Origin: Streptomyces camelliae
GTDB lineage: Bacteria; Actinomycetota; Actinomycetes; Streptomycetales; Streptomycetaceae
Direction: 5' to 3'
Assembly: GCF_027625935.1 (NCBI RefSeq)
Contig: NZ_CP115300.1
Location: forward strand, 3,720,001 to 3,784,000
DNA length: 64,000 nt
Part shown: one piece after another, positions 1 through 64,000 of the stretch
Layout of the letters: each line of letters begins with the position of its first letter
How positions within the stretch are numbered: position 1 is the first letter of the stretch
Notes under the pieces: generated by a model
The model's input: only the letters and a program-made list of their open reading frames with translations
Told to the model about the DNA's origin: nothing
The model's database searches: none
Translations under genes and position numbers: made by a program

Positions 1-114
1 CCGGGAGGAGGAGGGCCGAGGTGAGGTGCGTGAGGTGCGCGGTCAGGCTCCGGCGCGGGCGCCGCCCGGCACCCGCCCGCCGTCCGCGCCCCGGCCACGG
101 GCTCCTCCCGCGCC
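1..114. other. left-edge stretch with no assigned gene
   Basis: This short GC-rich stretch precedes the stop codon of the deacetylase gene. One plus-strand frame is open from base 2 to a TAG at 121-123 and could be the tail of a gene entering from the left, but it is Arg/Pro-rich low-complexity sequence and I cannot support it. No hairpin of terminator quality was seen. Confidence 0.3.
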
Positions 115-1047
115 TCACAGGTAGTCCTCCAGGCGGGCCACGGCGTAGCCCTCGCGCGTGACCTTGTTCAGGAAGCGGCGCATGTCGTCGATCATCGTGC
201 CGTCCCATTCGGAGCGGCCGCGGAAGTGGGTCAGGACGATGTCGCCCCGGCGCATCTTCTGGTCGTCCTCGCGATACTCCCAGTGGTCGACGAACACCTC
301 CTCGTTCCAGATCGGCGCGTACTTGATGCCGCAGGCCTTGGCGGCGCGCAGGCTGTCCTGGTTGTAGTTGCCGTACGGGAAGCGCATGACGGTGGGCGCC
401 TTGCCGAACTGCTTCCGCATGATCTTCTGCATGCCGCAGATCTCGTCCTTCTGCTCCTCGTAGGACAGACCCGGCAGGTAGGGGTGGTGCAGGGTGTGGT
501 TGTTGAGGGTGTGGCCCTCGGCCTGCATCGTCCGGAAGTAGCCGTAGTCGTCCTTCACCAGGTAGTCGCTGAGGAAGGCGGTGTACGGGATCTTCAGGTC
601 CTGCATCATCCGCAGGAAGTCCGGGTCCTTCTCCGAGCCGTCGTCGATCGTGAGGAAGACGATCTTCTGCTTGGTGGGGATCGTGGTGAAGACCGGAGGC
701 AGGTCCCAGTCCTCCTGGTGGGCCACCTCGAAGCCGGCCCGGGCGGTGATCTCCGGTTTCACCTTGGGCGGCGGCGGAGGCGTGAGCGGTACCCGGTCCA
801 GCCCCCAGCGTCTGGCGGCGGCGACCAGGCGGGCGTGTTCCGCGGCCTGGCGGGCGTGTTCCGCGGCCCGGCGGTCCTGGGGGCCCAGCACCTGCACGGG
901 GCCGCCCTGGCCCGGTGCGGGGCGGGTCTCGGCGGGGCCGGCGCAGGCGGAGAGAAGGGCCGCGGAGGCCAGGACCGCGACCCCGCAGCCGAGGGCCGGA
1001 CGACCCGGAACAGACCGGTTTTTATCCTTTTGTACGACGGCTCGCAT
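115..1047 (-). CDS. polysaccharide deacetylase lipoprotein (NodB/CE4)
   Basis: A 310-residue secreted lipoprotein predicted to remove acetyl groups from a cell-surface or extracellular polysaccharide. The N-terminus is basic, then hydrophobic, and ends in the lipobox LLSAC (Cys35). A charged Ala/Glu/Arg stretch (about 58-80), written by a short tandem DNA repeat, and a proline run precede the NodB domain. Motif 1 reads TIDDGS (Asp135, Asp136) instead of the usual TFDDG, and the metal-binding histidines lie in NHTLHHPYL (His184, His188). The ATG at 1047 was chosen because a GGAGG lies about ten bases upstream and it begins a proper lipoprotein signal. The gene is divergent from the methyltransferase, with a 90-bp shared promoter region. 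The exact substrate cannot be told. Confidence 0.9.
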   Translation of the reverse strand: MRAVVQKDKNRSVPGRPALGCGVAVLASAALLSACAGPAETRPAPGQGGPVQVLGPQDRRAAEHARQAAEHARLVAAARRWGLDRVPLTPPPPPKVKPEITARAGFEVAHQEDWDLPPVFTTIPTKQKIVFLTIDDGSEKDPDFLRMMQDLKIPYTAFLSDYLVKDDYGYFRTMQAEGHTLNNHTLHHPYLPGLSYEEQKDEICGMQKIMRKQFGKAPTVMRFPYGNYNQDSLRAAKACGIKYAPIWNEEVFVDHWEYREDDQKMRRGDIVLTHFRGRSEWDGTMIDDMRRFLNKVTREGYAVARLEDYL

Positions 1048-1137
1048 GATGCCGGATCCTCCCAGGGCCCGGCCCGGATCCCCGGCCGACACCGCCGCCG
1101 GAGGCACACCGTCCACCGACTGGCCCACAATGAGCCG

Positions 1138-2304
1138 GTGAACGACCTCGCTCTGCTGCTCACCCCCGAAGGCCGTGCCCTCCTCGACGAGGTCCAGGGC
1201 ACCGCACCGGCGGACGAACTCACCGTCGCCACCCGGCTGCGCCGCGACCACCCGGCCGAGCTGGTGTCGGCCGCGCTCGGCCAGGCCCGGCTGCGGCAGC
1301 GGGCGGCGGCGAAGTTCGGGGCGGCGGACGCCCGGCGGATGTACTTCACACCGAACGGGGTCGAGCAGTCGACACGGAGCAGCGTGGCGGCGTACCGCGC
1401 CGAACGGTTCAAGGCCCTCGGCGTGGCCTCGGTCGCCGACCTGTGCTGCGGGATCGGCGGGGACGCGATCGCGCTGGCCCGCGCCGGGATCCGGGTGCTC
1501 GCCGTGGACCGGGACCCGGTGACGGCGGCCGTGGCCCGCGCGAACGCCGACGCGCTGGGGCTCGGCGAGCTGATCGAGGTGCGCGAGGCCGATGTCACGG
1601 AGGTGGACACGGCCGGGTACGACGCCGTCTTCGTGGACCCGGCGAGGAGAGGGGGCCGGGGCCGGATCTTCGACCCGGAGGCCTACTCGCCGCCCCTGTC
1701 CTGGGCGGTCGGCGCGGCCCGTACGGCTCCCCGCGCCGCCCTGAAGATCGCCCCGGGCATCCCGCACGAGACGGTCCCCGCCGAGGCCGAGGCCGAGTGG
1801 ATCTCCGACGGCGGCGATGTGAAGGAGGCCGTGCTGTGGTTCGGGACCGGCGCGCCGGGCGCCGTACGGGCCACGCTGCTGCCCGGCCCGCGCACGCTGC
1901 TCGGCCGGGGGCTGCCGGACCCGGCGGTGCGCCCGGTGGGACGGTATCTGTACGAGCCGGACGGCGCGGTGATCCGGGCGCACCTGGTCGCGGAGGTGGC
2001 CGACGAGCTGGACGGCGGGCTGATCGACCCCACCATCGCCTACGTCACCGCCGACGAACCGCGCCCGACCGCCTACGCCTCCGCCTACGAGATCACCGAC
2101 CACCTCCCCTTCAACGTCAAGAAGCTGAAGGCCCTGCTGCGGGAGCGCGAGGTCGGCACGCTGACCGTGAAGAAGCGCGGGTCGGCGGTCGAGCCGGAGG
2201 AACTGCGCAAGAAGGTGAAGCCCCAGGGGCCCAACGCGGCGACCGTGTTCCTCACCCGGGCCGCCGGGGCGCCCACCATGCTGATCGGCCACCCGTTGGA
2301 GTGA
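1138..2304 (+). CDS. class I SAM-dependent methyltransferase with THUMP-like C-terminus
   Basis: A 388-residue cytoplasmic protein. SAM-binding motif I is VADLCCGIGGDA (about 99-110), followed by the acidic motif LAVDRD (about 121-126) and the catalytic-type loop VDPARR (166-171), an arrangement seen in nucleic-acid methyltransferases. The lysine-rich C-terminus (FNVKKLKALLRER onward, about 325-388) resembles the THUMP-like domain of a family common in actinobacteria. I start at the GTG at 1138, because the open frame upstream is only the shadow of the divergent deacetylase gene. A tRNA or rRNA substrate is likely from the family, but the methylated base is unknown. Confidence 0.85.
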   Translation: MNDLALLLTPEGRALLDEVQGTAPADELTVATRLRRDHPAELVSAALGQARLRQRAAAKFGAADARRMYFTPNGVEQSTRSSVAAYRAERFKALGVASVADLCCGIGGDAIALARAGIRVLAVDRDPVTAAVARANADALGLGELIEVREADVTEVDTAGYDAVFVDPARRGGRGRIFDPEAYSPPLSWAVGAARTAPRAALKIAPGIPHETVPAEAEAEWISDGGDVKEAVLWFGTGAPGAVRATLLPGPRTLLGRGLPDPAVRPVGRYLYEPDGAVIRAHLVAEVADELDGGLIDPTIAYVTADEPRPTAYASAYEITDHLPFNVKKLKALLREREVGTLTVKKRGSAVEPEELRKKVKPQGPNAATVFLTRAAGAPTMLIGHPLE

Positions 2305-2356
2305 TCCGCACGGTCTCTCGCGGAGCCGGAACCCGTCGTCGGCCCACCATGCCGCC

Positions 2357-2757
2357 GTGACCTGGAGCGTGCGGCGAAGGAACCGGCGGCGGCTGGTCCG
2401 CGACATCCTGCTCCTGTCTTCAGCGGTCGTCTGCTTCGCGCTGGGCGGCGGGATGCCGGCCTTCGGCGGGAAGGAGGACTCGGACCACATGTCCACCGTG
2501 GCCGGCTTCTTCACCGACATCGTCAGCCTCTTCCTCGCCCTGGCCGACTTCTTCCGCGCGCCATGTACGGCTGCAGGAAACACCGGCCGGGCAACCGCTG
2601 TACGAGGACGGGGAGCGGCCCGCCGTGGCGAGCCGCGCGGTGCGGCGCAGGATCGTCCTCACGGCAGGCGTGGTGGCGACGGCCACGACCACGGTCTCCG
2701 GCTCCAGCGGCTCGGACCGTACGCCTGTGGAGAACCGACCGCCGGCTGCCCTGAACG
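2357..2757 (+). pseudogene. frameshifted remnant of a small membrane-anchored protein
   Basis: From a GTG at 2357, coding-type sequence runs for about 68 codons: basic residues, a hydrophobic segment (ILLLSSAVVCFALGGG), then FFTDIVSLFLALADFFR. Near 2560 the G/C-third-position bias moves to another frame, which reads VRLQETPAGQPLYEDGERPA and then a second hydrophobic stretch (VLTAGVVATATTTV) up to about 2757. This suggests a single-base indel in a once continuous gene of about 130 codons. I do not recognise the family. The 3' end abuts the convergent sigma-factor gene without a clear stop in the second frame, so it may also be truncated. Confidence 0.5.
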
Positions 2758-2758
2758 G

Positions 2759-4030
2759 TCACTCCCGCGCCCGGCGCAGCAGCAGCTCCCGTTCCTTCTC
2801 GTTGCGGGCCAGGGCCGCCGCGCGGGCGAACTCCTCGCGGGCCTCCGTCGTACGCCCGAGGCGGGTCAGCAGATCGCCGCGGACGCTGGGGAGCAGGTGG
2901 TAGTCGCGCAGGGCGGGCTCGTCGGTCAGGGCGTCGACCAGTTTCAGTCCCTCGGCCGGGCCGTCGGCCATCGCCACGGCGACCGCGCGGTTCAGCTCGA
3001 CCACCGGGGACGGGGCACGGGCCGCCAGCAGGCCGTACAGGGTGGCGATGGTGCGCCAGTCGGTGTCCTCGTAGCGGTACGCGTGCGCGTGGCACGCGGC
3101 GATGGCCGCCTGGAGGGCGTACGGGCCGGGCGCGCCCAGGGCGGTGGCGCGGTCGAGCGCGCGGATGCCACGGGCGATGAGCAGCCGGTTCCAGCGGCGG
3201 CGGTTCTGGTGCTCCAGGAGGACCGGTTCGCCGTCCGGGCCCGTGCGGGCGGCCGTGCGGGACGCCTGGAACTCCAGCAGCGCGGTCAGGCCGTGCACCT
3301 CCGGTTCCTTGGGCATCAGGGCGGACAGGACGCGGGCCAGGCGCAGCGCGTCCTCGCACAGGCCGGGGCGCAGCAGATCGTCGCCGGCGGTCGCGGCGTA
3401 CCCCTCGTTGAAGATCAGGTAGATGACGTCCAGCACGGAGCCCAGGCGGGCCTCGCGGTCGGGCCCGTACGGCACCTCGAAGGCGACGTTCTTCGTGGCG
3501 AGGGTCCGCTTGGCCCGGACGACGCGCTGGGCGATCGTCGGCTCCGGGACCAGGTAGGCGCGGGCGATCTCGGCCGTGCTCAGGCCGCCGAGGAGGCGCA
3601 GGGTGAGCGCGGTGCGGGCCTGCGGGGTCAGCACCGGATGGCAGGTGGTGAAGACGAGCCGGAGCAGGTCGTCGTCGATGTCGTCCGGGTCGGCCGGCTC
3701 CTCGGGCGGGGCCGTGGTCTCCAGGTCCCGGCCGATCTCGGCGAGCTTGCGGGCGTAGGTCTCGCGGCGCCGGATCAGGTCGACGGCACGGTGCCGGGCG
3801 GTGGCCATGAGCCAGGCGCCGGGGTTGTCGGGCACGCCGTCGCGGGACCACTGCTCCAGGGCGGCGACCAGCGCGTCCTGGGTCAGTTCCTCGGCGATGC
3901 CGACGTCCCGGACGATCCGTGCGACACCGGCGACGACGCGGGGCGACTCCAGGCGGAAGACGGTCTCGATGGTGTGTGCCGCGGTGGGCTCTGGCGCGGT
4001 GGGGTGTGCCGCGGTGGGCTGTGGTTCCAC
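2759..4030 (-). CDS. ECF sigma factor, ECF42 group
   Basis: A 423-residue RNA polymerase sigma factor. It has sigma region 2 (core ELTQDALVAALEQWS, then GAWLMATARHRAVDLIRRR) and region 4 with the helix-turn-helix GGLSTAEIARAYLVPEPTIA. The long C-terminal extension (about 190-423, FNEGYAATAGDDL onward, ending in TPR-like helices) is typical of ECF42. The gene follows the YCII/DGPF gene, the hallmark ECF42 partner. The GTG at 4030 is chosen because it lies just before conserved region 2. An in-frame GTG at 4075, directly after the YCII stop codon, would add 15 poorly conserved residues. The start codon sits inside a 12-bp inverted repeat, which suggests translation coupled to the upstream gene. 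Confidence 0.88.
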   Translation of the reverse strand: MEPQPTAAHPTAPEPTAAHTIETVFRLESPRVVAGVARIVRDVGIAEELTQDALVAALEQWSRDGVPDNPGAWLMATARHRAVDLIRRRETYARKLAEIGRDLETTAPPEEPADPDDIDDDLLRLVFTTCHPVLTPQARTALTLRLLGGLSTAEIARAYLVPEPTIAQRVVRAKRTLATKNVAFEVPYGPDREARLGSVLDVIYLIFNEGYAATAGDDLLRPGLCEDALRLARVLSALMPKEPEVHGLTALLEFQASRTAARTGPDGEPVLLEHQNRRRWNRLLIARGIRALDRATALGAPGPYALQAAIAACHAHAYRYEDTDWRTIATLYGLLAARAPSPVVELNRAVAVAMADGPAEGLKLVDALTDEPALRDYHLLPSVRGDLLTRLGRTTEAREEFARAAALARNEKERELLLRRARE

Positions 4031-4038
4031 AGCCCACC
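3974..4038. repeat. 17-bp direct repeat plus 12-bp inverted repeat over the sigma-factor start
   Basis: GTGTGCCGCGGTGGGCT occurs at 3974-3990 and again at 4004-4020. GGTGGGCTGTGG (4013-4024) is followed after two bases by its exact reverse complement (4027-4038). In the sigma-factor mRNA this makes a 12-bp stem with a 2-base (AA) loop, and the GUG start (4030-4028) is paired within it. Confidence 0.85.
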
Positions 4039-4075
4039 ATGCAACACCCCTTGACGCCGGGGGGCCAGCGAACAC

Positions 4076-4432
4076 TCAGGCCTCGGCGATCTCCCGGACC
4101 TCACAGCTCACGGTCCAGTAGTCCTCGTGCACCTGGAGGAACCGCTTGGCCCACTCCAGGGCCTCGGCCTTGTCCTTGCACTGCATGATCGCGTAGCCGC
4201 CGATGACCTCCCTGGACTCGGTGAACGGCCCGTCGGTGACGGAGAGCTTGCCGCCCTGCCAGTGCACGGTGGTGGCCTGCGTGGACGGCGTCAGCCCGGC
4301 GGTGTCGAGCATCACGCCGGCCTTGGTGACCTCCTCGATCAGCTCGCCCATCCGCCGCATCAGCTCCTCGCTGGGACCCCCGGCGGGTGCGGTGGACTCG
4401 TCGATGTGCACGATCGACATGTAGCGCGGCAT
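4076..4432 (-). CDS. YCII-related (DGPF) domain protein, ECF42 partner
   Basis: A 118-residue cytoplasmic protein of the YCII/DGPF family. It begins MPRYMSIVHIDEST and contains the family signature VTDGPFTESREVIGGY followed by a helix (KAEALEWAKRFL). Start ATG 4432 has AAGGAG seven bases upstream. DGPF proteins are the standard genomic and regulatory target of ECF42 sigma factors; their biochemical activity is not established. The stop codon lies immediately upstream of the sigma factor's coding region, so the two form an operon behind an ECF42-type promoter. Confidence 0.9.
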   Translation of the reverse strand: MPRYMSIVHIDESTAPAGGPSEELMRRMGELIEEVTKAGVMLDTAGLTPSTQATTVHWQGGKLSVTDGPFTESREVIGGYAIMQCKDKAEALEWAKRFLQVHEDYWTVSCEVREIAEA

Positions 4433-4483
4433 GGTGACTCCTTCGGTCGGGCGGCCGGGCCTTCCCCCGCCGCTCACCCATGC

Positions 4484-4510
4484 GTCGAACAGGAACCGCC
4501 TCGATCGACA
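4484..4510 (-). promoter_or_regulatory. ECF42-type promoter (TGTCGA-N17-CGAC)
   Basis: On the minus strand TGTCGA (4510-4505) is followed after 17 bases by CGAC (4487-4484). These match the -35 and -10 elements reported for ECF42 sigma factors. The expected transcript start is about 45 bases upstream of the YCII start codon. This implies positive autoregulation of the operon. Confidence 0.7.
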
Positions 4511-4542
4511 CGCACCCGGAACTTTTTTCTGGACCTTTTTTG

Positions 4543-4587
4543 AGCTTCTTCGGCAGAGCTTCTTCGGCTGGGCTTCTTCGGCTGGGC
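4543..4587. repeat. short tandem repeat of about 15 bp
   Basis: GCTTCTTCGGC(A/T)G is repeated three times, with a partial fourth copy (GCTCCTTCAG), directly after the stop codon of the LCP gene. Two T-runs (4522-4528, 4534-4541) lie beside it. It is intergenic and no function is evident. Confidence 0.8.
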
Positions 4588-4591
4588 TCCT

Positions 4592-5647
4592 TCAGCGCAG
4601 CGACGCCCACAGCCTGCTCGCCGCCGGTTCCTGCGCGATCACCCGGTTGGGATCGGAGGGGGCGGTGACGACCGGCATCATCACCGTCGTCACCCGGTCG
4701 GCCGTCAGCCCCTTCAGGCTCTGGCCGAGCCGCGTCAGCTCGCTCAGCGAGTCCAGGCCGGTGTCGGTGGTGAGGCTCGCGGTGACCGTGTCGGCGACCC
4801 GGTACAGCTTGGCCGGGTCGGTGAGGAGACTGGTGCCCGCCATCTGCTCCAGCAGGGCCTTCACCAGCTTCTGCTGGAGCCCTATGCGGCCGAGGTCGCT
4901 GCCGTCGCCTATGCCGTGCCGGGTGCGGGCGAAGGCGAGAGCCGTCCTGCCGTCGAGGTGGTGGGTGCCTGCGGGCAGGTCCAGGTGGCTGTCGTCGTCG
5001 TGGATGTCCTGGCCGGTGGTGACCGTGACCCCGCCGAGCGCGTCCACCAGCTTGGCGAAGCCGGAGAAGTCGACCTCCAGGTAGTGGTCCATGCGGACGC
5101 CGGTGATCGACTCGACCGTCTTCACGGCGCACACCGGCCCGCCGATCTCGTAGGCGGTGTTGAACATCGCGCCGTACGCCACCGCCGTGGACCTGCCGGA
5201 GGACAGCGGGCAGGACGGGCGGGTGACGAGGGTGTCGCGCGGGATGCTGACCACGGTGGCCTTCGTACGGCCCGCGTCGATGTGCACGACCATCGCCGTG
5301 TCCGAGCGGGCGCCGGAGCTGTCGCCGCCGCCCAGCTCCTGGTTGGCCTTGCCGCTGCGCGAGTCCGAGCCGAGGACCAGGATGTTCAGGGAACCGGACG
5401 GCAGCGGGGAGGCCGAGGCCGACGGGGTGATCATCGTCTTGGCGGGGCGGTCGTCGCCGAGGGCGCTGTCGATGTCGACGCTTTTGATGTTGTGGTTCAG
5501 ATGCCAGTACGCCCAGCCGCCGGCGGCCGCGCCCAGCACCAGGACCCCCGCCAGGGTGAGGCCGACGATCTTCAGCGCTCTCGATCGCCGGCCCACTTGT
5601 CTGCCCGCGTCGCCGTGCTCCTCGCGTAGCTCCTCGTGTCGCGTCAC
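4592..5647 (-). CDS. LytR-CpsA-Psr (LCP) family cell-wall ligase
   Basis: A 351-residue membrane-anchored enzyme. It has a basic cytoplasmic N-terminus, one transmembrane helix (about 26-48) and an extracytoplasmic LCP domain. Visible LCP features are NILVLGSDSRSG, the acidic ARSDTAMVVHID, the arginine motif VVSIPRDTLV, and DLPAGTHHLDGRTALAFARTRH. LCP enzymes transfer lipid-linked wall glycopolymers (teichoic-acid-like or other polymers) to peptidoglycan outside the cell. The gene stands alone; the next gene upstream (the xylanase) has its own regulation. Confidence 0.92.
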   Translation of the reverse strand: MTRHEELREEHGDAGRQVGRRSRALKIVGLTLAGVLVLGAAAGGWAYWHLNHNIKSVDIDSALGDDRPAKTMITPSASASPLPSGSLNILVLGSDSRSGKANQELGGGDSSGARSDTAMVVHIDAGRTKATVVSIPRDTLVTRPSCPLSSGRSTAVAYGAMFNTAYEIGGPVCAVKTVESITGVRMDHYLEVDFSGFAKLVDALGGVTVTTGQDIHDDDSHLDLPAGTHHLDGRTALAFARTRHGIGDGSDLGRIGLQQKLVKALLEQMAGTSLLTDPAKLYRVADTVTASLTTDTGLDSLSELTRLGQSLKGLTADRVTTVMMPVVTAPSDPNRVIAQEPAASRLWASLR

Positions 5648-5720
5648 AGCAGGAACGTAAGTCCGAATTATTAGGGGACTGTTAGCGGAAGCCGTGCGAG
5701 TCGGTTTTCTTGGGCAATTC

Positions 5721-7076
5721 TCATCCCAGCGTCACCGTGGGTACCGGATTGCTGCCGCTCCAGGACCCGTTGAAACCGAACGTCACCGAACCGCCGTCCG
5801 GCACCGACCCGTTGTACGAGGCGTTGGCACACGACACCGCCGTGCCCGACTGGGTGCAGGTGGCGTTCCAGGCCTGGGTGATCCGCTGGCCCGCCCCGAA
5901 GGTCCAGTTCGCCTTCCAGGACGACAGCGAGGCCCCGGAGCAGGAGATCGTGACCTGGCCGGTGAACCCGGTGTTCCACTGACTGCTCACGCTGTACGCG
6001 GCGGTGCAGGCGCCGGTCGGTGGCGGCGTACCCCCGCCGCTGTCACTGCCGCCGAGCGCCGTCGCGATGCCGTAATACGCCGGTTTCGGCTGGTAGTTCT
6101 CGTCGTACGGGGTTGCCGCCCCGTACCCCGGGAAGGTGCCCGGCACCCAGGAGTCGGCGTCGGTGAAGCCCCACACGGTGACGTTGACGCACCGGGTCAC
6201 GGCGGCGCACGCGGCCACGACCGAGTTGAAGTCGGCCTTCTGCTGGGCGAGCTTGGTGCTGTCGGCGGGCAGCTGCATGCGTACGTCCAGCTCGGTGATC
6301 GCCACGTCCACGCCGAGGTCGGCGAAACGCTGGATGTTCTGCTGGAGCGTCGACGGCACCTGGCCGAGGATCAGATGGGCCTGGAGTCCGACGCCGTCGA
6401 TCGGGACGCCCTGTGCCTTCAGGGACTTGACCAGGTTGTACAGGGCGTCGGACTTCGCGTTCACGCCCTCGACGTTGTAGTCGTTGATGTACAGCTTGGC
6501 GTCCGGGTCGGCCGCGTGTGCCCAGGTCAGGGCGTTGGCTATATAGCCGGAGCCGAGGTTGTCGTACCAGAGGTCGGAGCGGTAGGTGCCGTCGTCGTTG
6601 AACGGCTCGTTGACCACGTCCCAGGCGGCGATCTCGCCCTTGTAGCGGCTCACCTCGGTGGTGATGTGGTTCTGCAGGAGGCTGCCGAGCTGGGCGGGGG
6701 TCCAGCTGCCGTTCGTCAGCCAGCTCGGGTTCTGGTTGTGCCAGACCAGGGTGTGGCCGCGCACCTTCTGGTTGTGGGCCTGGGCGAAGGCCACGATCTG
6801 GTCGGCCTCGGTCCAGTTGAAGCTGCCCCGGGTGGGCTCGACGGTCCCCCACTTCATGGCGTTGCCGGGGGTCAGCGAGCTGAACTGACCGCCGGCGAGG
6901 TCGCCGTAGGTGCCGGTGAGCTTGGAGCCGGTGACGGCTGTGCCGATGAGCTTGCCCTTCGCCGCCGCCAGGTCGCGCAGCGGGGTGTCGGCAGCATGCG
7001 CGGCGGGCGCCGTCAGCAGGAGCGCGGCACCGGTCACGAGGGAAGCGAGAGGTAAGCCGATTCTCAGAGATCTCAC
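5721..7076 (-). CDS. secreted endo-1,4-beta-xylanase, GH10 with C-terminal CBM2
   Basis: A 451-residue extracellular xylanase. The signal peptide (about 1-29) ends in APAAHA. The GH10 domain spans about 32-335, with acid/base Glu157 in WDVVNEPF and nucleophile Glu262 in ITELDV. A Gly/Ser/Pro/Thr linker (about 335-350) leads to a family-2 carbohydrate-binding module (CTAAYSVSSQWNTGF to the C-terminus). It should cut internal xylan bonds while bound to plant cell wall. The GTG at 7076 follows GGAGG by nine bases and is preferred over an upstream in-frame codon lacking a signal. A perfect operator palindrome overlaps this ribosome-binding site, pointing to repression by the adjacent LacI regulator. 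Confidence 0.95.
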   Translation of the reverse strand: MRSLRIGLPLASLVTGAALLLTAPAAHAADTPLRDLAAAKGKLIGTAVTGSKLTGTYGDLAGGQFSSLTPGNAMKWGTVEPTRGSFNWTEADQIVAFAQAHNQKVRGHTLVWHNQNPSWLTNGSWTPAQLGSLLQNHITTEVSRYKGEIAAWDVVNEPFNDDGTYRSDLWYDNLGSGYIANALTWAHAADPDAKLYINDYNVEGVNAKSDALYNLVKSLKAQGVPIDGVGLQAHLILGQVPSTLQQNIQRFADLGVDVAITELDVRMQLPADSTKLAQQKADFNSVVAACAAVTRCVNVTVWGFTDADSWVPGTFPGYGAATPYDENYQPKPAYYGIATALGGSDSGGGTPPPTGACTAAYSVSSQWNTGFTGQVTISCSGASLSSWKANWTFGAGQRITQAWNATCTQSGTAVSCANASYNGSVPDGGSVTFGFNGSWSGSNPVPTVTLG

Positions 7077-7087
7077 TGCGGGTGCCT

Positions 7088-7100
7088 CCGAAAGTTTCGG
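7088..7100. promoter_or_regulatory. BxlR/LacI-type operator at the xylanase RBS
   Basis: CCGAAAGTTTCGG is a perfect 13-bp palindrome with an odd centre. It contains CGAA-N3-TTCG, the inverted repeat reported for Streptomyces xylan/xylobiose LacI repressors such as BxlR. On the coding strand its right arm runs directly into the Shine-Dalgarno GGAGG, so bound repressor would block transcription just before the start codon. Confidence 0.75.
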
Positions 7101-7178
7101 TTGGTTTACCGACTGGCTTCGGAGGAGTGTGGGGGCGCCCGTCCCACCCGTCAATACGTCAACTTCCGGCCAGCCACG

Positions 7179-8210
7179 TCACTCCGTCGCCGGCGCCGCC
7201 GTACTCGACCGCACCACCAAACTCGTTGCCAGCTCCACCCGGGTCGCCGCCCGCTCCTCCTGCTCGCGCGCCAGCTCCAGCACCAGCCGGGCGGCCGCCT
7301 CGGCCATCTCGGTCAGCGGCTGCCGTACGGTCGTCAGCGGCGGGCCCACCCAGCGGGCCACCGGCAGATCGTCGAAGCCGACCACGCTGAGGTCCTCCGG
7401 AATGCGCAGGCCCAGCTCGCGGGCGGCCTCGTACAGGCCGAGCGCCTGCAGGTCGTTGCCCGCGAAGACGGCGGTGGGCCGGTCGGGGCGGCCGAGCAGC
7501 TCCAGGCCCAGCCGGTAGCCGGCGTCGTGGTGGAAGTCGCCGCCGACGATCAGCGAGGGGTCGACGGGCAGGCCGGCCGTCTCCAGCGCGGCCCGGTAGC
7601 CGTCGACCCGGGCGCGGCTGCACATCATCCGGGACGGGCCGCTGATCGCGCCGATCCGGGTGTGGCCGAGCTCGACCAGGTGGCGGGTGGCGGCGAGCCC
7701 GCCCTGCCAGTTGGTGGCGCCGATCGAGGGCACGTCCGGGCCCGGGTCGCCGGCCGGGTCCATCACCACGAACGGGATGGACCGGCTGGTCAGCAGCGCC
7801 CGCTGGGACTCGTCCAGCCCGGACAGCACCAGCACCACCCCGTGCGGGCGGCGCGCGGCGACCTGGTCGGCCCAGGTCCGGCCCGGGGTGAGCCGCCCGG
7901 CCGACTCCGACAGCACGACGCTCAGCCCGGCGTCCCGGGCCACGTTCTCCACCCCCCGGATGACCTCCATCGCCCACGCGCTCTCCAGCTCGTGGAAGAC
8001 CAGGTCGATCAGCGGGGAGCGGGACGCCTCGGCGCGCCGGCGCCGGTAGCCGTAGGCGCGCAGCAGCTCCTCGACGCGGGTGCGGGTCGCCGGGGCGACG
8101 TCGGCGCGGCCGTTGAGGACCTTCGAAACAGTCGGAGCGGACACCCCGGCCTCACGGGCGATTTCGGCGAGGGTCGCCGTCTGGGTTTCTGTGGGCTTCG
8201 AAGGTTTCAT
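7179..8210 (-). CDS. LacI-family repressor of the xylan locus
   Basis: A 343-residue transcriptional regulator. The N-terminal helix-turn-helix is TLAEIAREAGVSAPTVSKVL (13-32) and the hinge helix is in RTRVEELLRAYGY. A periplasmic-binding-type sensor domain follows (about 65-340), with GFDDLPVARWVGPPLTTVRQP near its end. It sits between the xylanase and the GH3 gene and is divergent from the latter. Operators with the CGAA-N3-TTCG pattern lie before both targets, and a weaker version (CGAAGGTTTCA, 8199-8209) covers its own start codon. By analogy with BxlR the inducer is probably xylobiose or a related oligosaccharide; no sugar ABC transporter is nearby. Confidence 0.92.
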   Translation of the reverse strand: MKPSKPTETQTATLAEIAREAGVSAPTVSKVLNGRADVAPATRTRVEELLRAYGYRRRRAEASRSPLIDLVFHELESAWAMEVIRGVENVARDAGLSVVLSESAGRLTPGRTWADQVAARRPHGVVLVLSGLDESQRALLTSRSIPFVVMDPAGDPGPDVPSIGATNWQGGLAATRHLVELGHTRIGAISGPSRMMCSRARVDGYRAALETAGLPVDPSLIVGGDFHHDAGYRLGLELLGRPDRPTAVFAGNDLQALGLYEAARELGLRIPEDLSVVGFDDLPVARWVGPPLTTVRQPLTEMAEAAARLVLELAREQEERAATRVELATSLVVRSSTAAPATE

Positions 8211-8238
8211 GCCCGGGATCGTATCCCCGCCGGACCTC

Positions 8239-8267
8239 TTGACGAAGGCCCGTGCGCGCCATAGGTT
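8239..8267 (+). promoter_or_regulatory. promoter of the GH3 gene
   Basis: TTGACG (8239-8244) and TAGGTT (8262-8267) are separated by 17 bases, a good match to a vegetative (HrdB-type) promoter. The expected start is near 8274, within the first of the two downstream operators. Confidence 0.6.
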
Positions 8268-8269
8268 CC

Positions 8270-8301
8270 CGGAACATTCGGAATAGTCTACGAAACATTC
8301 G
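8270..8301. promoter_or_regulatory. paired operators before the GH3 gene
   Basis: CGGAACATTCG (8270-8280) and CGAAACATTCG (8291-8301) differ by one base and are 21 bp apart, two helical turns on the same DNA face. The second is an exact CGAA-N3-TTCG site like the one before the xylanase gene. They lie just downstream of the predicted -10 element, where a bound LacI repressor would block the GH3 promoter. Confidence 0.7.
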
Positions 8302-8343
8302 CGCACGAGTTCAGCTGAGCCAGCCGAGTCAGACGGGAGTCCC

Positions 8344-10647
8344 ATGACCATCGCTCCTTGGCGCGACCCCGCCCTGCCCGCCGACGCCCGCGTGGCCGAC
8401 CTGCTCTCCCGGATGACCCTGGAGGAGAAGGCCGCCCAGCTGTACGGCGTCTGGGTGGGCGCCGCCACGGACGGCGACGGGGTCGCGCCCCTGCAGCGCG
8501 AGATGACCGCCGAGTACGACTGGGACGAGCTGATCACGCGCGGCCTCGGCCAGCTGACCCGCTCCTTCGGCACCGCCCCGGTGGACCCGGCGCTGGGCGC
8601 GCAGGCACTGGCCCGCGCCCAGCGCCGTATCACCGCCGCCGGCCGCTTCGGCATCCCCGCCGTCGCGCACGAGGAGTGCCTGGCCGGGTTCACGGCCTGG
8701 CGCGCGACGGCCTACCCGGTGCCGCTCGCCTGGGGCGCCGCCTTCGACCCGGCCCTGGTTGAGGAGATGGGCCGGCGCATCGGCCACGATCTGCGCGCCT
8801 GTGGCGTCCACCAGGGCCTGGCCCCCGTCCTGGACGTCGTCCGCGACCCGCGCTGGGGACGGGTCGAGGAGACGATCGGCGAGGACCCGTACCTGGTCGG
8901 CACCATCGGCACGGCCTACGTACGCGGCCTGGAGTCGGCCGGGGTCGTCGCCACGCTCAAGCACTTCGCCGGGTACGCGTCCTCGGCCGGCGCCCGGAAC
9001 CTGGCCCCGGTCCGGGCGGGCGTACGGGAGTTCGCGGACATCACCCTGCCGCCGTTCGAGATGGCGCTGCGCGAGGGCGGGGCGCGCTCGGTGATGGCGG
9101 CCTACACCGAGACCGACGGGGTGCCGGTCTCGGCCGACCCGGGCCTGCTCACCGATCTCCTCCGCGACGCCTGGGGGTTCACCGGCACGGTGGTCGCCGA
9201 CTACTTCGGCGTCGGCTTCCTGGAGACCCAGCACCGGGTCGCGGCGGACGAGGCGGAGGCGGCGCACCGGGCGCTGACCGCCGGCATCGACGTCGAGCTG
9301 CCCACCCTGAAGTGCTACGGCACCCCGCTCGTGACCGCCGTACGCGAGGGCCGTGTCCCTCAGGCGCTGGTGGACCGCGCGGCCCGCCGTGTCCTGCTCC
9401 AGAAGTGTGAACTGGGTCTGCTGGACGAGGACTGGCGGCCGGAGCCGGAGGGCCCGGTCGACCTGGACTCGGCGCAGAACCGGGCGCTCGCCCGCCGGCT
9501 GGCCGAGGAGTCGGTGGTCCTGCTGGACAACCCGGACGGCCTGCTGCCGCTGGCCCCCGACACCCGGATCGCGGTGGTCGGCCCCCGCGCGGCGGACGCG
9601 CTGGCGATGCTCGGCTGCTACTCCTTCCCCTCCCACGTCCTCACCCACCACCCCGAGACCCCGCTCGGCATCGAGATCCCGACCCTGCTGGAGTCCCTGC
9701 GGGCCGAACTCCCGGACGCCAAGGTGACGTTCACCGAGGGCTGCGGGGTCTCCGACCCGGACACCGCCGGCTTCGCGGAGGCGGTGGCGCGGACGGCGGA
9801 GGCGGACGTGTGCGTGGCCGTGCTCGGCGACCGGGCGGGCCTGTTCGGGCGGGGCACGTCGGGTGAGGGCTGCGATGCGGAGGACCTCCGGCTCCCCGGC
9901 GTACAGGCCGAGTTGCTGGACCGGCTGGTGGCGACGGGCGTCCCGGTGGTGCTCGTGCTGCTGACCGGCCGGCCGTACGCGCTCGGCCGCTGGCACGGCC
10001 GGCTGGGCGCAGTCGTGCAGGCCTTCTTCCCCGGCGAGGAGGGCGGCCCGGCGGTGGCGGGGGTGCTGTCCGGCCGGGTGAACCCCTCCGGCCGGCTCCC
10101 GGTGAGCGTGCCCCGGGTGCCCGGCGGCCAGCCCTGGACCTACCTCCAGCCGCCGCTGGGCCTGGCCGGCGAGGTCAGCAGCCTGGACCCGACCCCGCTG
10201 TACCCCTTCGGGCACGGCGGCTCGTACACGGCGTTCACCTGGGCGGACGTCCACGCCCCCGAGGCCGGGATCCCCACGGACGGCTCGTACGACCTCTCCG
10301 TCACCGTCCGCAACACCGGGGACCGGGCGGGCGCCGAGGTCGTTCAGCTGTATCTGCACGACCCGGTGGCGAGCGTGACCCGGCCCGACGTACGGCTGAT
10401 CGGCTACCAGCGGGTGGAGCTGGCCCCGGGCGCCTCCCGCCGCCTGACCTTCCGCTTCCACGCCGACCTGTCGTCCTTCACGGACCGCACGGGGGCACGG
10501 GTGGTGGAGCCCGGGGACCTGGAACTGCGGCTGGCCGCGTCGAGCACGGACGTACGGCACACGGCCCGGATCAGGCTGACCGGACCGGTCCGGGCGGTGG
10601 GGACGGATCGGCGGCTGCGCTGCGAGGTCTTCGAACACCTGGATTGA
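8344..10647 (+). CDS. glycoside hydrolase family 3 (BxlA-like beta-xylosidase/beta-glucosidase)
   Basis: A 767-residue enzyme without a signal peptide, so intracellular. The GH3 N-terminal barrel (about 20-330) includes KHF (206-208) and the predicted nucleophile Asp286 in GTVVADYFGV. A GH3 C-terminal domain (about 375-590) and a fibronectin-III-like domain (about 640-750, TVRNTGDRAGAEVVQLYL) follow. Length and layout fit BxlA-type beta-xylosidases that trim imported xylo-oligosaccharides, and the shared operators with the xylanase support this. A beta-glucosidase or arabinofuranosidase activity cannot be excluded. The ATG follows GGGAG by five bases. Confidence 0.9.
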   Translation: MTIAPWRDPALPADARVADLLSRMTLEEKAAQLYGVWVGAATDGDGVAPLQREMTAEYDWDELITRGLGQLTRSFGTAPVDPALGAQALARAQRRITAAGRFGIPAVAHEECLAGFTAWRATAYPVPLAWGAAFDPALVEEMGRRIGHDLRACGVHQGLAPVLDVVRDPRWGRVEETIGEDPYLVGTIGTAYVRGLESAGVVATLKHFAGYASSAGARNLAPVRAGVREFADITLPPFEMALREGGARSVMAAYTETDGVPVSADPGLLTDLLRDAWGFTGTVVADYFGVGFLETQHRVAADEAEAAHRALTAGIDVELPTLKCYGTPLVTAVREGRVPQALVDRAARRVLLQKCELGLLDEDWRPEPEGPVDLDSAQNRALARRLAEESVVLLDNPDGLLPLAPDTRIAVVGPRAADALAMLGCYSFPSHVLTHHPETPLGIEIPTLLESLRAELPDAKVTFTEGCGVSDPDTAGFAEAVARTAEADVCVAVLGDRAGLFGRGTSGEGCDAEDLRLPGVQAELLDRLVATGVPVVLVLLTGRPYALGRWHGRLGAVVQAFFPGEEGGPAVAGVLSGRVNPSGRLPVSVPRVPGGQPWTYLQPPLGLAGEVSSLDPTPLYPFGHGGSYTAFTWADVHAPEAGIPTDGSYDLSVTVRNTGDRAGAEVVQLYLHDPVASVTRPDVRLIGYQRVELAPGASRRLTFRFHADLSSFTDRTGARVVEPGDLELRLAASSTDVRHTARIRLTGPVRAVGTDRRLRCEVFEHLD

Positions 10648-10693
10648 TCCCCCAGCGCGAACACTGGCAAAAAGCAAGCCCTGTGCGGCGCGT

Positions 10694-10711
10694 GTTCAGG
10701 ATGTGTTCAGG
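10694..10711 (+). promoter_or_regulatory. 11-bp-spaced direct repeats (PHO-box-like)
   Basis: GTTCAGG occurs at 10694-10700 and 10705-10711, exactly 11 bp apart, about 50 bp before the next gene. Tandem 11-bp heptamers are the usual binding pattern of OmpR/PhoP-type response regulators; the Streptomyces PhoP unit is GTTCACC, two bases different. The regulator is not in this window. Confidence 0.5.
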
Positions 10712-10759
10712 TTGCTCCTGGGAGGGTCGGGCGCTACCTGACCCCCCACAGGAGCACCC

Positions 10760-11644
10760 TTGACGACGCCTTCGACGACGAAATCCGTGACGACATCCGT
10801 CATGAAGAAGCTGCCCGAGGTCACGCTCGCCTTCTGGATCATGAAGATCGCGGCGACGACCCTCGGTGAGACCGCGGGCGACCTGTTCTCCCAGACCCTC
10901 AAGCTCGGTTACTTCCTCACCACGATCGCCCTGTTCCTGGTGTTCGTGGTGACGCTGGTGATCCAGCTCCGTGCCAAGCGCTACAACCCGTTCTTCTACT
11001 GGACCGTGATCCTGTCGACCTCGATGGCCGGCACCACCATGTCCGACTTCATGAACCGGGACGCGAGCGCCCAGTACCTCGCACCCGGCGCCACGTCACT
11101 CGGCTGGGGCCCGCAGGGCCTGGGCCTCGGCTATCCGGAGGGCGCCGCGATCCTCGTCTCGATCCTGCTGCTGATCTTCCTCGTCTGGAAGCTGAGCGGG
11201 ATGACCTTCCAGATCACCGAGATCGTCACCTTCCGGGGCGAGGCCCTGTTCTGGTCGGCGATCCTGGTCTCCAACACCCTCGGCACCTCGATGGGCGACT
11301 TCCTGTCCGACAGCTCGGGCCTCGGCTACCTGGGCGGCGCGTCCCTGGTGACCGGCCTCCTGCTCGTCCTGGTCGCCCTGATGCGGGTCCCGGCCGTGCC
11401 GAACGTCCTGCTCTTCTGGATCGCCTTCGTGCTGACCCGCCCGCTGGGCGCCACGGCCGGCGACCTCCTGACCAAGCCCGTCGCCAAGGGCGGGCTGAAC
11501 CTGGGTACGGCCGGCTCCTCGGCGGTGCTGCTCGCGGTGCTGTTCGGCCTGATGGCGTACGCGCAGCTGAAGGAACGACGAGCCGCCGCCCCCGAGTTCG
11601 CGGTCGCGGAGGAGGCCCGGCCGCAGCGGGCCGGGCACCGGTAA
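10760..11644 (+). CDS. multi-pass membrane protein with four internal repeats (COG4705-like)
   Basis: A 294-residue integral membrane protein of unknown function. One motif recurs four times, at about 25-44, 79-98, 164-183 and 219-238. Each copy has an aromatic start (FW/FYW), a hydrophobic run, and then a form of T-L-G-x-[TS]-x-G-D-[FL]; copy 2 has SD in place of GD. The Gly/Asp-bearing helices would face each other in a four-fold pseudo-symmetric bundle, a layout suggesting a channel or transporter (inference). The TTG start at 10760 is supported by AGGAG seven bases upstream; the first ATG (14 codons later) has no such site. Two 11-bp-spaced repeats lie upstream, so the gene may answer to a two-component regulator. 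Confidence 0.8.
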   Translation: MTTPSTTKSVTTSVMKKLPEVTLAFWIMKIAATTLGETAGDLFSQTLKLGYFLTTIALFLVFVVTLVIQLRAKRYNPFFYWTVILSTSMAGTTMSDFMNRDASAQYLAPGATSLGWGPQGLGLGYPEGAAILVSILLLIFLVWKLSGMTFQITEIVTFRGEALFWSAILVSNTLGTSMGDFLSDSSGLGYLGGASLVTGLLLVLVALMRVPAVPNVLLFWIAFVLTRPLGATAGDLLTKPVAKGGLNLGTAGSSAVLLAVLFGLMAYAQLKERRAAAPEFAVAEEARPQRAGHR

Positions 11645-11647
11645 CGC

Positions 11648-11681
11648 GAAACCCCGCCCCGGAGAACCGGGGCGGGGTTTC
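11648..11681. terminator. bidirectional terminator hairpin
   Basis: A perfect 15-bp stem (11648-11662 with 11667-11681) closes an AGAA loop. The stem starts with GAAA and ends with TTTC, giving a short U-run in either direction. It serves the membrane-protein gene on the plus strand and the tRNA gene on the minus strand. Confidence 0.9.
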
Positions 11682-11684
11682 TTC

Positions 11685-11757
11685 TGGAGCGCCGGGCAGG
11701 CCTTGCACCTGCATCTCCCCGCAGGAAGCGGGACGTCTTTCCTTGGACCACCAACGC
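11685..11757 (-). tRNA. tRNA-Gly(UCC)-like gene with atypical T-loop
   Basis: On the minus strand 73 bases fold as a cloverleaf with an encoded CCA end. The acceptor stem is GCGTTGG/CCGGCGC (two G-U pairs). The D-arm has a 3-bp GTC/GAC stem and loop CAAGGAAA. The anticodon stem is TCCCG/CGGGG with loop CTTCCTG (anticodon UCC), the variable loop is AGAT, and the T-arm is a perfect 5-bp GCAGG/CCTGC stem. It carries known glycine identity features: G1-C72, C2-G71, U73 and C35C36. The T-loop is TGCAAGG, so position 55 is G instead of the nearly universal U. It has its own promoter and terminator. It may be a dedicated non-translational tRNA or a rarely used decoder. Confidence 0.75.
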
Positions 11758-11812
11758 ACTGCGTCCGAAGCCGTTTTCCGTTGTCCGGGTCCCGGCCGTT
11801 CGCTGTGTGATG

Positions 11813-11842
11813 ATCATAGCGCAGTCCGGCCGGACACCTCAA
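11813..11842 (-). promoter_or_regulatory. promoter of the tRNA-like gene
   Basis: On the minus strand TTGAGG (11842-11837) and TATGAT (11818-11813) are separated by 18 bases, a strong vegetative promoter by Streptomyces standards. It would start a transcript about 50 bases upstream of the tRNA 5' end and supports real expression of the tRNA. Confidence 0.65.
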
Positions 11843-11844
11843 CT

Positions 11845-12102
11845 TCAGCCCTCGGCCACCGTCTCGAACCGCCAGCGGTGCACCGCCCGGGTCACCAACT
11901 CCGGGTCCGGCTCGGGCAGTTCGGGGAGCTCGGCGTCGTACGGGGCGTCCCACCACGTGATGACCAGGACCCGGTCCTGCGGCGCCCGGAAGGTCTCGCG
12001 GCGCAACGGGGCGTCGGCCAGCGGCTGTTCGCGGACCCAGGTGAGCAGTTCCTCGCCCCGGCCCGCCGTCGCGCGGGCCTCCCACATCAGCGCCACGGTC
12101 AT
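11845..12102 (-). CDS. small conserved-looking hypothetical protein
   Basis: An 85-residue cytoplasmic protein starting [20 protein letters not shown] and containing [21 protein letters not shown]. The beginning and the paired strand/helix pattern recall small dimeric alpha-beta-barrel (ABM-like) proteins, but I cannot assign a function. Its ATG overlaps the stop codon of tsaD (ATGA), so it is translationally coupled as the last gene of the tsaE...tsaD leftward run. The stop lies next to the tRNA promoter. Confidence 0.75.
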
Positions 12103-13187
12103 GAGGAGAGGTTCTCCCCGCTGATCTCGTGCACATGGTCGTGGTTGCCCGGGACATGGGTGTCCGTCACCGGCAGGGATGAGTCGGCCGACAGGTCCCA
12201 GCTGGAGGCGGACCGGTTCCGGGCGACCATCTCGGCGCCGAGGGCGGCCACCATCGCGCCGTTGTCCGTGCACAGCTTGGGGCGCGGGACGCGCAGTTCG
12301 ATGCCCGCGGCCTCGCAGCGGTGCCGGGCCAGTTCCCGCAGCCGGGAGTTCGCGGCCACACCGCCGCCGATCATCAGGTGCTCGACACCCTCGTCCTTGC
12401 AGGCGCGCACCGCCTTGCGGGTCAGCACGTCCACGACGGCCTCCTGGAAGGAGGCGGCCACGTCCCGGACCGGGACCTCCTCGCCGGCCGCGCGCCTGGC
12501 CTCGATCCAGCGGGCCACGGCCGTCTTCAGGCCGGAGAAGGAGAAGTCGTAGGCAGGGTCGCGCGGGCCCGTCAGGCCGCGCGGGAAGGCGATCGCCTCC
12601 GGGTCGCCCTCGCGCGCGTACCGGTCGATGACCGGGCCGCCGGGGAAGCCCAGGTTCAGCACCCGGGCGATCTTGTCGAAGGCCTCGCCGGCCGCGTCGT
12701 CGATGGTCGCGCCCATCGGGCGGACGTCGGAGGTGATGTCCTCGGACAGCAGCAGCGAGGAGTGGCCGCCGGAGACCAGCAGGGCCATCGTCGGCTCGGG
12801 CAGCGGGCCGTGCTCCAGCTGGTCGACGCAGATGTGCGAGGCGAGGTGGTTGACGCCGTACAGCGGCTTGCCGAGGGCGTAGGCGTAAGCCTTGGCCGCC
12901 GAGACGCCGACCAGCAGGGCGCCCGCGAGACCGGGACCGGCGGTGACGGCGATGCCGTCGAGGTCCTTCGCGGAGACGCCCGCCTCCTTCAGGGCGCGGT
13001 CGATGGTGGGGACCATCGCCTCCAGGTGGGCGCGGGAGGCCACCTCGGGGACGACGCCGCCGAAGCGGGCGTGCTCGTCGACGCTGGAGGCGACGGCGTC
13101 CGCCAGCAGGGTGGTGCCGCGGACGATGCCGACGCCGGTCTCGTCACAGGACGTCTCGATGCCGAGGACGAGGGGTTCGTCAGCCAT
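12099..13187 (-). CDS. tsaD: tRNA N6-adenosine threonylcarbamoyltransferase TsaD
   Basis: A 362-residue Kae1/TsaD enzyme that transfers the threonylcarbamoyl group to A37 of ANN-decoding tRNAs (t6A). It starts [17 protein letters not shown]. The metal-binding histidines are in GVNHLASHI (HxxxH), and the nucleotide-binding ASKHA motifs include [13 protein letters not shown] and [15 protein letters not shown]. It works with TsaB and TsaE, both encoded just upstream; TsaC is not in this window. Its start overlaps the end of rimI by 8 bases and its stop overlaps the next ATG, so the group is translationally coupled. Confidence 0.97.
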
Positions 13188-13728
13188 GGTCCTTCTCTTC
13201 GTTCGTCCGGTCTTCGGTTGTCCGGTCTTCGGTTGTCCGGTCTTCGGTTGTCCGGTCTTCGGTTGTCCGGTCGGTGGTCAGGCGCATCACCAGGGCGTCC
13301 ACGTTGCCCGGCTGGTAGTAGCCGCGCCGGAAGCCGATGGGCTCGAAGCCGAAGCGCTCGTAGAGCTTCTGGGCGGCGATGTTGTCCACCCGGCACTCCA
13401 GCAGCACCTCATGACACTCGAACGCGGTCGCCACCCGCAGCAGCTCGGTCAGCAGCCGCCCGCCGAGCCCGGTGCCCTGGTGGGTGCGGGCGACGGCGAT
13501 GGTCTGCACGTCGCCCTGGTCGCCGGAGGAGGCGAGACCCGCGTACCCGACGATCCGACCCTCCTCCTCCGCGACCAGATAGCGGCGGTTCGCCTCGGCG
13601 CCCCGGGCATGGGCCAGCTCGGACCAGAACATGCCCCGGGACCAGGCGTCCTCGGGGAACAGGTCCTTCTCCAGCTCCAGGACCTGGTCGATGTCCCACC
13701 AGCGCATCTCGCGCAGTCGCACGGTCAC
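13180..13728 (-). CDS. rimI: ribosomal protein alanine N-acetyltransferase RimI
   Basis: A 182-residue GNAT acetyltransferase. The core (about 1-150) includes the acetyl-CoA motif [18 protein letters not shown] and the family-typical [22 protein letters not shown], which supports N-terminal acetylation of ribosomal protein S18 or similar. It lies in the usual tsaB-rimI-tsaD order and overlaps tsaB by four bases. The C-terminus is odd: residues about 150-178 consist of four exact TEDRT units, encoded by a perfect 15-bp minisatellite, so the tail length probably varies between strains and is not catalytic. Confidence 0.93.
13206..13265. repeat. 15-bp minisatellite, four perfect copies
   Basis: TCCGGTCTTCGGTTG is repeated exactly four times in tandem and is followed by a partial fifth copy. 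It lies within the 3' end of rimI and, being a multiple of three, adds five-residue units without shifting the frame. Confidence 0.95.
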
Positions 13729-14381
13729 TTCGGGGTGACCACCTTGTAGTTCTTGGGGACCTGGGCGTCCGGCCGGCGCAGATACAGCGGCCGCGGTTCC
13801 GCCAGCTCCTCACCGGCCGCCAGCTTCTCCGCGGCCAGCGAGGCGAGGGCGGCGGCGGAGACGTGCTCGGGCTCATGGGCGCTCGGGAACGTGTCCGGGT
13901 AGAGCAGCGCGCCCGCACCGACCGCGGGCAGGCCCGCGACCCGCTCGGCGATGTCGGCCGGCCGGTCCACGGCCGGGCCGGTGAGCCGGGTGCGGGAGTC
14001 GGCGTACGTCGCCCAGTAGACCTCCTTGCGCCGGGCGTCGGTCGCCACGACGAAGGGGCCCTTCTCGATGTCGGCGGCGTAGGCGAGGCCGTCCAGCGTG
14101 CACACGCCGTGCACCGGGACGCCGAGCGCCAGGCCGAAGGTGTCGGCGGTCATCAGGCCGACGCGCAGACCGGTGTACGGGCCGGGCCCGATGCCGACCA
14201 CGATCCCGGTGACGGCGTCCAGCGTGAACCCGGCCTCGGCGAGAACCCGGTCGACGGCCGGCAGCAGCAGCTCTCCGTGCCGGCGCGCGTCCACCTGGCT
14301 CGACGAGGCGATGACGTCCGTGCCGTCGTGCAGCGCGACGGTGACGGCGGGTGTTGCGGTATCCAGAGCGAGCAAGAGCAC
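13725..14381 (-). CDS. tsaB: tRNA t6A synthesis accessory protein TsaB
   Basis: A 218-residue ASKHA-fold protein beginning MLLLALDTATPAVTVAL, with the family motif GIVVGIGPGPYTGLRVGL. TsaB forms the scaffold heterodimer with TsaD in t6A synthesis and lacks catalytic metal ligands. It opens the tsaB-rimI-tsaD-small ORF run, with a four-base overlap to rimI. The upstream region holds a MITE-like insertion, so the promoter must lie within about 20 bp before the start or be supplied by the element. Confidence 0.95.
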   Translation of the reverse strand: MLLLALDTATPAVTVALHDGTDVIASSSQVDARRHGELLLPAVDRVLAEAGFTLDAVTGIVVGIGPGPYTGLRVGLMTADTFGLALGVPVHGVCTLDGLAYAADIEKGPFVVATDARRKEVYWATYADSRTRLTGPAVDRPADIAERVAGLPAVGAGALLYPDTFPSAHEPEHVSAAALASLAAEKLAAGEELAEPRPLYLRRPDAQVPKNYKVVTPK

Positions 14382-14401
14382 GCGAACAGCCTACGGCGCG
14401 A

Positions 14402-14629
14402 TGGGGCCTGTGTCGGAAATCCCGGCGTCCGCCCGAAGGGCGGGCCGCGCGCCCGCCGCGCAGCGGCCGATGTCGCCGTCGGTGCGTGCGATCGCAAGGC
14501 GCCGGAGCGCCTTCGTGGCGGAGCCACGTGGGCGGTTCGGCAACGCCGCGAGCGTGCGTGCCGGGCGTCGCGCGGCTGGGGGCACCTCCCGGCCGAAGGC
14601 TGGGGGAGGGATTTCCGACACAGGCCCCA
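14402..14629. mobile_element. 228-bp MITE-like element with 22-bp terminal inverted repeats
   Basis: Bases 14402-14423 (TGGGGCCTGTGTCGGAAATC then CC) are the exact reverse complement of 14608-14629. The interior is GC-rich, full of short inverted repeats, and has no convincing gene. Size, perfect terminal inverted repeats and lack of coding sequence fit a miniature inverted-repeat transposable element moved in trans by a transposase elsewhere. No clear target-site duplication is visible. Confidence 0.75.
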
Positions 14630-14731
14630 ACCCCCGGGCAGCGCCGTCCGGGGCGTACGGTCACCGGCTGCTACGGTCTGTAGTACGAAGTACGACATAT
14701 GGCGCAAATTCGCGAATCAGAGGTGGCGCAC

Positions 14732-15286
14732 GTGGCAGGGACCAGCTCGGTGATCGTGGCCGGCCTGACCGCGGCGGCCGTCGGCGCCGTCGGCTTCCTC
14801 ACCTACCAGGCCCGGGGCACCGAACCGGCGGGCCCGAGCGGCCGGCCCGGCCCGAGCGCGTCCCCCTCGGCCACCGCGAGCAAGGCACCCCGGGACCGCC
14901 GTCACCCCACGGCCCTGCCGAGCGGCTCCGGCACGGGTGAACGGGTCGTGTACTCGCTGGACGACGACCGGGTCTGGCTGGTCGGCCAGACGGGCGAGGT
15001 GGAGCGCACCTTCAAGGTCGAGCCGGGCACTCTCGACCCGCCGCCCGGCTCGTACTGGGTCACCTCCCGCTCCAACGCGACCACCGGCACGGACGGCACG
15101 CCGATCGAGCATGTCGTGCGGTTCACCGCCGTTGACGGGCTGGCGATCGGGTTCAGCGCGGCGATCGCCGCGCAGGCTTCGGCCGATCCCAAGCTGCGGA
15201 CCGGGGGGATCCGGGAGAAACGGGACGACGGGCTCGCCATGTGGAACTTCGCGACGAGAGGCGTGCGGGTGGTCGTGATCCGCTAG
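14732..15286 (+). CDS. hypothetical membrane-anchored protein
   Basis: A 184-residue protein with one N-terminal hydrophobic segment (SSVIVAGLTAAAVGAVGFLTY). A Pro/Ser/Thr/Ala-rich spacer (about 30-60) follows, then an extracytoplasmic domain with strands such as RVWLVGQTGEVERTFKVEPG and HVVRFTAVDGLAIGFSAA. I do not recognise the domain. Start GTG 14732 has AGAGG eight bases upstream; an ATG at 14699 would add 11 residues but has no ribosome-binding site. It lies alone, just right of the MITE-like element. Confidence 0.7.
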   Translation: MAGTSSVIVAGLTAAAVGAVGFLTYQARGTEPAGPSGRPGPSASPSATASKAPRDRRHPTALPSGSGTGERVVYSLDDDRVWLVGQTGEVERTFKVEPGTLDPPPGSYWVTSRSNATTGTDGTPIEHVVRFTAVDGLAIGFSAAIAAQASADPKLRTGGIREKRDDGLAMWNFATRGVRVVVIR

Positions 15287-15516
15287 GCGGCTTTGCGCTC
15301 CACGGGGTGCCGCGCGGGGTCGTCCGGCGGCTGCGGGTCCGTTGTGGCCGGGCGCGCGCACACGGCGGCAGCCGCATGTTCAGCGCTGCCTCGCGCCCCT
15401 TTCGTCGCCCCTTCGGGGCATTCGAGATCCCTCGGTGGTCTGGAGATCGCGTCCGCAGCCGCGCACGATGCCAGCAGGGCGTGCATGGAGACCCGGGTGG
15501 GAGTGGTCGCGGACAT
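15283..15516 (-). CDS. small ORF behind an iron-box-like palindrome
   Basis: A 77-residue hydrophilic protein with four cysteines, starting MSATTPTRVSMHALLASCAA and ending in a Pro/Asp/Arg-rich tail. The ATG has GGAGG five bases upstream and codon use shows the Streptomyces third-position bias, so it is probably translated. It converges on the previous gene with a four-base overlap. No family is recognised. The upstream palindrome suggests control by an iron-dependent DmdR/IdeR-type repressor. Confidence 0.6.
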   Translation of the reverse strand: MSATTPTRVSMHALLASCAAADAISRPPRDLECPEGATKGARGSAEHAAAAVCARPATTDPQPPDDPARHPVERKAA

Positions 15517-15548
15517 GGACGCCTCCTGAGGTGCGGGGGCGGGCGCAG

Positions 15549-15567
15549 TTAGGTATGCCTAACCACT
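15549..15567. promoter_or_regulatory. DmdR/IdeR iron-box-like site
   Basis: TTAGGTATGCCTAACCACT matches 15 of 19 positions of the iron-box consensus TTAGGTTAGGCTAACCTAA, allowing A/T and G/C equivalence, and contains the arms GTTAGG and CCTAAC (15548-15563). It lies 33 bp upstream of the small ORF's start codon, in promoter position. Confidence 0.6.
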
Positions 15568-15640
15568 AGCTGGATACCATGGGACCACGCCCGGGACGTC
15601 CTGCGCAATATCTTGCCGACGGCCTGTCGGAACCCGAGGT

Positions 15641-16150
15641 TCAGGCGGTCAGCGTCTCCAGCTCCGCCTCGGTCCAGCGCTCCCCCAGCCCGGTCAGCGT
15701 CACGTGGCGTACCTCGTCCGTGGTGTCGCCGACGGCACGGTGGATGACGACCTGGAGCCGGTCCTCGGTCAGCTCCTCGACCTTGCCCTCGCCCCACTCC
15801 ACGACGATCACCGAGTCGGGCAGCGAGACGTCGAGGTCCAGGTCCTCCATCTCGTCCAGGCCGCCGCCGAGCCGGTAGGCGTCGACGTGGACCAGGGGCG
15901 GGCCGTCGCCGAGGGAGGGGTGGACCCGGGCGATCACGAAGGTCGGCGAGGTGACCGCGCCGCGCACACCGAGACCCTCACCGAGCCCGCGGGTCAGCGT
16001 GGTCTTGCCCGCGCCCAGCTCCCCGCTGAGCATCACCAGGTCGCCCGCGCGCAGCAGCTTCGCCAGGCGGCGGCCCAGCTCCCGCATCTGCTCGGGCGAG
16101 GTGATCGTCAGCCGGGTCTCAGCGGGGCCCTGCGGTACTGCTGCTTCCAT
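15641..16150 (-). CDS. tsaE: tRNA t6A synthesis ATPase TsaE
   Basis: A 169-residue ATPase with Walker A GELGAGKTTL (about 43-52), ending in the typical short helix after RWTEAELETL. TsaE drives turnover of the TsaB-TsaD complex during t6A formation. ATG 16150 begins MEAAVPQG; the longer open frame lies within the upstream gene. It overlaps the alpha/beta hydrolase gene by 32 bases, so the two are co-translated. The small iron-box ORF follows at once but seems to have its own promoter. Confidence 0.95.
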   Translation of the reverse strand: MEAAVPQGPAETRLTITSPEQMRELGRRLAKLLRAGDLVMLSGELGAGKTTLTRGLGEGLGVRGAVTSPTFVIARVHPSLGDGPPLVHVDAYRLGGGLDEMEDLDLDVSLPDSVIVVEWGEGKVEELTEDRLQVVIHRAVGDTTDEVRHVTLTGLGERWTEAELETLTA

Positions 16151-17375
16151 AGCCCATAACCGTAGCTCCTGCCGGCACCGCACCCGCACGGGTGAGCAGA
16201 TCGGCGAGGCGGTCGGTGACCACTTCCGGGTGTTCCAGCATCACCAGATGCCCGGCGTCCGGCACGAGCACCAGCTCCGCGTCCGGGAGCAGATCACCGA
16301 TGACCTCGCTGTGCTCGCTGGGCGTGACCAGATCCCGCACCCCGGCCAGCACCAGCACCGGCATCTCCAGGAAGGAGGCGAGGGCATCGGTCTTGTCGTG
16401 GTCGGTGAAGGCCGGGTAGAACTCGGCGACCACGTCGATCGGCGTCGACTCGATCATCCGCTCGGCGAACCGCTCGACGGCCGGGTCGACGTCCCGCCCG
16501 GCGAACGAGTAGCGCTTGATGATCCCGGCGAACAGATCGGCGGTGGCCCGGCGGCCCTTCTCCACCAGCTCCGCCTGCTGCCCCAGCGCCTTCAGCACGC
16601 CCGGCAGGATCCGGCGCACCGCGTTGACGCCGGCGACGGGAAGCCCGAAGTTGACCTCGCCGAGCCGCCCGGACGACGTACCCACGAAGGCGGTGGCGAC
16701 GACCCGGTCCCGGATCAGCTCGGGGTACTGGGCGGCGAGGGCCATCACGGTCATCCCGCCCATCGAGTGCCCGACCAGCACGATCGGCCCCTCGGGCACG
16801 GCGGCGTCGAGCACGGCCTTCAGATCCCGGCCGAGCTGGTCGATGGTGAGCGGCACCCGGTCCCGGGTCTGGGCCACGCCCCGCCCGGAGCGCCCGTGGC
16901 TGCGCTGGTCCCAGTGCACGGTGCGGACGACCCCGCGCAGGGCCGCGCGCTGGAAGTGCCAGGAGTCCTGGTTGAGGCAGTAGCCGTGGCTGAAGACGAC
17001 GGTGACCGGGGCGGGCGCCTTGCGGCCGAAGAGCCGGCGCCGGCGTGGCGAGACATGGGGGCCCGGATCCGGCTCGACCTCGTCGACCTCGTAGTACAGC
17101 TCGGTGCCGTCGTCGGCCTGCGCCTTGCCCGGGGTCCCGCGCAGGGTGCCGTAGGGGCCCGCGGAGTCCAGGGCCAGCCGGGCCTTGCGGCGCATCCCGC
17201 GGCCCACCGTCATCCGCTCGACGGCCACTCCCGCGGCCGCGCCGGCGGCGAGGACGCCTATCGCGGCGCCGGCGATGCCGGTCGCCCGGCGCCAGCCGCC
17301 GGCCGCTTCCGCGGAGGCGGCGGCGGCCGCCGAGGCGACGACGCCCGCCACGGCCTCCGCGCTGCTCTCGCTCAC
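16119..17375 (-). CDS. alpha/beta hydrolase
   Basis: A 418-residue protein with an Ala-rich hydrophobic segment (about 31-52) that could anchor it in the membrane. An alpha/beta-hydrolase domain follows: oxyanion-loop motif FSHGYCLNQDSW, nucleophile Ser204 in VGHSMGGM, predicted acid in GVRDLVTPSEH and histidine in VPDAGHLVMLEHP. Its substrate is unknown. It sits between alr and tsaE in a conserved leftward group. Start ATG 17375 is the first in the frame; the next candidate would lose the anchor. Confidence 0.88.
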   Translation of the reverse strand: MSESSAEAVAGVVASAAAAASAEAAGGWRRATGIAGAAIGVLAAGAAAGVAVERMTVGRGMRRKARLALDSAGPYGTLRGTPGKAQADDGTELYYEVDEVEPDPGPHVSPRRRRLFGRKAPAPVTVVFSHGYCLNQDSWHFQRAALRGVVRTVHWDQRSHGRSGRGVAQTRDRVPLTIDQLGRDLKAVLDAAVPEGPIVLVGHSMGGMTVMALAAQYPELIRDRVVATAFVGTSSGRLGEVNFGLPVAGVNAVRRILPGVLKALGQQAELVEKGRRATADLFAGIIKRYSFAGRDVDPAVERFAERMIESTPIDVVAEFYPAFTDHDKTDALASFLEMPVLVLAGVRDLVTPSEHSEVIGDLLPDAELVLVPDAGHLVMLEHPEVVTDRLADLLTRAGAVPAGATVMGYGSSSTAGPR

Positions 17376-17529
17376 GTACCGCTCCTCTTCACGTACCGCA
17401 GTTCGCCGGGTGGTCGGGACCGATGGTGCCGCTGTCGCCGCCGTAACAGGTATGACCGGTGTTACACATGACCCGGGTCGCGTCTTCCGAACGGGTCATC
17501 CGAGTCCTTCCCCGTTCACGGCACGCCGT

Positions 17530-18693
17530 TCACACGACCGCGTTCACATAGACGCGGGGAACCCGGGTTCCGATGCGGGTGACGATCTCGTACGCGATCG
17601 TGCCACAGGCCTGCGCCCAGTCCTCGGCCGTGGGCTCGCCTCGGTCGCCGGGCCCGAACAGCACGGCCTCGCTGCCCACCGGCGGCTCGTCGCCGCCGAG
17701 GTCCACCACGAACTGGTCCATGGCGACCCGCCCGGCGACCGTGCGCCACTTGCCGTCGACCAGCACCGGGCCGGTGCCGGAGGCGTGCCGCGGGATGCCG
17801 TCCGCGTAGCCGACCGGGACCAGGCCGAGGGTGGTCTCGCCGGGCGTGACGTAGTGGTGGCCGTAGCTGACGCCGTGCCCGCCCGGGACGTGCTTGACCA
17901 GGGCGAGCGAGGAGCTGAGTGTCATCACCGGGCGCAGCCCGAAGTCGGCCGGCGTGCCCAGTTCGGGGCTGGGCGAGATGCCGTACAGGGCGATGCCCGT
18001 GCGCACGAGGTCGAAGTGCGTCTCGGGAAGGGTGAGCGTGGCGGGCGAGTTGGCGATGTGCCGCACCTCGGGCCGCACGCCCTGGCCCTCGGCGTACGCC
18101 AGCATCTCCCGGAAGCGGTCGAGCTGGGCGGCGATGGACGGATGGCCGGGCTCGTCGGCGCAGGCGAAGTGCGACCACAGCCCGGTGACCTTCACCAGTC
18201 CCTCGGCCTCGGCGCGCAGGGCCGCGCCGACCAGTTCGGCCCAGTCGTCGCCCGGCTGGCAGCCGTTGCGCCCGAGGCCGGTGTCGGCCTTGAGCTGCAC
18301 GCGCGCGGGGCGCCCGGCCTCACGCGCGGCGGCGACGGCCTCGCGCAGCGCCCACATCCCGCTCAGCGACACGTCGATGCCGGCCTCGATCGCCTGCCGC
18401 CAGGGGCCGCCCGGCACCCACAGCCAGCACAGGACGGGCGTGTCCAGGCCGGCGGCGCGCAGCGCGAGGGCCTCCTCCGGGGTGGCCGTGCCGAGCCAGC
18501 CGGCCCCTGCTTCGACGGCCGCGCGGGCGCACGGCACCGCCCCGTGGCCGTACCCGTCGGACTTGACGACGGCCATCACGACCGCGTCCTTCGCCCGGGC
18601 ACGCAGGGTCCGCACATTGGCGCGCAGGGCACCCAGATCGATCTCGGCACGGGCACGCAGGGGGGCGGTCGGCACAGCTGCTGTCTCACTCAT
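17530..18693 (-). CDS. alr: alanine racemase
   Basis: A 387-residue fold-type III PLP enzyme converting L- to D-alanine for peptidoglycan. The PLP lysine is Lys44 in MAVVKSDGYGHG. The catalytic tyrosine is in the HGVSYGHHYVT region, and the substrate/PLP motif VRTGIALYGISP is present. It works with the cell-wall genes in this block (glmS, glmM, L,D-transpeptidase). It lies 154 bp upstream of the hydrolase gene and 46 bp downstream of the L,D-transpeptidase gene. Confidence 0.97.
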   Translation of the reverse strand: MSETAAVPTAPLRARAEIDLGALRANVRTLRARAKDAVVMAVVKSDGYGHGAVPCARAAVEAGAGWLGTATPEEALALRAAGLDTPVLCWLWVPGGPWRQAIEAGIDVSLSGMWALREAVAAAREAGRPARVQLKADTGLGRNGCQPGDDWAELVGAALRAEAEGLVKVTGLWSHFACADEPGHPSIAAQLDRFREMLAYAEGQGVRPEVRHIANSPATLTLPETHFDLVRTGIALYGISPSPELGTPADFGLRPVMTLSSSLALVKHVPGGHGVSYGHHYVTPGETTLGLVPVGYADGIPRHASGTGPVLVDGKWRTVAGRVAMDQFVVDLGGDEPPVGSEAVLFGPGDRGEPTAEDWAQACGTIAYEIVTRIGTRVPRVYVNAVV

Positions 18694-18739
18694 CGCGCCC
18701 CCAGTGTCTCAGAGGGCCCAGCGGGCCCCGGTCACAGTC

Positions 18740-19702
18740 TCAGGTACCCGGCCGTCGCCCCCATACATAGACGTGGTCGCCCTTCTTCAGCACGTTCCAC
18801 AGCGTGCTCGCGTCGCCGAGCCTCAGATTGACGCAGCCCCAGGAGCCGACGGTGGTGTAGATGCTGCCGTAGACGGCGTGGAAGGCCTCGCCACCGTCGA
18901 AGAACTGGGCATACGGCATGGGCTGGTTGTACAGGGTCGACACGTGGTTCTTGTGCCGCCAGTAGATGGTGTGCCAGCCCTTGCGGGTGACGTGCCCGGC
19001 CCGCCCGCTGCGCATCGGCACCGGCCCGAACACCACCTTGGAACCCTGCTGCACCCACGTGAGCTGCCGGTCCAGATCGACACAGGCGACCTTGTACGAC
19101 CGCACGGGGCACTTCTTGGCCGCGTTCGGGTTCGTGCGGGCCGAGACGAGCATCATCGTCGACCAGGTGACGGGCCCGGCGAAGCCGATCGCGGGCTTGA
19201 TCTTGTACGCGACCTGGAAGGTGCGGATGGCCTTGCAGTCGGCGGCGGACTGCCGTCCGTCCACCTTCAGCCCCAGCCAGCGCTCCACCTGCCGCTGGTA
19301 CGGCCCGGTCTGCTTGCTGCAGCTCACCTTGGCGACGGCGTCGGAGAGCGGCACGTACTCGACGAGGTCGTACGCCCCCGCCGGCGCCTGGCGGGGCTCG
19401 ATGCGGTCCTCGCGGGGGGCCGGCGCATACATCTTCGGCGGCAGCACCTGGTCGGGCGTGTCGATCTGCCACTGCTGCCCGGCGGGGGCCACACCGGGGA
19501 CGAGCCCCGCCTCGCCGCCGGGCGCGGGGGACACGGGGCCGGCGGCGGAGACGGCGGAGGCGGGGAAGGCCGGTGACGCTGGGGTGAGGGCGGCCGGCCG
19601 CGCGGGCGGTACGGCCGCCGCCGCGGTCCCGGCCGCCGGCAGGGCGGTCGCGGTGGCGAGCAGTACGGCGGCACCCCGGGACGCGATTCGTCTGCTGATC
19701 AT
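18740..19702 (-). CDS. secreted L,D-transpeptidase (YkuD) with peptidoglycan-binding segment
   Basis: A 320-residue exported protein. A signal peptide (about 1-30) is followed by a Pro/Ala-rich stretch (30-75). A short peptidoglycan-binding-like segment (about 135-183, VERWLGLKVDGR then KAIRTFQVAYK) precedes the YkuD domain, which has His275 in EAFHAVYGS and catalytic Cys290 in TTVGSWGCVNLRL. It should make 3-3 cross-links or attach proteins to peptidoglycan. ATG 19702 is preferred; an in-frame TTG at 19714 adds four residues. Neither start has a strong Shine-Dalgarno. Confidence 0.93.
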   Translation of the reverse strand: MISRRIASRGAAVLLATATALPAAGTAAAAVPPARPAALTPASPAFPASAVSAAGPVSPAPGGEAGLVPGVAPAGQQWQIDTPDQVLPPKMYAPAPREDRIEPRQAPAGAYDLVEYVPLSDAVAKVSCSKQTGPYQRQVERWLGLKVDGRQSAADCKAIRTFQVAYKIKPAIGFAGPVTWSTMMLVSARTNPNAAKKCPVRSYKVACVDLDRQLTWVQQGSKVVFGPVPMRSGRAGHVTRKGWHTIYWRHKNHVSTLYNQPMPYAQFFDGGEAFHAVYGSIYTTVGSWGCVNLRLGDASTLWNVLKKGDHVYVWGRRPGT

Positions 19703-19840
19703 GCGATCAGCCAAACGCGCGGCCCCACCGGATCGGTGACGCCGCGCGGGCGGGTCACCCGGGGGGTGGAGCCGGGTACACCCCGTTCGGCTGGCGGGGG
19801 TTTTCAGCCGACCGAGTCGGGTGATGGCGAGCCGGGGTGC

Positions 19841-21268
19841 TCAGTACCGTACGTCTCGCCACGCCTGCGGAATCCGGTCGGAGATGTCATGCGCCCCCGC
19901 CGGCGCCCCCTCCGCCGCGAACCTCCCGGCCAGGCCGTGCAGATACGCGGCCACGCTCCCGGCGTCCAGCGCGGACAGACCCGCCGCCAGCAGCGACCCG
20001 GCGAGCCCGGACAGCACGTCCCCGCTGCCCGCCGTGGCCAGCCAGGACGTCCCCGTGGCGTTCACCCGCGTCGCCCCGCCCGCGACATCGGCGACCAGCG
20101 TGGTGGACCCCTTCAGCAGCACGGTCGCCCGGTACACCGCCGCCAGCTCCCGCGCCGCGGCCAGCCGGGCCCCCTCGACCTCCTCCCGCCGTACGCCCAG
20201 CAGTGCGGCCGCCTCCCCGGCGTGAGGGGTCATCAGCGTGGGCGCCGTACGCCCCCGCACCGCGTCCCGCTCGGCCAGCCGCAGCCCGTCCGCATCGAGC
20301 AGCACCGGCACGTCCGTGCCCAGCACCTCGGCCACGGTCACCGCGTCCTCCCCGGCCCCGGGCCCGGTCACCCAGGCCTGCACGCGCCCCGCCTCGGCCG
20401 GACCCCGGTCGGACACGAGCGTCTCCGGGAAGCGCGCGATGACCGCGTCCCCGGCGGGACCGACGTACCGTACGGCCCCGGCCCCGCCCCGCAGCGCCCC
20501 GGAGACGGCGAGCACCGCGGCGCCCGGATAGCGCGCGGACCCGGCCGCGATCCCGACGACGCCCCGCCGGTACTTGTCGCTCTCCGCGCCCGGCACCGGC
20601 AGCAGCCGCGCCACGTCGGCGTGCTGCAGGGCCGTCAGCTCGCCCTCGCGGGGCAGCTCCAGCCCGATGTCGACGAGCCGTACGACCCCGGCGTACTCCC
20701 GCGCCGGATCGATCAGCAGGCCGGGCTTGTACGCGCCGAAGGTGACGGTCAGGTCGGCCCGGACGGCGGCCCCCCGCACCTCCCCGCTGCCGGCCTCGAC
20801 CCCGCTGGGCAGGTCCACGGCCACCACGGCGGCCCGGGACCGCTCGGCCACCTCGGCCAGCGCGGCCGCCTCGGGGCGCAGCCCGCCCTTCCCGCCGATC
20901 CCGACGATCCCGTCCACGACGAGGTCGGCCCGCTCGATCAGTCCCTCGGCAGCGCCGGAGGCGACCACACCCCCCGCTCGCCGCAGCGCCGCCAGTCCCC
21001 CGGAGTGCGCCCGCTCGGGCGCGAGCAGAACGGCCGTCACCCCGGCCCCGCGCCGGGCCAGCCGCGCCCCCGCGTACAGGGCGTCCCCGCCGTTGTCCCC
21101 GCTGCCGACGAGCAGCACCACCCGGCTGCCGTACACCCGCCCGATCAGCTCCGCGCAGGCCGCGGCGAGCCCCGCGGCGGCCCGCTGCATCAGCGCGCCC
21201 TCCGGCAGCCGTGCCATGAGGGCCCGTTCGGCCGCCCTTACCGTCTCCACGCTGTACGCAGTACGCAT
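19841..21268 (-). CDS. nnrD: bifunctional NAD(P)H-hydrate epimerase/dehydratase
   Basis: A 475-residue fusion. The N-terminal YjeF/NnrE epimerase (about 1-205) contains VVLLVGSGDNGGDALYAGA. The C-terminal ADP-dependent dehydratase (ribokinase fold, about 220-475) has VTGPGAGED, LMTPHAGEAAALLG, LLKGSTTLVAD and the catalytic region ATAGSGDVLSGLAGSLLA. It repairs damaged NADH and NADPH hydrates. The ATG at 21268 starts MRTAYSVETVRAAE, the usual beginning of the family. It follows acpS in the conserved acpS-nnrD order, separated by a 171-bp C-rich gap. Confidence 0.95.
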   Translation of the reverse strand: MRTAYSVETVRAAERALMARLPEGALMQRAAAGLAAACAELIGRVYGSRVVLLVGSGDNGGDALYAGARLARRGAGVTAVLLAPERAHSGGLAALRRAGGVVASGAAEGLIERADLVVDGIVGIGGKGGLRPEAAALAEVAERSRAAVVAVDLPSGVEAGSGEVRGAAVRADLTVTFGAYKPGLLIDPAREYAGVVRLVDIGLELPREGELTALQHADVARLLPVPGAESDKYRRGVVGIAAGSARYPGAAVLAVSGALRGGAGAVRYVGPAGDAVIARFPETLVSDRGPAEAGRVQAWVTGPGAGEDAVTVAEVLGTDVPVLLDADGLRLAERDAVRGRTAPTLMTPHAGEAAALLGVRREEVEGARLAAARELAAVYRATVLLKGSTTLVADVAGGATRVNATGTSWLATAGSGDVLSGLAGSLLAAGLSALDAGSVAAYLHGLAGRFAAEGAPAGAHDISDRIPQAWRDVRY

Positions 21269-21439
21269 GGCACCGAGTCTGCCCCGGAACCCGCACACGC
21301 CACACCCGACCGGTCACACCGCCCCGGCCGAACCCGGGACCAGCCACACCCCACCGCCCCCCACACCCGACCATCCGCCCCCGGGACCAGCCCACCCAAC
21401 CGACCGGTCAGCCCCCGAACCGGCCGGCCCCCGGCGCGC

Positions 21440-21811
21440 TCACCCCTCCGCGACCACCACCGCCGAAGCGATCCCGGCGTCATGGCTCAGGGACACGTGC
21501 CAGGACCGCACGCCCAGTTCTGCGGCCCGTGCCGCCACGGTTCCGCGGACGCGCAGCCGGGGCCGGCCGCTGTCCTCGACGTACACCTCGGCGTCCGTCC
21601 AGTGCAGTCCGGGCGGCGCGCCCAGTGCCTTCGCCAGCGCCTCCTTGGCTGCGAACCGGGCCGCGAGCGAGGCGATCCCGCGCCGTTCCCCGCTCGGCAG
21701 CAGCAGCTCCGCCGTCACGAACAGCCGGTCGGCCAGCCCCGGCGTGCGCTCCAGCGACGCCCGGAACCGGTCGATCTCGGCGACGTCGATCCCCACTCCG
21801 ATGATGCTCAT
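21440..21811 (-). CDS. acpS: holo-[acyl-carrier-protein] synthase
   Basis: A 123-residue phosphopantetheinyl transferase of the AcpS type. It begins [16 protein letters not shown], with the Mg/CoA-binding Asp in GVGID and the helix motif [15 protein letters not shown], and ends in [17 protein letters not shown]. It activates acyl carrier protein with the CoA phosphopantetheine arm. A -10-like TAGGCT lies only eight bases before the ATG and no Shine-Dalgarno is seen, so the message may be leaderless. It is divergent from the SDR gene. Confidence 0.95.
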
Positions 21812-21890
21812 GGCGGGCAGCCTACGGTCAGCCTCGTCACCCGCCCGGCACCTGACCACACCGCCCCGCCCCGCCGTCTACGCTCCGGCC

Positions 21891-22670
21891 ATGACTTCCC
21901 AGGCGTATCTCTCCGACCTGTTCTCGCTCGACGGCCGCACCGCCCTGGTGACCGGCGGCAGTTCCGGTATCGGCCGGGCCGTCGCCGGGGCGCTGGCGCG
22001 GGCCGGCGCCCGGGTGGTGGTCGTGGCCCGCGGCAAGGAGCAACTGGCCGACACCGTGAGCGAGTTGACCGCTCAGGGTGCGCAGGTCTCGTACGTCGCC
22101 GGTGACCTCGGCAGCCGGGCCGGGGTGCGGGCCGTGGCCGAGGAGGCGGCCGGGGTCTTCGGGGAGCCTGACATCCTCGTCAACTCCGCCGGGATCAACC
22201 TCAGGCCGCCGATGGGCGAGTTGGGCGAGGACGTGTGGGACACCACCCTGGCCGTGAACCTGGAGGCGCCCTTCCTGCTGGGGCAGCGGTTCGGGCCCGG
22301 CATGGCGGAGCGGGGCTTCGGCCGGATCATCCACGTCACCTCGCAGCAGGCCCACCGCGCCTTCGTGCAGAGCGGTGCCTACGGCGTCTCCAAGGGCGCG
22401 CTGGAGTCGCTGGCCCGTTCGCAGGCCGAGGCCTGGTCGCCGTACGGCGTCACCGTGAACACGCTGGTGCCGGGCTTCGTGATGACCCCGCTGAACGAGC
22501 GGCTCGCGTCCGACCCCGAGAAGGTGGCCGCCCTGGCCGCGCGCACGATGACCGGCCGCAACGGTCTGGCCGAGGACTTCGAAGGCGCGGCCGTGTTCCT
22601 CGCGAGCCGCGCCTCCGCCTACGTCACCGGCCAGTCCCTCTTCGTGGACGGCGGCCTGTCCGTCCACTGA
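21891..22670 (+). CDS. short-chain dehydrogenase/reductase
   Basis: A 259-residue classical SDR. The nucleotide-binding motif is TGGSSGIGRA (about 21-30), with NSAG at about 95, and the catalytic Ser, Tyr and Lys lie in HVTSQQAHRAF and YGVSKGAL. The C-terminus YVTGQSLFVDGGLSV is typical of the 3-oxoacyl-ACP reductase/gluconate 5-dehydrogenase branch. The substrate is not deducible. TACGCT six bases before the ATG and the absence of a Shine-Dalgarno suggest a leaderless transcript. Confidence 0.93.
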   Translation: MTSQAYLSDLFSLDGRTALVTGGSSGIGRAVAGALARAGARVVVVARGKEQLADTVSELTAQGAQVSYVAGDLGSRAGVRAVAEEAAGVFGEPDILVNSAGINLRPPMGELGEDVWDTTLAVNLEAPFLLGQRFGPGMAERGFGRIIHVTSQQAHRAFVQSGAYGVSKGALESLARSQAEAWSPYGVTVNTLVPGFVMTPLNERLASDPEKVAALAARTMTGRNGLAEDFEGAAVFLASRASAYVTGQSLFVDGGLSVH

Positions 22671-22679
22671 GCCTCAGGC

Positions 22680-24527
22680 TCACTCCACCGTGACCGACTT
22701 CGCCAGGTTCCGCGGCTGGTCCACCTCGTTGCCCCGCGCGGTGGCCAGCTCGCAGGCGAAGACCTGGAGCGGGACCGTCGCGACCAGCGGCTGGAGCAGG
22801 GTCGGGGTGGCCGGGATGCGGATCAGGTGGTCGGCGTAGGGCACGACCGCCTCGTCGCCCTCCTCCGCGATCACGATCGTGCGGGCACCCCGCGCCCGGA
22901 TCTCCTGGATGTTGGAGACGATCTTGTCGTGCAGGACCGAGCGGCCGCGCGGCGACGGGACGACGACGACCACCGGCACGTCCTCCTCGATCAGCGCGAT
23001 CGGGCCGTGCTTCAGCTCGCCCGCCGCGAAGCCCTCGGCGTGCATGTAGGCCAGCTCCTTGAGCTTCAGCGCGCCTTCCAGCGCCACCGGGTAGCCCACG
23101 TGCCGGCCCAGGAACAGCACCGTGTTCTTCTCCGCCAGCGTCCGGGCCAGGGCGCGTACCGGCTCCATGGTCTCCAGGACCCGCTCGACCTCGACCGAGA
23201 TGCGGGACAGGTCCTTGATCACGGCCTGGATCTCGTCGCCCCACTTGGTGCCCCGCACCTGCCCCAGGTACAGCGCGACCAGATAGCAGGCCACCAGCTG
23301 AGTCAGGAAGGCCTTGGTGGAGGCGACGGCGACCTCCGGCCCGGCGTGCGTGTAGAGCACCGCGTCCGACTCGCGCGGGATCGTCGAGCCGTTGGTGTTG
23401 CAGATGGCCAGCACCTTGGAGCCCTGCTCACGGGCGTGCCTGAGCGCCATCAGGGTGTCCATGGTCTCGCCGGACTGGGAGATGGCGATCACCAGGGAGC
23501 GGTTGTCCAGGATCGGGTCCCGGTAGCGGAACTCGCTGGCCAGCTCGACCTCGCACGGGATGCGCGTCCAGTGCTCGATGGCGTACTTGGCGATCAGGCC
23601 GGCGTGGAAGGCCGTGCCGCAGGCGACGATGACGACCTTGTCGATCTCGCGCAGCTCGGAGGGCGAGATCCGCACCTCGTCCAGGGTGAGCGAGCCGGAC
23701 GGGTCGATACGGCCCAGCAGCGTGTCGGCGACCGCCTTCGGCTGCTCGGCGATCTCCTTGAGCATGAAGTAGTCGTAGCCGCCCTTCTCGGCGGCCGACG
23801 CGTCCCAGTCGACGTGGTACGAACGCACCTCGCCCGGACGGCCGTCGAAGCCGGTGACCGTGACGCCGTCGCGGCGCAGCTCCACCACCTGGTCCTGGCC
23901 CAGCTCGATCGCGGAGCGCGTGTGGGCGATGAACGCGGCGACGTCGGAGGCGAGGAACGCCTCGCCCTCGCCGACGCCGACCACGAGCGGCGAGTTGCGG
24001 CGCGCGCCCACGACCACGTCGGGCTCGTCGGCGTGCACCGCGACCAGCGTGAACGCGCCCTCCAGCCGCCGGCACACCAGCCGCATGGCCTCCGCGAGGT
24101 CCGCGCAGGAGGAGAACTCCTCGGCGAGCAGATGGGCGACCACCTCGGTGTCCGTCTCCGAGCTCAGCTCATGGCCGCGCTCGGCGAGTTCGGCGCGCAG
24201 CACCGCGAAGTTCTCGATGATGCCGTTGTGGACGACGGCGACCCGGCCCGCGTTGTCGAGATGCGGATGGGCGTTGGCATCGGTCGGCCCGCCGTGTGTG
24301 GCCCAGCGGGTGTGGCCGATGCCGGTCGAGCCCGTCGGCAGCGGCCGCTCGACCAGTTCCTTCTCCAGGTTGACGAGTTTCCCGGCCTTCTTCGCCGCGG
24401 CCAGTCCGCCGTCCGCGAGCACGGCGACGCCCGCCGAGTCGTACCCCCGGTACTCCAGCCGCTTCAGCCCGGCCATCACGACGTCGAGCGCTGACTGTGA
24501 CCCTACGTATCCCACGATTCCGCACAT
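22680..24527 (-). CDS. glmS: glutamine-fructose-6-phosphate aminotransferase GlmS
   Basis: A 615-residue enzyme that makes glucosamine-6-phosphate, the first step to UDP-GlcNAc for peptidoglycan. The N-terminal glutaminase uses Cys2 (MCGIVGYVG) and has HTRWATHGGPTDANAHPH. Two SIS sugar-isomerase domains follow (about 290-420 and 460-600), with CGTAFHAG and ISQSGETMDTLMALR, and the C-terminus is NEVDQPRNLAKSVTVE. It converges on the SDR gene and has a long upstream gap shared with coaA. No glmS ribozyme-like structure was noticed. GlmM, the next pathway enzyme, is about 3 kb to the right. Confidence 0.97.
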   Translation of the reverse strand: MCGIVGYVGSQSALDVVMAGLKRLEYRGYDSAGVAVLADGGLAAAKKAGKLVNLEKELVERPLPTGSTGIGHTRWATHGGPTDANAHPHLDNAGRVAVVHNGIIENFAVLRAELAERGHELSSETDTEVVAHLLAEEFSSCADLAEAMRLVCRRLEGAFTLVAVHADEPDVVVGARRNSPLVVGVGEGEAFLASDVAAFIAHTRSAIELGQDQVVELRRDGVTVTGFDGRPGEVRSYHVDWDASAAEKGGYDYFMLKEIAEQPKAVADTLLGRIDPSGSLTLDEVRISPSELREIDKVVIVACGTAFHAGLIAKYAIEHWTRIPCEVELASEFRYRDPILDNRSLVIAISQSGETMDTLMALRHAREQGSKVLAICNTNGSTIPRESDAVLYTHAGPEVAVASTKAFLTQLVACYLVALYLGQVRGTKWGDEIQAVIKDLSRISVEVERVLETMEPVRALARTLAEKNTVLFLGRHVGYPVALEGALKLKELAYMHAEGFAAGELKHGPIALIEEDVPVVVVVPSPRGRSVLHDKIVSNIQEIRARGARTIVIAEEGDEAVVPYADHLIRIPATPTLLQPLVATVPLQVFACELATARGNEVDQPRNLAKSVTVE

Positions 24528-24955
24528 GCGCCGCAGCCTACGACCCGTCCCGCGCCGGAAAACGCTTGTCGCTGCCCGATATCGGAAATTCCCACCGCCG
24601 TACGAAGGCCGGTCTGCCGTTTCCGGTCGGCGGGCGTGCGAGTGGGGCGTACGCACGGCCGATGCCGCGTGCGTCCCGCCCCGCCACGGCTGATGCCGCG
24701 TGCGTCCCGCCCCGCCACGGCTGATGCCGTGTGCGTCCCGCCCCCGCCACGGCCGGTGACGGACGCCGGGCCGCGCGGGCAGGTGCTGGAACAGACCGGC
24801 GCCGGCGCTCCCGGATGTTCCCGGGGTCCGCCGGGCCCGAGCCGCACCGGCTCCGGGCCGGGCGGGGCGGGGCCTCTCTCCTTGCGCGCGGGCGCGCCGT
24901 ACCCACGTGACGCACCCCACCCACCGCCCCGTTCAAACTCCGTTAACAATGGACT
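24528..24955. other. glmS-coaA divergent intergenic region
   Basis: This 428-bp gap holds the divergent promoters of glmS and coaA and a 31-bp tandem repeat array. The rest is GC-rich sequence with no believable gene. Near coaA the AT-rich stretch CGTTAACAATGG is the best promoter candidate. Confidence 0.5.
24657..24750. repeat. 31-bp tandem repeat, three copies
   Basis: Copies at 24657-24687, 24688-24718 and 24719-24750 share GATGCCG(C/T)GTGCGTCCCG followed by a CCCCGCCAC end; the third has one substitution and one extra C. A truncated fourth start (GGCCGGTGA) follows. It lies in the intergenic region, so copy number may vary. Confidence 0.9.
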
Positions 24956-25942
24956 GTGATCTCACCGGTCTCCTCGAACAGGAGCGCCCACCGGCACCGG
25001 CCGGAGGCGACTCCCTACGTCGACCTCACCCGCGCCGAGTGGAGCGCGCTGCGCGAGAAGACGCCGCTGCCGCTCACCGCCGAGGAGGTGGAGAGGCTGC
25101 GCGGTCTGGGTGATGTCATCGACCTGGACGAGGTGCGCGACATCTACCTCCCGCTCTCCCGGCTCCTCAATCTCTACGTCGGCGCCACGGACGGCCTCAG
25201 AGGCGCGCTGAACACCTTCCTCGGCGAGCAGGGCTCCCAGTCCGGCACCCCGTTCGTCATAGGCGTCGCCGGCTCCGTGGCCTGCGGCAAGTCCACCGTC
25301 TCCCGCCTCCTGCAGGCCCTGCTCTCCCGCTGGCCGGAGCATCCGCGGGTCGAGCTGGTCACCACCGACGGCTTCCTGCTGCCCACCCGGGAGCTGGAGG
25401 CCCGCGGCCTGATGTCGCGGAAGGGTTTCCCCGAGTCCTACGACCGCCGCGCCCTGACCCGCTTCGTCGCCGACATCAAGGCCGGCAAGGACGAGGTGAC
25501 GGCCCCGGTCTACTCCCACCTGATCTACGACATCGTCCCCGACCAGCGGCTCACCGTCCGCCGCCCCGACATCCTCATCGTCGAGGGCCTCAACGTCCTC
25601 CAGCCCGCCCTGCCCGGCAAGGACGGCCGCACCCGGGTCGGTCTCGCCGACTACTTCGACTTCAGCGTGTACGTCGACGCGAGCACCGAGGACATCGAGC
25701 GCTGGTACCTCAACCGCTTCAAGAAGCTGCGCCAGACGGCGTTCCAGGACCCCGACTCGTACTTCCGCAAGTACACCCAGGTCTCCGAGGAGGAGGCCCT
25801 CGACTACGCCCGCACGCTGTGGCGGACCATCAACAAGCCCAACCTGGTCGAGAACATCGCCCCCACCCGCGGCCGCGCCACCCTCGTCGTGCGCAAGGGC
25901 CCGGACCACAAGGTGCAGCGGCTGCGACTGCGCAAGCTGTAG
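24956..25942 (+). CDS. coaA: type I pantothenate kinase
   Basis: A 328-residue CoaA catalysing the first step of coenzyme A synthesis. The P-loop is [12 protein letters not shown] (103-114, Lys112), and conserved stretches such as [20 protein letters not shown] and [11 protein letters not shown] are present. The GTG at 24956 gives an N-terminus of usual length (YVDLTRAEW at residue 21). Because AcpS uses CoA, this gene fits the surrounding cofactor and cell-wall block. It is divergent from glmS. Confidence 0.96.
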
Positions 25943-25966
25943 GCGGGCCTGTGAGAATAAGGCGCC

Positions 25967-26935
25967 ATGCTGCATCTGCGCCTGATCACCCCGGCCGACC
26001 TGACGGACACGGTGGTGCGGCTGATCGAGAACACGGTCGGCACCGCCCACCTCGTCGTCCTGCCGGGAACCGCCCGCAACCCCGTCGGCGACGTGGTGCT
26101 GTGCGACGTGGCCCGCGAGGCCGGCGACGAGCTCCTCACCGCGCTGCGCCGCCTCGATCTGGACAGGACCGGCTCCATCGCGGTGGAGAACATCGATCTG
26201 TCCCTGTCCCGCCGGGCCGACAAGGCCGAGGAGGAGGCGCCGGGCGAGGGCGCCGACGCGGTGCTGTGGGAGGGCCTGGCCGACGCGACCCACGAGGAGT
26301 CGACGCTGTCGGTCACCTACGTCTCCTTCATCACGCTGGCCACGATGATCGCGGCCTGCGGCGTGGTGCTGGACAACGCCGTCCTGATCGTCGGCGCAAT
26401 GGCGGTCGGCCCGGAGTTCGGCCCACTGGCCGGCCTGTCCACGGCCCTGGTGCAGCGTCATCCCCGCCTCGCGCTGCGCTCCCTGACCGCACTGCTGGTG
26501 GGTTTCGCCGTGGCGATGGCGGTGACGGTCGGCTTCAGCCTGTTCATGGACGCCATCGACCTGTTCCACCGGGCCCAGTTGGACGGCGAACGGCCCAACA
26601 CGGCGTTCGTGTACGCCCCGGACGCCTTCTCGTTCATCGTGGCGGTCCTCGCCGGCATCGCCGGCACTCTCTCCCTGACCTCGGCCAAGTCGGGCGCCCT
26701 GGTGGGCGTGGCCATCTCGGTCACCACGGTCCCGGCCGCCGCCAACGCGGCCGTCGCCCTCGCCTACGGGGACACCGGCCAGACCGTCGGCTCGATCGAC
26801 CAACTCCTGCTGAACCTGCTGGGCATCGTCCTCGCGGGCACGCTGACGCTGCTGGCCCAGAAGTGGCTGTGGGCCAGGCAGCGTGCGCGTACGGCCGGGC
26901 TGAGCGGCCTGCGAGCGAGGCCGGAGGGCGACTAG
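25967..26935 (+). CDS. DUF389 family membrane protein
   Basis: A 322-residue protein. A soluble N-terminal domain (about 1-90, MLHLRLITPADLTDTVVRLIE) precedes about six transmembrane helices carrying the DUF389 pattern: TYVSFITLATMIAACGVVLDN, VGAMAVGPEFGPLAGLSTAL and NAAVALAYGD. The family's role is unknown; the conserved helices suggest a transporter or channel (inference). It lies 24 bp after coaA and may be co-transcribed. Its stop overlaps the convergent calcium-binding-type gene by four bases. Confidence 0.88.
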   Translation: MLHLRLITPADLTDTVVRLIENTVGTAHLVVLPGTARNPVGDVVLCDVAREAGDELLTALRRLDLDRTGSIAVENIDLSLSRRADKAEEEAPGEGADAVLWEGLADATHEESTLSVTYVSFITLATMIAACGVVLDNAVLIVGAMAVGPEFGPLAGLSTALVQRHPRLALRSLTALLVGFAVAMAVTVGFSLFMDAIDLFHRAQLDGERPNTAFVYAPDAFSFIVAVLAGIAGTLSLTSAKSGALVGVAISVTTVPAAANAAVALAYGDTGQTVGSIDQLLLNLLGIVLAGTLTLLAQKWLWARQRARTAGLSGLRARPEGD

Positions 26936-27468
26936 AAGACGCCCCGCACCTCGCAGTCGCTCGCGATGTTGTCACCGGGGTCGCCGTAGACCACGTCGAA
27001 GCCGCCGTCACAGGTCACCGTGTCGCCGCCGACTCCGTCGTGCACGTTGATCGTGTCGTTGCCGCCGCCGCCGTGGATGATGTCGTTGCCCGTACCCGCG
27101 TCGATGACGGCGCGGATGTTGGTGTTGTTCGTGACGGTGTCGTCCATGTCCCCGACCGATATGGTCAGCTGACCGACCGTACTGGCGGACCCGCAGGCGG
27201 CGCGGGTGCCGGACAGCTGCGTACAGCCCGGTCCGGCCACGATGCCCGACAGATCCTCCATGATCAGCTGAGTGCCGGACACACTGGCCGTGACCTGGTT
27301 CTGCACGCCGAAGCGCGCGCTGAGCACGACGGTGCCGCTGGAGCGGGTGACCGTGGAACCGGGCGGCTGGGCGGCGGCGGCCGGTACTGCCGCGGACGCG
27401 GTGACGACAAGTCCCGCGACCGCAGCCGTACCGGCCATGCGCCGCAGGGTGCTGGTCCTGGTCCTCAT
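26932..27468 (-). CDS. secreted RTX/hemolysin-type calcium-binding repeat protein
   Basis: A 178-residue exported protein with a signal peptide (about 1-32, ending AVPAAAA) and no membrane anchor. The region near 120-165 contains RTX-like nonapeptides: AGTGNDIIHGGGGNDTINV, followed by less regular GG-x-D units, consistent with a short calcium-binding beta-roll. Four cysteines (in GCTQ, ACGS, TCDG, DCEV) could form two disulphides. Start ATG 27468 has GGAG seven bases upstream. The function is unknown; an extracellular or wall-associated role is likely. Confidence 0.85.
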   Translation of the reverse strand: MRTRTSTLRRMAGTAAVAGLVVTASAAVPAAAAQPPGSTVTRSSGTVVLSARFGVQNQVTASVSGTQLIMEDLSGIVAGPGCTQLSGTRAACGSASTVGQLTISVGDMDDTVTNNTNIRAVIDAGTGNDIIHGGGGNDTINVHDGVGGDTVTCDGGFDVVYGDPGDNIASDCEVRGVF

Positions 27469-27577
27469 GCTGTTCTCCTCTCCCGTCGAGGTGCCGCGAC
27501 GTGCGGCCCTCGACAGCGAGTCAAACAATCCGTGACCAGATGTGCACCCTTTGTTACTCCCTGTTGGCGGCCGTGGT

Positions 27578-28936
27578 CTAGCCCAGCGCCGACTTCACGG
27601 CATCGGCCAGCCGCCCGGCGACGGACCGGGCCTGCTCGATGTCGGCGGCCTCGACCATCACCCGCACCAGCGGCTCGGTCCCCGACGGCCGCAGCAACAC
27701 CCGCCCGGTCTCCCCGAGTTCACGCTCGGCCTCGGTCACGGCGGCGGCGAGATCCGGGGACGTCCGCACCCGCGACTTGTCCACGTCGGGCACATTGATC
27801 AGCACCTGCGGCAGCCGCTCCATCACCGAGGCGAGCTCCCGCAGCGAACGCCCGGTCTCCGCGACCCGAGCGGCCAGCAGCAGCCCGGTCAGCGTGCCGT
27901 CACCGGTCGTCGCGTGGTCGAGGATGATCACGTGCCCGGACTGCTCACCGCCGAGGGCGTACCCGTGCTGCTTCATCTCCTCCAGCACATACCGGTCGCC
28001 GACGGCCGTCTGCACGAGCCGGATCCCGGCCTTCTCCATGGCCAGCTTGAAGCCCAGGTTGGACATCACGGTCGCGACGACGGTGTCGGAGCGCAGTGCG
28101 GAACGCTCCCGCATCGCCAGCGCGAGCACGGCCAGGATCTGGTCGCCGTCGACCTCCTCGCCGGTGTGGTCCACGGCCAGGCAGCGGTCGGCGTCACCGT
28201 CGTGCGCGATGCCGAAGTCCGCGCCGTGCTCCACGACCGCGGCCTTCAGCTGCTCCAGATGGGTCGAGCCGCAGCCGTCGTTGATGTTGAGCCCGTCCGG
28301 CTCGGCACCGATGGTGACGACCTCGGCGCCCGCCCGGGAGAACGCCTCCGGCGAGACCCCCGAGGCCGCGCCGTGCGCTTCGTCCAGGACGATCTTCAGC
28401 CCGTCGAGCCGGTTCGGAAGGACGGACAGCAGATGGCCGACGTACTTCTCGAAGCCCTCCTCGTACGGCCGCACACGCCCCACGCCCGCGCCCGTCGGCC
28501 GCTCCCAGGGCTCTCCGTGCCGGTGAGACTCGTACACCGACTCGATCCGGTCCTCCAGCTCGTCGGCGAGCTTGTGGCCGCCGCGGGCGAAGAACTTGAT
28601 GCCGTTGTCCGGCATGGCGTTGTGGCTGGCGGAGAGCATCACGCCCAGGTCGGCGCCGAGCGCGCCGGTCAGATACGCCACCGCGGGGGTCGGGAGCACG
28701 CCGACGCTGAGCACGTCGACACCGGCGCTCGCGAGGCCCGCGACCACCGCCGCCTCCAGGAACTCACCGGACGCGCGAGGGTCCCGGCCGACCACGGCCG
28801 TCGGCCTGTGGCCCTCGAAAGTGCCCGCCTCTGCCAGCACATGCGCGGCGGCGACCGAGAGGCCGAGCGCCATCTCGGCGGTCAGATCCGCGTTGGCGAC
28901 ACCGCGCACGCCGTCCGTGCCGAAGAGTCGTCCCAC
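27578..28936 (-). CDS. glmM: phosphoglucosamine mutase GlmM
   Basis: A 452-residue enzyme interconverting glucosamine-6-phosphate and glucosamine-1-phosphate, the step after GlmS on the way to UDP-GlcNAc. The active phosphoserine is Ser104 in [18 protein letters not shown]. The metal loop [14 protein letters not shown] and the phosphate-binding [15 protein letters not shown] are intact. It follows rplM-rpsI on the same strand after a strong terminator, so it probably has its own promoter in the 28937-29021 stretch. Confidence 0.97.
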
Positions 28937-29021
28937 TTGTCCTCCCGAGGTAACTTCCGATCACACAAGCCGCCGAGCGGCTCAGCATCTTGTGTCGTTA
29001 TACGCCCATGACTGGGATAAA

Positions 29022-29064
29022 CGAACGCCCCGGCGGCACAGGTGGCGTGCCGCCGGGGCGTTCG
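29022..29064 (-). terminator. rplM-rpsI terminator hairpin
   Basis: A perfect 18-bp stem (29022-29039 with 29047-29064) with a 7-base loop, 53 bp after the rpsI stop codon. It separates the ribosomal-protein pair from glmM. Confidence 0.9.
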
Positions 29065-29117
29065 GAGTACGTGCGGGCCAGTAGCACCCGTATACGTACG
29101 AGCAGGGCAGCTGGCGA

Positions 29118-29630
29118 TTAGCGCTTGCTGTACTGCGGGGCCTTGCGGGCCTTCTTCAGACCGGCCTTCTTCCGCTCGACCGCGCGGTCGTCGCGGCGCA
29201 GGAAGCCGGCCTTCTTCAGCGGGCCGCGGTTGTTGTCCACGTCCGCCTCGTTCAGCGCGCGGGCGACACCGAGACGGAGCGCACCGGCCTGACCGGAGAC
29301 ACCGCCACCGGCGATGCGGGCGATGACGTCGTAACGGCCTTCGAGCTCAAGCACCTTGAAGGGCTCGTTGACTTCCTGCTGGTGCACCTTGTTGGGGAAG
29401 TAGTCCTCAAGGGTGCGACCGTTGATCTTCCACTTGCCGGTGCCCGGGACGATCCGGACGCGGGCGATGGCGTTCTTACGGCGGCCCAGGCCGGCGGCCG
29501 GCTGGGGCTCACCGAAACGCGAGGCGAGGGACTCGGAGGTGTACTCACCCTCCAGCGGCACCTCGGACTCGGTGGTGTAGCTGTCGATGTCAAGCTCTTC
29601 GAGCGGCTGCTCGGCAGTGGTCTCGGCCAC
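29118..29630 (-). CDS. rpsI: 30S ribosomal protein S9
   Basis: A 170-residue S9 with the conserved [19 protein letters not shown] and the C-terminal tail [12 protein letters not shown], which reaches the P-site tRNA. An acidic N-terminal extension of about 40 residues ([20 protein letters not shown]) makes it longer than the roughly 130-residue enterobacterial form and is usual in actinobacteria. It follows rplM by 42 bp in the standard two-gene operon. Confidence 0.98.
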
Positions 29631-29672
29631 GATTCTCCTCAGATTCTCTTCAGTCTTAGGGGGTGGCCGGAC

Positions 29673-30116
29673 TTACTGCGCGACCTGGGTGATCTCGAAC
29701 GGCACCGGCTGCTGGGCAGCGTGCGGGTGCTGGTCGCCCGAGTAGACCTTCAGCTTGGAGAGCATCTGACGGCCCAGGGTGTTCTTGGGGAGCATGCCCT
29801 TGACGGCCTTCTCGATGGCCTTCTCGGGGTTCTTGTCGAGCAGCTCGTCGTAGCGGACGGAGCGCAGACCACCCGGGTAACCGGAGTGGCGGTACGCCAT
29901 CTTCTGGGTCCGCTTGTTGCCGGACAGGTGCACCTTGTCGGCGTTGATGATGATGACGAAGTCACCAGCGTCGACGTGCGGCGCGTAGATCGGCTTGTGC
30001 TTGCCCCGGAGAAGGGTCGCTGCAGTGGTGGCGAGACGGCCCAGGACAACGTCCTGAGCGTCGATGACGTGCCACTGGCGCGTCACATCGCCGGGCTTGG
30101 GGCTGTACGTACGCAC
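29673..30116 (-). CDS. rplM: 50S ribosomal protein L13
   Basis: A 147-residue L13, an early-assembly 50S protein. Conserved stretches include [34 protein letters not shown] and [19 protein letters not shown]. It is first in the rplM-rpsI operon, with a leader of about 170 bases below a clear promoter. Confidence 0.98.
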
Positions 30117-30292
30117 GGTTCGTAGCCTTCGCTTCGAGTGAATGGTCCTGAACAGGTCACCGAAACGATCACGACAGCCTTGACCGCACCGCGGTGACGC
30201 AAACCGCGTGCTGGTCGCTGGTCATCGGCCCGGTGGACCGGTGTAAGGGCCCGTCCCGTGAGAATGAGCAAGCCAATACACAACGAAGAAGC

Positions 30293-30322
30293 AGGTTACC
30301 CGCAGGGCCCCGGACGGGTCAA
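30293..30322 (-). promoter_or_regulatory. rplM promoter
   Basis: On the minus strand TTGACC (30322-30317) and TAACCT (30298-30293) are 18 bases apart. This gives a leader of about 170 nt, within which I see no gene; it is long enough to hold regulatory structure. Confidence 0.6.
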
Positions 30323-30402
30323 AACGACGCCCTTCCCGCTCATGTCGCCGGACAAACGCCGCATGGCCGCCGGACGCGCTCCGGCACCCCTCGGCCCCCG
30401 TC

Positions 30403-30408
30403 TAAGAT
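30403..30408 (+). promoter_or_regulatory. -10 element implying a leaderless transcript
   Basis: TAAGAT lies seven bases before the ATG at 30416 and there is no Shine-Dalgarno, so transcription would begin at or next to the start codon. The -35 region is poor. Confidence 0.45.
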
Positions 30409-30415
30409 GCGCCCC

Positions 30416-31288
30416 ATGAGTTACGGGCAGGGGGGACCCCAGTCTCAGTGGGATCCCTGGAAACCGAATTCCCAGCAGCCCTGGAACAGCGGCGGCGATG
30501 ACGGGACCCCGGACTGGGCGGCGCTCGCGGAGGCCTCCGAGACCCGGAACAAGCGCCGCAAGCTGCTGTTCATAGGCGGCGGCGCGATCGCCACGATAGC
30601 CGTCGGCACCGCCGTCGCCATGGCCGTCGTGTCCGCGAACGGCAGCAACAACGCCTCGGGCAACCCCACCAACCTGCCGGCCAGCGCCTCCGTGAGCGGT
30701 TCGGCCACCCCGTCCTTCGCCCCCACCAGCGCCCCGCCGCCGCTGGACCCGAGGGACTTCATCTCCACGGCCAAGAAGGACAAGGCCCCGATCAGCGCCG
30801 ACACACTCTTCCCCGGCACCCAGCTGACCGTGGGGACCACCGTGTACAAGAAGGGCGCCACGGCCGACACCACCAGCTGCGCCTCCGCCGCCGGCGGCAA
30901 GCTGCCGCAGATCCTCACCGCGAACAGCTGCACCCGCCTGATCCGCGCGACCTACACCAACGGCGGCATCGCGGCCACCATCGGCGTCGCCCTCTTCGAC
31001 ACCCAGGACCAGGCCACGAAGGTCAAGCGGCAGGCCGCCAAGAACGCCATGGTGCGTTCCCTGTCCGGCAAGGGCGTCAAGGACTTCTGCAACGCCGCGG
31101 TCTGCCTGACCACCGCGAACTCCGTCGGCCGCTACGCCTACTTCACGACCGTCGGCTTCACCGACGGCAAGAACGTCACCAACAAGGACAGCAAGGTCTT
31201 CGGCACCGGCAACGACCTGCAGCAGTTCACCTTCGACCAGATCATCCGCCGCGGCAGGGCCCAGGCGTCCGCGGCGACGAACGGCTAG
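30416..31288 (+). CDS. hypothetical membrane-anchored protein
   Basis: A 290-residue protein with a Gln/Trp/Pro-rich cytoplasmic N-terminus (MSYGQGGPQSQWDPWKPN), a basic KRRK and one transmembrane helix (about 45-67). A Ser/Thr/Ala/Pro spacer and an extracytoplasmic domain with four cysteines (SCAS, NSCT, FCN, VCL) follow. The layout recalls a Streptomyces family whose members sense or bind something outside the membrane, but no function is known. It lies alone, divergent from rplM and probably expressed from a leaderless message. Confidence 0.8.
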   Translation: MSYGQGGPQSQWDPWKPNSQQPWNSGGDDGTPDWAALAEASETRNKRRKLLFIGGGAIATIAVGTAVAMAVVSANGSNNASGNPTNLPASASVSGSATPSFAPTSAPPPLDPRDFISTAKKDKAPISADTLFPGTQLTVGTTVYKKGATADTTSCASAAGGKLPQILTANSCTRLIRATYTNGGIAATIGVALFDTQDQATKVKRQAAKNAMVRSLSGKGVKDFCNAAVCLTTANSVGRYAYFTTVGFTDGKNVTNKDSKVFGTGNDLQQFTFDQIIRRGRAQASAATNG

Positions 31289-31294
31289 CCCTGA

Positions 31295-31329
31295 AGGGGC
31301 GCGGGGAACTGCGCGACCAGCCACGACGG
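31295..31329 (+). repeat. 35-bp dispersed repeat, copy 1
   Basis: Begins AGGGGCGCGGGGAACTGCGC and continues through CGACCAGCCACGACGG. It is identical over all 35 bases to 32301-32335, in the same orientation. The two copies bracket truA. Such a hairpin-prone intergenic repeat looks like a REP-type element. Confidence 0.9.
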
Positions 31330-31375
31330 CGCCACAGACGACCGACGGCCGCACACGGCATGTCCAGCGGAGCGC

Positions 31376-32230
31376 TCAGCAGCACCCCGCCGACGGAAGC
31401 GAGCGCTTGTTCCGCGCCTCCTTGCTGCGCGCGGCCAGCAGCTCGTCGGCGGGGTAGCCGACCTCCTCCAGGGTCAGCCCGTGCGGCCGTACGACATGCA
31501 CGGCGGAGTCCCGCACCCCGGCGGCCAGCACCTTCCCGGGCCACTCCGGCCCGCGGTGCCCGTCCCCGACGAACAGCAGCGCGCCGATCAGCGAGCGCAC
31601 CATGTTGTGACAGAAGGCGTCGGCGCGCACGGTCGCCGTGATGATGCCGTCCTCGCCCTTGACCAGGCTCAGCTCCTGAAGGGTCCGGATCGTCGTGGCC
31701 CCTTCCCGCTTCTTGCAGTACGCGGCGAAGTCGTGCTCGCCGAGCAGCGCCCCCGCGGCCTCGTTCATGGCGTCGACGTCGAGCGGCCAGTCGTGCCAGA
31801 GGACGTGATTGCGCAGGATGGGGTCGACACCGCCGGGGTTGTCGGTGACGCGGTAGGCGTACCGGCGCCAGACGGCGGAGAAACGGGCGTTGAAGCCGCT
31901 CGGCGCCGGCCTGAGGGCCCAGACCCGCACATCCCTCGGCAGCCGCCCGGCGAGCCGCTTGAGCAGCTTCTGGTTGTGCTCCCGCCAGACCTCCTCGGGC
32001 AGGTCCACGTGCGCCACCTGGCCGCGCGCGTGCACCCCGGCATCGGTCCGGCCGGCAACGGTCAGCTCGTACGTCTCCCGTGACCGCGTCACCGTACGCA
32101 GGGCGTCCTCGATCTCGCCCTGCACGGTCCGCTTGCCGCCGGCCTGCTTGGCCCAGCCGTGGAAGTCGGTGCCGTCGTAGGAGACGTCGAGGCGGACACG
32201 GACGTAACCGGGCTGTACTTCGTCACTCAC
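31376..32230 (-). CDS. truA: tRNA pseudouridine synthase A
   Basis: A 284-residue TruA, which makes pseudouridine at positions 38-40 of the anticodon stem-loop. The catalytic Asp63 is in [34 protein letters not shown] starts the domain and [17 protein letters not shown] lies near the end. It follows rplQ, as is usual in Streptomyces, but a terminator and one 35-bp repeat lie in the 142-bp gap between them. Confidence 0.97.
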
Positions 32231-32251
32231 ACAGAGATCCTCTCAGGTACA

Positions 32252-32289
32252 GAAAAGCGGGCCCGCCCCTCGGAAAGGAACGGACCCGC
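32252..32289 (-). terminator. terminator of the alpha operon
   Basis: On the minus strand a stem of eight pairs, GCGGGTCC with GGGCCCGC (one G-U), encloses a loop of about 17 bases and is followed by CTTTTCT. It lies after rplQ and before truA, the expected end of the ribosomal cluster. Confidence 0.65.
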
Positions 32290-32300
32290 CAACGCCCTGT

Positions 32301-32335
32301 AGGGGCGCGGGGAACTGCGCGACCAGCCACGACGG
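32301..32335 (+). repeat. 35-bp dispersed repeat, copy 2
   Basis: Exact copy of 31295-31329 in the same orientation, located between rplQ and its terminator. The identity over 35 bases, about 1 kb apart and outside genes, argues for a dispersed repeat family and not chance. Confidence 0.9.
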
Positions 32336-32372
32336 AGCCGCAGCCGCCGGCCGGCAGTCCCCGGCAGAACGC

Positions 32373-32864
32373 TTAGGCGTCCTTCGGCTCCTCGGCGGGA
32401 GCCTCGGCGTCCTCGACCTTGGTCTCCTCGACCTTGGCCTCCTCGGCCTCCTTGACCGCACGCTTGGTGGCGGCCTCGGCCTCACCCACGGCCTTCTGCT
32501 GCACCGTCAGCGCCTCGACCAGCTCGATGACAGCCATGGGCGCGTTGTCGCCACGGCGGTTACCGATCTTGGTGATGCGGGTGTAGCCACCCGGACGGTT
32601 CTCGTACCGCGGGCCGATCTCGGTGAAGAGCGTGTGGACGACGCTCTTGTCCGTGATGACCTGGAGCACCTGACGGCGGTTGTGAAGGTCGCCCTTCTTC
32701 GCCTTGGTGACCAGACGCTCGGCGTACGGGCGCAGGCGGCGGGCCTTCGCCTCGGTGGTGGTGATACGGCCGTGCTCGAAGAGCGCCTTCGCGAGGTTCG
32801 CGAGGAGCAGCTTCTCGTGCGCGGCGCTGCCGCCCAGACGGGCACCCTTGGTGGGCTTCGGCAT
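32373..32864 (-). CDS. rplQ: 50S ribosomal protein L17
   Basis: A 163-residue L17. The conserved core (about 1-118) starts [20 protein letters not shown] and includes [22 protein letters not shown] Glu/Ala/Lys-rich C-terminal extension of about 45 residues ([20 protein letters not shown]) is common in actinobacteria and probably disordered. It is the last ribosomal gene of the cluster, 94 bp after rpoA. Confidence 0.98.
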
Positions 32865-32958
32865 TGTTCTTCTCCTGTGTGTCTGCCCCGGCCGTGTCAG
32901 GTACCGGGGTCAGGAACCCGATGAGCGGATGCTCACCGGCTACGACCGGTCAGTACGG

Positions 32959-33981
32959 TCAGTACTGCTCGGTCTCCACGAAACCCGCGTCCGCGTCGTC
33001 GTCGGCGCCGAAGGCGTCGGCAGCGGCCGTGGGGTCGAATCCGGGCGGGCTGTCCTTGAGGGCCAGGCCCATGCCGGCCAGCTTCGCCTTGACCTCGTCG
33101 ATGGACTTCGCACCGAAGTTGCGGATGTCCAGCAGGTCGGCCTCGGAGCGGGCGACGAGCTCACCCACGGAGTGGATGCCCTCACGCTTGAGGCAGTTGT
33201 AGGAGCGGACCGTGAGCTCCAGCTCCTCGATCGGCAGCGCGAGGTCGGCGGCCAGGGCGGCGTCCGTGGGGGACGGGCCCATGTCGATGCCCTCGGCGTC
33301 GATGTTCAGCTCGCGGGCGAGACCGAACAGCTCGACCAGCGTCTTGCCCGCGGAGGCCATGGCGTCACGCGGACGCATCGCCTGCTTGGTCTCGACGTCG
33401 ACGATCAGCTTGTCGAAGTCGGTGCGCTGCTCGACACGCGTGGCCTCGACCTTGTACGTGACCTTCAGAACCGGCGAGTAGATCGAGTCGACCGGGATAC
33501 GGCCGATCTCCTGGCCCACCTGCTTGTTCTGCACGGCGGAGACGTAACCGCGACCGCGCTCGACGGTCAGCTCCATCTCCAGCTTGCCCTTGCCGTTCAG
33601 CGCGGCGAGGACGAGGTCGGGGTTGTGCACCTCGACACCGGCCGGGGGCGCGATGTCGGCGGCGGTGACCAGACCCGGGCCCTGCTTGCGCAGGTACATC
33701 ACGACCGGCTCGTCGTGCTCCGAGGAGACGACCAGCTGCTTGATGTTGAGGATCAGGTCGGTGACGTCCTCCTTGACGCCCGGCACGGTGGTGAACTCGT
33801 GCAGGACACCGTCGATCCGGATCGAGGTGACGGCGGCACCCGGGATCGAGGAGAGGAGCGTGCGGCGCAGGGAGTTGCCGAGGGTGTAGCCGAAGCCCGG
33901 CTCCAGCGGCTCGATCACGAACCGGGAGCGGAACTCGTCGACGACCTCTTCGGTCAACGAGGGTCGCTGAGCGATCAGCAT
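32959..33981 (-). CDS. rpoA: DNA-directed RNA polymerase alpha subunit
   Basis: A 340-residue alpha subunit. The N-terminal dimerisation domain (about 1-225, [29 protein letters not shown]) and C-terminal domain (about 250-315, [21 protein letters not shown] and [14 protein letters not shown]) are complete. The alpha-CTD contacts UP elements and activators. The acidic tail ends AGFVETEQY. It follows rpsK with no rpsD between them, which is the Streptomyces arrangement. Confidence 0.99.
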
Positions 33982-34132
33982 GTGTGGATCAGATCCTTCT
34001 TTCGTGGACGCCCGCTATTTGACGTCCGACGGAAACCGCACCCGTGAAAAGTGCGAGTACTGCAAGGGTACGGGCGGTACGCCCCTTACGGAGCCGTACC
34101 GCCCGGACCCTGAGCCAGACGAAGGCCGTGCG

Positions 34133-34537
34133 TCAGACGCGGCGGCGCTTCGGCGGACGGCAGCCGTTGTGCGGGGTCGGGGTGACGTCCTGGATGGAGC
34201 CGACCTCAAGACCGGTCGCCTGAAGCGAACGGATGGCGGTCTCGCGACCGGAACCCGGACCCTTCACGAACACGTCGACCTTGCGCATGCCGTGCTCCTG
34301 GGCGCGGCGGGCAGCCGACTCGGCGGCCATCTGCGCGGCGAACGGCGTGGACTTCCGGGAGCCCTTGAAGCCGACGTGGCCGGCGGAGGCCCAGGAGATC
34401 ACGTTGCCGGACGGGTCCGTGATCGACACGATCGTGTTGTTGAACGTGCTCTTGATGTGCGCGTGGCCGTGAGCGACGTTCTTCTTTTCCTTGCGGCGCA
34501 CCTTCTTGGCAGCGCCCTGACGTCCCTTGGGGGGCAT
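34133..34537 (-). CDS. rpsK: 30S ribosomal protein S11
   Basis: A 134-residue S11 of the 30S platform. It has a lysine-rich N-terminus ([19 protein letters not shown]), the conserved [16 protein letters not shown] and the C-terminus [20 protein letters not shown]. It is 65 bp after rpsM and 151 bp before rpoA; the larger gap is where many bacteria carry rpsD. Confidence 0.98.
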
Positions 34538-34602
34538 CTACTAACTCCTACGGGAGGTGGTCGGTCCTACAGCGAAGACCGTGGACAGGTGTCCGCTGCG
34601 GA

Positions 34603-34983
34603 CTACTTCTTGCCCGGCTTCTTCTTGCCGGCGATGGCGCGACGCGGGCCCTTGCGGGTGCGAGCGTTGGTGCTGGTGCGCTGACCGCGGACGGGCAGAC
34701 CGCGACGGTGACGGAGACCCTGGTAGCAGCCGATCTCGACCTTGCGGCGGATGTCGGCCTGGATCTCGCGACGGAGGTCACCCTCGGTCTTGATGTTGTT
34801 GTCGACGTACTCGCGGATCGCGACCAGCTGCTCTTCGGTCAGGTCACGAACGCGGGTGTTCGGGTCGACGCCGGTCGCAGCCAGCGTCTCCTTCGAGAGG
34901 GTCCGGCCGATGCCGAACACGTAGGTGAGGGCGACCTCCACGCGCTTTTCGCGCGGGATGTCAACACCGGAAACGCGTGCCAT
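34603..34983 (-). CDS. rpsM: 30S ribosomal protein S13
   Basis: A 126-residue S13 of the 30S head, which contacts P-site tRNA and forms inter-subunit bridges. It starts [20 protein letters not shown] and includes [20 protein letters not shown], with the basic tail KKKPGKK. It follows rpmJ after a 196-bp gap, so an internal promoter is possible. Confidence 0.98.
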
Positions 34984-35179
34984 TCAATGGCTCCTGGTGA
35001 TCTTCGGAGGTCTTCCACAGAACCGGTTCCCGGTCGCCGTATCAGGTACGAACCGGGTCCCCGGCCTCCGAACCGGGGGTGTCGAGCCATGACGTGTGGC
35101 TCGGGCTCTGCGTATGAACATATTCAGCTCGCGTCGCGCGAATCTCTGCGATAGAGGTGCAGAGGGTGATGGTCGTGCG

Positions 35180-35293
35180 TCAGCCCTGGCGCTGCTTGTG
35201 GCGCGGGTTCTCGCAGATGACCATGACCCGGCCGTGACGGCGGATCACCCTGCACTTGTCGCAGATCTTCTTGACGCTCGGCTTGACCTTCAT
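35180..35293 (-). CDS. rpmJ: 50S ribosomal protein L36 (zinc-ribbon form)
   Basis: A 37-residue L36. The zinc ligands are present (CDKC, then C of MVICEN and H of RHK), so this is the zinc-requiring C+ form. The start ATG 35293 begins [11 protein letters not shown]. It sits between infA and rpsM as in most bacteria. Actinobacteria often have a second, zinc-free L36 elsewhere under Zur control. Confidence 0.97.
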
Positions 35294-35352
35294 GGGATTG
35301 AGGTTCTCCGGGTCAGTGCCACCACCCCGCCGGAGCGGAGTGCGGGCAAGAT

Positions 35353-35574
35353 CTACTTGTAGCGGTAGACGATCCGGCCACGCGTCAGGTCGTACGGAGA
35401 CAGCTCCACCACGACCCGGTCGTCAGGGAGGATGCGGATGTAGTGCATACGCATCTTGCCGCTGATGTGTGCCAGGACCTGGTGGCCGTTCTGGAGCTCG
35501 ACCTTGAACATGGCGTTCGGCAGAGACTCGACGACAGTGCCCTCGATCTCGATGGCACCTTGCTTCTTGGCCAC
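35353..35574 (-). CDS. infA: translation initiation factor IF-1
   Basis: A 73-residue OB-fold protein that occupies the ribosomal A site during initiation. It starts [20 protein letters not shown] and carries the conserved [27 protein letters not shown] (positions about 35-61). It begins a sub-operon with rpmJ-rpsM-rpsK-rpoA-rplQ, with its own promoter in the 203-bp gap after map. Confidence 0.98.
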
Positions 35575-35654
35575 GCTTCGCCCTTCGAATCGACTACCTT
35601 GATCGACTCTCCCGCGAGCATGCGGACATGCGGGTGCACGAGAGCCGACGAGTC

Positions 35655-35684
35655 AGTCTACGTCGGCGCACCCCGAAAGGCGAA
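35655..35684 (-). promoter_or_regulatory. candidate infA promoter
   Basis: On the minus strand TAGACT (35660-35655) is a good -10 element; 18 bases upstream is TTCGCC (35684-35679), a weak -35. The position gives a leader of about 75 nt before infA. Confidence 0.4.
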
Positions 35685-35777
35685 TCGAGGAAGTCTGCCC
35701 TACGGGGGAGATCATTAACCGAGCGGGACCCATCCCTGACACCGGCCTCCGACCGGCTGTCGCGGGAGGGGCCGCCG

Positions 35778-36614
35778 TCAGGCCAGCGGGTCCGGTGCCG
35801 CCGTGATGCCGTGCTCCGCCAGCTTCGCCTTGCCTCCGTCGGGAGCGGTCAGCACCAGCGGGCCTTCCTCCGTCAGGGCGACCGAGTGCTCCCAGTGGGA
35901 GGACCACGTGCCGTCCGTCGTGATGACCGTCCAGTCGTCCGACAGGACCTCCGTGCGCGGGGTGCCGAGGGAGACCATCGGCTCGATCGCGAGGCAGAAG
36001 CCGGGGACCAGCTTGGGACCCTTGCCGCGGCGGCGGTCGACGTAGTTCAGCAGATGCGGGTCCATGTGCATCTCGGTGCCGATGCCGTGGCCGCCGTAGT
36101 CCTCGATGATCCCGTACTTGCCGCCGCCCGGCTTCGGCTGGCGGCGGATGTACGTCTCGATCGCCCGGGAGACGTCGACCAGGCGGTTGCCCTGCTTCAT
36201 GGCCGCGATGCCGGCCCACATCGACTCTTCCGTCACCCGGGACAGCTCGATCAGCTCCGGAGCGTGACCGGAGCCCACGAAGGCCGTGTAGGCCGCGTCG
36301 CCGTGCCAGCCGTCGACGATCGCGCCGCAGTCGATGGAGATGATGTCGCCATCCTTCAGGACGACGTCGTCGGAGGGGATGCCGTGGACGACCACGTCGT
36401 TGACCGAGGTGCAGATCGTCGCGGGGAAGCCGCCGTAGCCCAGGAAGTTCGACTTCGCGCCGTGCTCGGCGAGGACCTTACGGGCGACCTCGTCCAGATC
36501 CTTGGTGGAGGCGCCCGGCACCGCGGCCTCCCGAGTGGCCGCGTGGATGGCGGCTACGACCAGGCCCGCCGCACGCATCTTGGCGATCTGCTCGGGGGTC
36601 TTGATCTGCACCAT
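35778..36614 (-). CDS. map: methionine aminopeptidase, type I
   Basis: A 278-residue metalloprotease that removes initiator methionine. The five metal-ligand regions are visible: DGDIISIDCGAIVDGWHGDAA, GHGIGTEMHMDP, FCLAIEPMV and the final GTWSSHWEHSVALTEEG. It lies 104 bp after adk in the conserved secY-adk-map order; a hairpin with 8-bp arms (36671-36678, 36694-36701) sits in the gap. Confidence 0.97.
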   Translation of the reverse strand: MVQIKTPEQIAKMRAAGLVVAAIHAATREAAVPGASTKDLDEVARKVLAEHGAKSNFLGYGGFPATICTSVNDVVVHGIPSDDVVLKDGDIISIDCGAIVDGWHGDAAYTAFVGSGHAPELIELSRVTEESMWAGIAAMKQGNRLVDVSRAIETYIRRQPKPGGGKYGIIEDYGGHGIGTEMHMDPHLLNYVDRRRGKGPKLVPGFCLAIEPMVSLGTPRTEVLSDDWTVITTDGTWSSHWEHSVALTEEGPLVLTAPDGGKAKLAEHGITAAPDPLA

Positions 36615-36718
36615 GGGGGCCTGCGCTCTCCGTCACTCGCGTCGACTGGGGGTTACCTGTACAACAGTACGGCCGCGGCACCCGGGAGGGGCACCGCGGC
36701 CGGACAAGGGCCGTAGGA

Positions 36719-37381
36719 CTACTGCTCGGCCTTCTCGCGCTTCAGGGCCTCCAGGGCCCGCTGCGTGATCTCGCCCACGGGGCCCAGGGAGGAGATCGTC
36801 ACGACCAGGCCCTGCGCCTTGTAGTAGTCGATGATCGGCTCGGTCTTCGTGTGGTAGATCTCCAGCCGCGTGCGGACGGTGTCCTCGGAGTCGTCGTCGC
36901 GCTGGTACAGCTCACCGCCGCAGACGTCGCAGACGCCCTCCTTCTTCGGGGGGCTGTACGTCACGTGGAACACGTGCGAGGAGTCGTTGCGGCAGATGCG
37001 CCGGCCGGCGATCCGCTTGACGACCTCGTCCTCTGAGACCTCCAGGTCCAGGACGGCGTCCAGCGTGATGCCCTCGGTCTGCAGGAGCTCGTCGAGCGCC
37101 TCGGCCTGCTCCACGTTCCGCGGGAATCCGTCCAGCAGGAAGCCCTTCACGGCGTCCGGCTGCTCCATGCGGTCCTTGGCCATGCCGATGGTGACCGAGT
37201 CCGGCACCAGCTCGCCCTTGTCCATGTAGGACTGCGCGAGCTTGCCCAGCTCCGTTCCCTGGCTGATGTTGGCCCGGAAGAGGTCACCGGTGGAGATGTG
37301 CGGGATGGACAGCTTCTCGGCGAGACGGACGGCTTGCGTTCCCTTACCGGCACCCGGCGGCCCGACGAGGACGATACGCAT
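36719..37381 (-). CDS. adk: adenylate kinase
   Basis: A 220-residue long-form adenylate kinase. The P-loop is [17 protein letters not shown] (7-23), followed by [11 protein letters not shown] and the DGFPRN motif. The lid (about 127-165) carries three cysteines (RRICRND and CDVCG), suggesting a remodelled zinc-type lid. The start codon overlaps the secY stop by one base (TGATG), so translation is coupled. Confidence 0.97.
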
Positions 37382-38694
37382 CAGCGGAGGAACCCTTCGT
37401 AATTGCGCTGCTGGAGCTGGCTCTCGATCTGCTTCACCGTCTCAAGACCGACACCCACGATGATCAGGATGCTGGTGCCACCGAACGGGAAGTTCTGGCT
37501 TGCCCCGAAGCCCACCAACGCCATTGTCGGTACGAGAGCGATCAGACCCAGATACAGCGAACCCGGCCAGGTGATCCGGTTGAGCACGTAGCTGAGGTAC
37601 TCAGCGGTCGGTCGGCCAGCCCGGATGCCCGGGATGAAGCCACCATACTTCTTCATGTTGTCGGCTACTTCCTCGGGGTTGAAGGAGATAGCGACGTAGA
37701 AGAACGCGAAGAAAACGATGAGCAAGAAGTACAGAGTGATGTAAATCGGGTGGTCACCCTTGGTGAGGTTCTGCTGGATCCACGACTTCCAGCCCGAATT
37801 GCCCCCCGCGAACTGCGCCACGAGCGCCGGGATGTAGAGCAGCGAGGAGGCGAAGATGACGGGAATCACACCCGCCTGGTTCACCTTGAGCGGGATGTAC
37901 GTGGACGTACCACCGTAGGAACGACGGCCGATCATGCGCTTCGCGTACTGCACCGGGATGCGGCGCTGGGCCTGCTCGACGAAGACGACGAGCGCGACCA
38001 TCACCAGGCCGATCAGGATCACCGTGCCGAACTCGATCCAGCCGCCGGCCAGGGTGCCCTGCTTCTTGATCGCCCACAGCGCGGACGGGAAGGTCGCGGC
38101 GATCGAGATGAACATCAGGATCGACATGCCGTTGCCGATGCCGCGGTCGGTGATCAGCTCGCCGAGCCACATCACGACACAGGTACCGGCGGTCATGCAG
38201 ATCACCATCGTGATCGTCGTGAAGATCGCCTGGTCGGGGACGATGCTCGACGCGACCGAGCAGCCGTTGAAGAGCGCGCCGCTGCGGGCGGTGGCCACCA
38301 GGCCGGTGCCCTGCAGGATGGCGAGCGCCACCGTCAGGTACCGGGTGTACTGCGTGATCTTCGCCGTGCCGGCCTGGCCCTCCTTCTTCAGGGCTTCCAG
38401 GCGCGGGATGACCACGGTCAGCAGCTGAAGAATGATGCTGGCCGTGATGTACGGCATGATGCCGAGCGCGAAGACCGTGATCTGGAGCAGCGCGCCGCCG
38501 CTGAACATGTTGACGAGGCCGAACAGGCCCTGATTGGCCCCCGCCTCGCTCACACACTGCTGGACGGCCTTGTAGTTGACGCCGGGGATCGGGATGTGGG
38601 TACCGACGCGGTAGACCACGATGATGGCCAGCGTGAAGAGCAGCTTCTTGCGCAGGTCGGGCGTCCTGAACGCCCGGGCGAACGCGGTGAGCAC
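37381..38694 (-). CDS. secY: preprotein translocase subunit SecY
   Basis: A 437-residue, ten-helix channel protein of the Sec translocon. It starts [20 protein letters not shown] and contains IPIPGVNY, the [17 protein letters not shown] plug/helix region, and the conserved basic loop [12 protein letters not shown]. It lies 244 bp below rplO behind a strong hairpin, so secY-adk-map may have its own promoter. Confidence 0.98.
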
Positions 38695-38862
38695 GGTGCC
38701 TCCTGCGACCCCCGCGCAACTGCGTCAAGGGTGACGGTCTTGAGGTTCGACGGATACAGACGAATTACTAACGGTCAACTGCCGCTCAGGGTGCCCCATG
38801 AGACGCACCCAATGAAAGTAGGCAGTGCTGGCCACCTTACCGGCGAGAGCACTCCCCTAGGA

Positions 38863-38911
38863 ACGACCGACCGGGGATACCCCTTTTGTGGAGTATCCCC
38901 GGTCGGGATCG
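38863..38911 (-). terminator. hairpin between rplO and secY
   Basis: A perfect 12-bp stem GACCGGGGATAC/GTATCCCCGGTC (38869-38880 with 38893-38904), with a 12-base loop. The flanks GAACGAC and ATCGTTC extend it past a small bulge. It lies 28 bp after the rplO stop codon, the position of a terminator or attenuator within the spc operon. Confidence 0.75.
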
Positions 38912-38938
38912 TTCATGTCATCGAATGACCTGAGGAAC

Positions 38939-39394
38939 TCAGACCAGCTCGGTGACCGTACCGCCGGCGGCGGTGATCTTCTCCTTGGCGGAGCCGGAGA
39001 CGGCGTCGACCGTCACCTGCAGCGCCACGGAGACCTCGCCCTGGCCGAGGACCTTGACGAGGCTGTTCTTGCGAACGGCACCCTTGGCGACGAGACCCTC
39101 GACGGTGACCTCGCCACCCTCCGGGTACAGCGCGGCCAGCTTGTCGAGGTTCACGACCTGGTACTCGGTCTTGAACGGGTTCTTGAAGCCCTTCAGCTTC
39201 GGGAGGCGCATGTGCAGCGGCATCTGGCCACCCTCGAAGCGCTCCGGAACCTGGTAGCGGGCCTTGGTGCCCTTGGTACCACGACCGGCCGTCTTACCCT
39301 TCGACGCCTCACCACGACCCACACGGGTCTTGGCGGTCTTGGCGCCCGGGGCGGGACGGAGGTTGTGGATCTTCAGCGGGTTCTGCTCCGCCAT
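38939..39394 (-). CDS. rplO: 50S ribosomal protein L15
   Basis: A 151-residue L15. The Gly/Lys/Arg-rich N-terminus ([21 protein letters not shown], then [10 protein letters not shown]) threads into 23S rRNA. The globular C-terminus includes [14 protein letters not shown]. It follows rpmD by two bases. Confidence 0.98.
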
Positions 39395-39396
39395 GA

Positions 39397-39579
39397 TCAG
39401 TCGACCTCCTCGACCGTCACGAGGTGGCGGACGGTGTGCACCATGCCGCGGAACTCGGGGCGGTCCTCCTTGACGACCACGGTGTTGATCCCCTTGAGAC
39501 CAAGCGACCGCAGAGTGTCACGGTGGTTCTGCTTGCTGCCGATGTAGGACTTGACCTGCGTGATCTTGAGCTGCGCCAT
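39397..39579 (-). CDS. rpmD: 50S ribosomal protein L30
   Basis: A 60-residue L30 with the conserved [20 protein letters not shown] and a C-terminus rich in His/Arg ([15 protein letters not shown]). The ATG at 39579 is two bases after the rpsE stop; the open frame upstream of it lies within rpsE. Confidence 0.97.
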
Positions 39580-39581
39580 GA

Positions 39582-40187
39582 TTACGCACCCGCCCCGGCA
39601 CGCGCACGCAGCAGAGCCGCGGGAGCGACGTCCTCCAGGGGCAGACCACGGCGGGCCGCGATCTCCTCGGGACGCTGCAGACCCTTCAGGGCCTCCACGG
39701 TCGCGTGCACGATGTTGATGGCGTTGTCGGAGCCGAGCGACTTCGACAGCACGTCGTGGATACCGGCGCACTCCAGCACGGCACGCACCGGACCACCGGC
39801 GATAACACCGGTACCGGGCGACGCGGGCTTGAGCAGCACGACGCCGGCAGCCTTCTCACCCTGGATCGGGTGCGGGATGGTGCCCTGGATACGGGGGACC
39901 TTGAAGAAGTGCTTCTTGGCCTCCTCAACGCCCTTGGCGATGGCGGCCGGCACCTCCTTGGCCTTGCCGTAACCGACACCCACGGTGCCGTCACCGTCGC
40001 CCACCACGACCAGCGCGGTGAAGCTGAAGCGACGACCACCCTTCACAACCTTGGCGACGCGGTTGATCGCGACGACGCGCTCAACGTACGCGGTCTTCTC
40101 GGCGGCAGCAGCGCCGCCGTCACGGCCCTTCCGGTCCCGCCGCTCGCCGCCACCGGCACCGCCACCGCGGCGCTGGGGTCCAGCCAT
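39582..40187 (-). CDS. rpsE: 30S ribosomal protein S5
   Basis: A 201-residue S5 involved in mRNA unwinding and decoding accuracy. The core contains [23 protein letters not shown] and a conserved [15 protein letters not shown]. An N-terminal Gly/Arg/Asp-rich extension of about 30 residues ([20 protein letters not shown]) and an Ala/Arg-rich tail are typical of actinobacteria. Confidence 0.98.
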
Positions 40188-40226
40188 TGGAATTACCTCT
40201 CTCTTTTTCCGCTAGCTACGGCAGGC

Positions 40227-40610
40227 TCAGAACTTGAGCCCGGCTTCGCGGGCGGCGTCCGCCAGGGCGGCGATGCGCCCGGCGTACTGGTTGCCACCAC
40301 GGTCGAACACGACAGCCTCGACACCGGCGGCCTTGGCACGCTCGGCGACCAGGGCGCCGACCTGCTTGGCCTGCGCGGACTTGTCGCCCTCGCCACCGCG
40401 GACCGACGCGTCCAGGGTGGACGCGGAGGCCAGGGTGTGGCCCTTGAGGTCGTCGATCACCTGCGCCACGATGTGGCGGTTGGAGCGGGTCACGACCAGA
40501 CGGGGACGCTCCGCCGTACCGGCGATCCGCTTGCGGATCCGGATGTGACGGCGCTTGATCGCGGCGCGCTTGTAGGCGTCGCCCTTGAGGATCTTCTGCC
40601 CGTATGCCAT
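40227..40610 (-). CDS. rplR: 50S ribosomal protein L18
   Basis: A 127-residue L18, a 5S rRNA binder of the central protuberance. It has the conserved [20 protein letters not shown] and the C-terminal [20 protein letters not shown]. The start is three bases after the rplF stop. Confidence 0.98.
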
Positions 40611-40613
40611 GGC

Positions 40614-41153
40614 TTACTTACCCGCCTTTCCGACCTTGCGGCGGATGACTTCGCCCTCGTACTTGACACCCTTGGCCTTGTACGGGTCGGGCTTGCGCAG
40701 CTTGCGGATGTTGGCCGCAACCTCGCCGACCTTCTGCTTGTCGATGCCCTCGACCGAGAACCGGGTGGGGGCCTCCACCTTGAAGGTGATGCCCTCGGGG
40801 GCCTCGACGACGATCGGGTGGCTGTAGCCCAGAGCGAACTCCAGGTTCGAACCCTTGGCGGTCACTCGGTAACCGACACCGCTGATTTCGAGCTTCTTCA
40901 CGTAACCCTGGGTCACGCCGGTGATCATGTTCGCCACCAGCGTGCGGGAGAGGCCGTGCAGGGCCTTGCTCTGACGCTCGTCGTTCGGGCGGGTCACCAG
41001 CAGGGTGCCGTCCTCGCCCTTAGCGATGTCGATCGGTGCCACGACGGTGTGGGTCAGCGTGCCCTTGGGGCCCTTGACCGAAACCGTACGGCCGTCGATG
41101 GTGACGTCCACGCCGGCGGGAACCGCGATGGGGAGCTTGCCGATGCGCGACAT
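40614..41153 (-). CDS. rplF: 50S ribosomal protein L6
   Basis: A 179-residue L6 with its two related folds, starting [20 protein letters not shown] and ending [20 protein letters not shown]. It lies near the factor-binding site of the 50S subunit. It follows rpsH by 24 bp. Confidence 0.98.
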
Positions 41154-41177
41154 AGCTGTTTCCTCCGTTCCCTTCTG

Positions 41178-41576
41178 CTACCAGACGTAGGCGAGGACTT
41201 CCCCACCCACGCCCTTCTTGCCGGCCTGCTTGTCGGTGAGGAGCCCGTGCGACGTGGAGATGATCGCCACGCCGAGGCCGCCGAGCACCTTCGGCAGGTT
41301 GGTGGACTTCGCGTACACCCGGAGACCGGGCTTGGAGATCCGCTTGATGCCCGCGATGGAGCGCTCACGGTTGGGGCCGAACTTCAGCTCCAGGACGAGG
41401 TTCTTGCCGACCTCGGCGTCCTCGATCCGCCAGCCCGTGATGAAGCCCTCCTGCTGGAGGATCTCCGCGATGTGCGACTTGATCTTCGATGCCGGCATGG
41501 TCACGGAGTCGTGGTATGCCGAGTTCGCGTTCCGCAGACGCGTAAGCATGTCTGCGATCGGATCAGTCATGGTCAT
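41178..41576 (-). CDS. rpsH: 30S ribosomal protein S8
   Basis: A 132-residue S8, which binds 16S rRNA helix 21 (and, in E. coli, its own spc mRNA). It starts [20 protein letters not shown] and ends [20 protein letters not shown] plus a short tail. ATG 41576 is chosen over upstream codons in a 212-bp gap after rpsN. Confidence 0.98.
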
Positions 41577-41788
41577 GAATTGGCCTTCGGCCTCTCTCGC
41601 CGGGGTTTCCTGGTGCGCCATCCCTCTCCCCGATCCGAGACGGGACGGGTGCGGCGCGGTGGACCTACGGCGTAGTAAGTCGTACGGGCGCGGCAGACGC
41701 CCAACCCCGCAAGCCTACGGCATGCGGAGAAGGGCCTCTGCCGACCCAGATGCTTACCGAGAGCTTCAGGAATCCCCTATTACAGGGA
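41577..41788 (-). other. unusually long rpsN-rpsH gap
   Basis: These 212 bases have no gene, although neighbouring genes are mostly within 25 bp of each other. A small inverted repeat AATCCC/GGGATT (41771-41776 with 41785-41790) overlaps the end of rpsN. In E. coli S8 regulates translation in this part of the operon, so a regulatory site is possible, but I could not draw an S8-type target. Confidence 0.35.
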
Positions 41789-41974
41789 TTACCAGGAGCT
41801 CTTGGTCACGCCCGGCAGCTCGCCACGGTGAGCCATCTCACGGAGGCACACGCGGCAGAGGCCGAACTTGCGGTACACGGAGTGCGGACGGCCGCAGCGC
41901 TGGCAGCGGGTGTAGCCACGCACACCGAACTTGGGCTTGCGAGCAGCCTTAGCGATCAGAGCCTTCTTCGCCAT
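41789..41974 (-). CDS. rpsN: 30S ribosomal protein S14, zinc-binding short form (type Z)
   Basis: A 61-residue S14. Zinc ligands are CQRC and CRVC in [21 protein letters not shown], so this is the zinc-dependent short form and not the zinc-free 101-residue type. It is five bases after rplE and its ATG is preceded by AGGCGTGAGCG. A zinc-free paralogue elsewhere is common in Streptomyces. Confidence 0.97.
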
Positions 41975-41979
41975 CTCGC

Positions 41980-42537
41980 TCACGCCTCCTTGAAGGGGAA
42001 GCCGAGGTGACGAAGGAGCGCACGGCCCTCAGCGTCGTTGGTCGCCGTGGTCACCACGGTGATGTCCATACCCCGGGTGCGGTCGATCTTGTCCTGGTCG
42101 ATCTCGTGGAACATGACCTGCTCCGTGAGACCGAAGGTGTAGTTGCCACGGCCGTCGAACTGCTTGGGGGACAGGCCGCGGAAGTCGCGGATGCGCGGCA
42201 GCGCGAGCGACAGGGTGCGGTCCAGGAACTCCCACATGCGGTCGCCACGGAGCGTGACGTGGGCACCGATCGGCTGGCCCTCACGCAGCTTGAACTGCGC
42301 GATGGACTTGCGGGCCTTGGTGACGGCCGGCTTCTGACCGGTGATCGTGGTGAGGTCGCGGATGGCGCCCTCGATCAGCTTCGAGTCACGGGCGGCGTCG
42401 CCGACACCCATGTTGACCACGATCTTGACGAGGCCGGGGATCTGCATGACGTTCTCGTACTTGAACTCGTCACGCAGCTTGCCCGCGATCTCCTCGCGGT
42501 ACTTCTGCTTCAGACGCGGAGTGGTGGTGGTAGCCAT
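41980..42537 (-). CDS. rplE: 50S ribosomal protein L5
   Basis: A 185-residue L5, which binds 5S rRNA. It includes [40 protein letters not shown] and [20 protein letters not shown]. It overlaps the rplX stop by one base. Confidence 0.98.
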
Positions 42538-42860
42538 CAGATGTCCTCACCCGTCCGCTTGGCAACGCGGATCTTGTTGCCCTCGTCGTCGAAGCGGTAA
42601 CCGACACGCGTGACGACCTTCTTGCCGTCCTTCTCCACGACCAGCTGGACGTTGGAGACGTGGATCGGGGCCTCGGTGGTCACGATGCCGCCGGCCTGGG
42701 AACCGCTGGCGGTCGGGCCGGCCTTGGTGTGCTTCTTGACCCGGTTGACACCCTCGACCAGGACACGCTCCTCGCGCGGGTAAGCGGCAATGACCTTGCC
42801 CTGCTTGCCCTTGTCCTTGCCGGTGATGACCTGGACCAGGTCGCCCTTCTTGATCTTCAT
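42537..42860 (-). CDS. rplX: 50S ribosomal protein L24
   Basis: A 107-residue KOW-motif protein that starts 50S assembly. It begins [20 protein letters not shown] and contains [12 protein letters not shown] and [10 protein letters not shown]. It starts two bases after the rplN stop and overlaps rplE by one base. Confidence 0.98.
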
Positions 42861-42862
42861 GC

Positions 42863-43231
42863 TTACAGCACCTCCGGCGCGAGCGAGATGATCTTCATGA
42901 ACTTCTTCTCGCGCAGCTCACGGCCGACCGGGCCGAAGATGCGGGTGCCGCGAGGGTCGCCGTCGTTCTTCAGAATGACGGCGGCGTTCTCGTCGAAGCG
43001 GATGTACGAGCCGTCCGGACGGCGGCGCTCCTTGACGGTGCGAACGATGACCGCCTTGACGACGTCACCCTTCTTCACGTTGCCACCGGGGATCGCGTCC
43101 TTGACGGTGGCGACGATGACGTCACCGATGCCCGCGTAGCGGCGACCGGAGCCACCGAGCACACGGATGCAAAGGATCTCCTTCGCACCAGTGTTGTCGG
43201 CGACACGCAGTCGCGACTCCTGCTGGATCAC
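42863..43231 (-). CDS. rplN: 50S ribosomal protein L14
   Basis: A 122-residue L14 with the family start [20 protein letters not shown], central [20 protein letters not shown], and end [19 protein letters not shown]. It lies at the subunit interface. A 101-bp gap with two strong hairpins separates it from rpsQ. Confidence 0.98.
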
Positions 43232-43259
43232 GTCTATCTCCTGTTTGTCTGCCGGTTCC

Positions 43260-43329
43260 CCGGGGGCCGCTCACCCGAGCGGGCCCCCGGAGCCTGGCGG
43301 AACTGTCCTGCGGGGTTTGCCCCGCAGGA
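43260..43329 (-). terminator. two consecutive hairpins between rpsQ and rplN
   Basis: TCCTGCGGGG (43306-43315) and CCCCGCAGGA (43320-43329) form a perfect 10-bp stem just three bases after the rpsQ stop. A second, nearly perfect GC-rich stem spans about 43260-43290 (CCGGGGGCC/GGGCCCCCGG). No U-run follows, so they may be attenuators, processing sites or 3'-end protectors and not full terminators. Confidence 0.6.
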
Positions 43330-43332
43330 GAC

Positions 43333-43617
43333 TTACTTGGCCTTTTCGAGGATCTCGACGACGCGCCAGCGCTTCGTCGCGGACAGCGGCCGGGTCTCCA
43401 TGAGGAGGACGCGGTCGCCGACACCCGCGGCGTTCTGCTCGTCGTGCGCCTTGAGCTTGTTCGTACGGCGGATGACCTTGCCGTACAGCGCGTGCTTGAC
43501 GCGGTCCTCGACAGCGACGACGACGGTCTTGTCCATCTTGTCGCTGACGACGAGACCCTCACGGGTCTTGCGGAAACCGCGCGCCTCTGCGTTCTCAGTC
43601 ACGTTCTTCTCGCTCAT
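43333..43617 (-). CDS. rpsQ: 30S ribosomal protein S17
   Basis: A 94-residue S17 with [20 protein letters not shown] and [20 protein letters not shown]. It overlaps the rpmC stop by one base. It is the last gene before a hairpin-rich gap that divides the S10 and spc groups. Confidence 0.98.
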
Positions 43618-43841
43618 CAGGCGTTCTCCACCGTTTCGATGCCCAGCTCACGCTCGCGCATCAGGGTGTAGATCCGCGCGATGTCCTTGCGGACCGCCTT
43701 CAGACGGCCGTGGTTTTCGAGCTGACCCGTGGCCGCCTGGAAGCGGAGGTTGAACAGCTCTTCCTTGGCCTCGCGGAGCTTGCCCAGAAGCTCCTCGTTG
43801 CCCAGCTCGCGCAGCTCGGACGCCTTGGTACCGGCCGACAT
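43617..43841 (-). CDS. rpmC: 50S ribosomal protein L29
   Basis: A 74-residue helical protein beside the exit tunnel, containing [40 protein letters not shown] and a C-terminal [14 protein letters not shown] 43841 ([10 protein letters not shown]) overlaps the rplP stop (TGATG); a GTG one codon earlier is possible. Confidence 0.97.
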
Positions 43842-44260
43842 CACGCTTCACCTGCCTCGCGCTTGACGATCCGGCACTTCATCGGCAGCTTGTGGGCCGC
43901 ACGGGTCAGCGCCTCACGGGCGATCTTCTCGTTGGGGTACGACAGCTCGAACATCACGCGTCCGGGCTTGACGTTGGCGATCCACCACTCCGGAGAACCC
44001 TTACCGGAACCCATGCGGGTCTCGGCAGGCTTCTTGGTGAGGGGACGGTCCGGGTAGATGTTGATCCAGACCTTGCCACCACGCTTGATGTGACGCGTCA
44101 TGGCGATACGAGCGGCCTCGATCTGACGGTTCGTCACGTACGCCGGGGTGAGCGCCTGGATGCCGTACTCGCCGAACGCAACCGTCGTGCCACCCTTGGC
44201 AGCGCCGTCGCGCTTGGGGTGGTGCTGCTTGCGGTGCTTGACCCTACGGGGGATCAGCAT
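43841..44260 (-). CDS. rplP: 50S ribosomal protein L16
   Basis: A 139-residue L16, which shapes the A-site tRNA-binding region. It starts [19 protein letters not shown] and contains [20 protein letters not shown] and [19 protein letters not shown]. It follows rpsC by five bases. Confidence 0.98.
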
Positions 44261-44265
44261 GTCGG

Positions 44266-45084
44266 TCAGGCCTCCGTTCCGGTGCTCTCAGCCGGAGCGG
44301 CGGGAGCCTCGGCCTTGGGGGCCTCGGCGCCGGCAGCCTGCTGCGGCTTGCGACCGCGCCGCTCGCCACCACGGCCACCACGGGCCGGGCGGTCGGCACC
44401 GCCACGCGCCGGGCGGTTACCCGCACGGGCGGCAGCGTTCTCGGCGCGGACCTCGGCGATGTTCTTGACGTCGCCCTTGTAGATCCAGACCTTCACACCG
44501 ATGCGGCCGAAGGTCGTCTTGGCCTCGAAGAAGCCGTAGTCCACGTTCGCACGGAGCGTGTGCAGGGGCACACGGCCCTCGCGGTAGAACTCCGAGCGGG
44601 ACATCTCGGCGCCGCCGAGGCGGCCACCGCACTGGATCTTGATGCCCTTGGCGCCGGCCTTCATCGCCGACTGCATGCTCTTGCGCATGGCACGGCGGAA
44701 GGAGACGCGGGAGGAGAGCTGCTCGGCAACGGCCTGAGCAACCAGCTGAGCGTCGGTCTCGGGGTTCTTGACCTCAAGAATGTTCAGCTGGACCTGCTTG
44801 CCCGTGAGCTTCTCAAGGTCGCCGCGGATGCGGTCGGCCTCGGCGCCACGGCGGCCGATGACGATGCCGGGACGGGCGGTGTGGATGTCCACACGCACGC
44901 GGTCACGGGTGCGCTCGATCTCCACCTTCGAGATACCGGCGCGCTCCATGCCGGACGTCATCATCCGACGGATGGCGACGTCTTCCTTGACGTAGTCCTT
45001 GTACAGCTTGTCGGCGTACCACCGGGACTTGAAGTCCGTGGTGACACCGAGCCGGAACCCATGCGGGTTAACCTTCTGGCCCAT
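44266..45084 (-). CDS. rpsC: 30S ribosomal protein S3
   Basis: A 272-residue S3 of the mRNA entry site. The KH domain includes [20 protein letters not shown] and the C-terminal domain has [21 protein letters not shown] tail of about 50 residues, Arg/Gly-rich then Ala/Pro/Glu-rich ([32 protein letters not shown]), exceeds the E. coli length and is an actinobacterial feature. It overlaps rplV by one base. Confidence 0.98.
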
Positions 45085-45431
45085 TACCGGGTTCCTTCCT
45101 TGCTGCTGACGACCACGGTGATGTGGCTGGTCCGCTTGCGGATCCGGTAGGCACGGCCCTGGGCACGCGGACGGAACCGCTTCAGGGTCGGACCCTCGTC
45201 GACGTACGCCTCGGAGATGTAGAGGCTGTCGGCGTCGGTGTGGTCGTAGTTGTGCGCGGCGTTGGCGATGGCGCTGTCGAGCACCTTGCCGACCGGCACG
45301 GAGGCTGCCTGCGGAGCGAATCGCAGAACAGCCTGGGCCTCCGTGGCGTCCATGCCACGGATGAGGTCCACCACGCGGCGGGCCTTCATGGGCGTGACGC
45401 GGATGTACCGCGCCTGGGCCCTGGCTTCCAT
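45084..45431 (-). CDS. rplV: 50S ribosomal protein L22
   Basis: A 115-residue L22, whose loop lines the exit tunnel. It contains [40 protein letters not shown] and [20 protein letters not shown]; changes in the hairpin loop can give macrolide resistance in other bacteria. It is 43 bp after rpsS. Confidence 0.98.
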
Positions 45432-45474
45432 GGTTGTCCCTTCAGTTACTTACGTGTCTGAATGCGATCCGCTA

Positions 45475-45756
45475 CTAGCGGCGCTTCGACTTCCGGTCTT
45501 CCTTGACGTGGCCCCGGAAGGTGCGGGTCGGCGAGAACTCGCCGAGCTTGTGGCCGACCATCGACTCGGTGACGAACACCGGGATGTGGGTCTTGCCGTT
45601 GTGCACCGCGATCGTGTGGCCGAGCATGGCCGGGACGATCATCGAGCGACGGGACCAGGTCTTGATGACGTTCTTGGTGCCGGCTTCGTTCTGCGTGTCC
45701 ACCTTCTTGATCAGGTGGTCGTCGACGAAGGGCCCCTTCTTCAAGCTACGAGGCAT
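45475..45756 (-). CDS. rpsS: 30S ribosomal protein S19
   Basis: A 93-residue S19 of the 30S head, starting [20 protein letters not shown] and containing [20 protein letters not shown] and [20 protein letters not shown]. It is 12 bp after rplB. Confidence 0.98.
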
Positions 45757-45768
45757 CTCAACCCGTCC

Positions 45769-46605
45769 TTAGCGCTTCTTGTTCGTCTTGCGGCGGCGGA
45801 CGATGTACTTGTTCGACGCCTTCTTGGGCGAACGAGTACGGCCTTCCTTCTTGCCCCACGGGGACACAGGGTGGCGACCACCGGAGGTCCGGCCCTCACC
45901 ACCACCGTGCGGGTGGTCAACCGGGTTCATCACGACACCACGGACGGTCGGGCGGACGCCCAGCCACCGCTTACGGCCGGCCTTACCCCAGTTGATGTTG
46001 CTCTGCTCGGCGTTGCCGACCTCACCGACGGTGGCGCGGCAGCGGACGTCGACGAGACGGATCTCGCCGGACGGCATGCGCAGGTGGGCGTAGGCGCCCT
46101 CCTTCGCGAGCAGCTGCACGGAGGCACCGGCGGAGCGGGCGAACTTGGCACCGCCACCGGGACGGAGCTCGATCGCGTGGATCGTGGTACCGACCGGGAT
46201 GTTGCGGAGGGCCAGGTTGTTGCCCGGCTTGATGTCGGCCCCGGGACCGTTCTCCACGGTGTCGCCCTGCTGCAGGTTGCGCGGGGCGAGGATGTAGCGC
46301 TTCTCGCCGTCGGCGTAGTGCAGCAGCGCGATGCGCGCGGTGCGGTTGGGGTCGTACTCGATGTGCGCGACCTTCGCCGGCACGCCGTCCTTGTCGTGAC
46401 GACGGAAGTCGATCACGCGGTAGGCGCGCTTGTGTCCGCCACCCTGGTGGCGAACGGTCACACGACCGGCGTTGTTACGGCCGCCCTTGCTGTGCAGGGG
46501 ACGGACCAGCGACTTCTCCGGCGTGGACCGCGTGACCTCGACGAAGTCGGCGACGCTGGCGCCACGACGGCCCGGCGTAGTCGGCTTGTACTTGCGGATT
46601 CCCAT
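45769..46605 (-). CDS. rplB: 50S ribosomal protein L2
   Basis: A 278-residue L2 near the peptidyl-transferase centre. It starts [20 protein letters not shown]. The functionally important histidine loop is [20 protein letters not shown], and RRRKTNKKR ends the protein. It is 38 bp after rplW. Confidence 0.98.
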
Positions 46606-46643
46606 TTCTCAGTCCTCGTCCGATATCGGACGATCCGACCCGC

Positions 46644-47063
46644 TTACGCGGTCGGACCGCCGAAGATGTCGATACGGTCGCCCTCGGCGAGGGTCACGAT
46701 CGCGCGCTTGCTGCCGGCACGCTGACCGAAACCGGTCTTCGTGCGCTTGCGCTTGCCCTGGCGGTTGATCGTGTTGACCCCGGTGACCTTGACCGAGAAG
46801 ACCGCCTGGACGGCCTGCTTGATCTGGGTCTTGTTGGCGTTCGGGTCGACGATGAACGTGTACTTGTTCTCGTCGAGGAGCGCGTAGCTCTTCTCGGAGA
46901 CGACCGGCTTCAGCAGGACGTCACGGGGGTCCGTGTACGACTTGCTCAGCGGGGTCTCGACGGTGTTCTTGCCCTCGGTGGCGTGGCGCTTCGCCTTGGC
47001 GACGCGCGCGGCCTTGGCGGCCTTGGCGGCCTTCGAGGCAATGCTCGGGTGACGCGTAGCCAT
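46644..47063 (-). CDS. rplW: 50S ribosomal protein L23
   Basis: A 139-residue L23 at the tunnel exit, a docking site for SRP and trigger factor. The core contains [20 protein letters not shown] and [19 protein letters not shown]. An N-terminal extension of about 45 residues rich in Ala and Lys ([19 protein letters not shown]) is longer than in most bacteria. It overlaps the rplD stop by one base. Confidence 0.97.
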
Positions 47064-47716
47064 CAGGCCTCGCTCCCTTCGGTGTCAGCGGCCTTGGGGC
47101 CAGACACGAAGGACTCGAAAGCGGCCTGGGTGAAGACCACGTCGTCCGAGACGAGAACGTCGTACGTGTTCAGCTGGCCCGGCTCCAGGATGTGGACCTG
47201 GGGCAGGTTGCGGGCGGACAGCCACGCGGCCTCGTCGGCGCGGTCGACGACCAGGAGCAGGTTCTTGCGCTCCGAGATCTTGCCGAACAGCGACTTGGCG
47301 GCCTTGGTGCTGGGGGTCTCGCCCTCGACCACGCCGGCGACGACGTGGATGCGGTTGTGACGCGCCCGGTCGGTGAGGGCACCGCGCAGGGCGGCGGCCT
47401 TCATCTTCTTCGGGGTGCGCTGCGAGTAGTCGCGCGGCACGGGACCGTGCACGACGCCACCACCGGCGAACTGCGGCGCGCGGGTCGAACCCTGACGGGC
47501 GCGACCGGTGCCCTTCTGGCGGTACGGCTTCTTGCCACCACCACGGACTTCGCCACGGGTCTTGGTCTTGTGCGTGCCCTGACGGGCCGCGGCCAGCTGC
47601 GCGACGACGACCTGGTGGATCAGCGGAACGCTGACCTTGGCGTCGAAGATCTCCGCGGGGAGCTCGACGGAACCGGCCTTCTCGCCCGCCGGCGAAAGGA
47701 TGTCAACAGTGCTCAT
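47063..47716 (-). CDS. rplD: 50S ribosomal protein L4
   Basis: A 217-residue L4, whose long loop ([40 protein letters not shown]) reaches into the exit tunnel. The globular domain includes [24 protein letters not shown] residues (written here as [20 protein letters not shown]). In E. coli L4 represses its own S10 operon; the long leader before rpsJ makes a similar control conceivable. It is eight bases after rplC. Confidence 0.97.
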
Positions 47717-47724
47717 CGGTTACC

Positions 47725-48369
47725 TCAGGCCCCCTTGGCCGCGGTGCGGACCAGGACGAGGCCGCCGTTCGGACCGGGAACCGCGCCCTTGATGAGCAGC
47801 AGACCCTTCTCCGCGTCAACGGCGTGGACGGTCAGGTTCTGGGTGGTGACCCGCTCGTTGCCCATGCGACCCGCCATGCGGAGGCCCTTGAACACGCGGC
47901 CCGGGGTGGCGCAGCCACCGATGGAACCGGGCGAGCGGTGCTTGCGCTGGGTGCCGTGTCCGGCGCCGAGGCCACGGAAGTTGTGGCGCTTCATGACACC
48001 GGCGAAGCCCTTGCCCTTGCTCTTGCCGGTCACGTCCACCTTCACGCCGGCCTCGAACACCTCAGCGGTGATCTCCTGGCCCAGCGTGTACTCGGAGGCG
48101 TCCGCGGTGCGGATCTCGACGAGGTGGCGACGGGGGGTGACGTCGGCCTTGGCGAAGTGGCCCTTGAGGGGCTTGTTCACCTTGCGCGGGTCGATCTCGC
48201 CGAAGGCGATCTGAACGGACTCGTAGCCGTCCACGTCGTTCGTACGGACCTGGGTGACGACGTTCGGGCCGGCCTTGACGACGGTGACCGGAACAACACG
48301 GTTGTTCTCGTCCCACACCTGCGTCATGCCGAGCTTCTCGCCCAGGATGCCCTTGATCTGCTTAGCCAT
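47725..48369 (-). CDS. rplC: 50S ribosomal protein L3
   Basis: A 214-residue L3, which helps start 50S assembly. It begins [20 protein letters not shown] and contains [20 protein letters not shown] and [23 protein letters not shown] 48369 is 16 bp after the rpsJ stop. Confidence 0.98.
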
Positions 48370-48385
48370 TCTCAGCCCACCAGCC

Positions 48386-48694
48386 TCAGAGCTTGATCTC
48401 GATGTCGACACCGGCCGGGAGGTCGAGTCGCATCAGAGAGTCAACGGTCTTGGGGGTCGGGTCGAGAATGTCGATCAGGCGCTTGTGCGTGCGCATCTCG
48501 AAGTGCTCGCGCGAGTCCTTGTACTTGTGCGGCGACTTGATGACGCAGTACACGTTCTTCTCAGTGGGCAGCGGCACCGGGCCCGCGACCGACGCACCAG
48601 TGCGGGTCACCGTCTCGACGATCTTCTTCGCCGAGGAGTCGATGACCTCGTGGTCGTAGGCCTTGAGCCGGATGCGGATCTTCTGTCCCGCCAT
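48386..48694 (-). CDS. rpsJ: 30S ribosomal protein S10
   Basis: A 102-residue S10, also known as NusE for its role in antitermination. It contains [40 protein letters not shown] and [20 protein letters not shown]. It is the first gene of the S10 operon, below a leader of about 340 nt. Confidence 0.98.
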
Positions 48695-49062
48695 GGCTAC
48701 TCAGTAGTCCTGTCTCTCTACAGCTCTGGAACCCGGTGTTCCATTGACTTCGTCCGACCCACGCGGTCGGGCGTGTCGCACTCTCGCTGACACAGATGTC
48801 CCTTGTTCGAACATCCCTGCAGGGGGTGAAGTCCACCGGGCGCCTGGCCGGTGCCGCACTGCACTTCCCGGAAGATTCCCGTACGTCCGCCCCAGCGCTG
48901 CCGTAAGGCAGTTAAGGCGACGAGTACTGTGGGACTCGCTTCCGGTCCCCCCGGCGGGAGGCGCGCAGCATCAACACTCGACCGAGCAACTCGGACAGTC
49001 TGCCATACACGGCGGGGGCTTCGCCAATCGAGCCGGAGAGAATACCCCGGGGGTGACGTAGG
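48695..49062 (-). other. S10 operon leader and promoter region
   Basis: About 340 untranslated bases are expected between the predicted start (near 49031) and rpsJ. The stretch includes several GC-rich inverted repeats but I could not draw one dominant structure, and no gene is evident. Its length would allow autogenous control. Confidence 0.5.
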
Positions 49063-49066
49063 TCAA
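49039..49066 (-). promoter_or_regulatory. S10 operon promoter
   Basis: On the minus strand TTGACC (49066-49061) and TATTCT (49044-49039) are 16 bases apart. This is the best vegetative promoter upstream of rpsJ, with the right orientation. Confidence 0.55.
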
Positions 49067-49278
49067 ACGGGGAGGCGGTGCGCCTCACGGCCGGACATCA
49101 CCTTCGCGTCGGTGCAGCCCCGCTGATTCGCCTCATGATCGGCGAACACCGACAGGGCGGAGCGGGCGAACGAGGCGGAGTAGTGCGGGCCCGGGTAGCA
49201 GTTGATCTGCGGAGCGTCCGGCGGTGAAGTGCCCCACGGGGCGCCTGGTACCGGTCGGTCTGTCCAGAGACGTCTCAT
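49063..49278 (-). CDS. possible small gene or gene remnant upstream of S10
   Basis: A 71-residue frame ending with NCYPGPHYSASFARSALSVF, then a polar stretch with NQRGCTDAKVMSGREAHRLP. Codon use in its second half has the Streptomyces third-position bias, but the first 20 residues and the start (no clear Shine-Dalgarno) look unconvincing. It may be the tail of a decayed gene. Its end touches the S10 -35 element. Confidence 0.35.
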   Translation of the reverse strand: MRRLWTDRPVPGAPWGTSPPDAPQINCYPGPHYSASFARSALSVFADHEANQRGCTDAKVMSGREAHRLPV

Positions 49279-49309
49279 CGCCAGGCCCCATGCACATCCT
49301 CGACGTCCG

Positions 49310-50257
49310 TCACACCGACACAGACCCGGGAGGTGCCGTCGGAGTAGTCACGGCTACACGCAACGTGCCGTCGACCGACGGGGCCAGCCGGGCCGCGCTC
49401 CCATCCTCTGCGTTGCGGGCCAGGAGTGCCGGGACACCGGTGACCGTCGGGACCTGCCGGAGCGTCCAGCCCAGGCTCTCGAAGTGGGCCTGCGCCCGTG
49501 CCAGGGCCCGGACCATGGCGTCCTCTGGCAGCGGCTCGGTCGACCAGGTGTGGTGAGCGTAGGTTTCCTCGCCGTCCTGATAGGTAGCGAGGCCTTCTCC
49601 CTCCTGCGTCGCCCCGTGCCGCACCTGGAGCGCGTCGTAGAGCCGACTGGAGTGGTCGCGGGCACGGTGTTCGGCCTGCTCGTCGGTGGCGGTCTGCCGG
49701 AAGGAGGCGGGGTCGGCGGTGCCGGAGCCGTCCGCGGCGAAGCATGGGGACGTCACGCTGATGGCGGCGAGCCCCTCCCCCTTGGCCTTGTCGACGACAC
49801 CGGTGATCGCGGTCATCCAGAAGTCGTCGGGCACGGTGCGCATGCTCACCGAGGGGAAGGGGTCGGACCAGTCGGCGTCCGAGCTCTGGAACGTGTAGCC
49901 CAGCTTCACCCAGGCGTCCCGAGCCTGGCGCACCAGCTTCTTCGCCTCGGTGCCCGGCACCCCGGTCAGCTGGTACGAAAGGGCGACCTGCTGACGCTCG
50001 CCGGCGCTGTGGTCATCGGCGACACAGGCCCCGAGAGGACTCAGCCCGGTGCGCTTGAGGGTCGGCTTGGGAGACATGCCATCCACGGCCTGGTGGATGA
50101 TTTCCTCAGCGCGCTTCGTTGCCTGCTGCTCGTCCATGGTGACCTGCTTCGATGGTGTGCTGCCGCCGCTGCTTCCCGTCTGCCCCGATCCGCACGCCGC
50201 CACCGCGACGGACGCGGTCAATAGGGCGATGACCGCCATCGTCCGGGACGGCCTCAT
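49310..50257 (-). CDS. hypothetical lipoprotein of a WXG/hydrolase module
   Basis: A 315-residue lipoprotein with a signal peptide and lipobox VAAC (Cys about 22), then Gly/Ser-rich sequence. Two related-looking halves follow: helix/strand segments around EEIIHQAVDGMSPKPTLKRT and SSRLYDALQVRHGATQEGEG. Each half continues into a WVKLGYTF- or FESLGWTL-type motif, which suggests an internal duplication. No known domain was recognised. It overlaps the hydrolase gene by four bases, so the two are translationally coupled; a role in binding or immunity to the exported hydrolase is only a guess. Confidence 0.8.
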   Translation of the reverse strand: MRPSRTMAVIALLTASVAVAACGSGQTGSSGGSTPSKQVTMDEQQATKRAEEIIHQAVDGMSPKPTLKRTGLSPLGACVADDHSAGERQQVALSYQLTGVPGTEAKKLVRQARDAWVKLGYTFQSSDADWSDPFPSVSMRTVPDDFWMTAITGVVDKAKGEGLAAISVTSPCFAADGSGTADPASFRQTATDEQAEHRARDHSSRLYDALQVRHGATQEGEGLATYQDGEETYAHHTWSTEPLPEDAMVRALARAQAHFESLGWTLRQVPTVTGVPALLARNAEDGSAARLAPSVDGTLRVAVTTPTAPPGSVSV

Positions 50258-52089
50258 GGGGTTCCTCCAGTCACGATCTTCGCCATGTTGTTCAGGGAGT
50301 CGCCTTCCCAGTACTGCGAGTGCGCGGGCATGAAGCCGTCCGTGCCCGGCAGCTTTCCGTCGGCGACATGGAAGGTTCGGCCGCCGAATTCATCGGATGT
50401 CGGGTCATTCCCGTACATGATCGAGTGATCATTGAAGAGGCGCCAGTATGCCATCGGGTTCAAGGGTGCCAGCGTCCCGGCCGGCGGCGGGGCCAGATTC
50501 ACCAGGTCGTTCTTGGCGGTGGCCGCCCAGACGTGGTCGGCACCGATATGCAGATCCTTGGCGTGGTTCGCGCCCACACCGGGACTGCCCACCAAGATCG
50601 CGTTGTTCACGGGCAGGTGGGGGTGGTCCCGCATGGTCTCGCCAGCCACAAGCGTGCCGTAACTGTGGCCCAAGAGCGTTGAGTTCACTGATCCGTGGTG
50701 GGCGGTGCCGATCCCGGTCAGGAAGTTGCTCAGCGGCTCGCGGGCGGCGTCGGCGTACTTGGCGTCGGTCGCGTCGCTCAAAAGGCCCTGCGGAGCGTCG
50801 TAGCCGAGCCACATGATCGACGCGGTTGTGTGGGTGGGATCGGTGAAGCTTGCCCGGTCCTGGAGCAGTTCGGCACGACGGATGTCACCGTCGATGCCGC
50901 TTAGGGTGGTGCCGGTGCCGGGAACGTAGGTCACCACGTTGTCGGCGGTGTCGGGGTTGCCGATGGAGACGATGGCGCGGCCGTTGTTCTTGTCGTCGAA
51001 GCCGAGCAGGTATGGGCGCTTGCTCTCGTCGGTGTAGGTGTCGAAGCGCCTCTGGATCGCCTCCATCCCGCCGAGCGGACCCCGGGCCTCCTGCCGGGCC
51101 TTCTCCCAGTCCTTCCATTCCTGGCTCTCAACCATCGTCCCCTTCACCTCTGTGCCCGTCATCGGGTTGAAGTAGGGCTCGTACCGCTTGGGCTCAGGGT
51201 GATTCTTCAGCCAGGCGTCATATCCCAGCTGAGCCTTCGCATGAGCCTCGTCGAGCACAGTGTGATTGGCCTGGTCCCGCACAGTGGCAGGGAGCCCGTC
51301 CATCGCGCCGACCGAGTCGGGGTGGACTGCCAGGTAGTCCGACCGCTGCTCGTCGGTGAGTCCGTTCCACCAGGCTGCGTTGTCCTTCGGGCTGTCATGC
51401 TTGGGAGGCTGGGGCAGGGAATCGAGGTAGCTCTTGCCCGCATCGCGCACCGCGTCCGTGTCCGCCTTGACATCGCTCCAGTCCTTGTCGGAGACCACCA
51501 GGTCGTCGTCAGCCTTCAGGGCACGCAGCTTCGGAGCCCACTTCGCGTCCGCGTCCGTGGCTTCCTTCAGGGCGTCACCGATGCGGTCGGCGAACCCGAC
51601 GGCCTTGCCGAAGTTCGGGTTCGGATGCATGTGGACGGCCTGGCGCTCCAGCGCCGCCGCCGTGGGATCCGTAGGGCTGGGACTCGCCGAGACCGTGCCG
51701 CCTTCCGGAACCTTGCCGTCGACCTCCTTACCGCCTGCCGGGAAGGAGACCGAACCGTCCGCATCCACCGTGCAGCCCGCTGCCTTGGCGTCCTCGATCG
51801 CCGCCTCCAGCTTCCGCTTGGCCGCAGCCATGTCGAAGGCGAAGCCGTCCAGCGCGGTACTGATCAGCGCGCACTCGGTCTGGGTGTAGTGGAAGTCCTT
51901 CGACAGCTCCTTCAGCTCCCGCAGGGCGGCATTCGCCGTCTCCCCTTCCAGTTGGTTGCGGATCTGCGCCGAAATTCGGTTGTCGATCGCGTCCTTGGCC
52001 GTGCTCGCCATCTTGCTCGTGGTCCGATACCCGGCAGCGGCTTCCTGGTACTCGGACGGCTTGAGAGCCTTGAGCGTCGCAAGATCCAT
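50254..52089 (-). CDS. DUF1023-type alpha/beta hydrolase with WXG100-like N-terminus
   Basis: A 611-residue protein with no signal peptide. The N-terminal helical region (about 1-105: ATLKALKPSEYQEAAAGYRT, YTQTECALISTALDGFAFDM) resembles WXG100/ESX-type domains. A linker and a C-terminal alpha/beta-hydrolase domain (about 370-560) follow. The nucleophile elbow is LLGHSYGTL (Ser476), and GNPDTADNVVTYVPGTGTTL matches the DUF1023 beginning. Such proteins are likely type VII secretion substrates or associates in actinobacteria (inference). It follows the small helical gene by nine bases and overlaps the lipoprotein gene. Confidence 0.85.
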   Translation of the reverse strand: MDLATLKALKPSEYQEAAAGYRTTSKMASTAKDAIDNRISAQIRNQLEGETANAALRELKELSKDFHYTQTECALISTALDGFAFDMAAAKRKLEAAIEDAKAAGCTVDADGSVSFPAGGKEVDGKVPEGGTVSASPSPTDPTAAALERQAVHMHPNPNFGKAVGFADRIGDALKEATDADAKWAPKLRALKADDDLVVSDKDWSDVKADTDAVRDAGKSYLDSLPQPPKHDSPKDNAAWWNGLTDEQRSDYLAVHPDSVGAMDGLPATVRDQANHTVLDEAHAKAQLGYDAWLKNHPEPKRYEPYFNPMTGTEVKGTMVESQEWKDWEKARQEARGPLGGMEAIQRRFDTYTDESKRPYLLGFDDKNNGRAIVSIGNPDTADNVVTYVPGTGTTLSGIDGDIRRAELLQDRASFTDPTHTTASIMWLGYDAPQGLLSDATDAKYADAAREPLSNFLTGIGTAHHGSVNSTLLGHSYGTLVAGETMRDHPHLPVNNAILVGSPGVGANHAKDLHIGADHVWAATAKNDLVNLAPPPAGTLAPLNPMAYWRLFNDHSIMYGNDPTSDEFGGRTFHVADGKLPGTDGFMPAHSQYWEGDSLNNMAKIVTGGTP

Positions 52090-52098
52090 GGTCGCCGC

Positions 52099-52560
52099 TC
52101 ACTTGTCCTTCGCCTGGCCGCCGACGGCCGCGGTGTCCTGGTACTTCAGCTTGATCTTCTCCAGTTCGGCCCGGACGTCCGCATCGGACATCGACAGATC
52201 GCGCCCGGAACGCTCCAGCAGACCGCCCAGCCCCTCGCAGCGGCCGCTCACATCAGCGACATACTTCTTCCAGGAGTGGAACAGCTCATTTTGCGCAGCG
52301 GCCGACTCACACCCAGCCCCGCCCCCCAGCCCCGACTGACCGTCGTCAAGCTTCCCCAACGCCTTGCGGATGTCGTCCTGCAGCCCCTTGACGTCCCCGC
52401 CGACCTTCGCCCAGACCTTCTTGTCCGACTTGAGCCGGTCGGAACTCACGGCGGAAGAACCGCCCCCCGCCGGGTCGGCAAGATGATTCAACTGCATCCG
52501 AGCGGAACCGCCACGCGCGGCCGCGTCCGCCTTGAGTTGCTCCCACTCGTCCCAGGACAT
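52099..52560 (-). CDS. small helical protein, WXG100-like partner
   Basis: A 153-residue, mostly helical hydrophilic protein starting MSWDEWEQLKADAAARGG. It carries a LGKLDDGQSGLGGGAGC stretch and WKKYVADVSGRCEGLGGLLE, a pattern like ESX/WXG100-type or antigen-like secreted helical proteins. There is no signal peptide. ATG 52560 has GGGAGG about ten bases upstream. It is the first gene of the three-gene leftward module, divergent from the kinase operon. Confidence 0.75.
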   Translation of the reverse strand: MSWDEWEQLKADAAARGGSARMQLNHLADPAGGGSSAVSSDRLKSDKKVWAKVGGDVKGLQDDIRKALGKLDDGQSGLGGGAGCESAAAQNELFHSWKKYVADVSGRCEGLGGLLERSGRDLSMSDADVRAELEKIKLKYQDTAAVGGQAKDK

Positions 52561-52714
52561 ACTGGTGGTCCTCCCCCATGCTCGCGCACCCCGCCGCCGG
52601 TGCTCCCGCCGACTCTCATCGTTCTTTCCTGCACGCGAGGTAAGAAATCCGTGTCGGCTTCTCAATCTAACGGAGCATCACCCGCGCTCCGTCCGCCCCG
52701 GTGACCAGAGCAGT

Positions 52715-52730
52715 TGAGTACCTGTACTCA
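52715..52730. promoter_or_regulatory. perfect palindrome between the divergent operons
   Basis: TGAGTAC-CT-GTACTCA is a perfect inverted repeat with 7-bp arms in the 235-bp gap between 52560 and 52796. A -10-like TAAGAT (52753-52758) for the kinase operon lies 22 bp to its right, so the palindrome overlaps or adjoins the -35 region. The regulator is unknown. Confidence 0.65.
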
Positions 52731-52795
52731 GTCCCACCCGTCCCTCGCCGTATAAGATCCCTCGCCTGTGTCCGGCAACCGGGGGAAACACACAC

Positions 52796-53716
52796 ATGGA
52801 GCAACTGCGGCAGGACGACCCGCTACGGATCGGGCCGTACGCAGTTCTGGCCGAGGTCGACAAGGAGTCCGAGCGGCAACGGACACCCGATCGCCGGTAC
52901 ATCGCCCGCAGCGCGGACGGCCGGCGCACGGTCCTGGTCCATGTTCCGCACCCCGAGACCGATCCCGCCCGTTGGGCCGCAGAGGCCGAAGGTGCCCGGC
53001 GGTTGGCCCTGCCCGGCTTCGCGCCCGTGGCGGAAGTGGCCGGGGCTGCCGTTCCGCCCTGGCACGCGGCGCCGTACACCCCCGTACTGCCGCTGCCCGC
53101 CGCTCTCGCCGCACATGGAGGTCCGCTGCCGGAGGCCGTCGTGCGCGCACTGGGCGCGGCCCTCGCCTCCTCGCTGGCCACGGCCCACGCACAGGGTGTG
53201 ACCCATGCGGGGCTGTCCCCGGCAGCCGTACTGCTCGGCGTGAACGGACCGCTGCTGACCTGCTTCGGTGCGGTGCGCGCCGCGGTGCCGGACGGTGAAC
53301 AGCGGCTGGGAAGACCCGGACTCGATCCCGGCTGCCTGGCCCCGGAGCAGGCCCAGGGCGGCAGGCCCCGCCCGCTCGGTGACGTCTACGCGCTCGGCGC
53401 TGTGCTGTCGTACGCCAGCACCGGGTACACCGTCCCTGAGCGGGAGGAGTTGCCGCAGTCGCTTCGGGAGCAGATCACGGTCTGCCTGGCTCGTGACGCG
53501 GCCCGACGGCCGTCGGCTGCCGACCTCGCGTCCGGCCTGGCTGCACCGCAGCCCTGGCCGCAGGCGGCCCCACCGTCTCCGACACCCATACCGACCGTTC
53601 TCGACGGCCCCCCTTTTCCCCTCCCGGCCCGGATCGTCGCCGCCCTGGCCCGCCAGTCGGCGGCTGTCCTCGTCGCCCGACCGCTCGCGCGTGCCCAGGA
53701 GGTAGGGCGGCCCTGA
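52796..53716 (+). CDS. Ser/Thr pseudokinase
   Basis: A 306-residue protein with the overall kinase layout but degenerate motifs. The glycine-rich loop is lost (AEVDKESERQ), the ATP-lysine position reads VLVHV (His49), HRDLKP is THAGLSP (Asp replaced by Gly139, Lys by Ser141), Asn is Ala144, and DFG is CFG. The later kinase lobe is recognisable (LAPEQAQGGRPRPLGDVYAL). It therefore cannot be an ordinary kinase and probably serves as a regulatory partner. There is no membrane helix. Its stop overlaps the start of the next kinase gene (TGATG). Start ATG 52796 has GGGGGAA upstream. Confidence 0.85.
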   Translation: MEQLRQDDPLRIGPYAVLAEVDKESERQRTPDRRYIARSADGRRTVLVHVPHPETDPARWAAEAEGARRLALPGFAPVAEVAGAAVPPWHAAPYTPVLPLPAALAAHGGPLPEAVVRALGAALASSLATAHAQGVTHAGLSPAAVLLGVNGPLLTCFGAVRAAVPDGEQRLGRPGLDPGCLAPEQAQGGRPRPLGDVYALGAVLSYASTGYTVPEREELPQSLREQITVCLARDAARRPSAADLASGLAAPQPWPQAAPPSPTPIPTVLDGPPFPLPARIVAALARQSAAVLVARPLARAQEVGRP

Positions 53717-55911
53717 TGTTCTCGCCTCTCGCTCACGACGACCCCGAGAGCCTTGGCGCCCACCAACTGATCGCCCGCCTCGGCAGCGGTGGCATGGGCA
53801 CCGTCTATCTCGGCCGCTCGGACACGGGGCGCGTCGTCGCCCTGAAGACCATGCACGCCCGCATCGCCGCGGATCCCGTCTTCCGGACCCGGTTCCGGCT
53901 GGAGACGGATGCCGCCCGGGTCATCGGCGGGGAGCACGGCGCCCGGGTCTTCGACGCCGACATCGTCCACGAAACCCCCTGGCTGGCCACGGAGTACCTG
54001 ATCGGCCCGCCCTTGGACGACGCCGTCCGGCTGAACGGGCCGCTGCCGGAACGAGCGGTCCGGGCCCTGGGTGCCCGGCTGTGCGCCGCGCTGGCCCAAC
54101 TGCACGACTCGGACGTCGTCCACCGCGACCTGAAGCCGTCCAACATCATCGTGACGGCCGACGGCCCCAAGGTCATCGACTTCGGTATCGCCCGGGCACT
54201 CGGCGACGACCACCTCACCCGGGTCGGGGCGGCGGCGGGCACGCCCGCCTTCATGTCGCCCGAGCAGGCGGCGGGCGGCGAACACTCGCCTGCGGGTGAT
54301 GTGTTCGCCCTGGCGGGAGTGCTGGTCCACGCCGCGACGGGCAGGGGTCCGTTCGGCATGGGGCAGGCCGCGGATCTGCTGTACCGGGTGCGGTACGCCG
54401 AACCGGACCTGACCGGAGTTCCGGCCGGGCTCTTCTCCGTGCTGCTGCCGTGCTTCGCCAAGGATCCGCTGCACCGGCCCACCACCGGTCAGTTGCGTTC
54501 CTACCTCGATGGCCACGAAGGAGAGTTCGTGGACTGCCTGCCGGAGCCTGTCCTGGTGGACATCGCCCGACGGGCCTCCGACGTCTGGCGGGTCGAGCCC
54601 CGCCGCCTGCCGCCCCAGGCCGGGCACGGCATGGCCCGGACCGCAGCCGTCGGCGAACGGGAGCGGATGTCCCGCCGTCGTCTGCTCATGCTCGGCGGCG
54701 GCACGGCCTTCGGTGTCGCCGCAGCCGGAACGGGCGCCTGGGCATGGCTCAGCGGCCGCGGCGCCGGCACGCCCGCACGGCCCGGGCCGACCAGCCCTGC
54801 GCAGAGGGAACCCACCTGGGACCTGCTTTGGCAGGCGTCGTCCGACTACCACGACCCTCTGGTCCCACCGGCACCGCTGTTGCTGGACCGGCTTCTCATC
54901 GTCGGTCAGACCGAACTCAAGGGTCTGAGCCCCACCAGTGGCAAGGCGCTCTGGCCGCAGTATGCCGAGGTCTCGTTCCAGCATCGTACGGCCACTGACG
55001 GCACCTTGATCCACACCCTCGTCCGCGGCCACGAGGACGCCGCGTCACTGACCGTGTGCCGGGTCGATCCGGCCGATGGCAGCGTGGGGGAACCGCTCAT
55101 CGAACTCAAGGACCTCAACGGGGAGCTCTACGGGACCCAGCTGCTCTGCGCCACGGACGCGGAGCTCTACGCGGTCGCCGGCCGGGGTTCCCAGCCGACC
55201 GACAGCGACTCATTCCGCAAGGGCCAAACCTGGTACCTTCTCGCGTTCGACCTCCGGGCCCGCAAGAAGCTATGGGACGTACCGCTCCCCGCGCGGCCCG
55301 AAGGCTCCCAGCGGCTCCACTTCCTGTCCGCCCAGGTGTCGGGCGGCCGCCTCGTCCTCGTCCAGCAGGCGGCCGACGGAGCGACACAGCTGGTCGTCCG
55401 CGACACCGGCATCGGGCGGCTGCTGTGGAGCCGCACGCTGGACAGTGCGCAGCCCACGTTCAGCCGGGCCCGGCTGGCAGTCGACGACCGGCATGTGTAT
55501 CCGTCGGCCGGCGGGCTGCTCGCGCTCGGCCTGGACGACGGCAAGGTCGCCTGGCACTACGACAAGGGTCCCGCCGGGGCCGCGTACAGCCCGCCCGCCG
55601 TCAAGGACGGGGTGGTGTACGCGGTGGAGGCCGGCCGTGGGGTCGTCGCGGTCGACGCCGGCAGCGGCGAACCGCACTGGACGGAGAAGGGCGGCGACGC
55701 GACCGCCGCGGACCTCCTCGCCCCGCCGGTGGTCGGCCTCGCCTACGTATACCGCAACGCGTCGTCGCGCCTGGCGGCCGTCGACCTGGCCGACGGTGGC
55801 ACGACTCGTCCCTTCAAGGCCGCCGCGGCAGCCCACTACTTCGCCCACCCGGCCTCCCGGCGCCTCATCGCATTGGGCGAGAACTACACCGCCGGCTATC
55901 CGCTCCTCTGA
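53716..55911 (+). CDS. membrane Ser/Thr protein kinase with PQQ-like beta-propeller
   Basis: A 731-residue receptor-type kinase. The catalytic domain (about 15-280) has all key residues: GSGGMG (23-28), Lys44, Glu63, HRDLKPSN (Asp138) and DFG (155-157). A basic stretch precedes one transmembrane helix (about 317-340, LLMLGGGTAFGVAAAGTG). The extracytoplasmic part (about 360-731) has PQQ/YVTN-type repeat blades such as GLSPTSGKALWPQ and VAVDAGSGEPHWTE. It is likely a surface sensor kinase. It is coupled to the pseudokinase and followed by a related kinase 29 bp downstream. Confidence 0.92.
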   Translation: MFSPLAHDDPESLGAHQLIARLGSGGMGTVYLGRSDTGRVVALKTMHARIAADPVFRTRFRLETDAARVIGGEHGARVFDADIVHETPWLATEYLIGPPLDDAVRLNGPLPERAVRALGARLCAALAQLHDSDVVHRDLKPSNIIVTADGPKVIDFGIARALGDDHLTRVGAAAGTPAFMSPEQAAGGEHSPAGDVFALAGVLVHAATGRGPFGMGQAADLLYRVRYAEPDLTGVPAGLFSVLLPCFAKDPLHRPTTGQLRSYLDGHEGEFVDCLPEPVLVDIARRASDVWRVEPRRLPPQAGHGMARTAAVGERERMSRRRLLMLGGGTAFGVAAAGTGAWAWLSGRGAGTPARPGPTSPAQREPTWDLLWQASSDYHDPLVPPAPLLLDRLLIVGQTELKGLSPTSGKALWPQYAEVSFQHRTATDGTLIHTLVRGHEDAASLTVCRVDPADGSVGEPLIELKDLNGELYGTQLLCATDAELYAVAGRGSQPTDSDSFRKGQTWYLLAFDLRARKKLWDVPLPARPEGSQRLHFLSAQVSGGRLVLVQQAADGATQLVVRDTGIGRLLWSRTLDSAQPTFSRARLAVDDRHVYPSAGGLLALGLDDGKVAWHYDKGPAGAAYSPPAVKDGVVYAVEAGRGVVAVDAGSGEPHWTEKGGDATAADLLAPPVVGLAYVYRNASSRLAAVDLADGGTTRPFKAAAAAHYFAHPASRRLIALGENYTAGYPLL

Positions 55912-55940
55912 GACAGCACGACGAAAGAGCAGCACCGGAC

Positions 55941-58079
55941 ATGAAGCCACTGAACACCGGAGATCCGCTCCGGCTCGGGCCCTACCGCATCCTCGGCGTG
56001 CTCGGCGAGGGAGGCATGGGCAAGGTCTACGTCGGCCAGGACCGCGACGGTCGCACGGCCGCCGTGAAGGTGCTGCACCGGCATCTGGCGGACGACCCGC
56101 AGCTCGGTCAGCGCTTCGTGCGCGAGGCCCGGATGGCGCAGGCGGTCAGCGGACCGGGCGTGGCCCGGGTCCTGGACGCACAGACCGAAGGCGGGCGCCC
56201 GTGGATCGCGACCGAGTTCCTCAGCGGCCCGACCCTCGAAGAGGCGGTCGGCGCGTACGGCCCCCTCGACGAGAACGGCGTCCGCGCCCTCGCGGCGGCG
56301 CTCGCGGGAGCGCTGCGGGACATCCATGCCGTCGGCCTGGTGCACCGCGATCTGAAGCCTGCCAACGTGGTGCTCACCTCGGCGGGCCCGCGCATCATCG
56401 ACTTCGGCATCGCCCGGCCCGAGCACGGCCTCACCCTCACCACCACCGGCCAGGTTCCGGTCACCCCGGGGTACGGGGCGCCGGAACAGGCCCTCGGGCA
56501 GCGGGTGGGCCCGGCCGCCGACGTCTTCTCTCTCGGCGCCCTGCTGGTGTACGCGGCGAGCGGTCAGCGGGCGTACGAGGGGTCGCACGTCGCCGCCGTC
56601 CAGTACGAGGTCGTTCACGGCACACCGCGCATGGACCGGGTCCCGCCCGCCCTCCAGCAGCTCATCGACCCGTGCCTGGCCAAGGACCCCGCATACCGGC
56701 CCGCTCCCGATGCCATCGCGCAGGCTTTCGCCCCGCCGCGCGGTGCCGACCGGGTGTGGCGTGCCGGGCCGCTGGCCGAAGACGTACGGCGCCGTGAACG
56801 CGCACTGCGCGAGTTGACCACGCTTCCGGGCACGAGTGCGCCGGGCGGAATCCCTCGGCGTCGCCTGCTGACGGCCCTCGCGGTCGGCGGCCCGGTCGCC
56901 CTTGCCGGTGCAGGTGGCGCCACCTGGTGGTTCTGGCGGAAGAACCACAGCGACCTCTTCGACGTCCCGCATGCCGCGCGGACCCCCACGGCCCGGCTGC
57001 TGTCGGCGGACAGAGGGGACTACGTCCTCGGGCAGACGCCCGCCCCGCTCTGGACCCGGCCGTCCGCCCTCAGTTCCGACACACCCGCGCCTTTGCCCGT
57101 GCGCGATGTCCTGATAGTCGGAGACGCCAAGGGGGGCATCACGGCACACAGCGTCGTCGACGGGAAGCCGCGCTGGTCCGCCCCCGAAGCAATGGCGATA
57201 CGCCGTTTCGTCTCACTTTCCGACCGGCTGATCGCCGCCGTCGACGGTCAGGGCACGCTGTGTACGTTCGTCGCATCCACCGGTGCCCCTAAATGGACGG
57301 CACCGGCAGAGGCCTCCTACATCCTCGCGGCCGATGCCGAAGCGGTGTACGTCGTCACAGGCGATGGCCGCCTGCGCAGTGTGAGCCGCTCCGACGCGAA
57401 GATCCGCTGGACCACGGCGCCCCGAACCGGCCTCGGCACGACGGGCGCAGCGCGGGGCGTCGTGGCCCAGGGCATCCTGGCCGTCGCCACGAAGGCGGGG
57501 GACGTCCTCGCCGTCGACACACGCACCGGCCGCACGGTATGGATGCTCCGCGACCAGGCCGACGACAGGCCGGGGATCGCCGTATCGGGCGGAACCCTGT
57601 TCGTGAGCGGCAGCCCGTACTTCACGGCCCGTGGCATCACTGACGGCAAGCAACGGTGGCGCCCTGACCTGAGACGGGCGGATGGCACAAAGGTGTTCTG
57701 GGGGCCCTCCACGTTCCACGGCCCGTACGTCTTCGTGGCCGCGCTCGGAGCACCACTCCGGTTCGACATCAAGGACGGGAAGCAGAGCGGCTGGCTCTAC
57801 GACCTCGATCAGATGTGTGACCCGTACAGCCCGCTGACGGTCCAGGGCCACGGCTTCTGGTCGGTCATCGTCAACGCGACGGAAGGCGCGGTCACCGTCC
57901 TCAACGTGGCCGACGGACCGGACAGCAACAGCTTCACCAAGGATCCCAACTCCACGTTGAACAAGACCAACTGGAGCTTTCGCATCATCAAGAACCCGAG
58001 AAATTACTGGATGACAGCCGACGCCAACCGGGTCTTCATCGTGGACGGTGACTCACTCACGGCACTACCGGTCTTCTAG
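55941..58079 (+). CDS. membrane Ser/Thr protein kinase with PQQ-like beta-propeller
   Basis: A 712-residue paralogue of the preceding kinase. The kinase domain (about 15-270) is intact: GEGGMG (22-27), Lys43, Glu62, HRDLKPAN (Asp137), DFG (154-156) and GYGAPEQALGQ. A transmembrane helix (about 308-330, LLTALAVGGPVALAGAGGA) leads to a propeller-like outer domain with repeats such as TAHSVVDGKPRWSAPE and AVDTRTGRTVWMLRD. ATG 55941 begins MKPLNTGDPLRLGPYRILG, the usual start of the family. The sister genes differ most in their outer domains, suggesting different ligands. Confidence 0.92.
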   Translation: MKPLNTGDPLRLGPYRILGVLGEGGMGKVYVGQDRDGRTAAVKVLHRHLADDPQLGQRFVREARMAQAVSGPGVARVLDAQTEGGRPWIATEFLSGPTLEEAVGAYGPLDENGVRALAAALAGALRDIHAVGLVHRDLKPANVVLTSAGPRIIDFGIARPEHGLTLTTTGQVPVTPGYGAPEQALGQRVGPAADVFSLGALLVYAASGQRAYEGSHVAAVQYEVVHGTPRMDRVPPALQQLIDPCLAKDPAYRPAPDAIAQAFAPPRGADRVWRAGPLAEDVRRRERALRELTTLPGTSAPGGIPRRRLLTALAVGGPVALAGAGGATWWFWRKNHSDLFDVPHAARTPTARLLSADRGDYVLGQTPAPLWTRPSALSSDTPAPLPVRDVLIVGDAKGGITAHSVVDGKPRWSAPEAMAIRRFVSLSDRLIAAVDGQGTLCTFVASTGAPKWTAPAEASYILAADAEAVYVVTGDGRLRSVSRSDAKIRWTTAPRTGLGTTGAARGVVAQGILAVATKAGDVLAVDTRTGRTVWMLRDQADDRPGIAVSGGTLFVSGSPYFTARGITDGKQRWRPDLRRADGTKVFWGPSTFHGPYVFVAALGAPLRFDIKDGKQSGWLYDLDQMCDPYSPLTVQGHGFWSVIVNATEGAVTVLNVADGPDSNSFTKDPNSTLNKTNWSFRIIKNPRNYWMTADANRVFIVDGDSLTALPVF

Positions 58080-58123
58080 GAGACACGGCGGATTGGGTCA
58101 CTCACGGCGGCCAGTATTGGATC

Positions 58124-58152
58124 TTGGGTGGGGTCCGGTCACTGCCTAGCGT
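58124..58152 (+). promoter_or_regulatory. promoter of the MFS gene, probably leaderless
   Basis: TTGGGT (58124-58129) and TAGCGT (58147-58152) are 17 bases apart. The ATG follows the -10 element by only seven bases and lacks a Shine-Dalgarno, so the transcript probably starts at the start codon. Confidence 0.55.
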
Positions 58153-58159
58153 CTCTGTC

Positions 58160-59398
58160 ATGACCGTTCCCGCCCCGACCGGAAGAACAGACCCGAATCA
58201 GCTGCCGACGGACGAGACCGCCGCCCCTTCCGCACCGCACCCCCGCCTGATCACCCTCCTCGCGGCGGCCTGCGGCCTGATCGCCGCCTGTCTCTACTAC
58301 TGCCAGCCCCTGCTCCCCCGGATCGCGGACTCCTACGGCGCCTCCCCCTCCGCCGTCGGCGCGCTGGTGACCGCCACCCAGGCCGGCTACACCCTGGGCC
58401 TGCTGCTGATCGTCCCGCTCGGCGACATCGTCGCGCGCCGCCGGCTGATCGCGATCCTGCTCGGCGCGGCCGGCGCCGGAATGCTCCTGTCCGGAGCGGC
58501 CCCCGCACTGTGGGTACTGCAGGCCGGAGGCTTCGCCGTGGGCGCCGGGGCGGTCGTGATCCAGATCCTCATCCCGTACGCGGCCTCCATCGTGCCCGCG
58601 GACCAGCGCGGCCGGGCGATGGCCACCCTGCTCACCGGCGTCCTGCTCGGCATCCTGTGCTCCCGTACGGCGGCCGGGCTGCTCGGCGGAGCCTTCGGCT
58701 GGCGCACGGTGTTCCTGGCCGCGGCCGGAACGCTGGCGGCCGTGGCCCTGCTCCTCGTACGACTGCTGCCCCCGTCCCCGCCGGACGTGTCCCTCGGCTA
58801 CGGCGCCCAGCTCGCTGCCACGCTCCGGCTGGCCGCCGCGGAACCGGTCCTGCGCCGCCGCTCACTGATCGGCGCGTGCTGCTTCGCCGCCTTCAGCGTC
58901 TTCTGGGCCACCTCGGCGTTCCTGCTCGCCGGACCCCACTACGGCTGGAGCACGTCCGCGATCGGGCTGTTCGCGCTGGTGGGCGCGGCGGGCGCGATCG
59001 CGGCCAAGGCGACGGGCCGAATCGTCGACACCGGCCGCGAGGCGGTGGCCACCGGTGTGCTGCTCGCCCTGGGCGTGGCCGCGTTCGCCGCGCTGTGGCC
59101 GGGCGGCCGCAGCCTGGCCTGGCTGGTGGCCGGGGTCCTGGTGCTGGACGTCGTGGTGCACGGCGTCCACCTGCTGAACATGAGCGTCGTCTACGACCTT
59201 CCGGACCACCCCAGGGCCCGGATCGCCTCGGTCTACATGACGTCGTACTACCTCGGCGGTGCGGCCGGCTCCGCGATCGGCGTCACCGCGTACCGGTTCG
59301 GCGGCTGGGAAGCGGTCCCGGCGACGGGAGCGGCGCTCCTTGCGGTGGGGCTGGTGGTGTGGGCCGTGGGCCTTCGGCGGCGTACGGGACGACGATGA
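58160..59398 (+). CDS. MFS family exporter
   Basis: A 412-residue major facilitator protein with about 12 helices. Characteristic stretches are LYYCQPLLPRIADSYGASPS, the A-motif-like LGDIVARRRLIAILL between helices 2 and 3, and the helix-4 region ILIPYAASIVPADQRGRAMA. It resembles drug and metabolite exporters of the Bcr/YnfM type, but the substrate is unknown. ATG 58160 is preferred because the promoter lies within the longer open frame. It stands apart from the kinase operon. Confidence 0.9.
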   Translation: MTVPAPTGRTDPNQLPTDETAAPSAPHPRLITLLAAACGLIAACLYYCQPLLPRIADSYGASPSAVGALVTATQAGYTLGLLLIVPLGDIVARRRLIAILLGAAGAGMLLSGAAPALWVLQAGGFAVGAGAVVIQILIPYAASIVPADQRGRAMATLLTGVLLGILCSRTAAGLLGGAFGWRTVFLAAAGTLAAVALLLVRLLPPSPPDVSLGYGAQLAATLRLAAAEPVLRRRSLIGACCFAAFSVFWATSAFLLAGPHYGWSTSAIGLFALVGAAGAIAAKATGRIVDTGREAVATGVLLALGVAAFAALWPGGRSLAWLVAGVLVLDVVVHGVHLLNMSVVYDLPDHPRARIASVYMTSYYLGGAAGSAIGVTAYRFGGWEAVPATGAALLAVGLVVWAVGLRRRTGRR

Positions 59399-59408
59399 TG
59401 CCGCCACA

Positions 59409-60071
59409 CTAGGACCGCGGGCCGTACGGGGGCCACGGCGCGTACCCGTAGGGCGGTGGGCCCCACTGCGGCGGCGGGATGAGCCGTCGGCGGTGACGGC
59501 CGCGTCGGACGGCGGTGACGATGATGATGGCCAGGGACGAGGCGACCGCGGCCAGGATGCAGCCGACGCCCGCGACGACACCGCGGACCGTAGCCCCCAT
59601 TCGGGGCTGGTCTCCCACCGCGAACTCGGCCGGAAGCTCCGAGGTGCAGGTCAGCGTGTAGTCACCGCTGCTGCCGGGCTTCACCTCGAAGACACGCTCC
59701 CAGGTGCGGGAACCCAGGGTGATACGGAAGGTGCTGTCCGGCTGGGTCATCGCCCCTGACCCCAGCTCCGGGATCCGGCACTGGACCCGGCCCTTCCCGG
59801 ACTGGGAGACGTAGATCGCCTTGGTCTTCCCCTGGACGAAGCTGAACGTCCGCGCGTCACCGCTGGAGAAACTCCGGGCGGTGTCGATCGAGTCCAGCGT
59901 GTTCTTCACCGTCACCACGATGAAGGCGGTACCGACACCGGCCAGCACGAGCCCCAGCAGTGCGGCCACCACGTACCAGATACGCCGAGGCCGCAGGTCC
60001 TTCGCCGGAATGGTCGGCGGGAGGGGCGGCGGACCGCCGTACGGCGGTCCCCAGGGAGTTGGTGTGGCCAC
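59409..60071 (-). CDS. hypothetical two-helix membrane protein
   Basis: A 220-residue protein with a Pro/Gly-rich cytoplasmic N-terminus (TPTPWGPPYGGPPPLPPTIP), a first transmembrane helix (about 31-53), and an outer domain of about 100 residues with two cysteines (VQCRIP, LTCTSE). A second helix (about 160-185, VVAGVGCILAAVASSLAII) leads into a basic then Pro/Tyr-rich tail (PPPQWGPPPYGYAPWPP). Low-complexity proline tails at both ends are unusual. GTG 60071 is the most likely start but has no clear Shine-Dalgarno. The function is not recognised. Confidence 0.65.
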   Translation of the reverse strand: MATPTPWGPPYGGPPPLPPTIPAKDLRPRRIWYVVAALLGLVLAGVGTAFIVVTVKNTLDSIDTARSFSSGDARTFSFVQGKTKAIYVSQSGKGRVQCRIPELGSGAMTQPDSTFRITLGSRTWERVFEVKPGSSGDYTLTCTSELPAEFAVGDQPRMGATVRGVVAGVGCILAAVASSLAIIIVTAVRRGRHRRRLIPPPQWGPPPYGYAPWPPYGPRS

Positions 60072-60109
60072 AACAACGCATGGTAGCCAACGGAGCGTTG
60101 AGCTCCGCT

Positions 60110-61312
60110 TCAGGTGCGGCTCACCGTGCCGCAGCCCTTGTGGTGGTCGTCCGTCAGGGACTTGCTGCGGTCGTAGGGGTCCGCGGTCGGGCCCGTGGCA
60201 GGGGCGCCCGTGGGGCTGCTGTCCGGGAAGACCGGGTGGTAGTAGCCGTCGTAGACGCCGCACTCGCTGTTGTAGAACTCGCTGTCGGACGACCGGATCC
60301 CGAGCTTGCCCTCGGTCGCGATCCACTTGCTCGGGTCGAGCAGGACCATGGTCAGGTCGCGGCGGATGATCGTCCGTGCCACGACATCGCCACCGCCCTT
60401 TCCACCGGCCCGGACCAGCGGGTAGACGAAGGTGTAGTCCGCGTGCACCCGCACCTCGCCCGCGGCACCGGCGGAGAACGTCATATGGCCGCGCACCTTG
60501 ACCACGTCACCGGCGAGGGCCACCTCCGACGGGTCGAAGCGGGTCACCAGGTGCAGGGGGTCGTGGTCACGGTCCGGGGTGCGCAGCGAGCGCCGCAGGT
60601 CGGACAGTGTGTGGGGCTGCCGCGGGTCGAGCAGGGCCAGCGCCGCGTCGGGCTGTCCGCCACGCAGCACGGCCGGGTCCAGGTTGGTGCCGACCAGGAA
60701 CTCCTTGGTACGGCGCAGGGCGAGGGCCACGTCCTCCTGGCTCATCCCGCCCACGGCCTTCGCCTGCGGCACCTCGATGGCGTCCGCCCCTTCGGCCCAC
60801 CGCAGGGCGGGCGAACCGCGGAACGGGTCCTTGAGGGTGGGCAGTCCGGCCTGGCCGACCCCGCCCGGCGCGCTGGACGGCAGCGCCGTCTCGGCGGGCA
60901 GCGGTGCGGAGGAGGTGTGGTGACGGCCGGGAAGCCGGTCCAGCAGCAGCGACGGCCGTACGGCTATGACGGCGAGCGCCACCGCCAGCACCACGCCGAT
61001 CACCGAGCCCACGGTGCGGCGCCTGCTGTTCCGCCCGTTCATCTCCCGCCAGGCCGGGCCGGTGCGCCATCCCTGCGGCTCCTGCACCCGCTTCCGCTGC
61101 CACCACCGCCGCCGGCCGCCGCCCTCGATCACCTGGAGCCGCGTCGCCTCATCCTGCTCCCGCAGCCGACGGGTCACCATCCGCGCCCGCGCGGACGGCT
61201 CCTTCGGCGCGTTCCGGCCACCCTCCTCCACGGCCTCGCGCAGGAACGCCTCCCACTGCTCGTCGGGTATGGAGGACTCTTCGGGGTGATCGGGGGGCGG
61301 GACGGTGCTCAC
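60110..61312 (-). CDS. hypothetical membrane-anchored protein
   Basis: A 400-residue protein with an acidic then Arg-rich cytoplasmic N-terminus (about 1-100), one transmembrane helix (about 101-122, VGSVIGVVLAVALAVIAVRP), and a large outer domain beginning SSAPLPAETALPSSAPGG. The outer part contains WAEGADAIEVPQAKAVGGMS and DFVYPLVRAG-like strands (here HADYTFVYPLVRAGGKGGGD). No catalytic motif was recognised. Start GTG 61312 has GGAAAG seven bases upstream; a TTG five codons earlier is possible. It follows the DUF397 gene by only four bases, so it may belong to that operon. Confidence 0.75.
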   Translation of the reverse strand: MSTVPPPDHPEESSIPDEQWEAFLREAVEEGGRNAPKEPSARARMVTRRLREQDEATRLQVIEGGGRRRWWQRKRVQEPQGWRTGPAWREMNGRNSRRRTVGSVIGVVLAVALAVIAVRPSLLLDRLPGRHHTSSAPLPAETALPSSAPGGVGQAGLPTLKDPFRGSPALRWAEGADAIEVPQAKAVGGMSQEDVALALRRTKEFLVGTNLDPAVLRGGQPDAALALLDPRQPHTLSDLRRSLRTPDRDHDPLHLVTRFDPSEVALAGDVVKVRGHMTFSAGAAGEVRVHADYTFVYPLVRAGGKGGGDVVARTIIRRDLTMVLLDPSKWIATEGKLGIRSSDSEFYNSECGVYDGYYHPVFPDSSPTGAPATGPTADPYDRSKSLTDDHHKGCGTVSRT

Positions 61313-61316
61313 GGGT

Positions 61317-61511
61317 TCACTTTCCAAGTCTGAGCGTGCGAACGAACTCCGACCAGGCCTCCGGCGCGAGGCCGAGGCGGGGGCCGGTGGGGTTCTTGGA
61401 GTCGCGGATGTGGATGGTGGTGGGGGCCGCTACGGCGACCTCGACGCAGTCATTGCCGTTGCTGCTGTCGCTGTAACTGCTCTTGAACCAGTGGAGTTCC
61501 GGGGTGCTCAT
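61317..61511 (-). CDS. DUF397 domain protein
   Basis: A 64-residue DUF397 protein with the usual pattern: LHWFKSSYSDSSNGNDCVEV, IHIRDSKNPTGPRL and the end APEAWSEFVRTLRL. DUF397 proteins pair with XRE/DUF5753 regulators in Streptomyces and are thought to act as antagonists or partners (WhiJ/BldB-type systems). It overlaps the regulator gene by four bases. Confidence 0.95.
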   Translation of the reverse strand: MSTPELHWFKSSYSDSSNGNDCVEVAVAAPTTIHIRDSKNPTGPRLGLAPEAWSEFVRTLRLGK

Positions 61512-62353
61512 AGTTCTCCCAGTGCGTTCTCGATGAAGACCAGAGACTCCTCTGGCGTGAGCGCCTGAGCCCGGATGATGCCATAGCGCAGGTCGAGGAC
61601 TCGGAGCTGCCTCGGGTTCGAGACGGGGCGCCCCGAGAAGTCACCGTCGGTACGGCCCATCCCCGTACCGTCCGCGAACTTCAGCACTTGGATCCGGCCT
61701 CCCGTACCAGGGTGGTTCGCGCGGGCGGTCGGCATCACCTGAAGCTCCACGAACGGCAACCGGGCCACCTCCAGCATGTGTTCGAGCTGTCGGCGCAACA
61801 CCATTGTGTCCCCGACCGGGCGCCGTAGCGTCACCTCTTCCTGGACAAAGCTGAACTCCGGCGCGGGCGAGCGCTCGAAGACGGACTTCCGGGCCATGCG
61901 TGCGGCCACCATGCGCTCCAGCTGGTCCAGCGAGTAAGCCGGACGCCAAGTGCGAAGCAGCGCTCGCGCATACTCCTCCGTCTGCAACAGGCCATGGATA
62001 TTGTGGTTGCTGTACAGGAGCATCTCCACTGCACGCCCCTCCAGCTCCGCCAGCTCTCGCACTTTCTTCGGATACCGGGCCTTCCTCATATCCTCCATGA
62101 ACGCCCTCAGATGCCCCTGCGCCTTGAGGATCTGGTCCGCCTTGTCCAGGGCCTCCGGCCGAGGAATGCGTGTCCCGCGCTCGATCTTGCGGATCATGTC
62201 CTCGCCGTACCTGAGGGTCTCCGCCAGCTCGGCCACACTCACCCCGGCCGACTCCCGGCACACCTTGAGCAAGCGCCCCACCGCCTGCACCACCGGCTCG
62301 ATCTCGTCCCCCGGCTCGACGTCCCAACCCGCCTCGTCCACACCGTCGTTCAT
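61508..62353 (-). CDS. XRE-family regulator with DUF5753 (WhiJ-like)
   Basis: A 281-residue DNA-binding protein. The N-terminal helix-turn-helix (about 23-75, SVAELAETLRYGEDMIRKIE) is followed by DUF5753 (about 105-280: IHGLLQTEEYARALL, the VQEEVTLRRPVGDTMVLRRQ region, and PFVELQVMP). Together with DUF397 and the divergent ATPase it forms a WhiJ-like locus; such regulators influence development in S. coelicolor. The start MNDGVDEAGW at 62353 follows a weak AGGAGGAG. Its own operator may be one of the small palindromes in the divergent promoter. Confidence 0.93.
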   Translation of the reverse strand: MNDGVDEAGWDVEPGDEIEPVVQAVGRLLKVCRESAGVSVAELAETLRYGEDMIRKIERGTRIPRPEALDKADQILKAQGHLRAFMEDMRKARYPKKVRELAELEGRAVEMLLYSNHNIHGLLQTEEYARALLRTWRPAYSLDQLERMVAARMARKSVFERSPAPEFSFVQEEVTLRRPVGDTMVLRRQLEHMLEVARLPFVELQVMPTARANHPGTGGRIQVLKFADGTGMGRTDGDFSGRPVSNPRQLRVLDLRYGIIRAQALTPEESLVFIENALGEL

Positions 62354-62391
62354 GACTCCTCCTCCGACGCGCACTCGTACCCGTACAACGC

Positions 62392-62418
62392 CCGAGACAG
62401 CCGAGACAGCCGAGACAA
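62392..62418. repeat. 9-bp tandem repeat
   Basis: CCGAGACAG occurs twice and is followed by CCGAGACAA, upstream of the XRE regulator's start codon in the divergent promoter region. Confidence 0.7.
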
Positions 62419-62452
62419 AGCGGGGACAGTCACAGGCCGTAAAGGCTTTGCC

Positions 62453-62486
62453 GCTTACCCAAGTAAGCACGCTCAGCCACGCTGAG
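62453..62486. promoter_or_regulatory. two inverted repeats between XRE and ATPase genes
   Basis: GCTTAC-CCAA-GTAAGC (62453-62468) and CTCAG-CCACG-CTGAG (62472-62486) lie just before the ATPase start codon. They are candidate operators for the XRE regulator. Confidence 0.5.
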
Positions 62487-62490
62487 TGAC

Positions 62491-63012
62491 GTGATTCCAG
62501 AAACCACCATCCCCAACTTCACGGTGCTGTTGTCCCCCACACCTCGCGGAGCCCGCCTCGCCCGCCTGCTCGCCACTGAACAACTCCGTGACTGGGGACT
62601 CCCGTTGGACTCGGCGGCGCACATCGTGGCCGAGCTGGCAGCCAATGCCGTCACCCACGGGCGCGTACCCGGCCGGGACTTCCGGCTCACGCTCTACGTC
62701 GTCGGCGACACGCTCCGCATCGAGGTGACGGACACACGCGGTGACCTTCCGCCCCGCGCCCAACGCACGTCCCCCGACGACGAATACGGTCGCGGCCTGA
62801 TCCTCGTGGCCGCGCTGGCCGACCGCTGGGGAGTGGCCGACGGGCCCACCCCGCGCAAGACCGTCTGGGCCGAGATCACCGTCCCGGCACCCGAACCCGG
62901 CCGCCCGCGCTCCGGTGTGACGGGCGGTCTTCCCCAAAGTAAAACGAGGGTGAAAGAACCCAACCAAGCCCCATCTCTCCCGCCCACGGCGCAAACTCAC
63001 CCACGCGGGTGA
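62491..63012 (+). CDS. ATP-binding protein, anti-sigma-factor kinase-like (HATPase)
   Basis: A 173-residue GHKL ATPase domain. N-box HIVAELAANAVTHG (about 49-62), the LRIEVTDTRGDLP stretch and G-box DDEYGRGLILVAALADRWG (about 91-109) are present. It resembles the SpoIIAB-type partner found beside WhiJ/XRE-DUF397 pairs in Streptomyces. The tail (about 135-173) is Pro/Arg/Lys-rich and unstructured. It is divergent from the regulator. GTG 62491 is the only start close enough to the N-box. Confidence 0.9.
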   Translation: MIPETTIPNFTVLLSPTPRGARLARLLATEQLRDWGLPLDSAAHIVAELAANAVTHGRVPGRDFRLTLYVVGDTLRIEVTDTRGDLPPRAQRTSPDDEYGRGLILVAALADRWGVADGPTPRKTVWAEITVPAPEPGRPRSGVTGGLPQSKTRVKEPNQAPSLPPTAQTHPRG

Positions 63013-63087
63013 ACATCGCCAACTCAGCTGGATTTCGGGCCCTTTGCCTGCCTTACGCTCGGCGCAACACAACCGCAGACATGCGAC

Positions 63088-63123
63088 GGCCCTCGCCGGG
63101 ACTGGCATCCCGTTGCGAGGGCC
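63088..63123 (+). terminator. hairpin after the ATPase gene
   Basis: GGCCCTCGC (63088-63096) pairs with GCGAGGGCC (63115-63123). An inner CGGGA/TCCCG stem and a CTGGCA loop complete the structure. No U-run follows. It lies 30 bp before the start of a broken gene and could be a terminator or part of its leader. Confidence 0.5.
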
Positions 63124-63152
63124 TGACCACCGAGGAAGGTAAGGACTTCCCG

Positions 63153-63572
63153 ATGGACACCCAGCACCTTAGCGCGCCCCCGCACGCCCAGTCCGGTTTT
63201 GCGGGCAACAAGCACCCGAACCGGACCTGCTCGCGGGCCTGCGCGACCATGACCGGCGCCTGCTCCTGTCCGAGTGCGACACCGCGCATCTGGCCCCCGG
63301 CGTCGCCGCCTGGCTGGAACGGGACGTCAGCCCTACCGCCACACGCCACGCCCTGACCCACGGCCTGCCGGACGAACCCCTGTGCCGCCCGGCCGCCCTC
63401 CTGGCCCACCGCCTCGCCACCCAGCTGCCACCCCCGCCCCCGTTCCGCGCACCAACCACCCCGCCACCCGTACGACACCCCCTCCAGACCTGCGACAACT
63501 GCGACCGCGCCTTGCGCGCGCCACCCCGGCCGCTGCCGCGACTGCCGAACCGATCTCCCGGAGGCCGCCTAG
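63153..63572 (+). pseudogene. frameshifted gene for a small Cys-rich-tail protein
   Basis: Coding-type sequence switches frame twice. From ATG 63153, MDTQHLSAPPHAQSG is read in one frame. From about 63215 a second frame gives PDLLAGLRDHDRRLLLSECD, TAHLAPGVAAWLERDVSPTA, then PLQTCDNCDRALRA. Near 63520 the first frame resumes as PGRCRDCRTDLPEAA and a TAG at 63570-63572. The joined product has about 138 residues with a zinc-ribbon-like C-terminus (CDNC and CRDC). It follows a Streptomyces gene type I recall only loosely, so the function is not assigned. Sequencing error remains possible. Confidence 0.65.
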
Positions 63573-63624
63573 CATGAATGCGACGATCCTTGCCCGTGGG
63601 CACAGACGACGAGGAGCGAGCGCC

Positions 63625-64000
63625 ATGACCATCGCACCGGACAGCGCGCGGCAGGGCCCCTCCCACGCCTATCGAGCCATGCGGGACTTCGTTCAGTCCG
63701 TGGAAGACACCCTCCCCGGCAAGTTCGAGATCACCAAGGAAGGACTCGTCCACGACATGATGTCGCCCGTGAGGCAGCACGAGCTGACCGCGCTGCACCT
63801 TCGGAAGCGCCTGGAGAAGGTCATGCCGGAGGAGATCGTGGCCCACACGGGCGAGCCCGACGTGGAGGACGAGCCCGAAACCATCTTGCGGCACCCCGAC
63901 GTGATGGTGATCGCCTGGGCGGATATGGAGGGTGACGGGTCCTTCGATCCCCGCACACTCATCGCCGCCATCGAAATCGTCTCCCGCTCCAACCCAGAGA
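63625..64000 (+). CDS. Uma2 family (DUF820) endonuclease-like protein, 3' end truncated by window
   Basis: The first 125 residues of a Uma2-type protein, a family with a PD-(D/E)XK-like nuclease fold that is common in Streptomyces and cyanobacteria. Visible motifs are LPGKFEITKEGLVHDMMSP, the acidic LRHPDVMVIAWADMEG and FDPRTLIAAIEIVSRSNPE, which holds the expected catalytic Asp and Glu-Ile-Val-Ser region. The start ATG 63625 has GGAG eleven bases upstream, with GCGAGCGCC between. It continues past base 64000. No biological role is established for the family. Confidence 0.88.
   Translation, partial: MTIAPDSARQGPSHAYRAMRDFVQSVEDTLPGKFEITKEGLVHDMMSPVRQHELTALHLRKRLEKVMPEEIVAHTGEPDVEDEPETILRHPDVMVIAWADMEGDGSFDPRTLIAAIEIVSRSNPE

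Follow-up and report, generated by a model that had tools for sequence, protein, structure and literature searches.

A dispersed one-gene tRNA-Gly(UCC) cassette in Streptomyces as a candidate glycine donor outside translation

The window analysed here, a stretch of 64,000 nucleotides from the 9.6-Mb genome of Streptomyces camelliae (GCF_027625935.1, contig NZ_CP115300.1, positions 3,720,001 to 3,784,000), carries on its minus strand, at 11685-11757, a 73-nt gene that ARAGORN calls tRNA-Gly(tcc). The gene and its surroundings comprise the following features, given with the basis of each in brackets.

10760..11644, plus strand: convergent ORF, membrane-protein-like by eye, outside the cassette (ORF)
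11648..11681, minus strand: perfect 15-bp hairpin 3' of the tRNA, probable terminator (read by eye)
11685..11757, minus strand: tRNA-Gly(UCC)-like gene with CCA encoded at 11687-11685 (ARAGORN, RF00005, anticodon-stem covariation, conservation)
11701..11707, minus strand: T-loop UGCAAGG, in which position 55 (11706) is G (sequence)
11722..11728, minus strand: anticodon loop CUUCCUG with anticodon UCC (11726-11724), U37 and a possible C32-G38 pair (sequence, alignment, predicted fold)
11758..11806, minus strand: leader of about 49 nt in the putative transcript, its start placed from the -10 site (alignments)
11813..11842, minus strand: promoter-like site TTGAGG-18-TATGAT (promoter scan, alignments)
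12099..13187, minus strand: upstream ORF in the same direction, marker of the orthologous site and taken here, from its sequence, to be tsaD (ORF, tblastn)

Read by eye, with a partition into stems and loops that is the authors' own, the gene is GCGUUGG-UG-GUC(C)-AAGGAAA-GAC-G-UCCCG-CUUCCUG-CGGGG-AGAU-GCAGG-UGCAAGG-CCUGC-CCGGCGC-U-CCA. The acceptor stem (GCGUUGG/CCGGCGC) is followed by U73 and the encoded CCA, the D-stem has three pairs, and the D-loop AAGGAAA retains GG (G18G19). An earlier note on this DNA, made from the letters alone, had described a cloverleaf tRNA-Gly(UCC) with encoded CCA, a three-pair D-stem and G55, and this description is borne out by ARAGORN, by the sequence itself and by the Infernal-type check that the note had proposed, in which RF00005 matches 11688-11757 at 37.3 bits, above the gathering score of 29, within a 501-base stretch. 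A fast gathering Rfam scan of the whole 64 kb does not have the gene among its matches. Folded alone, the 73 nt are predicted to adopt the cloverleaf as their minimum-energy structure (-31.9 kcal/mol), the stability of which is not unusual among composition-matched shuffles (z -1.06; 29 of 200 shuffles equally stable), nor is it when the leader is folded along with the tRNA (z -0.16); the best folds of two dispersed copies with their leaders (L101 and L102) are not cloverleaves. The argument that the gene is no chance sequence therefore comes from its conservation, set out below, and not from its folding energy.

The glycine identity set given in PMC9976931 (G1-C72, C2-G71, C35 and C36) is present in full in the window tRNA, as is U73, which protects Gly-tRNA from DTD (PMC6097841). 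U16, a glycine determinant in Thermus (PMC9976931), is missing from the short D-loop, which is a point against charging; the GlyRS family found here, TIGR00389, also matches in Thermus. In every one of 199 Streptomyces genomes GlyRS is matched twice, with the same pair of matches, which is interpreted as a single gene hit in two places; this one GlyRS would then have to charge all glycine tRNAs, and no sign of a dedicated second GlyRS appears in the 199 genomes.

The same genome contains ordinary tRNA-Gly genes: one UCC (L005), one CCC and three GCC. These have G49-U65, C50-G64, G51-C63 and a TTC T-loop, and the window tRNA has G49-C65, C50-G64, A51-U63 and a UGC T-loop. Among 56 ARAGORN sequences from loci of this genome (some differing at their ends only), 55 have a purine at position 37 and GTTCRA, the exception being a plasmid copy of the cassette; the window tRNA has neither the purine 37 nor the TTC T-loop by which an elongator tRNA-Gly is recognised. 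A second cassette copy, on contig C2, is 98.6% identical to the window gene over 71 nt. Neither this copy nor U37, the possible C32-G38 pair or the recurrence of the cassette in other genomes had been noticed in the earlier note. The objection that the window gene might be the only tRNA-Gly(UCC) of its genome, raised in advance by the earlier note, falls with L005, and the inventory of tRNA-Gly genes that the note had recommended adds to the ordinary UCC, CCC and GCC genes a second odd UCC gene, called type 4 here and described below.

Conservation was assessed at the site downstream of the presumed tsaD, where 35 orthologous loci have the gene 320-420 bases after that ORF; some of these are one site fetched twice, and identities were counted on 28 distinct stretches. 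Across these 28 orthologues the 70-base body has a mean pairwise identity of 97.9%, with 63 of 70 columns invariant. The -10 site plus leader has 64% (a value depressed by indels), the 50 bases downstream 61%, the bases just upstream of the promoter 67%, and the stretch beyond them, in which there is a small ORF, 79%. With 97.9% in the body and 61-67% in the nearest flanks, the alignment places the tRNA body under strong purifying selection, and the possibility that it is a drifting pseudogene in relatives, also foreseen beforehand, fails on the same figures. In an alignment of 42 distinct bodies, stem cells are 99.5% paired, exceeding all 500 shuffles; 31 of the 42 representatives come from a pattern scan that required TCC and much of the T-arm and left the acceptor end free. 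Anticodon-stem pair 31-39 is A-U in place of G-C in 11 of the 42 bodies, position 37 is U or C in 41 and G in one, and U33 is replaced by C in one. The elements G1-C72, C2-G71, U73, C35 and C36 are invariant in these 42 bodies and likewise in an alignment of 34 copies that were identified through similarity, by BLAST or with a model. Only 11 of 43 copies encode CCA, and the remaining copies would need CCA addition, which is a point against the reading preferred below. The 42-body alignment omits two decayed-looking bodies out of 44 (L171:2973 and L216:7102); the stretches concerned, L171:2973-3042 and L216:7102-7171, are apparently decayed or truncated cassette copies, from which it follows that cassettes can be lost.

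The promoter-like site has 9 of 12 consensus matches (0 in 50 shuffles) and stops 55 bases upstream of the tRNA gene; by eye other copies share its -10 part and the bases that follow, but not its -35 part. On the 3' side the 15-bp hairpin is probably a terminator, possibly common to the convergent plus-strand ORF, and hairpins of varying sequence are also seen by eye 3' of other cassette copies. Of the promoter and terminator named in the earlier note, a promoter-like site and a 3' hairpin are thus present; no U-run follows the hairpin on the minus strand, and a terminator scan reported none at the window gene. Within the leader, the core CTATGATCATCACA...CGAACGGCCGG is visibly kept, by eye, in most orthologues at the tsaD site; in 42 of 43 cassette copies a GATC lies no more than 70 nt upstream; and a possible leader hairpin in the dispersed copies has eight predicted pairs, three of them with double-sided changes, each pair being broken in 2-4 of 20 sequences (covariation term 0.04). 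These elements speak for a tRNA shape embedded in a longer regulatory RNA, as has been proposed for tRNA-Other of Bacillus cereus, a tRNA shape reported to be non-functional in translation and to belong to larger regulatory RNAs (PMC3399842). In the cassette, however, conservation is highest in the body, the leader as a whole being more divergent, the covariation in the leader is weak, and a regulatory role has no need of the retained elements read by GlyRS and DTD, all of which makes this explanation very improbable.

Beyond the tsaD site the cassette is widely dispersed within the genus. Of 199 Streptomyces genomes, 109 match a covariance model built on the 42-body alignment (R1), with up to six matches per genome; in one of the 109 (G167) both matches are the type-4 gene, and copy numbers are slightly high since G187 and G173 have one type-4 match each and the second match in G073 is another variant. 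BLAST with the whole cassette finds it in 108 of the 199 genomes. In a sample of the family it is present in 20 of 38 Streptomyces genomes and in 4 of 112 genomes of other genera, and in a class sample of 246 genomes R1 matches above 39 bits are restricted to Streptomyces; matches of 37-39 bits outside the genus in that sample were rejected as ordinary tRNAs by eye. A pattern scan of named genomes yielded at least 120 stretches, and among the 80 matches listed 79 are from Streptomyces and one is from Actinacidiphila. Plasmids also carry the cassette (69 matching PLSDB records, 67 from Streptomyces and two from Streptantibioticus), and one S. clavuligerus plasmid has eight cassette places. Laboratory strains with the cassette include S. 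lavendulae CCM 3239 and S. griseofuscus DSM 40191 (loci L153 and L172).

Each cassette generally stands alone. Thirty-seven of 42 loci have no further ARAGORN tRNA and five have one; two or three cassettes lie close together at L138, L153 and L188, and the cluster of many isoacceptors that marks a tRNA array is not seen at cassette loci. No conserved neighbour gene emerges from the ORFs around 43 copies at 42 loci, where no cluster of ORFs occurs in more than six loci and three of the six in the largest are the tsaD site; related genomes have some sites in common (e.g., L102, L112 and L120), so that not every one of the 42 loci counts independently. Among the 144 nearest proteins of 36 loci (a set that omits the window, L110, L123, L131, L136 and L137 as repeats of a site), no Pfam family has more than four members and no PADLOC family more than two proteins. 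Within genomes, 14 of 36 pairs of copies whose leaders clearly differ have the same body (19 genomes, pairs not independent), against 36 of 444 such pairs drawn from different genomes, which suggests within-genome spread or conversion of cassettes. An interpretation of the cassette as an attachment site was dropped because whole cassettes are repeated. On the 66-kb plasmid NZ_CP108691.1 (L260), the cassette at 10001-10071 adjoins DUF2397, DUF2398, SbcC-MukB-like and DUF2399 genes, presumably a Wadjet-like operon.

Dispersal of this kind could reflect a decoy or anti-defence tRNA that absorbs toxins or nucleases attacking tRNA or Gly-tRNA and spreads with plasmids and chromosome arms. The plasmid matches, the variable copy number and the one copy beside the presumed Wadjet-like operon agree with such a role. 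Arrays of tRNA genes on linear plasmids have been discussed as anti-defence (PMC12803027), but the cassette forms no array, it has no match in phage records and no exact pattern match in IMG/VR, PADLOC families near the 36 copies are as sparse as stated above, and the gene has been retained for long at the tsaD site, so that a decoy is distinctly improbable. The dispersal suggests that the cassette may deliver glycine outside protein synthesis.

Divergent relatives of the cassette bear on decoding. Two types (type 2 and type 3, at L289-L300, L305-L310, L312, L320, L321 and L329) keep U54 G55 C56, U73, G1-C72 and C2-G71 and have anticodon loops of 6 nt, C-UCC-AA in type 2 and CAACCG or CAGCCG in type 3. 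Both retain the C35 C36 read by GlyRS (the numbering in the short loop is the authors' own), and these 6-nt loops are the strongest argument that the cassette family has been selected for charging and not for decoding, as its sequences would indicate. A complementarity between D-loop and anticodon loop (AGGAA/UUCCU) was set aside, as by eye it is lost in the divergent variants. A tRNA that still translates GGA/GGG codons, with some elements relaxed, would account for the UCC anticodon and 7-nt loop of the window copy and the 42 aligned bodies, yet it sits poorly with the pyrimidine at 37 in all but one of those bodies, the possible C32-G38 pair, the C33 of one body, the missing TTC, the short loops of the relatives and the presence of an ordinary tRNA-Gly(UCC); it is the most improbable of the readings considered.

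Non-proteinogenic tRNA-Gly species of S. aureus have GUGC in place of GUUC. In them the strong EF-Tu pairs 49-65 and 51-63 are replaced by A49-U65 and A51-U63 (PMC4052509). The window tRNA resembles the S. aureus tRNA-Gly(UCC) genes of this kind, which feed FemXAB, in its UCC anticodon, G55, glycine identity elements, U73 and A51-U63, and differs from them in keeping G18G19, in having G-C and not A-U at 49-65, and in its pyrimidine 37. The cassette further differs in having 6-nt-loop relatives, in being dispersed as single genes, and in having no match in nearly half of the Streptomyces genomes sampled. Taken together, the identity elements, G55, the T-stem pairs, pyrimidine 37 and the short-loop relatives make the window gene probably a chargeable tRNA-Gly(UCC) kept off ribosomes, in keeping with that part of the earlier proposal.

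The reading preferred here, moderately probable in our judgement, is that of a glycylated, non-translating tRNA that delivers glycine to a non-ribosomal acceptor. The gene would be transcribed and the cellular GlyRS would attach glycine to its product; the T-arm and anticodon loop would keep the charged tRNA off EF-Tu and the ribosome, and it would then hand its glycine to an acceptor enzyme. Since nearly half of the sampled Streptomyces genomes lack the cassette, an accessory acceptor (FemABX-, GNAT- or PEARL-like) is most likely, and not core FemX alone. Plausible kinds of consumer are DhpK and Orf11, FemABX-like enzymes that use glycyl-tRNA in natural product pathways (PMC12945691), and that review gives no hit for 'tRNA gene' or 'dedicated'. 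No DhpK/Orf11-type gene is found among the 25 commonest Pfam families beside cassettes.

The type-4 tRNA-Gly(UCC) gene of the same genome lies on contig C1 at 4821773-4821844, minus strand (L088:874-945), 79 bases before a tRNA-Gly(GCC) gene, which also adjoins type 4 in four of the other loci read. ARAGORN misses the gene in this genome, for which reason it is not among the 56 sequences compared above, and calls it in some others. By the authors' parse its T-arm has one extra base, and the predicted fold, whose stability far exceeds that of shuffles (z -3.33), has a different T-arm; the start of the leader after the -10 site is similar, by eye, in type 4 and the cassette. Type 4 and the cassette are alike in UCC, the UGC T-loop with G55, A51-U63 and U73, and type 4 differs in its place beside tRNA-Gly(GCC), its purine 37, its retained G49-U65, its near-universal presence in Streptomyces and its lack of G18G19, a feature that it shares with the S. 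aureus genes and that the window gene retains. A model built from five sequences (R2) finds type 4 in 198 of 199 Streptomyces genomes and, in the family sample, in 107 of 150 genomes, including 38 of 38 Streptomyces; in the class sample all 22 Streptomyces score at least 94 bits and the best match elsewhere 71.3 bits, matches up to that score outside the genus being taken as ordinary tRNA-Gly. Two more UGC-loop tRNA-Gly(UCC)-like genes, at L317:3001-3072 (minus strand, G133) and L319:3001-3070 (plus strand, G073), are perhaps intermediate between cassette and type 4.

These distributions also bear on whether the window gene is dedicated to peptidoglycan, as the earlier note had suggested, or serves as an extra glycine donor for core FemX in building the LL-DAP-Gly bridge, added to the core type-4 tRNA. 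A FemX-type PF02388 protein is present in 199 of 199 Streptomyces genomes, and S. aureus sets a precedent with several odd tRNA-Gly genes, one of which is charged, binds EF-Tu weakly and is used for the pentaglycine bridge (PMC4052509, PMC8007984). Against this universal FemX, however, the cassette is matched in just the 109 of 199 genomes, genomes with and without the cassette among the 199 show no difference in their number of FemAB matches (Mann-Whitney p=0.26), and at least three FemAB matches are found in 65 of 109 genomes with the cassette versus 57 of 90 without it (Fisher p=0.66). The core type-4 gene is, moreover, already in place in nearly every genome, and FemAB occurs in 74 of 168 class genomes outside Streptomyces, where type-4 matches never exceed 71.3 bits, so that neither odd tRNA is generally required for FemX. 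Dedication to peptidoglycan is thus not upheld, an extra donor for FemX is unlikely, and type 4 appears, by its sequence and distribution, the better candidate for peptidoglycan supply than the window gene.

Beyond delivery of glycine by the cassette tRNA to a non-ribosomal acceptor, a broader proposal, possible and advanced tentatively, is that Streptomyces has two separate non-decoding tRNA-Gly systems: the core type 4, and dispersed, dosage-variable cassettes that have dropped the decoding constraint, keep only the elements read by GlyRS and DTD, and serve a widespread accessory glycine transfer. If so, about half of Streptomyces species would reserve glycine tRNAs for chemistry outside translation, the copy numbers of these would vary between strains and plasmids, and the consumer enzyme would represent a tRNA-dependent step, new or so far unrecognised, in bacteria that are mined for antibiotics. 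The core type-4 gene makes diversion of Gly-tRNA to FemX in Streptomyces directly testable, and in the short-loop relatives nature has run an experiment on the requirements of GlyRS. No published description of the cassette gene was found by title or start of abstract, and no paper combining Streptomyces, tRNA-Gly and non-proteinogenic; the literature searched was mostly without subscription papers and so is no proof that the gene is unpublished.

Several other RNA genes were observed in passing. The genome has an orphan tRNA-Arg(UCG)-like gene on contig C1 at 7815668-7815740 (L092), with A33, a normal T-loop and 39.5 bits in Rfam. Within the window, ARAGORN calls a tRNA-Pro(ggg) at 59158-59243 that has no RF00005 match in the search of this genome and is probably false. 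Rfam matches in the window include an L17 leader at 32939-32883 on the minus strand (70 bits) and the Streptomyces sRNA scr4677 at 62908-63152 on the plus strand (235 bits).
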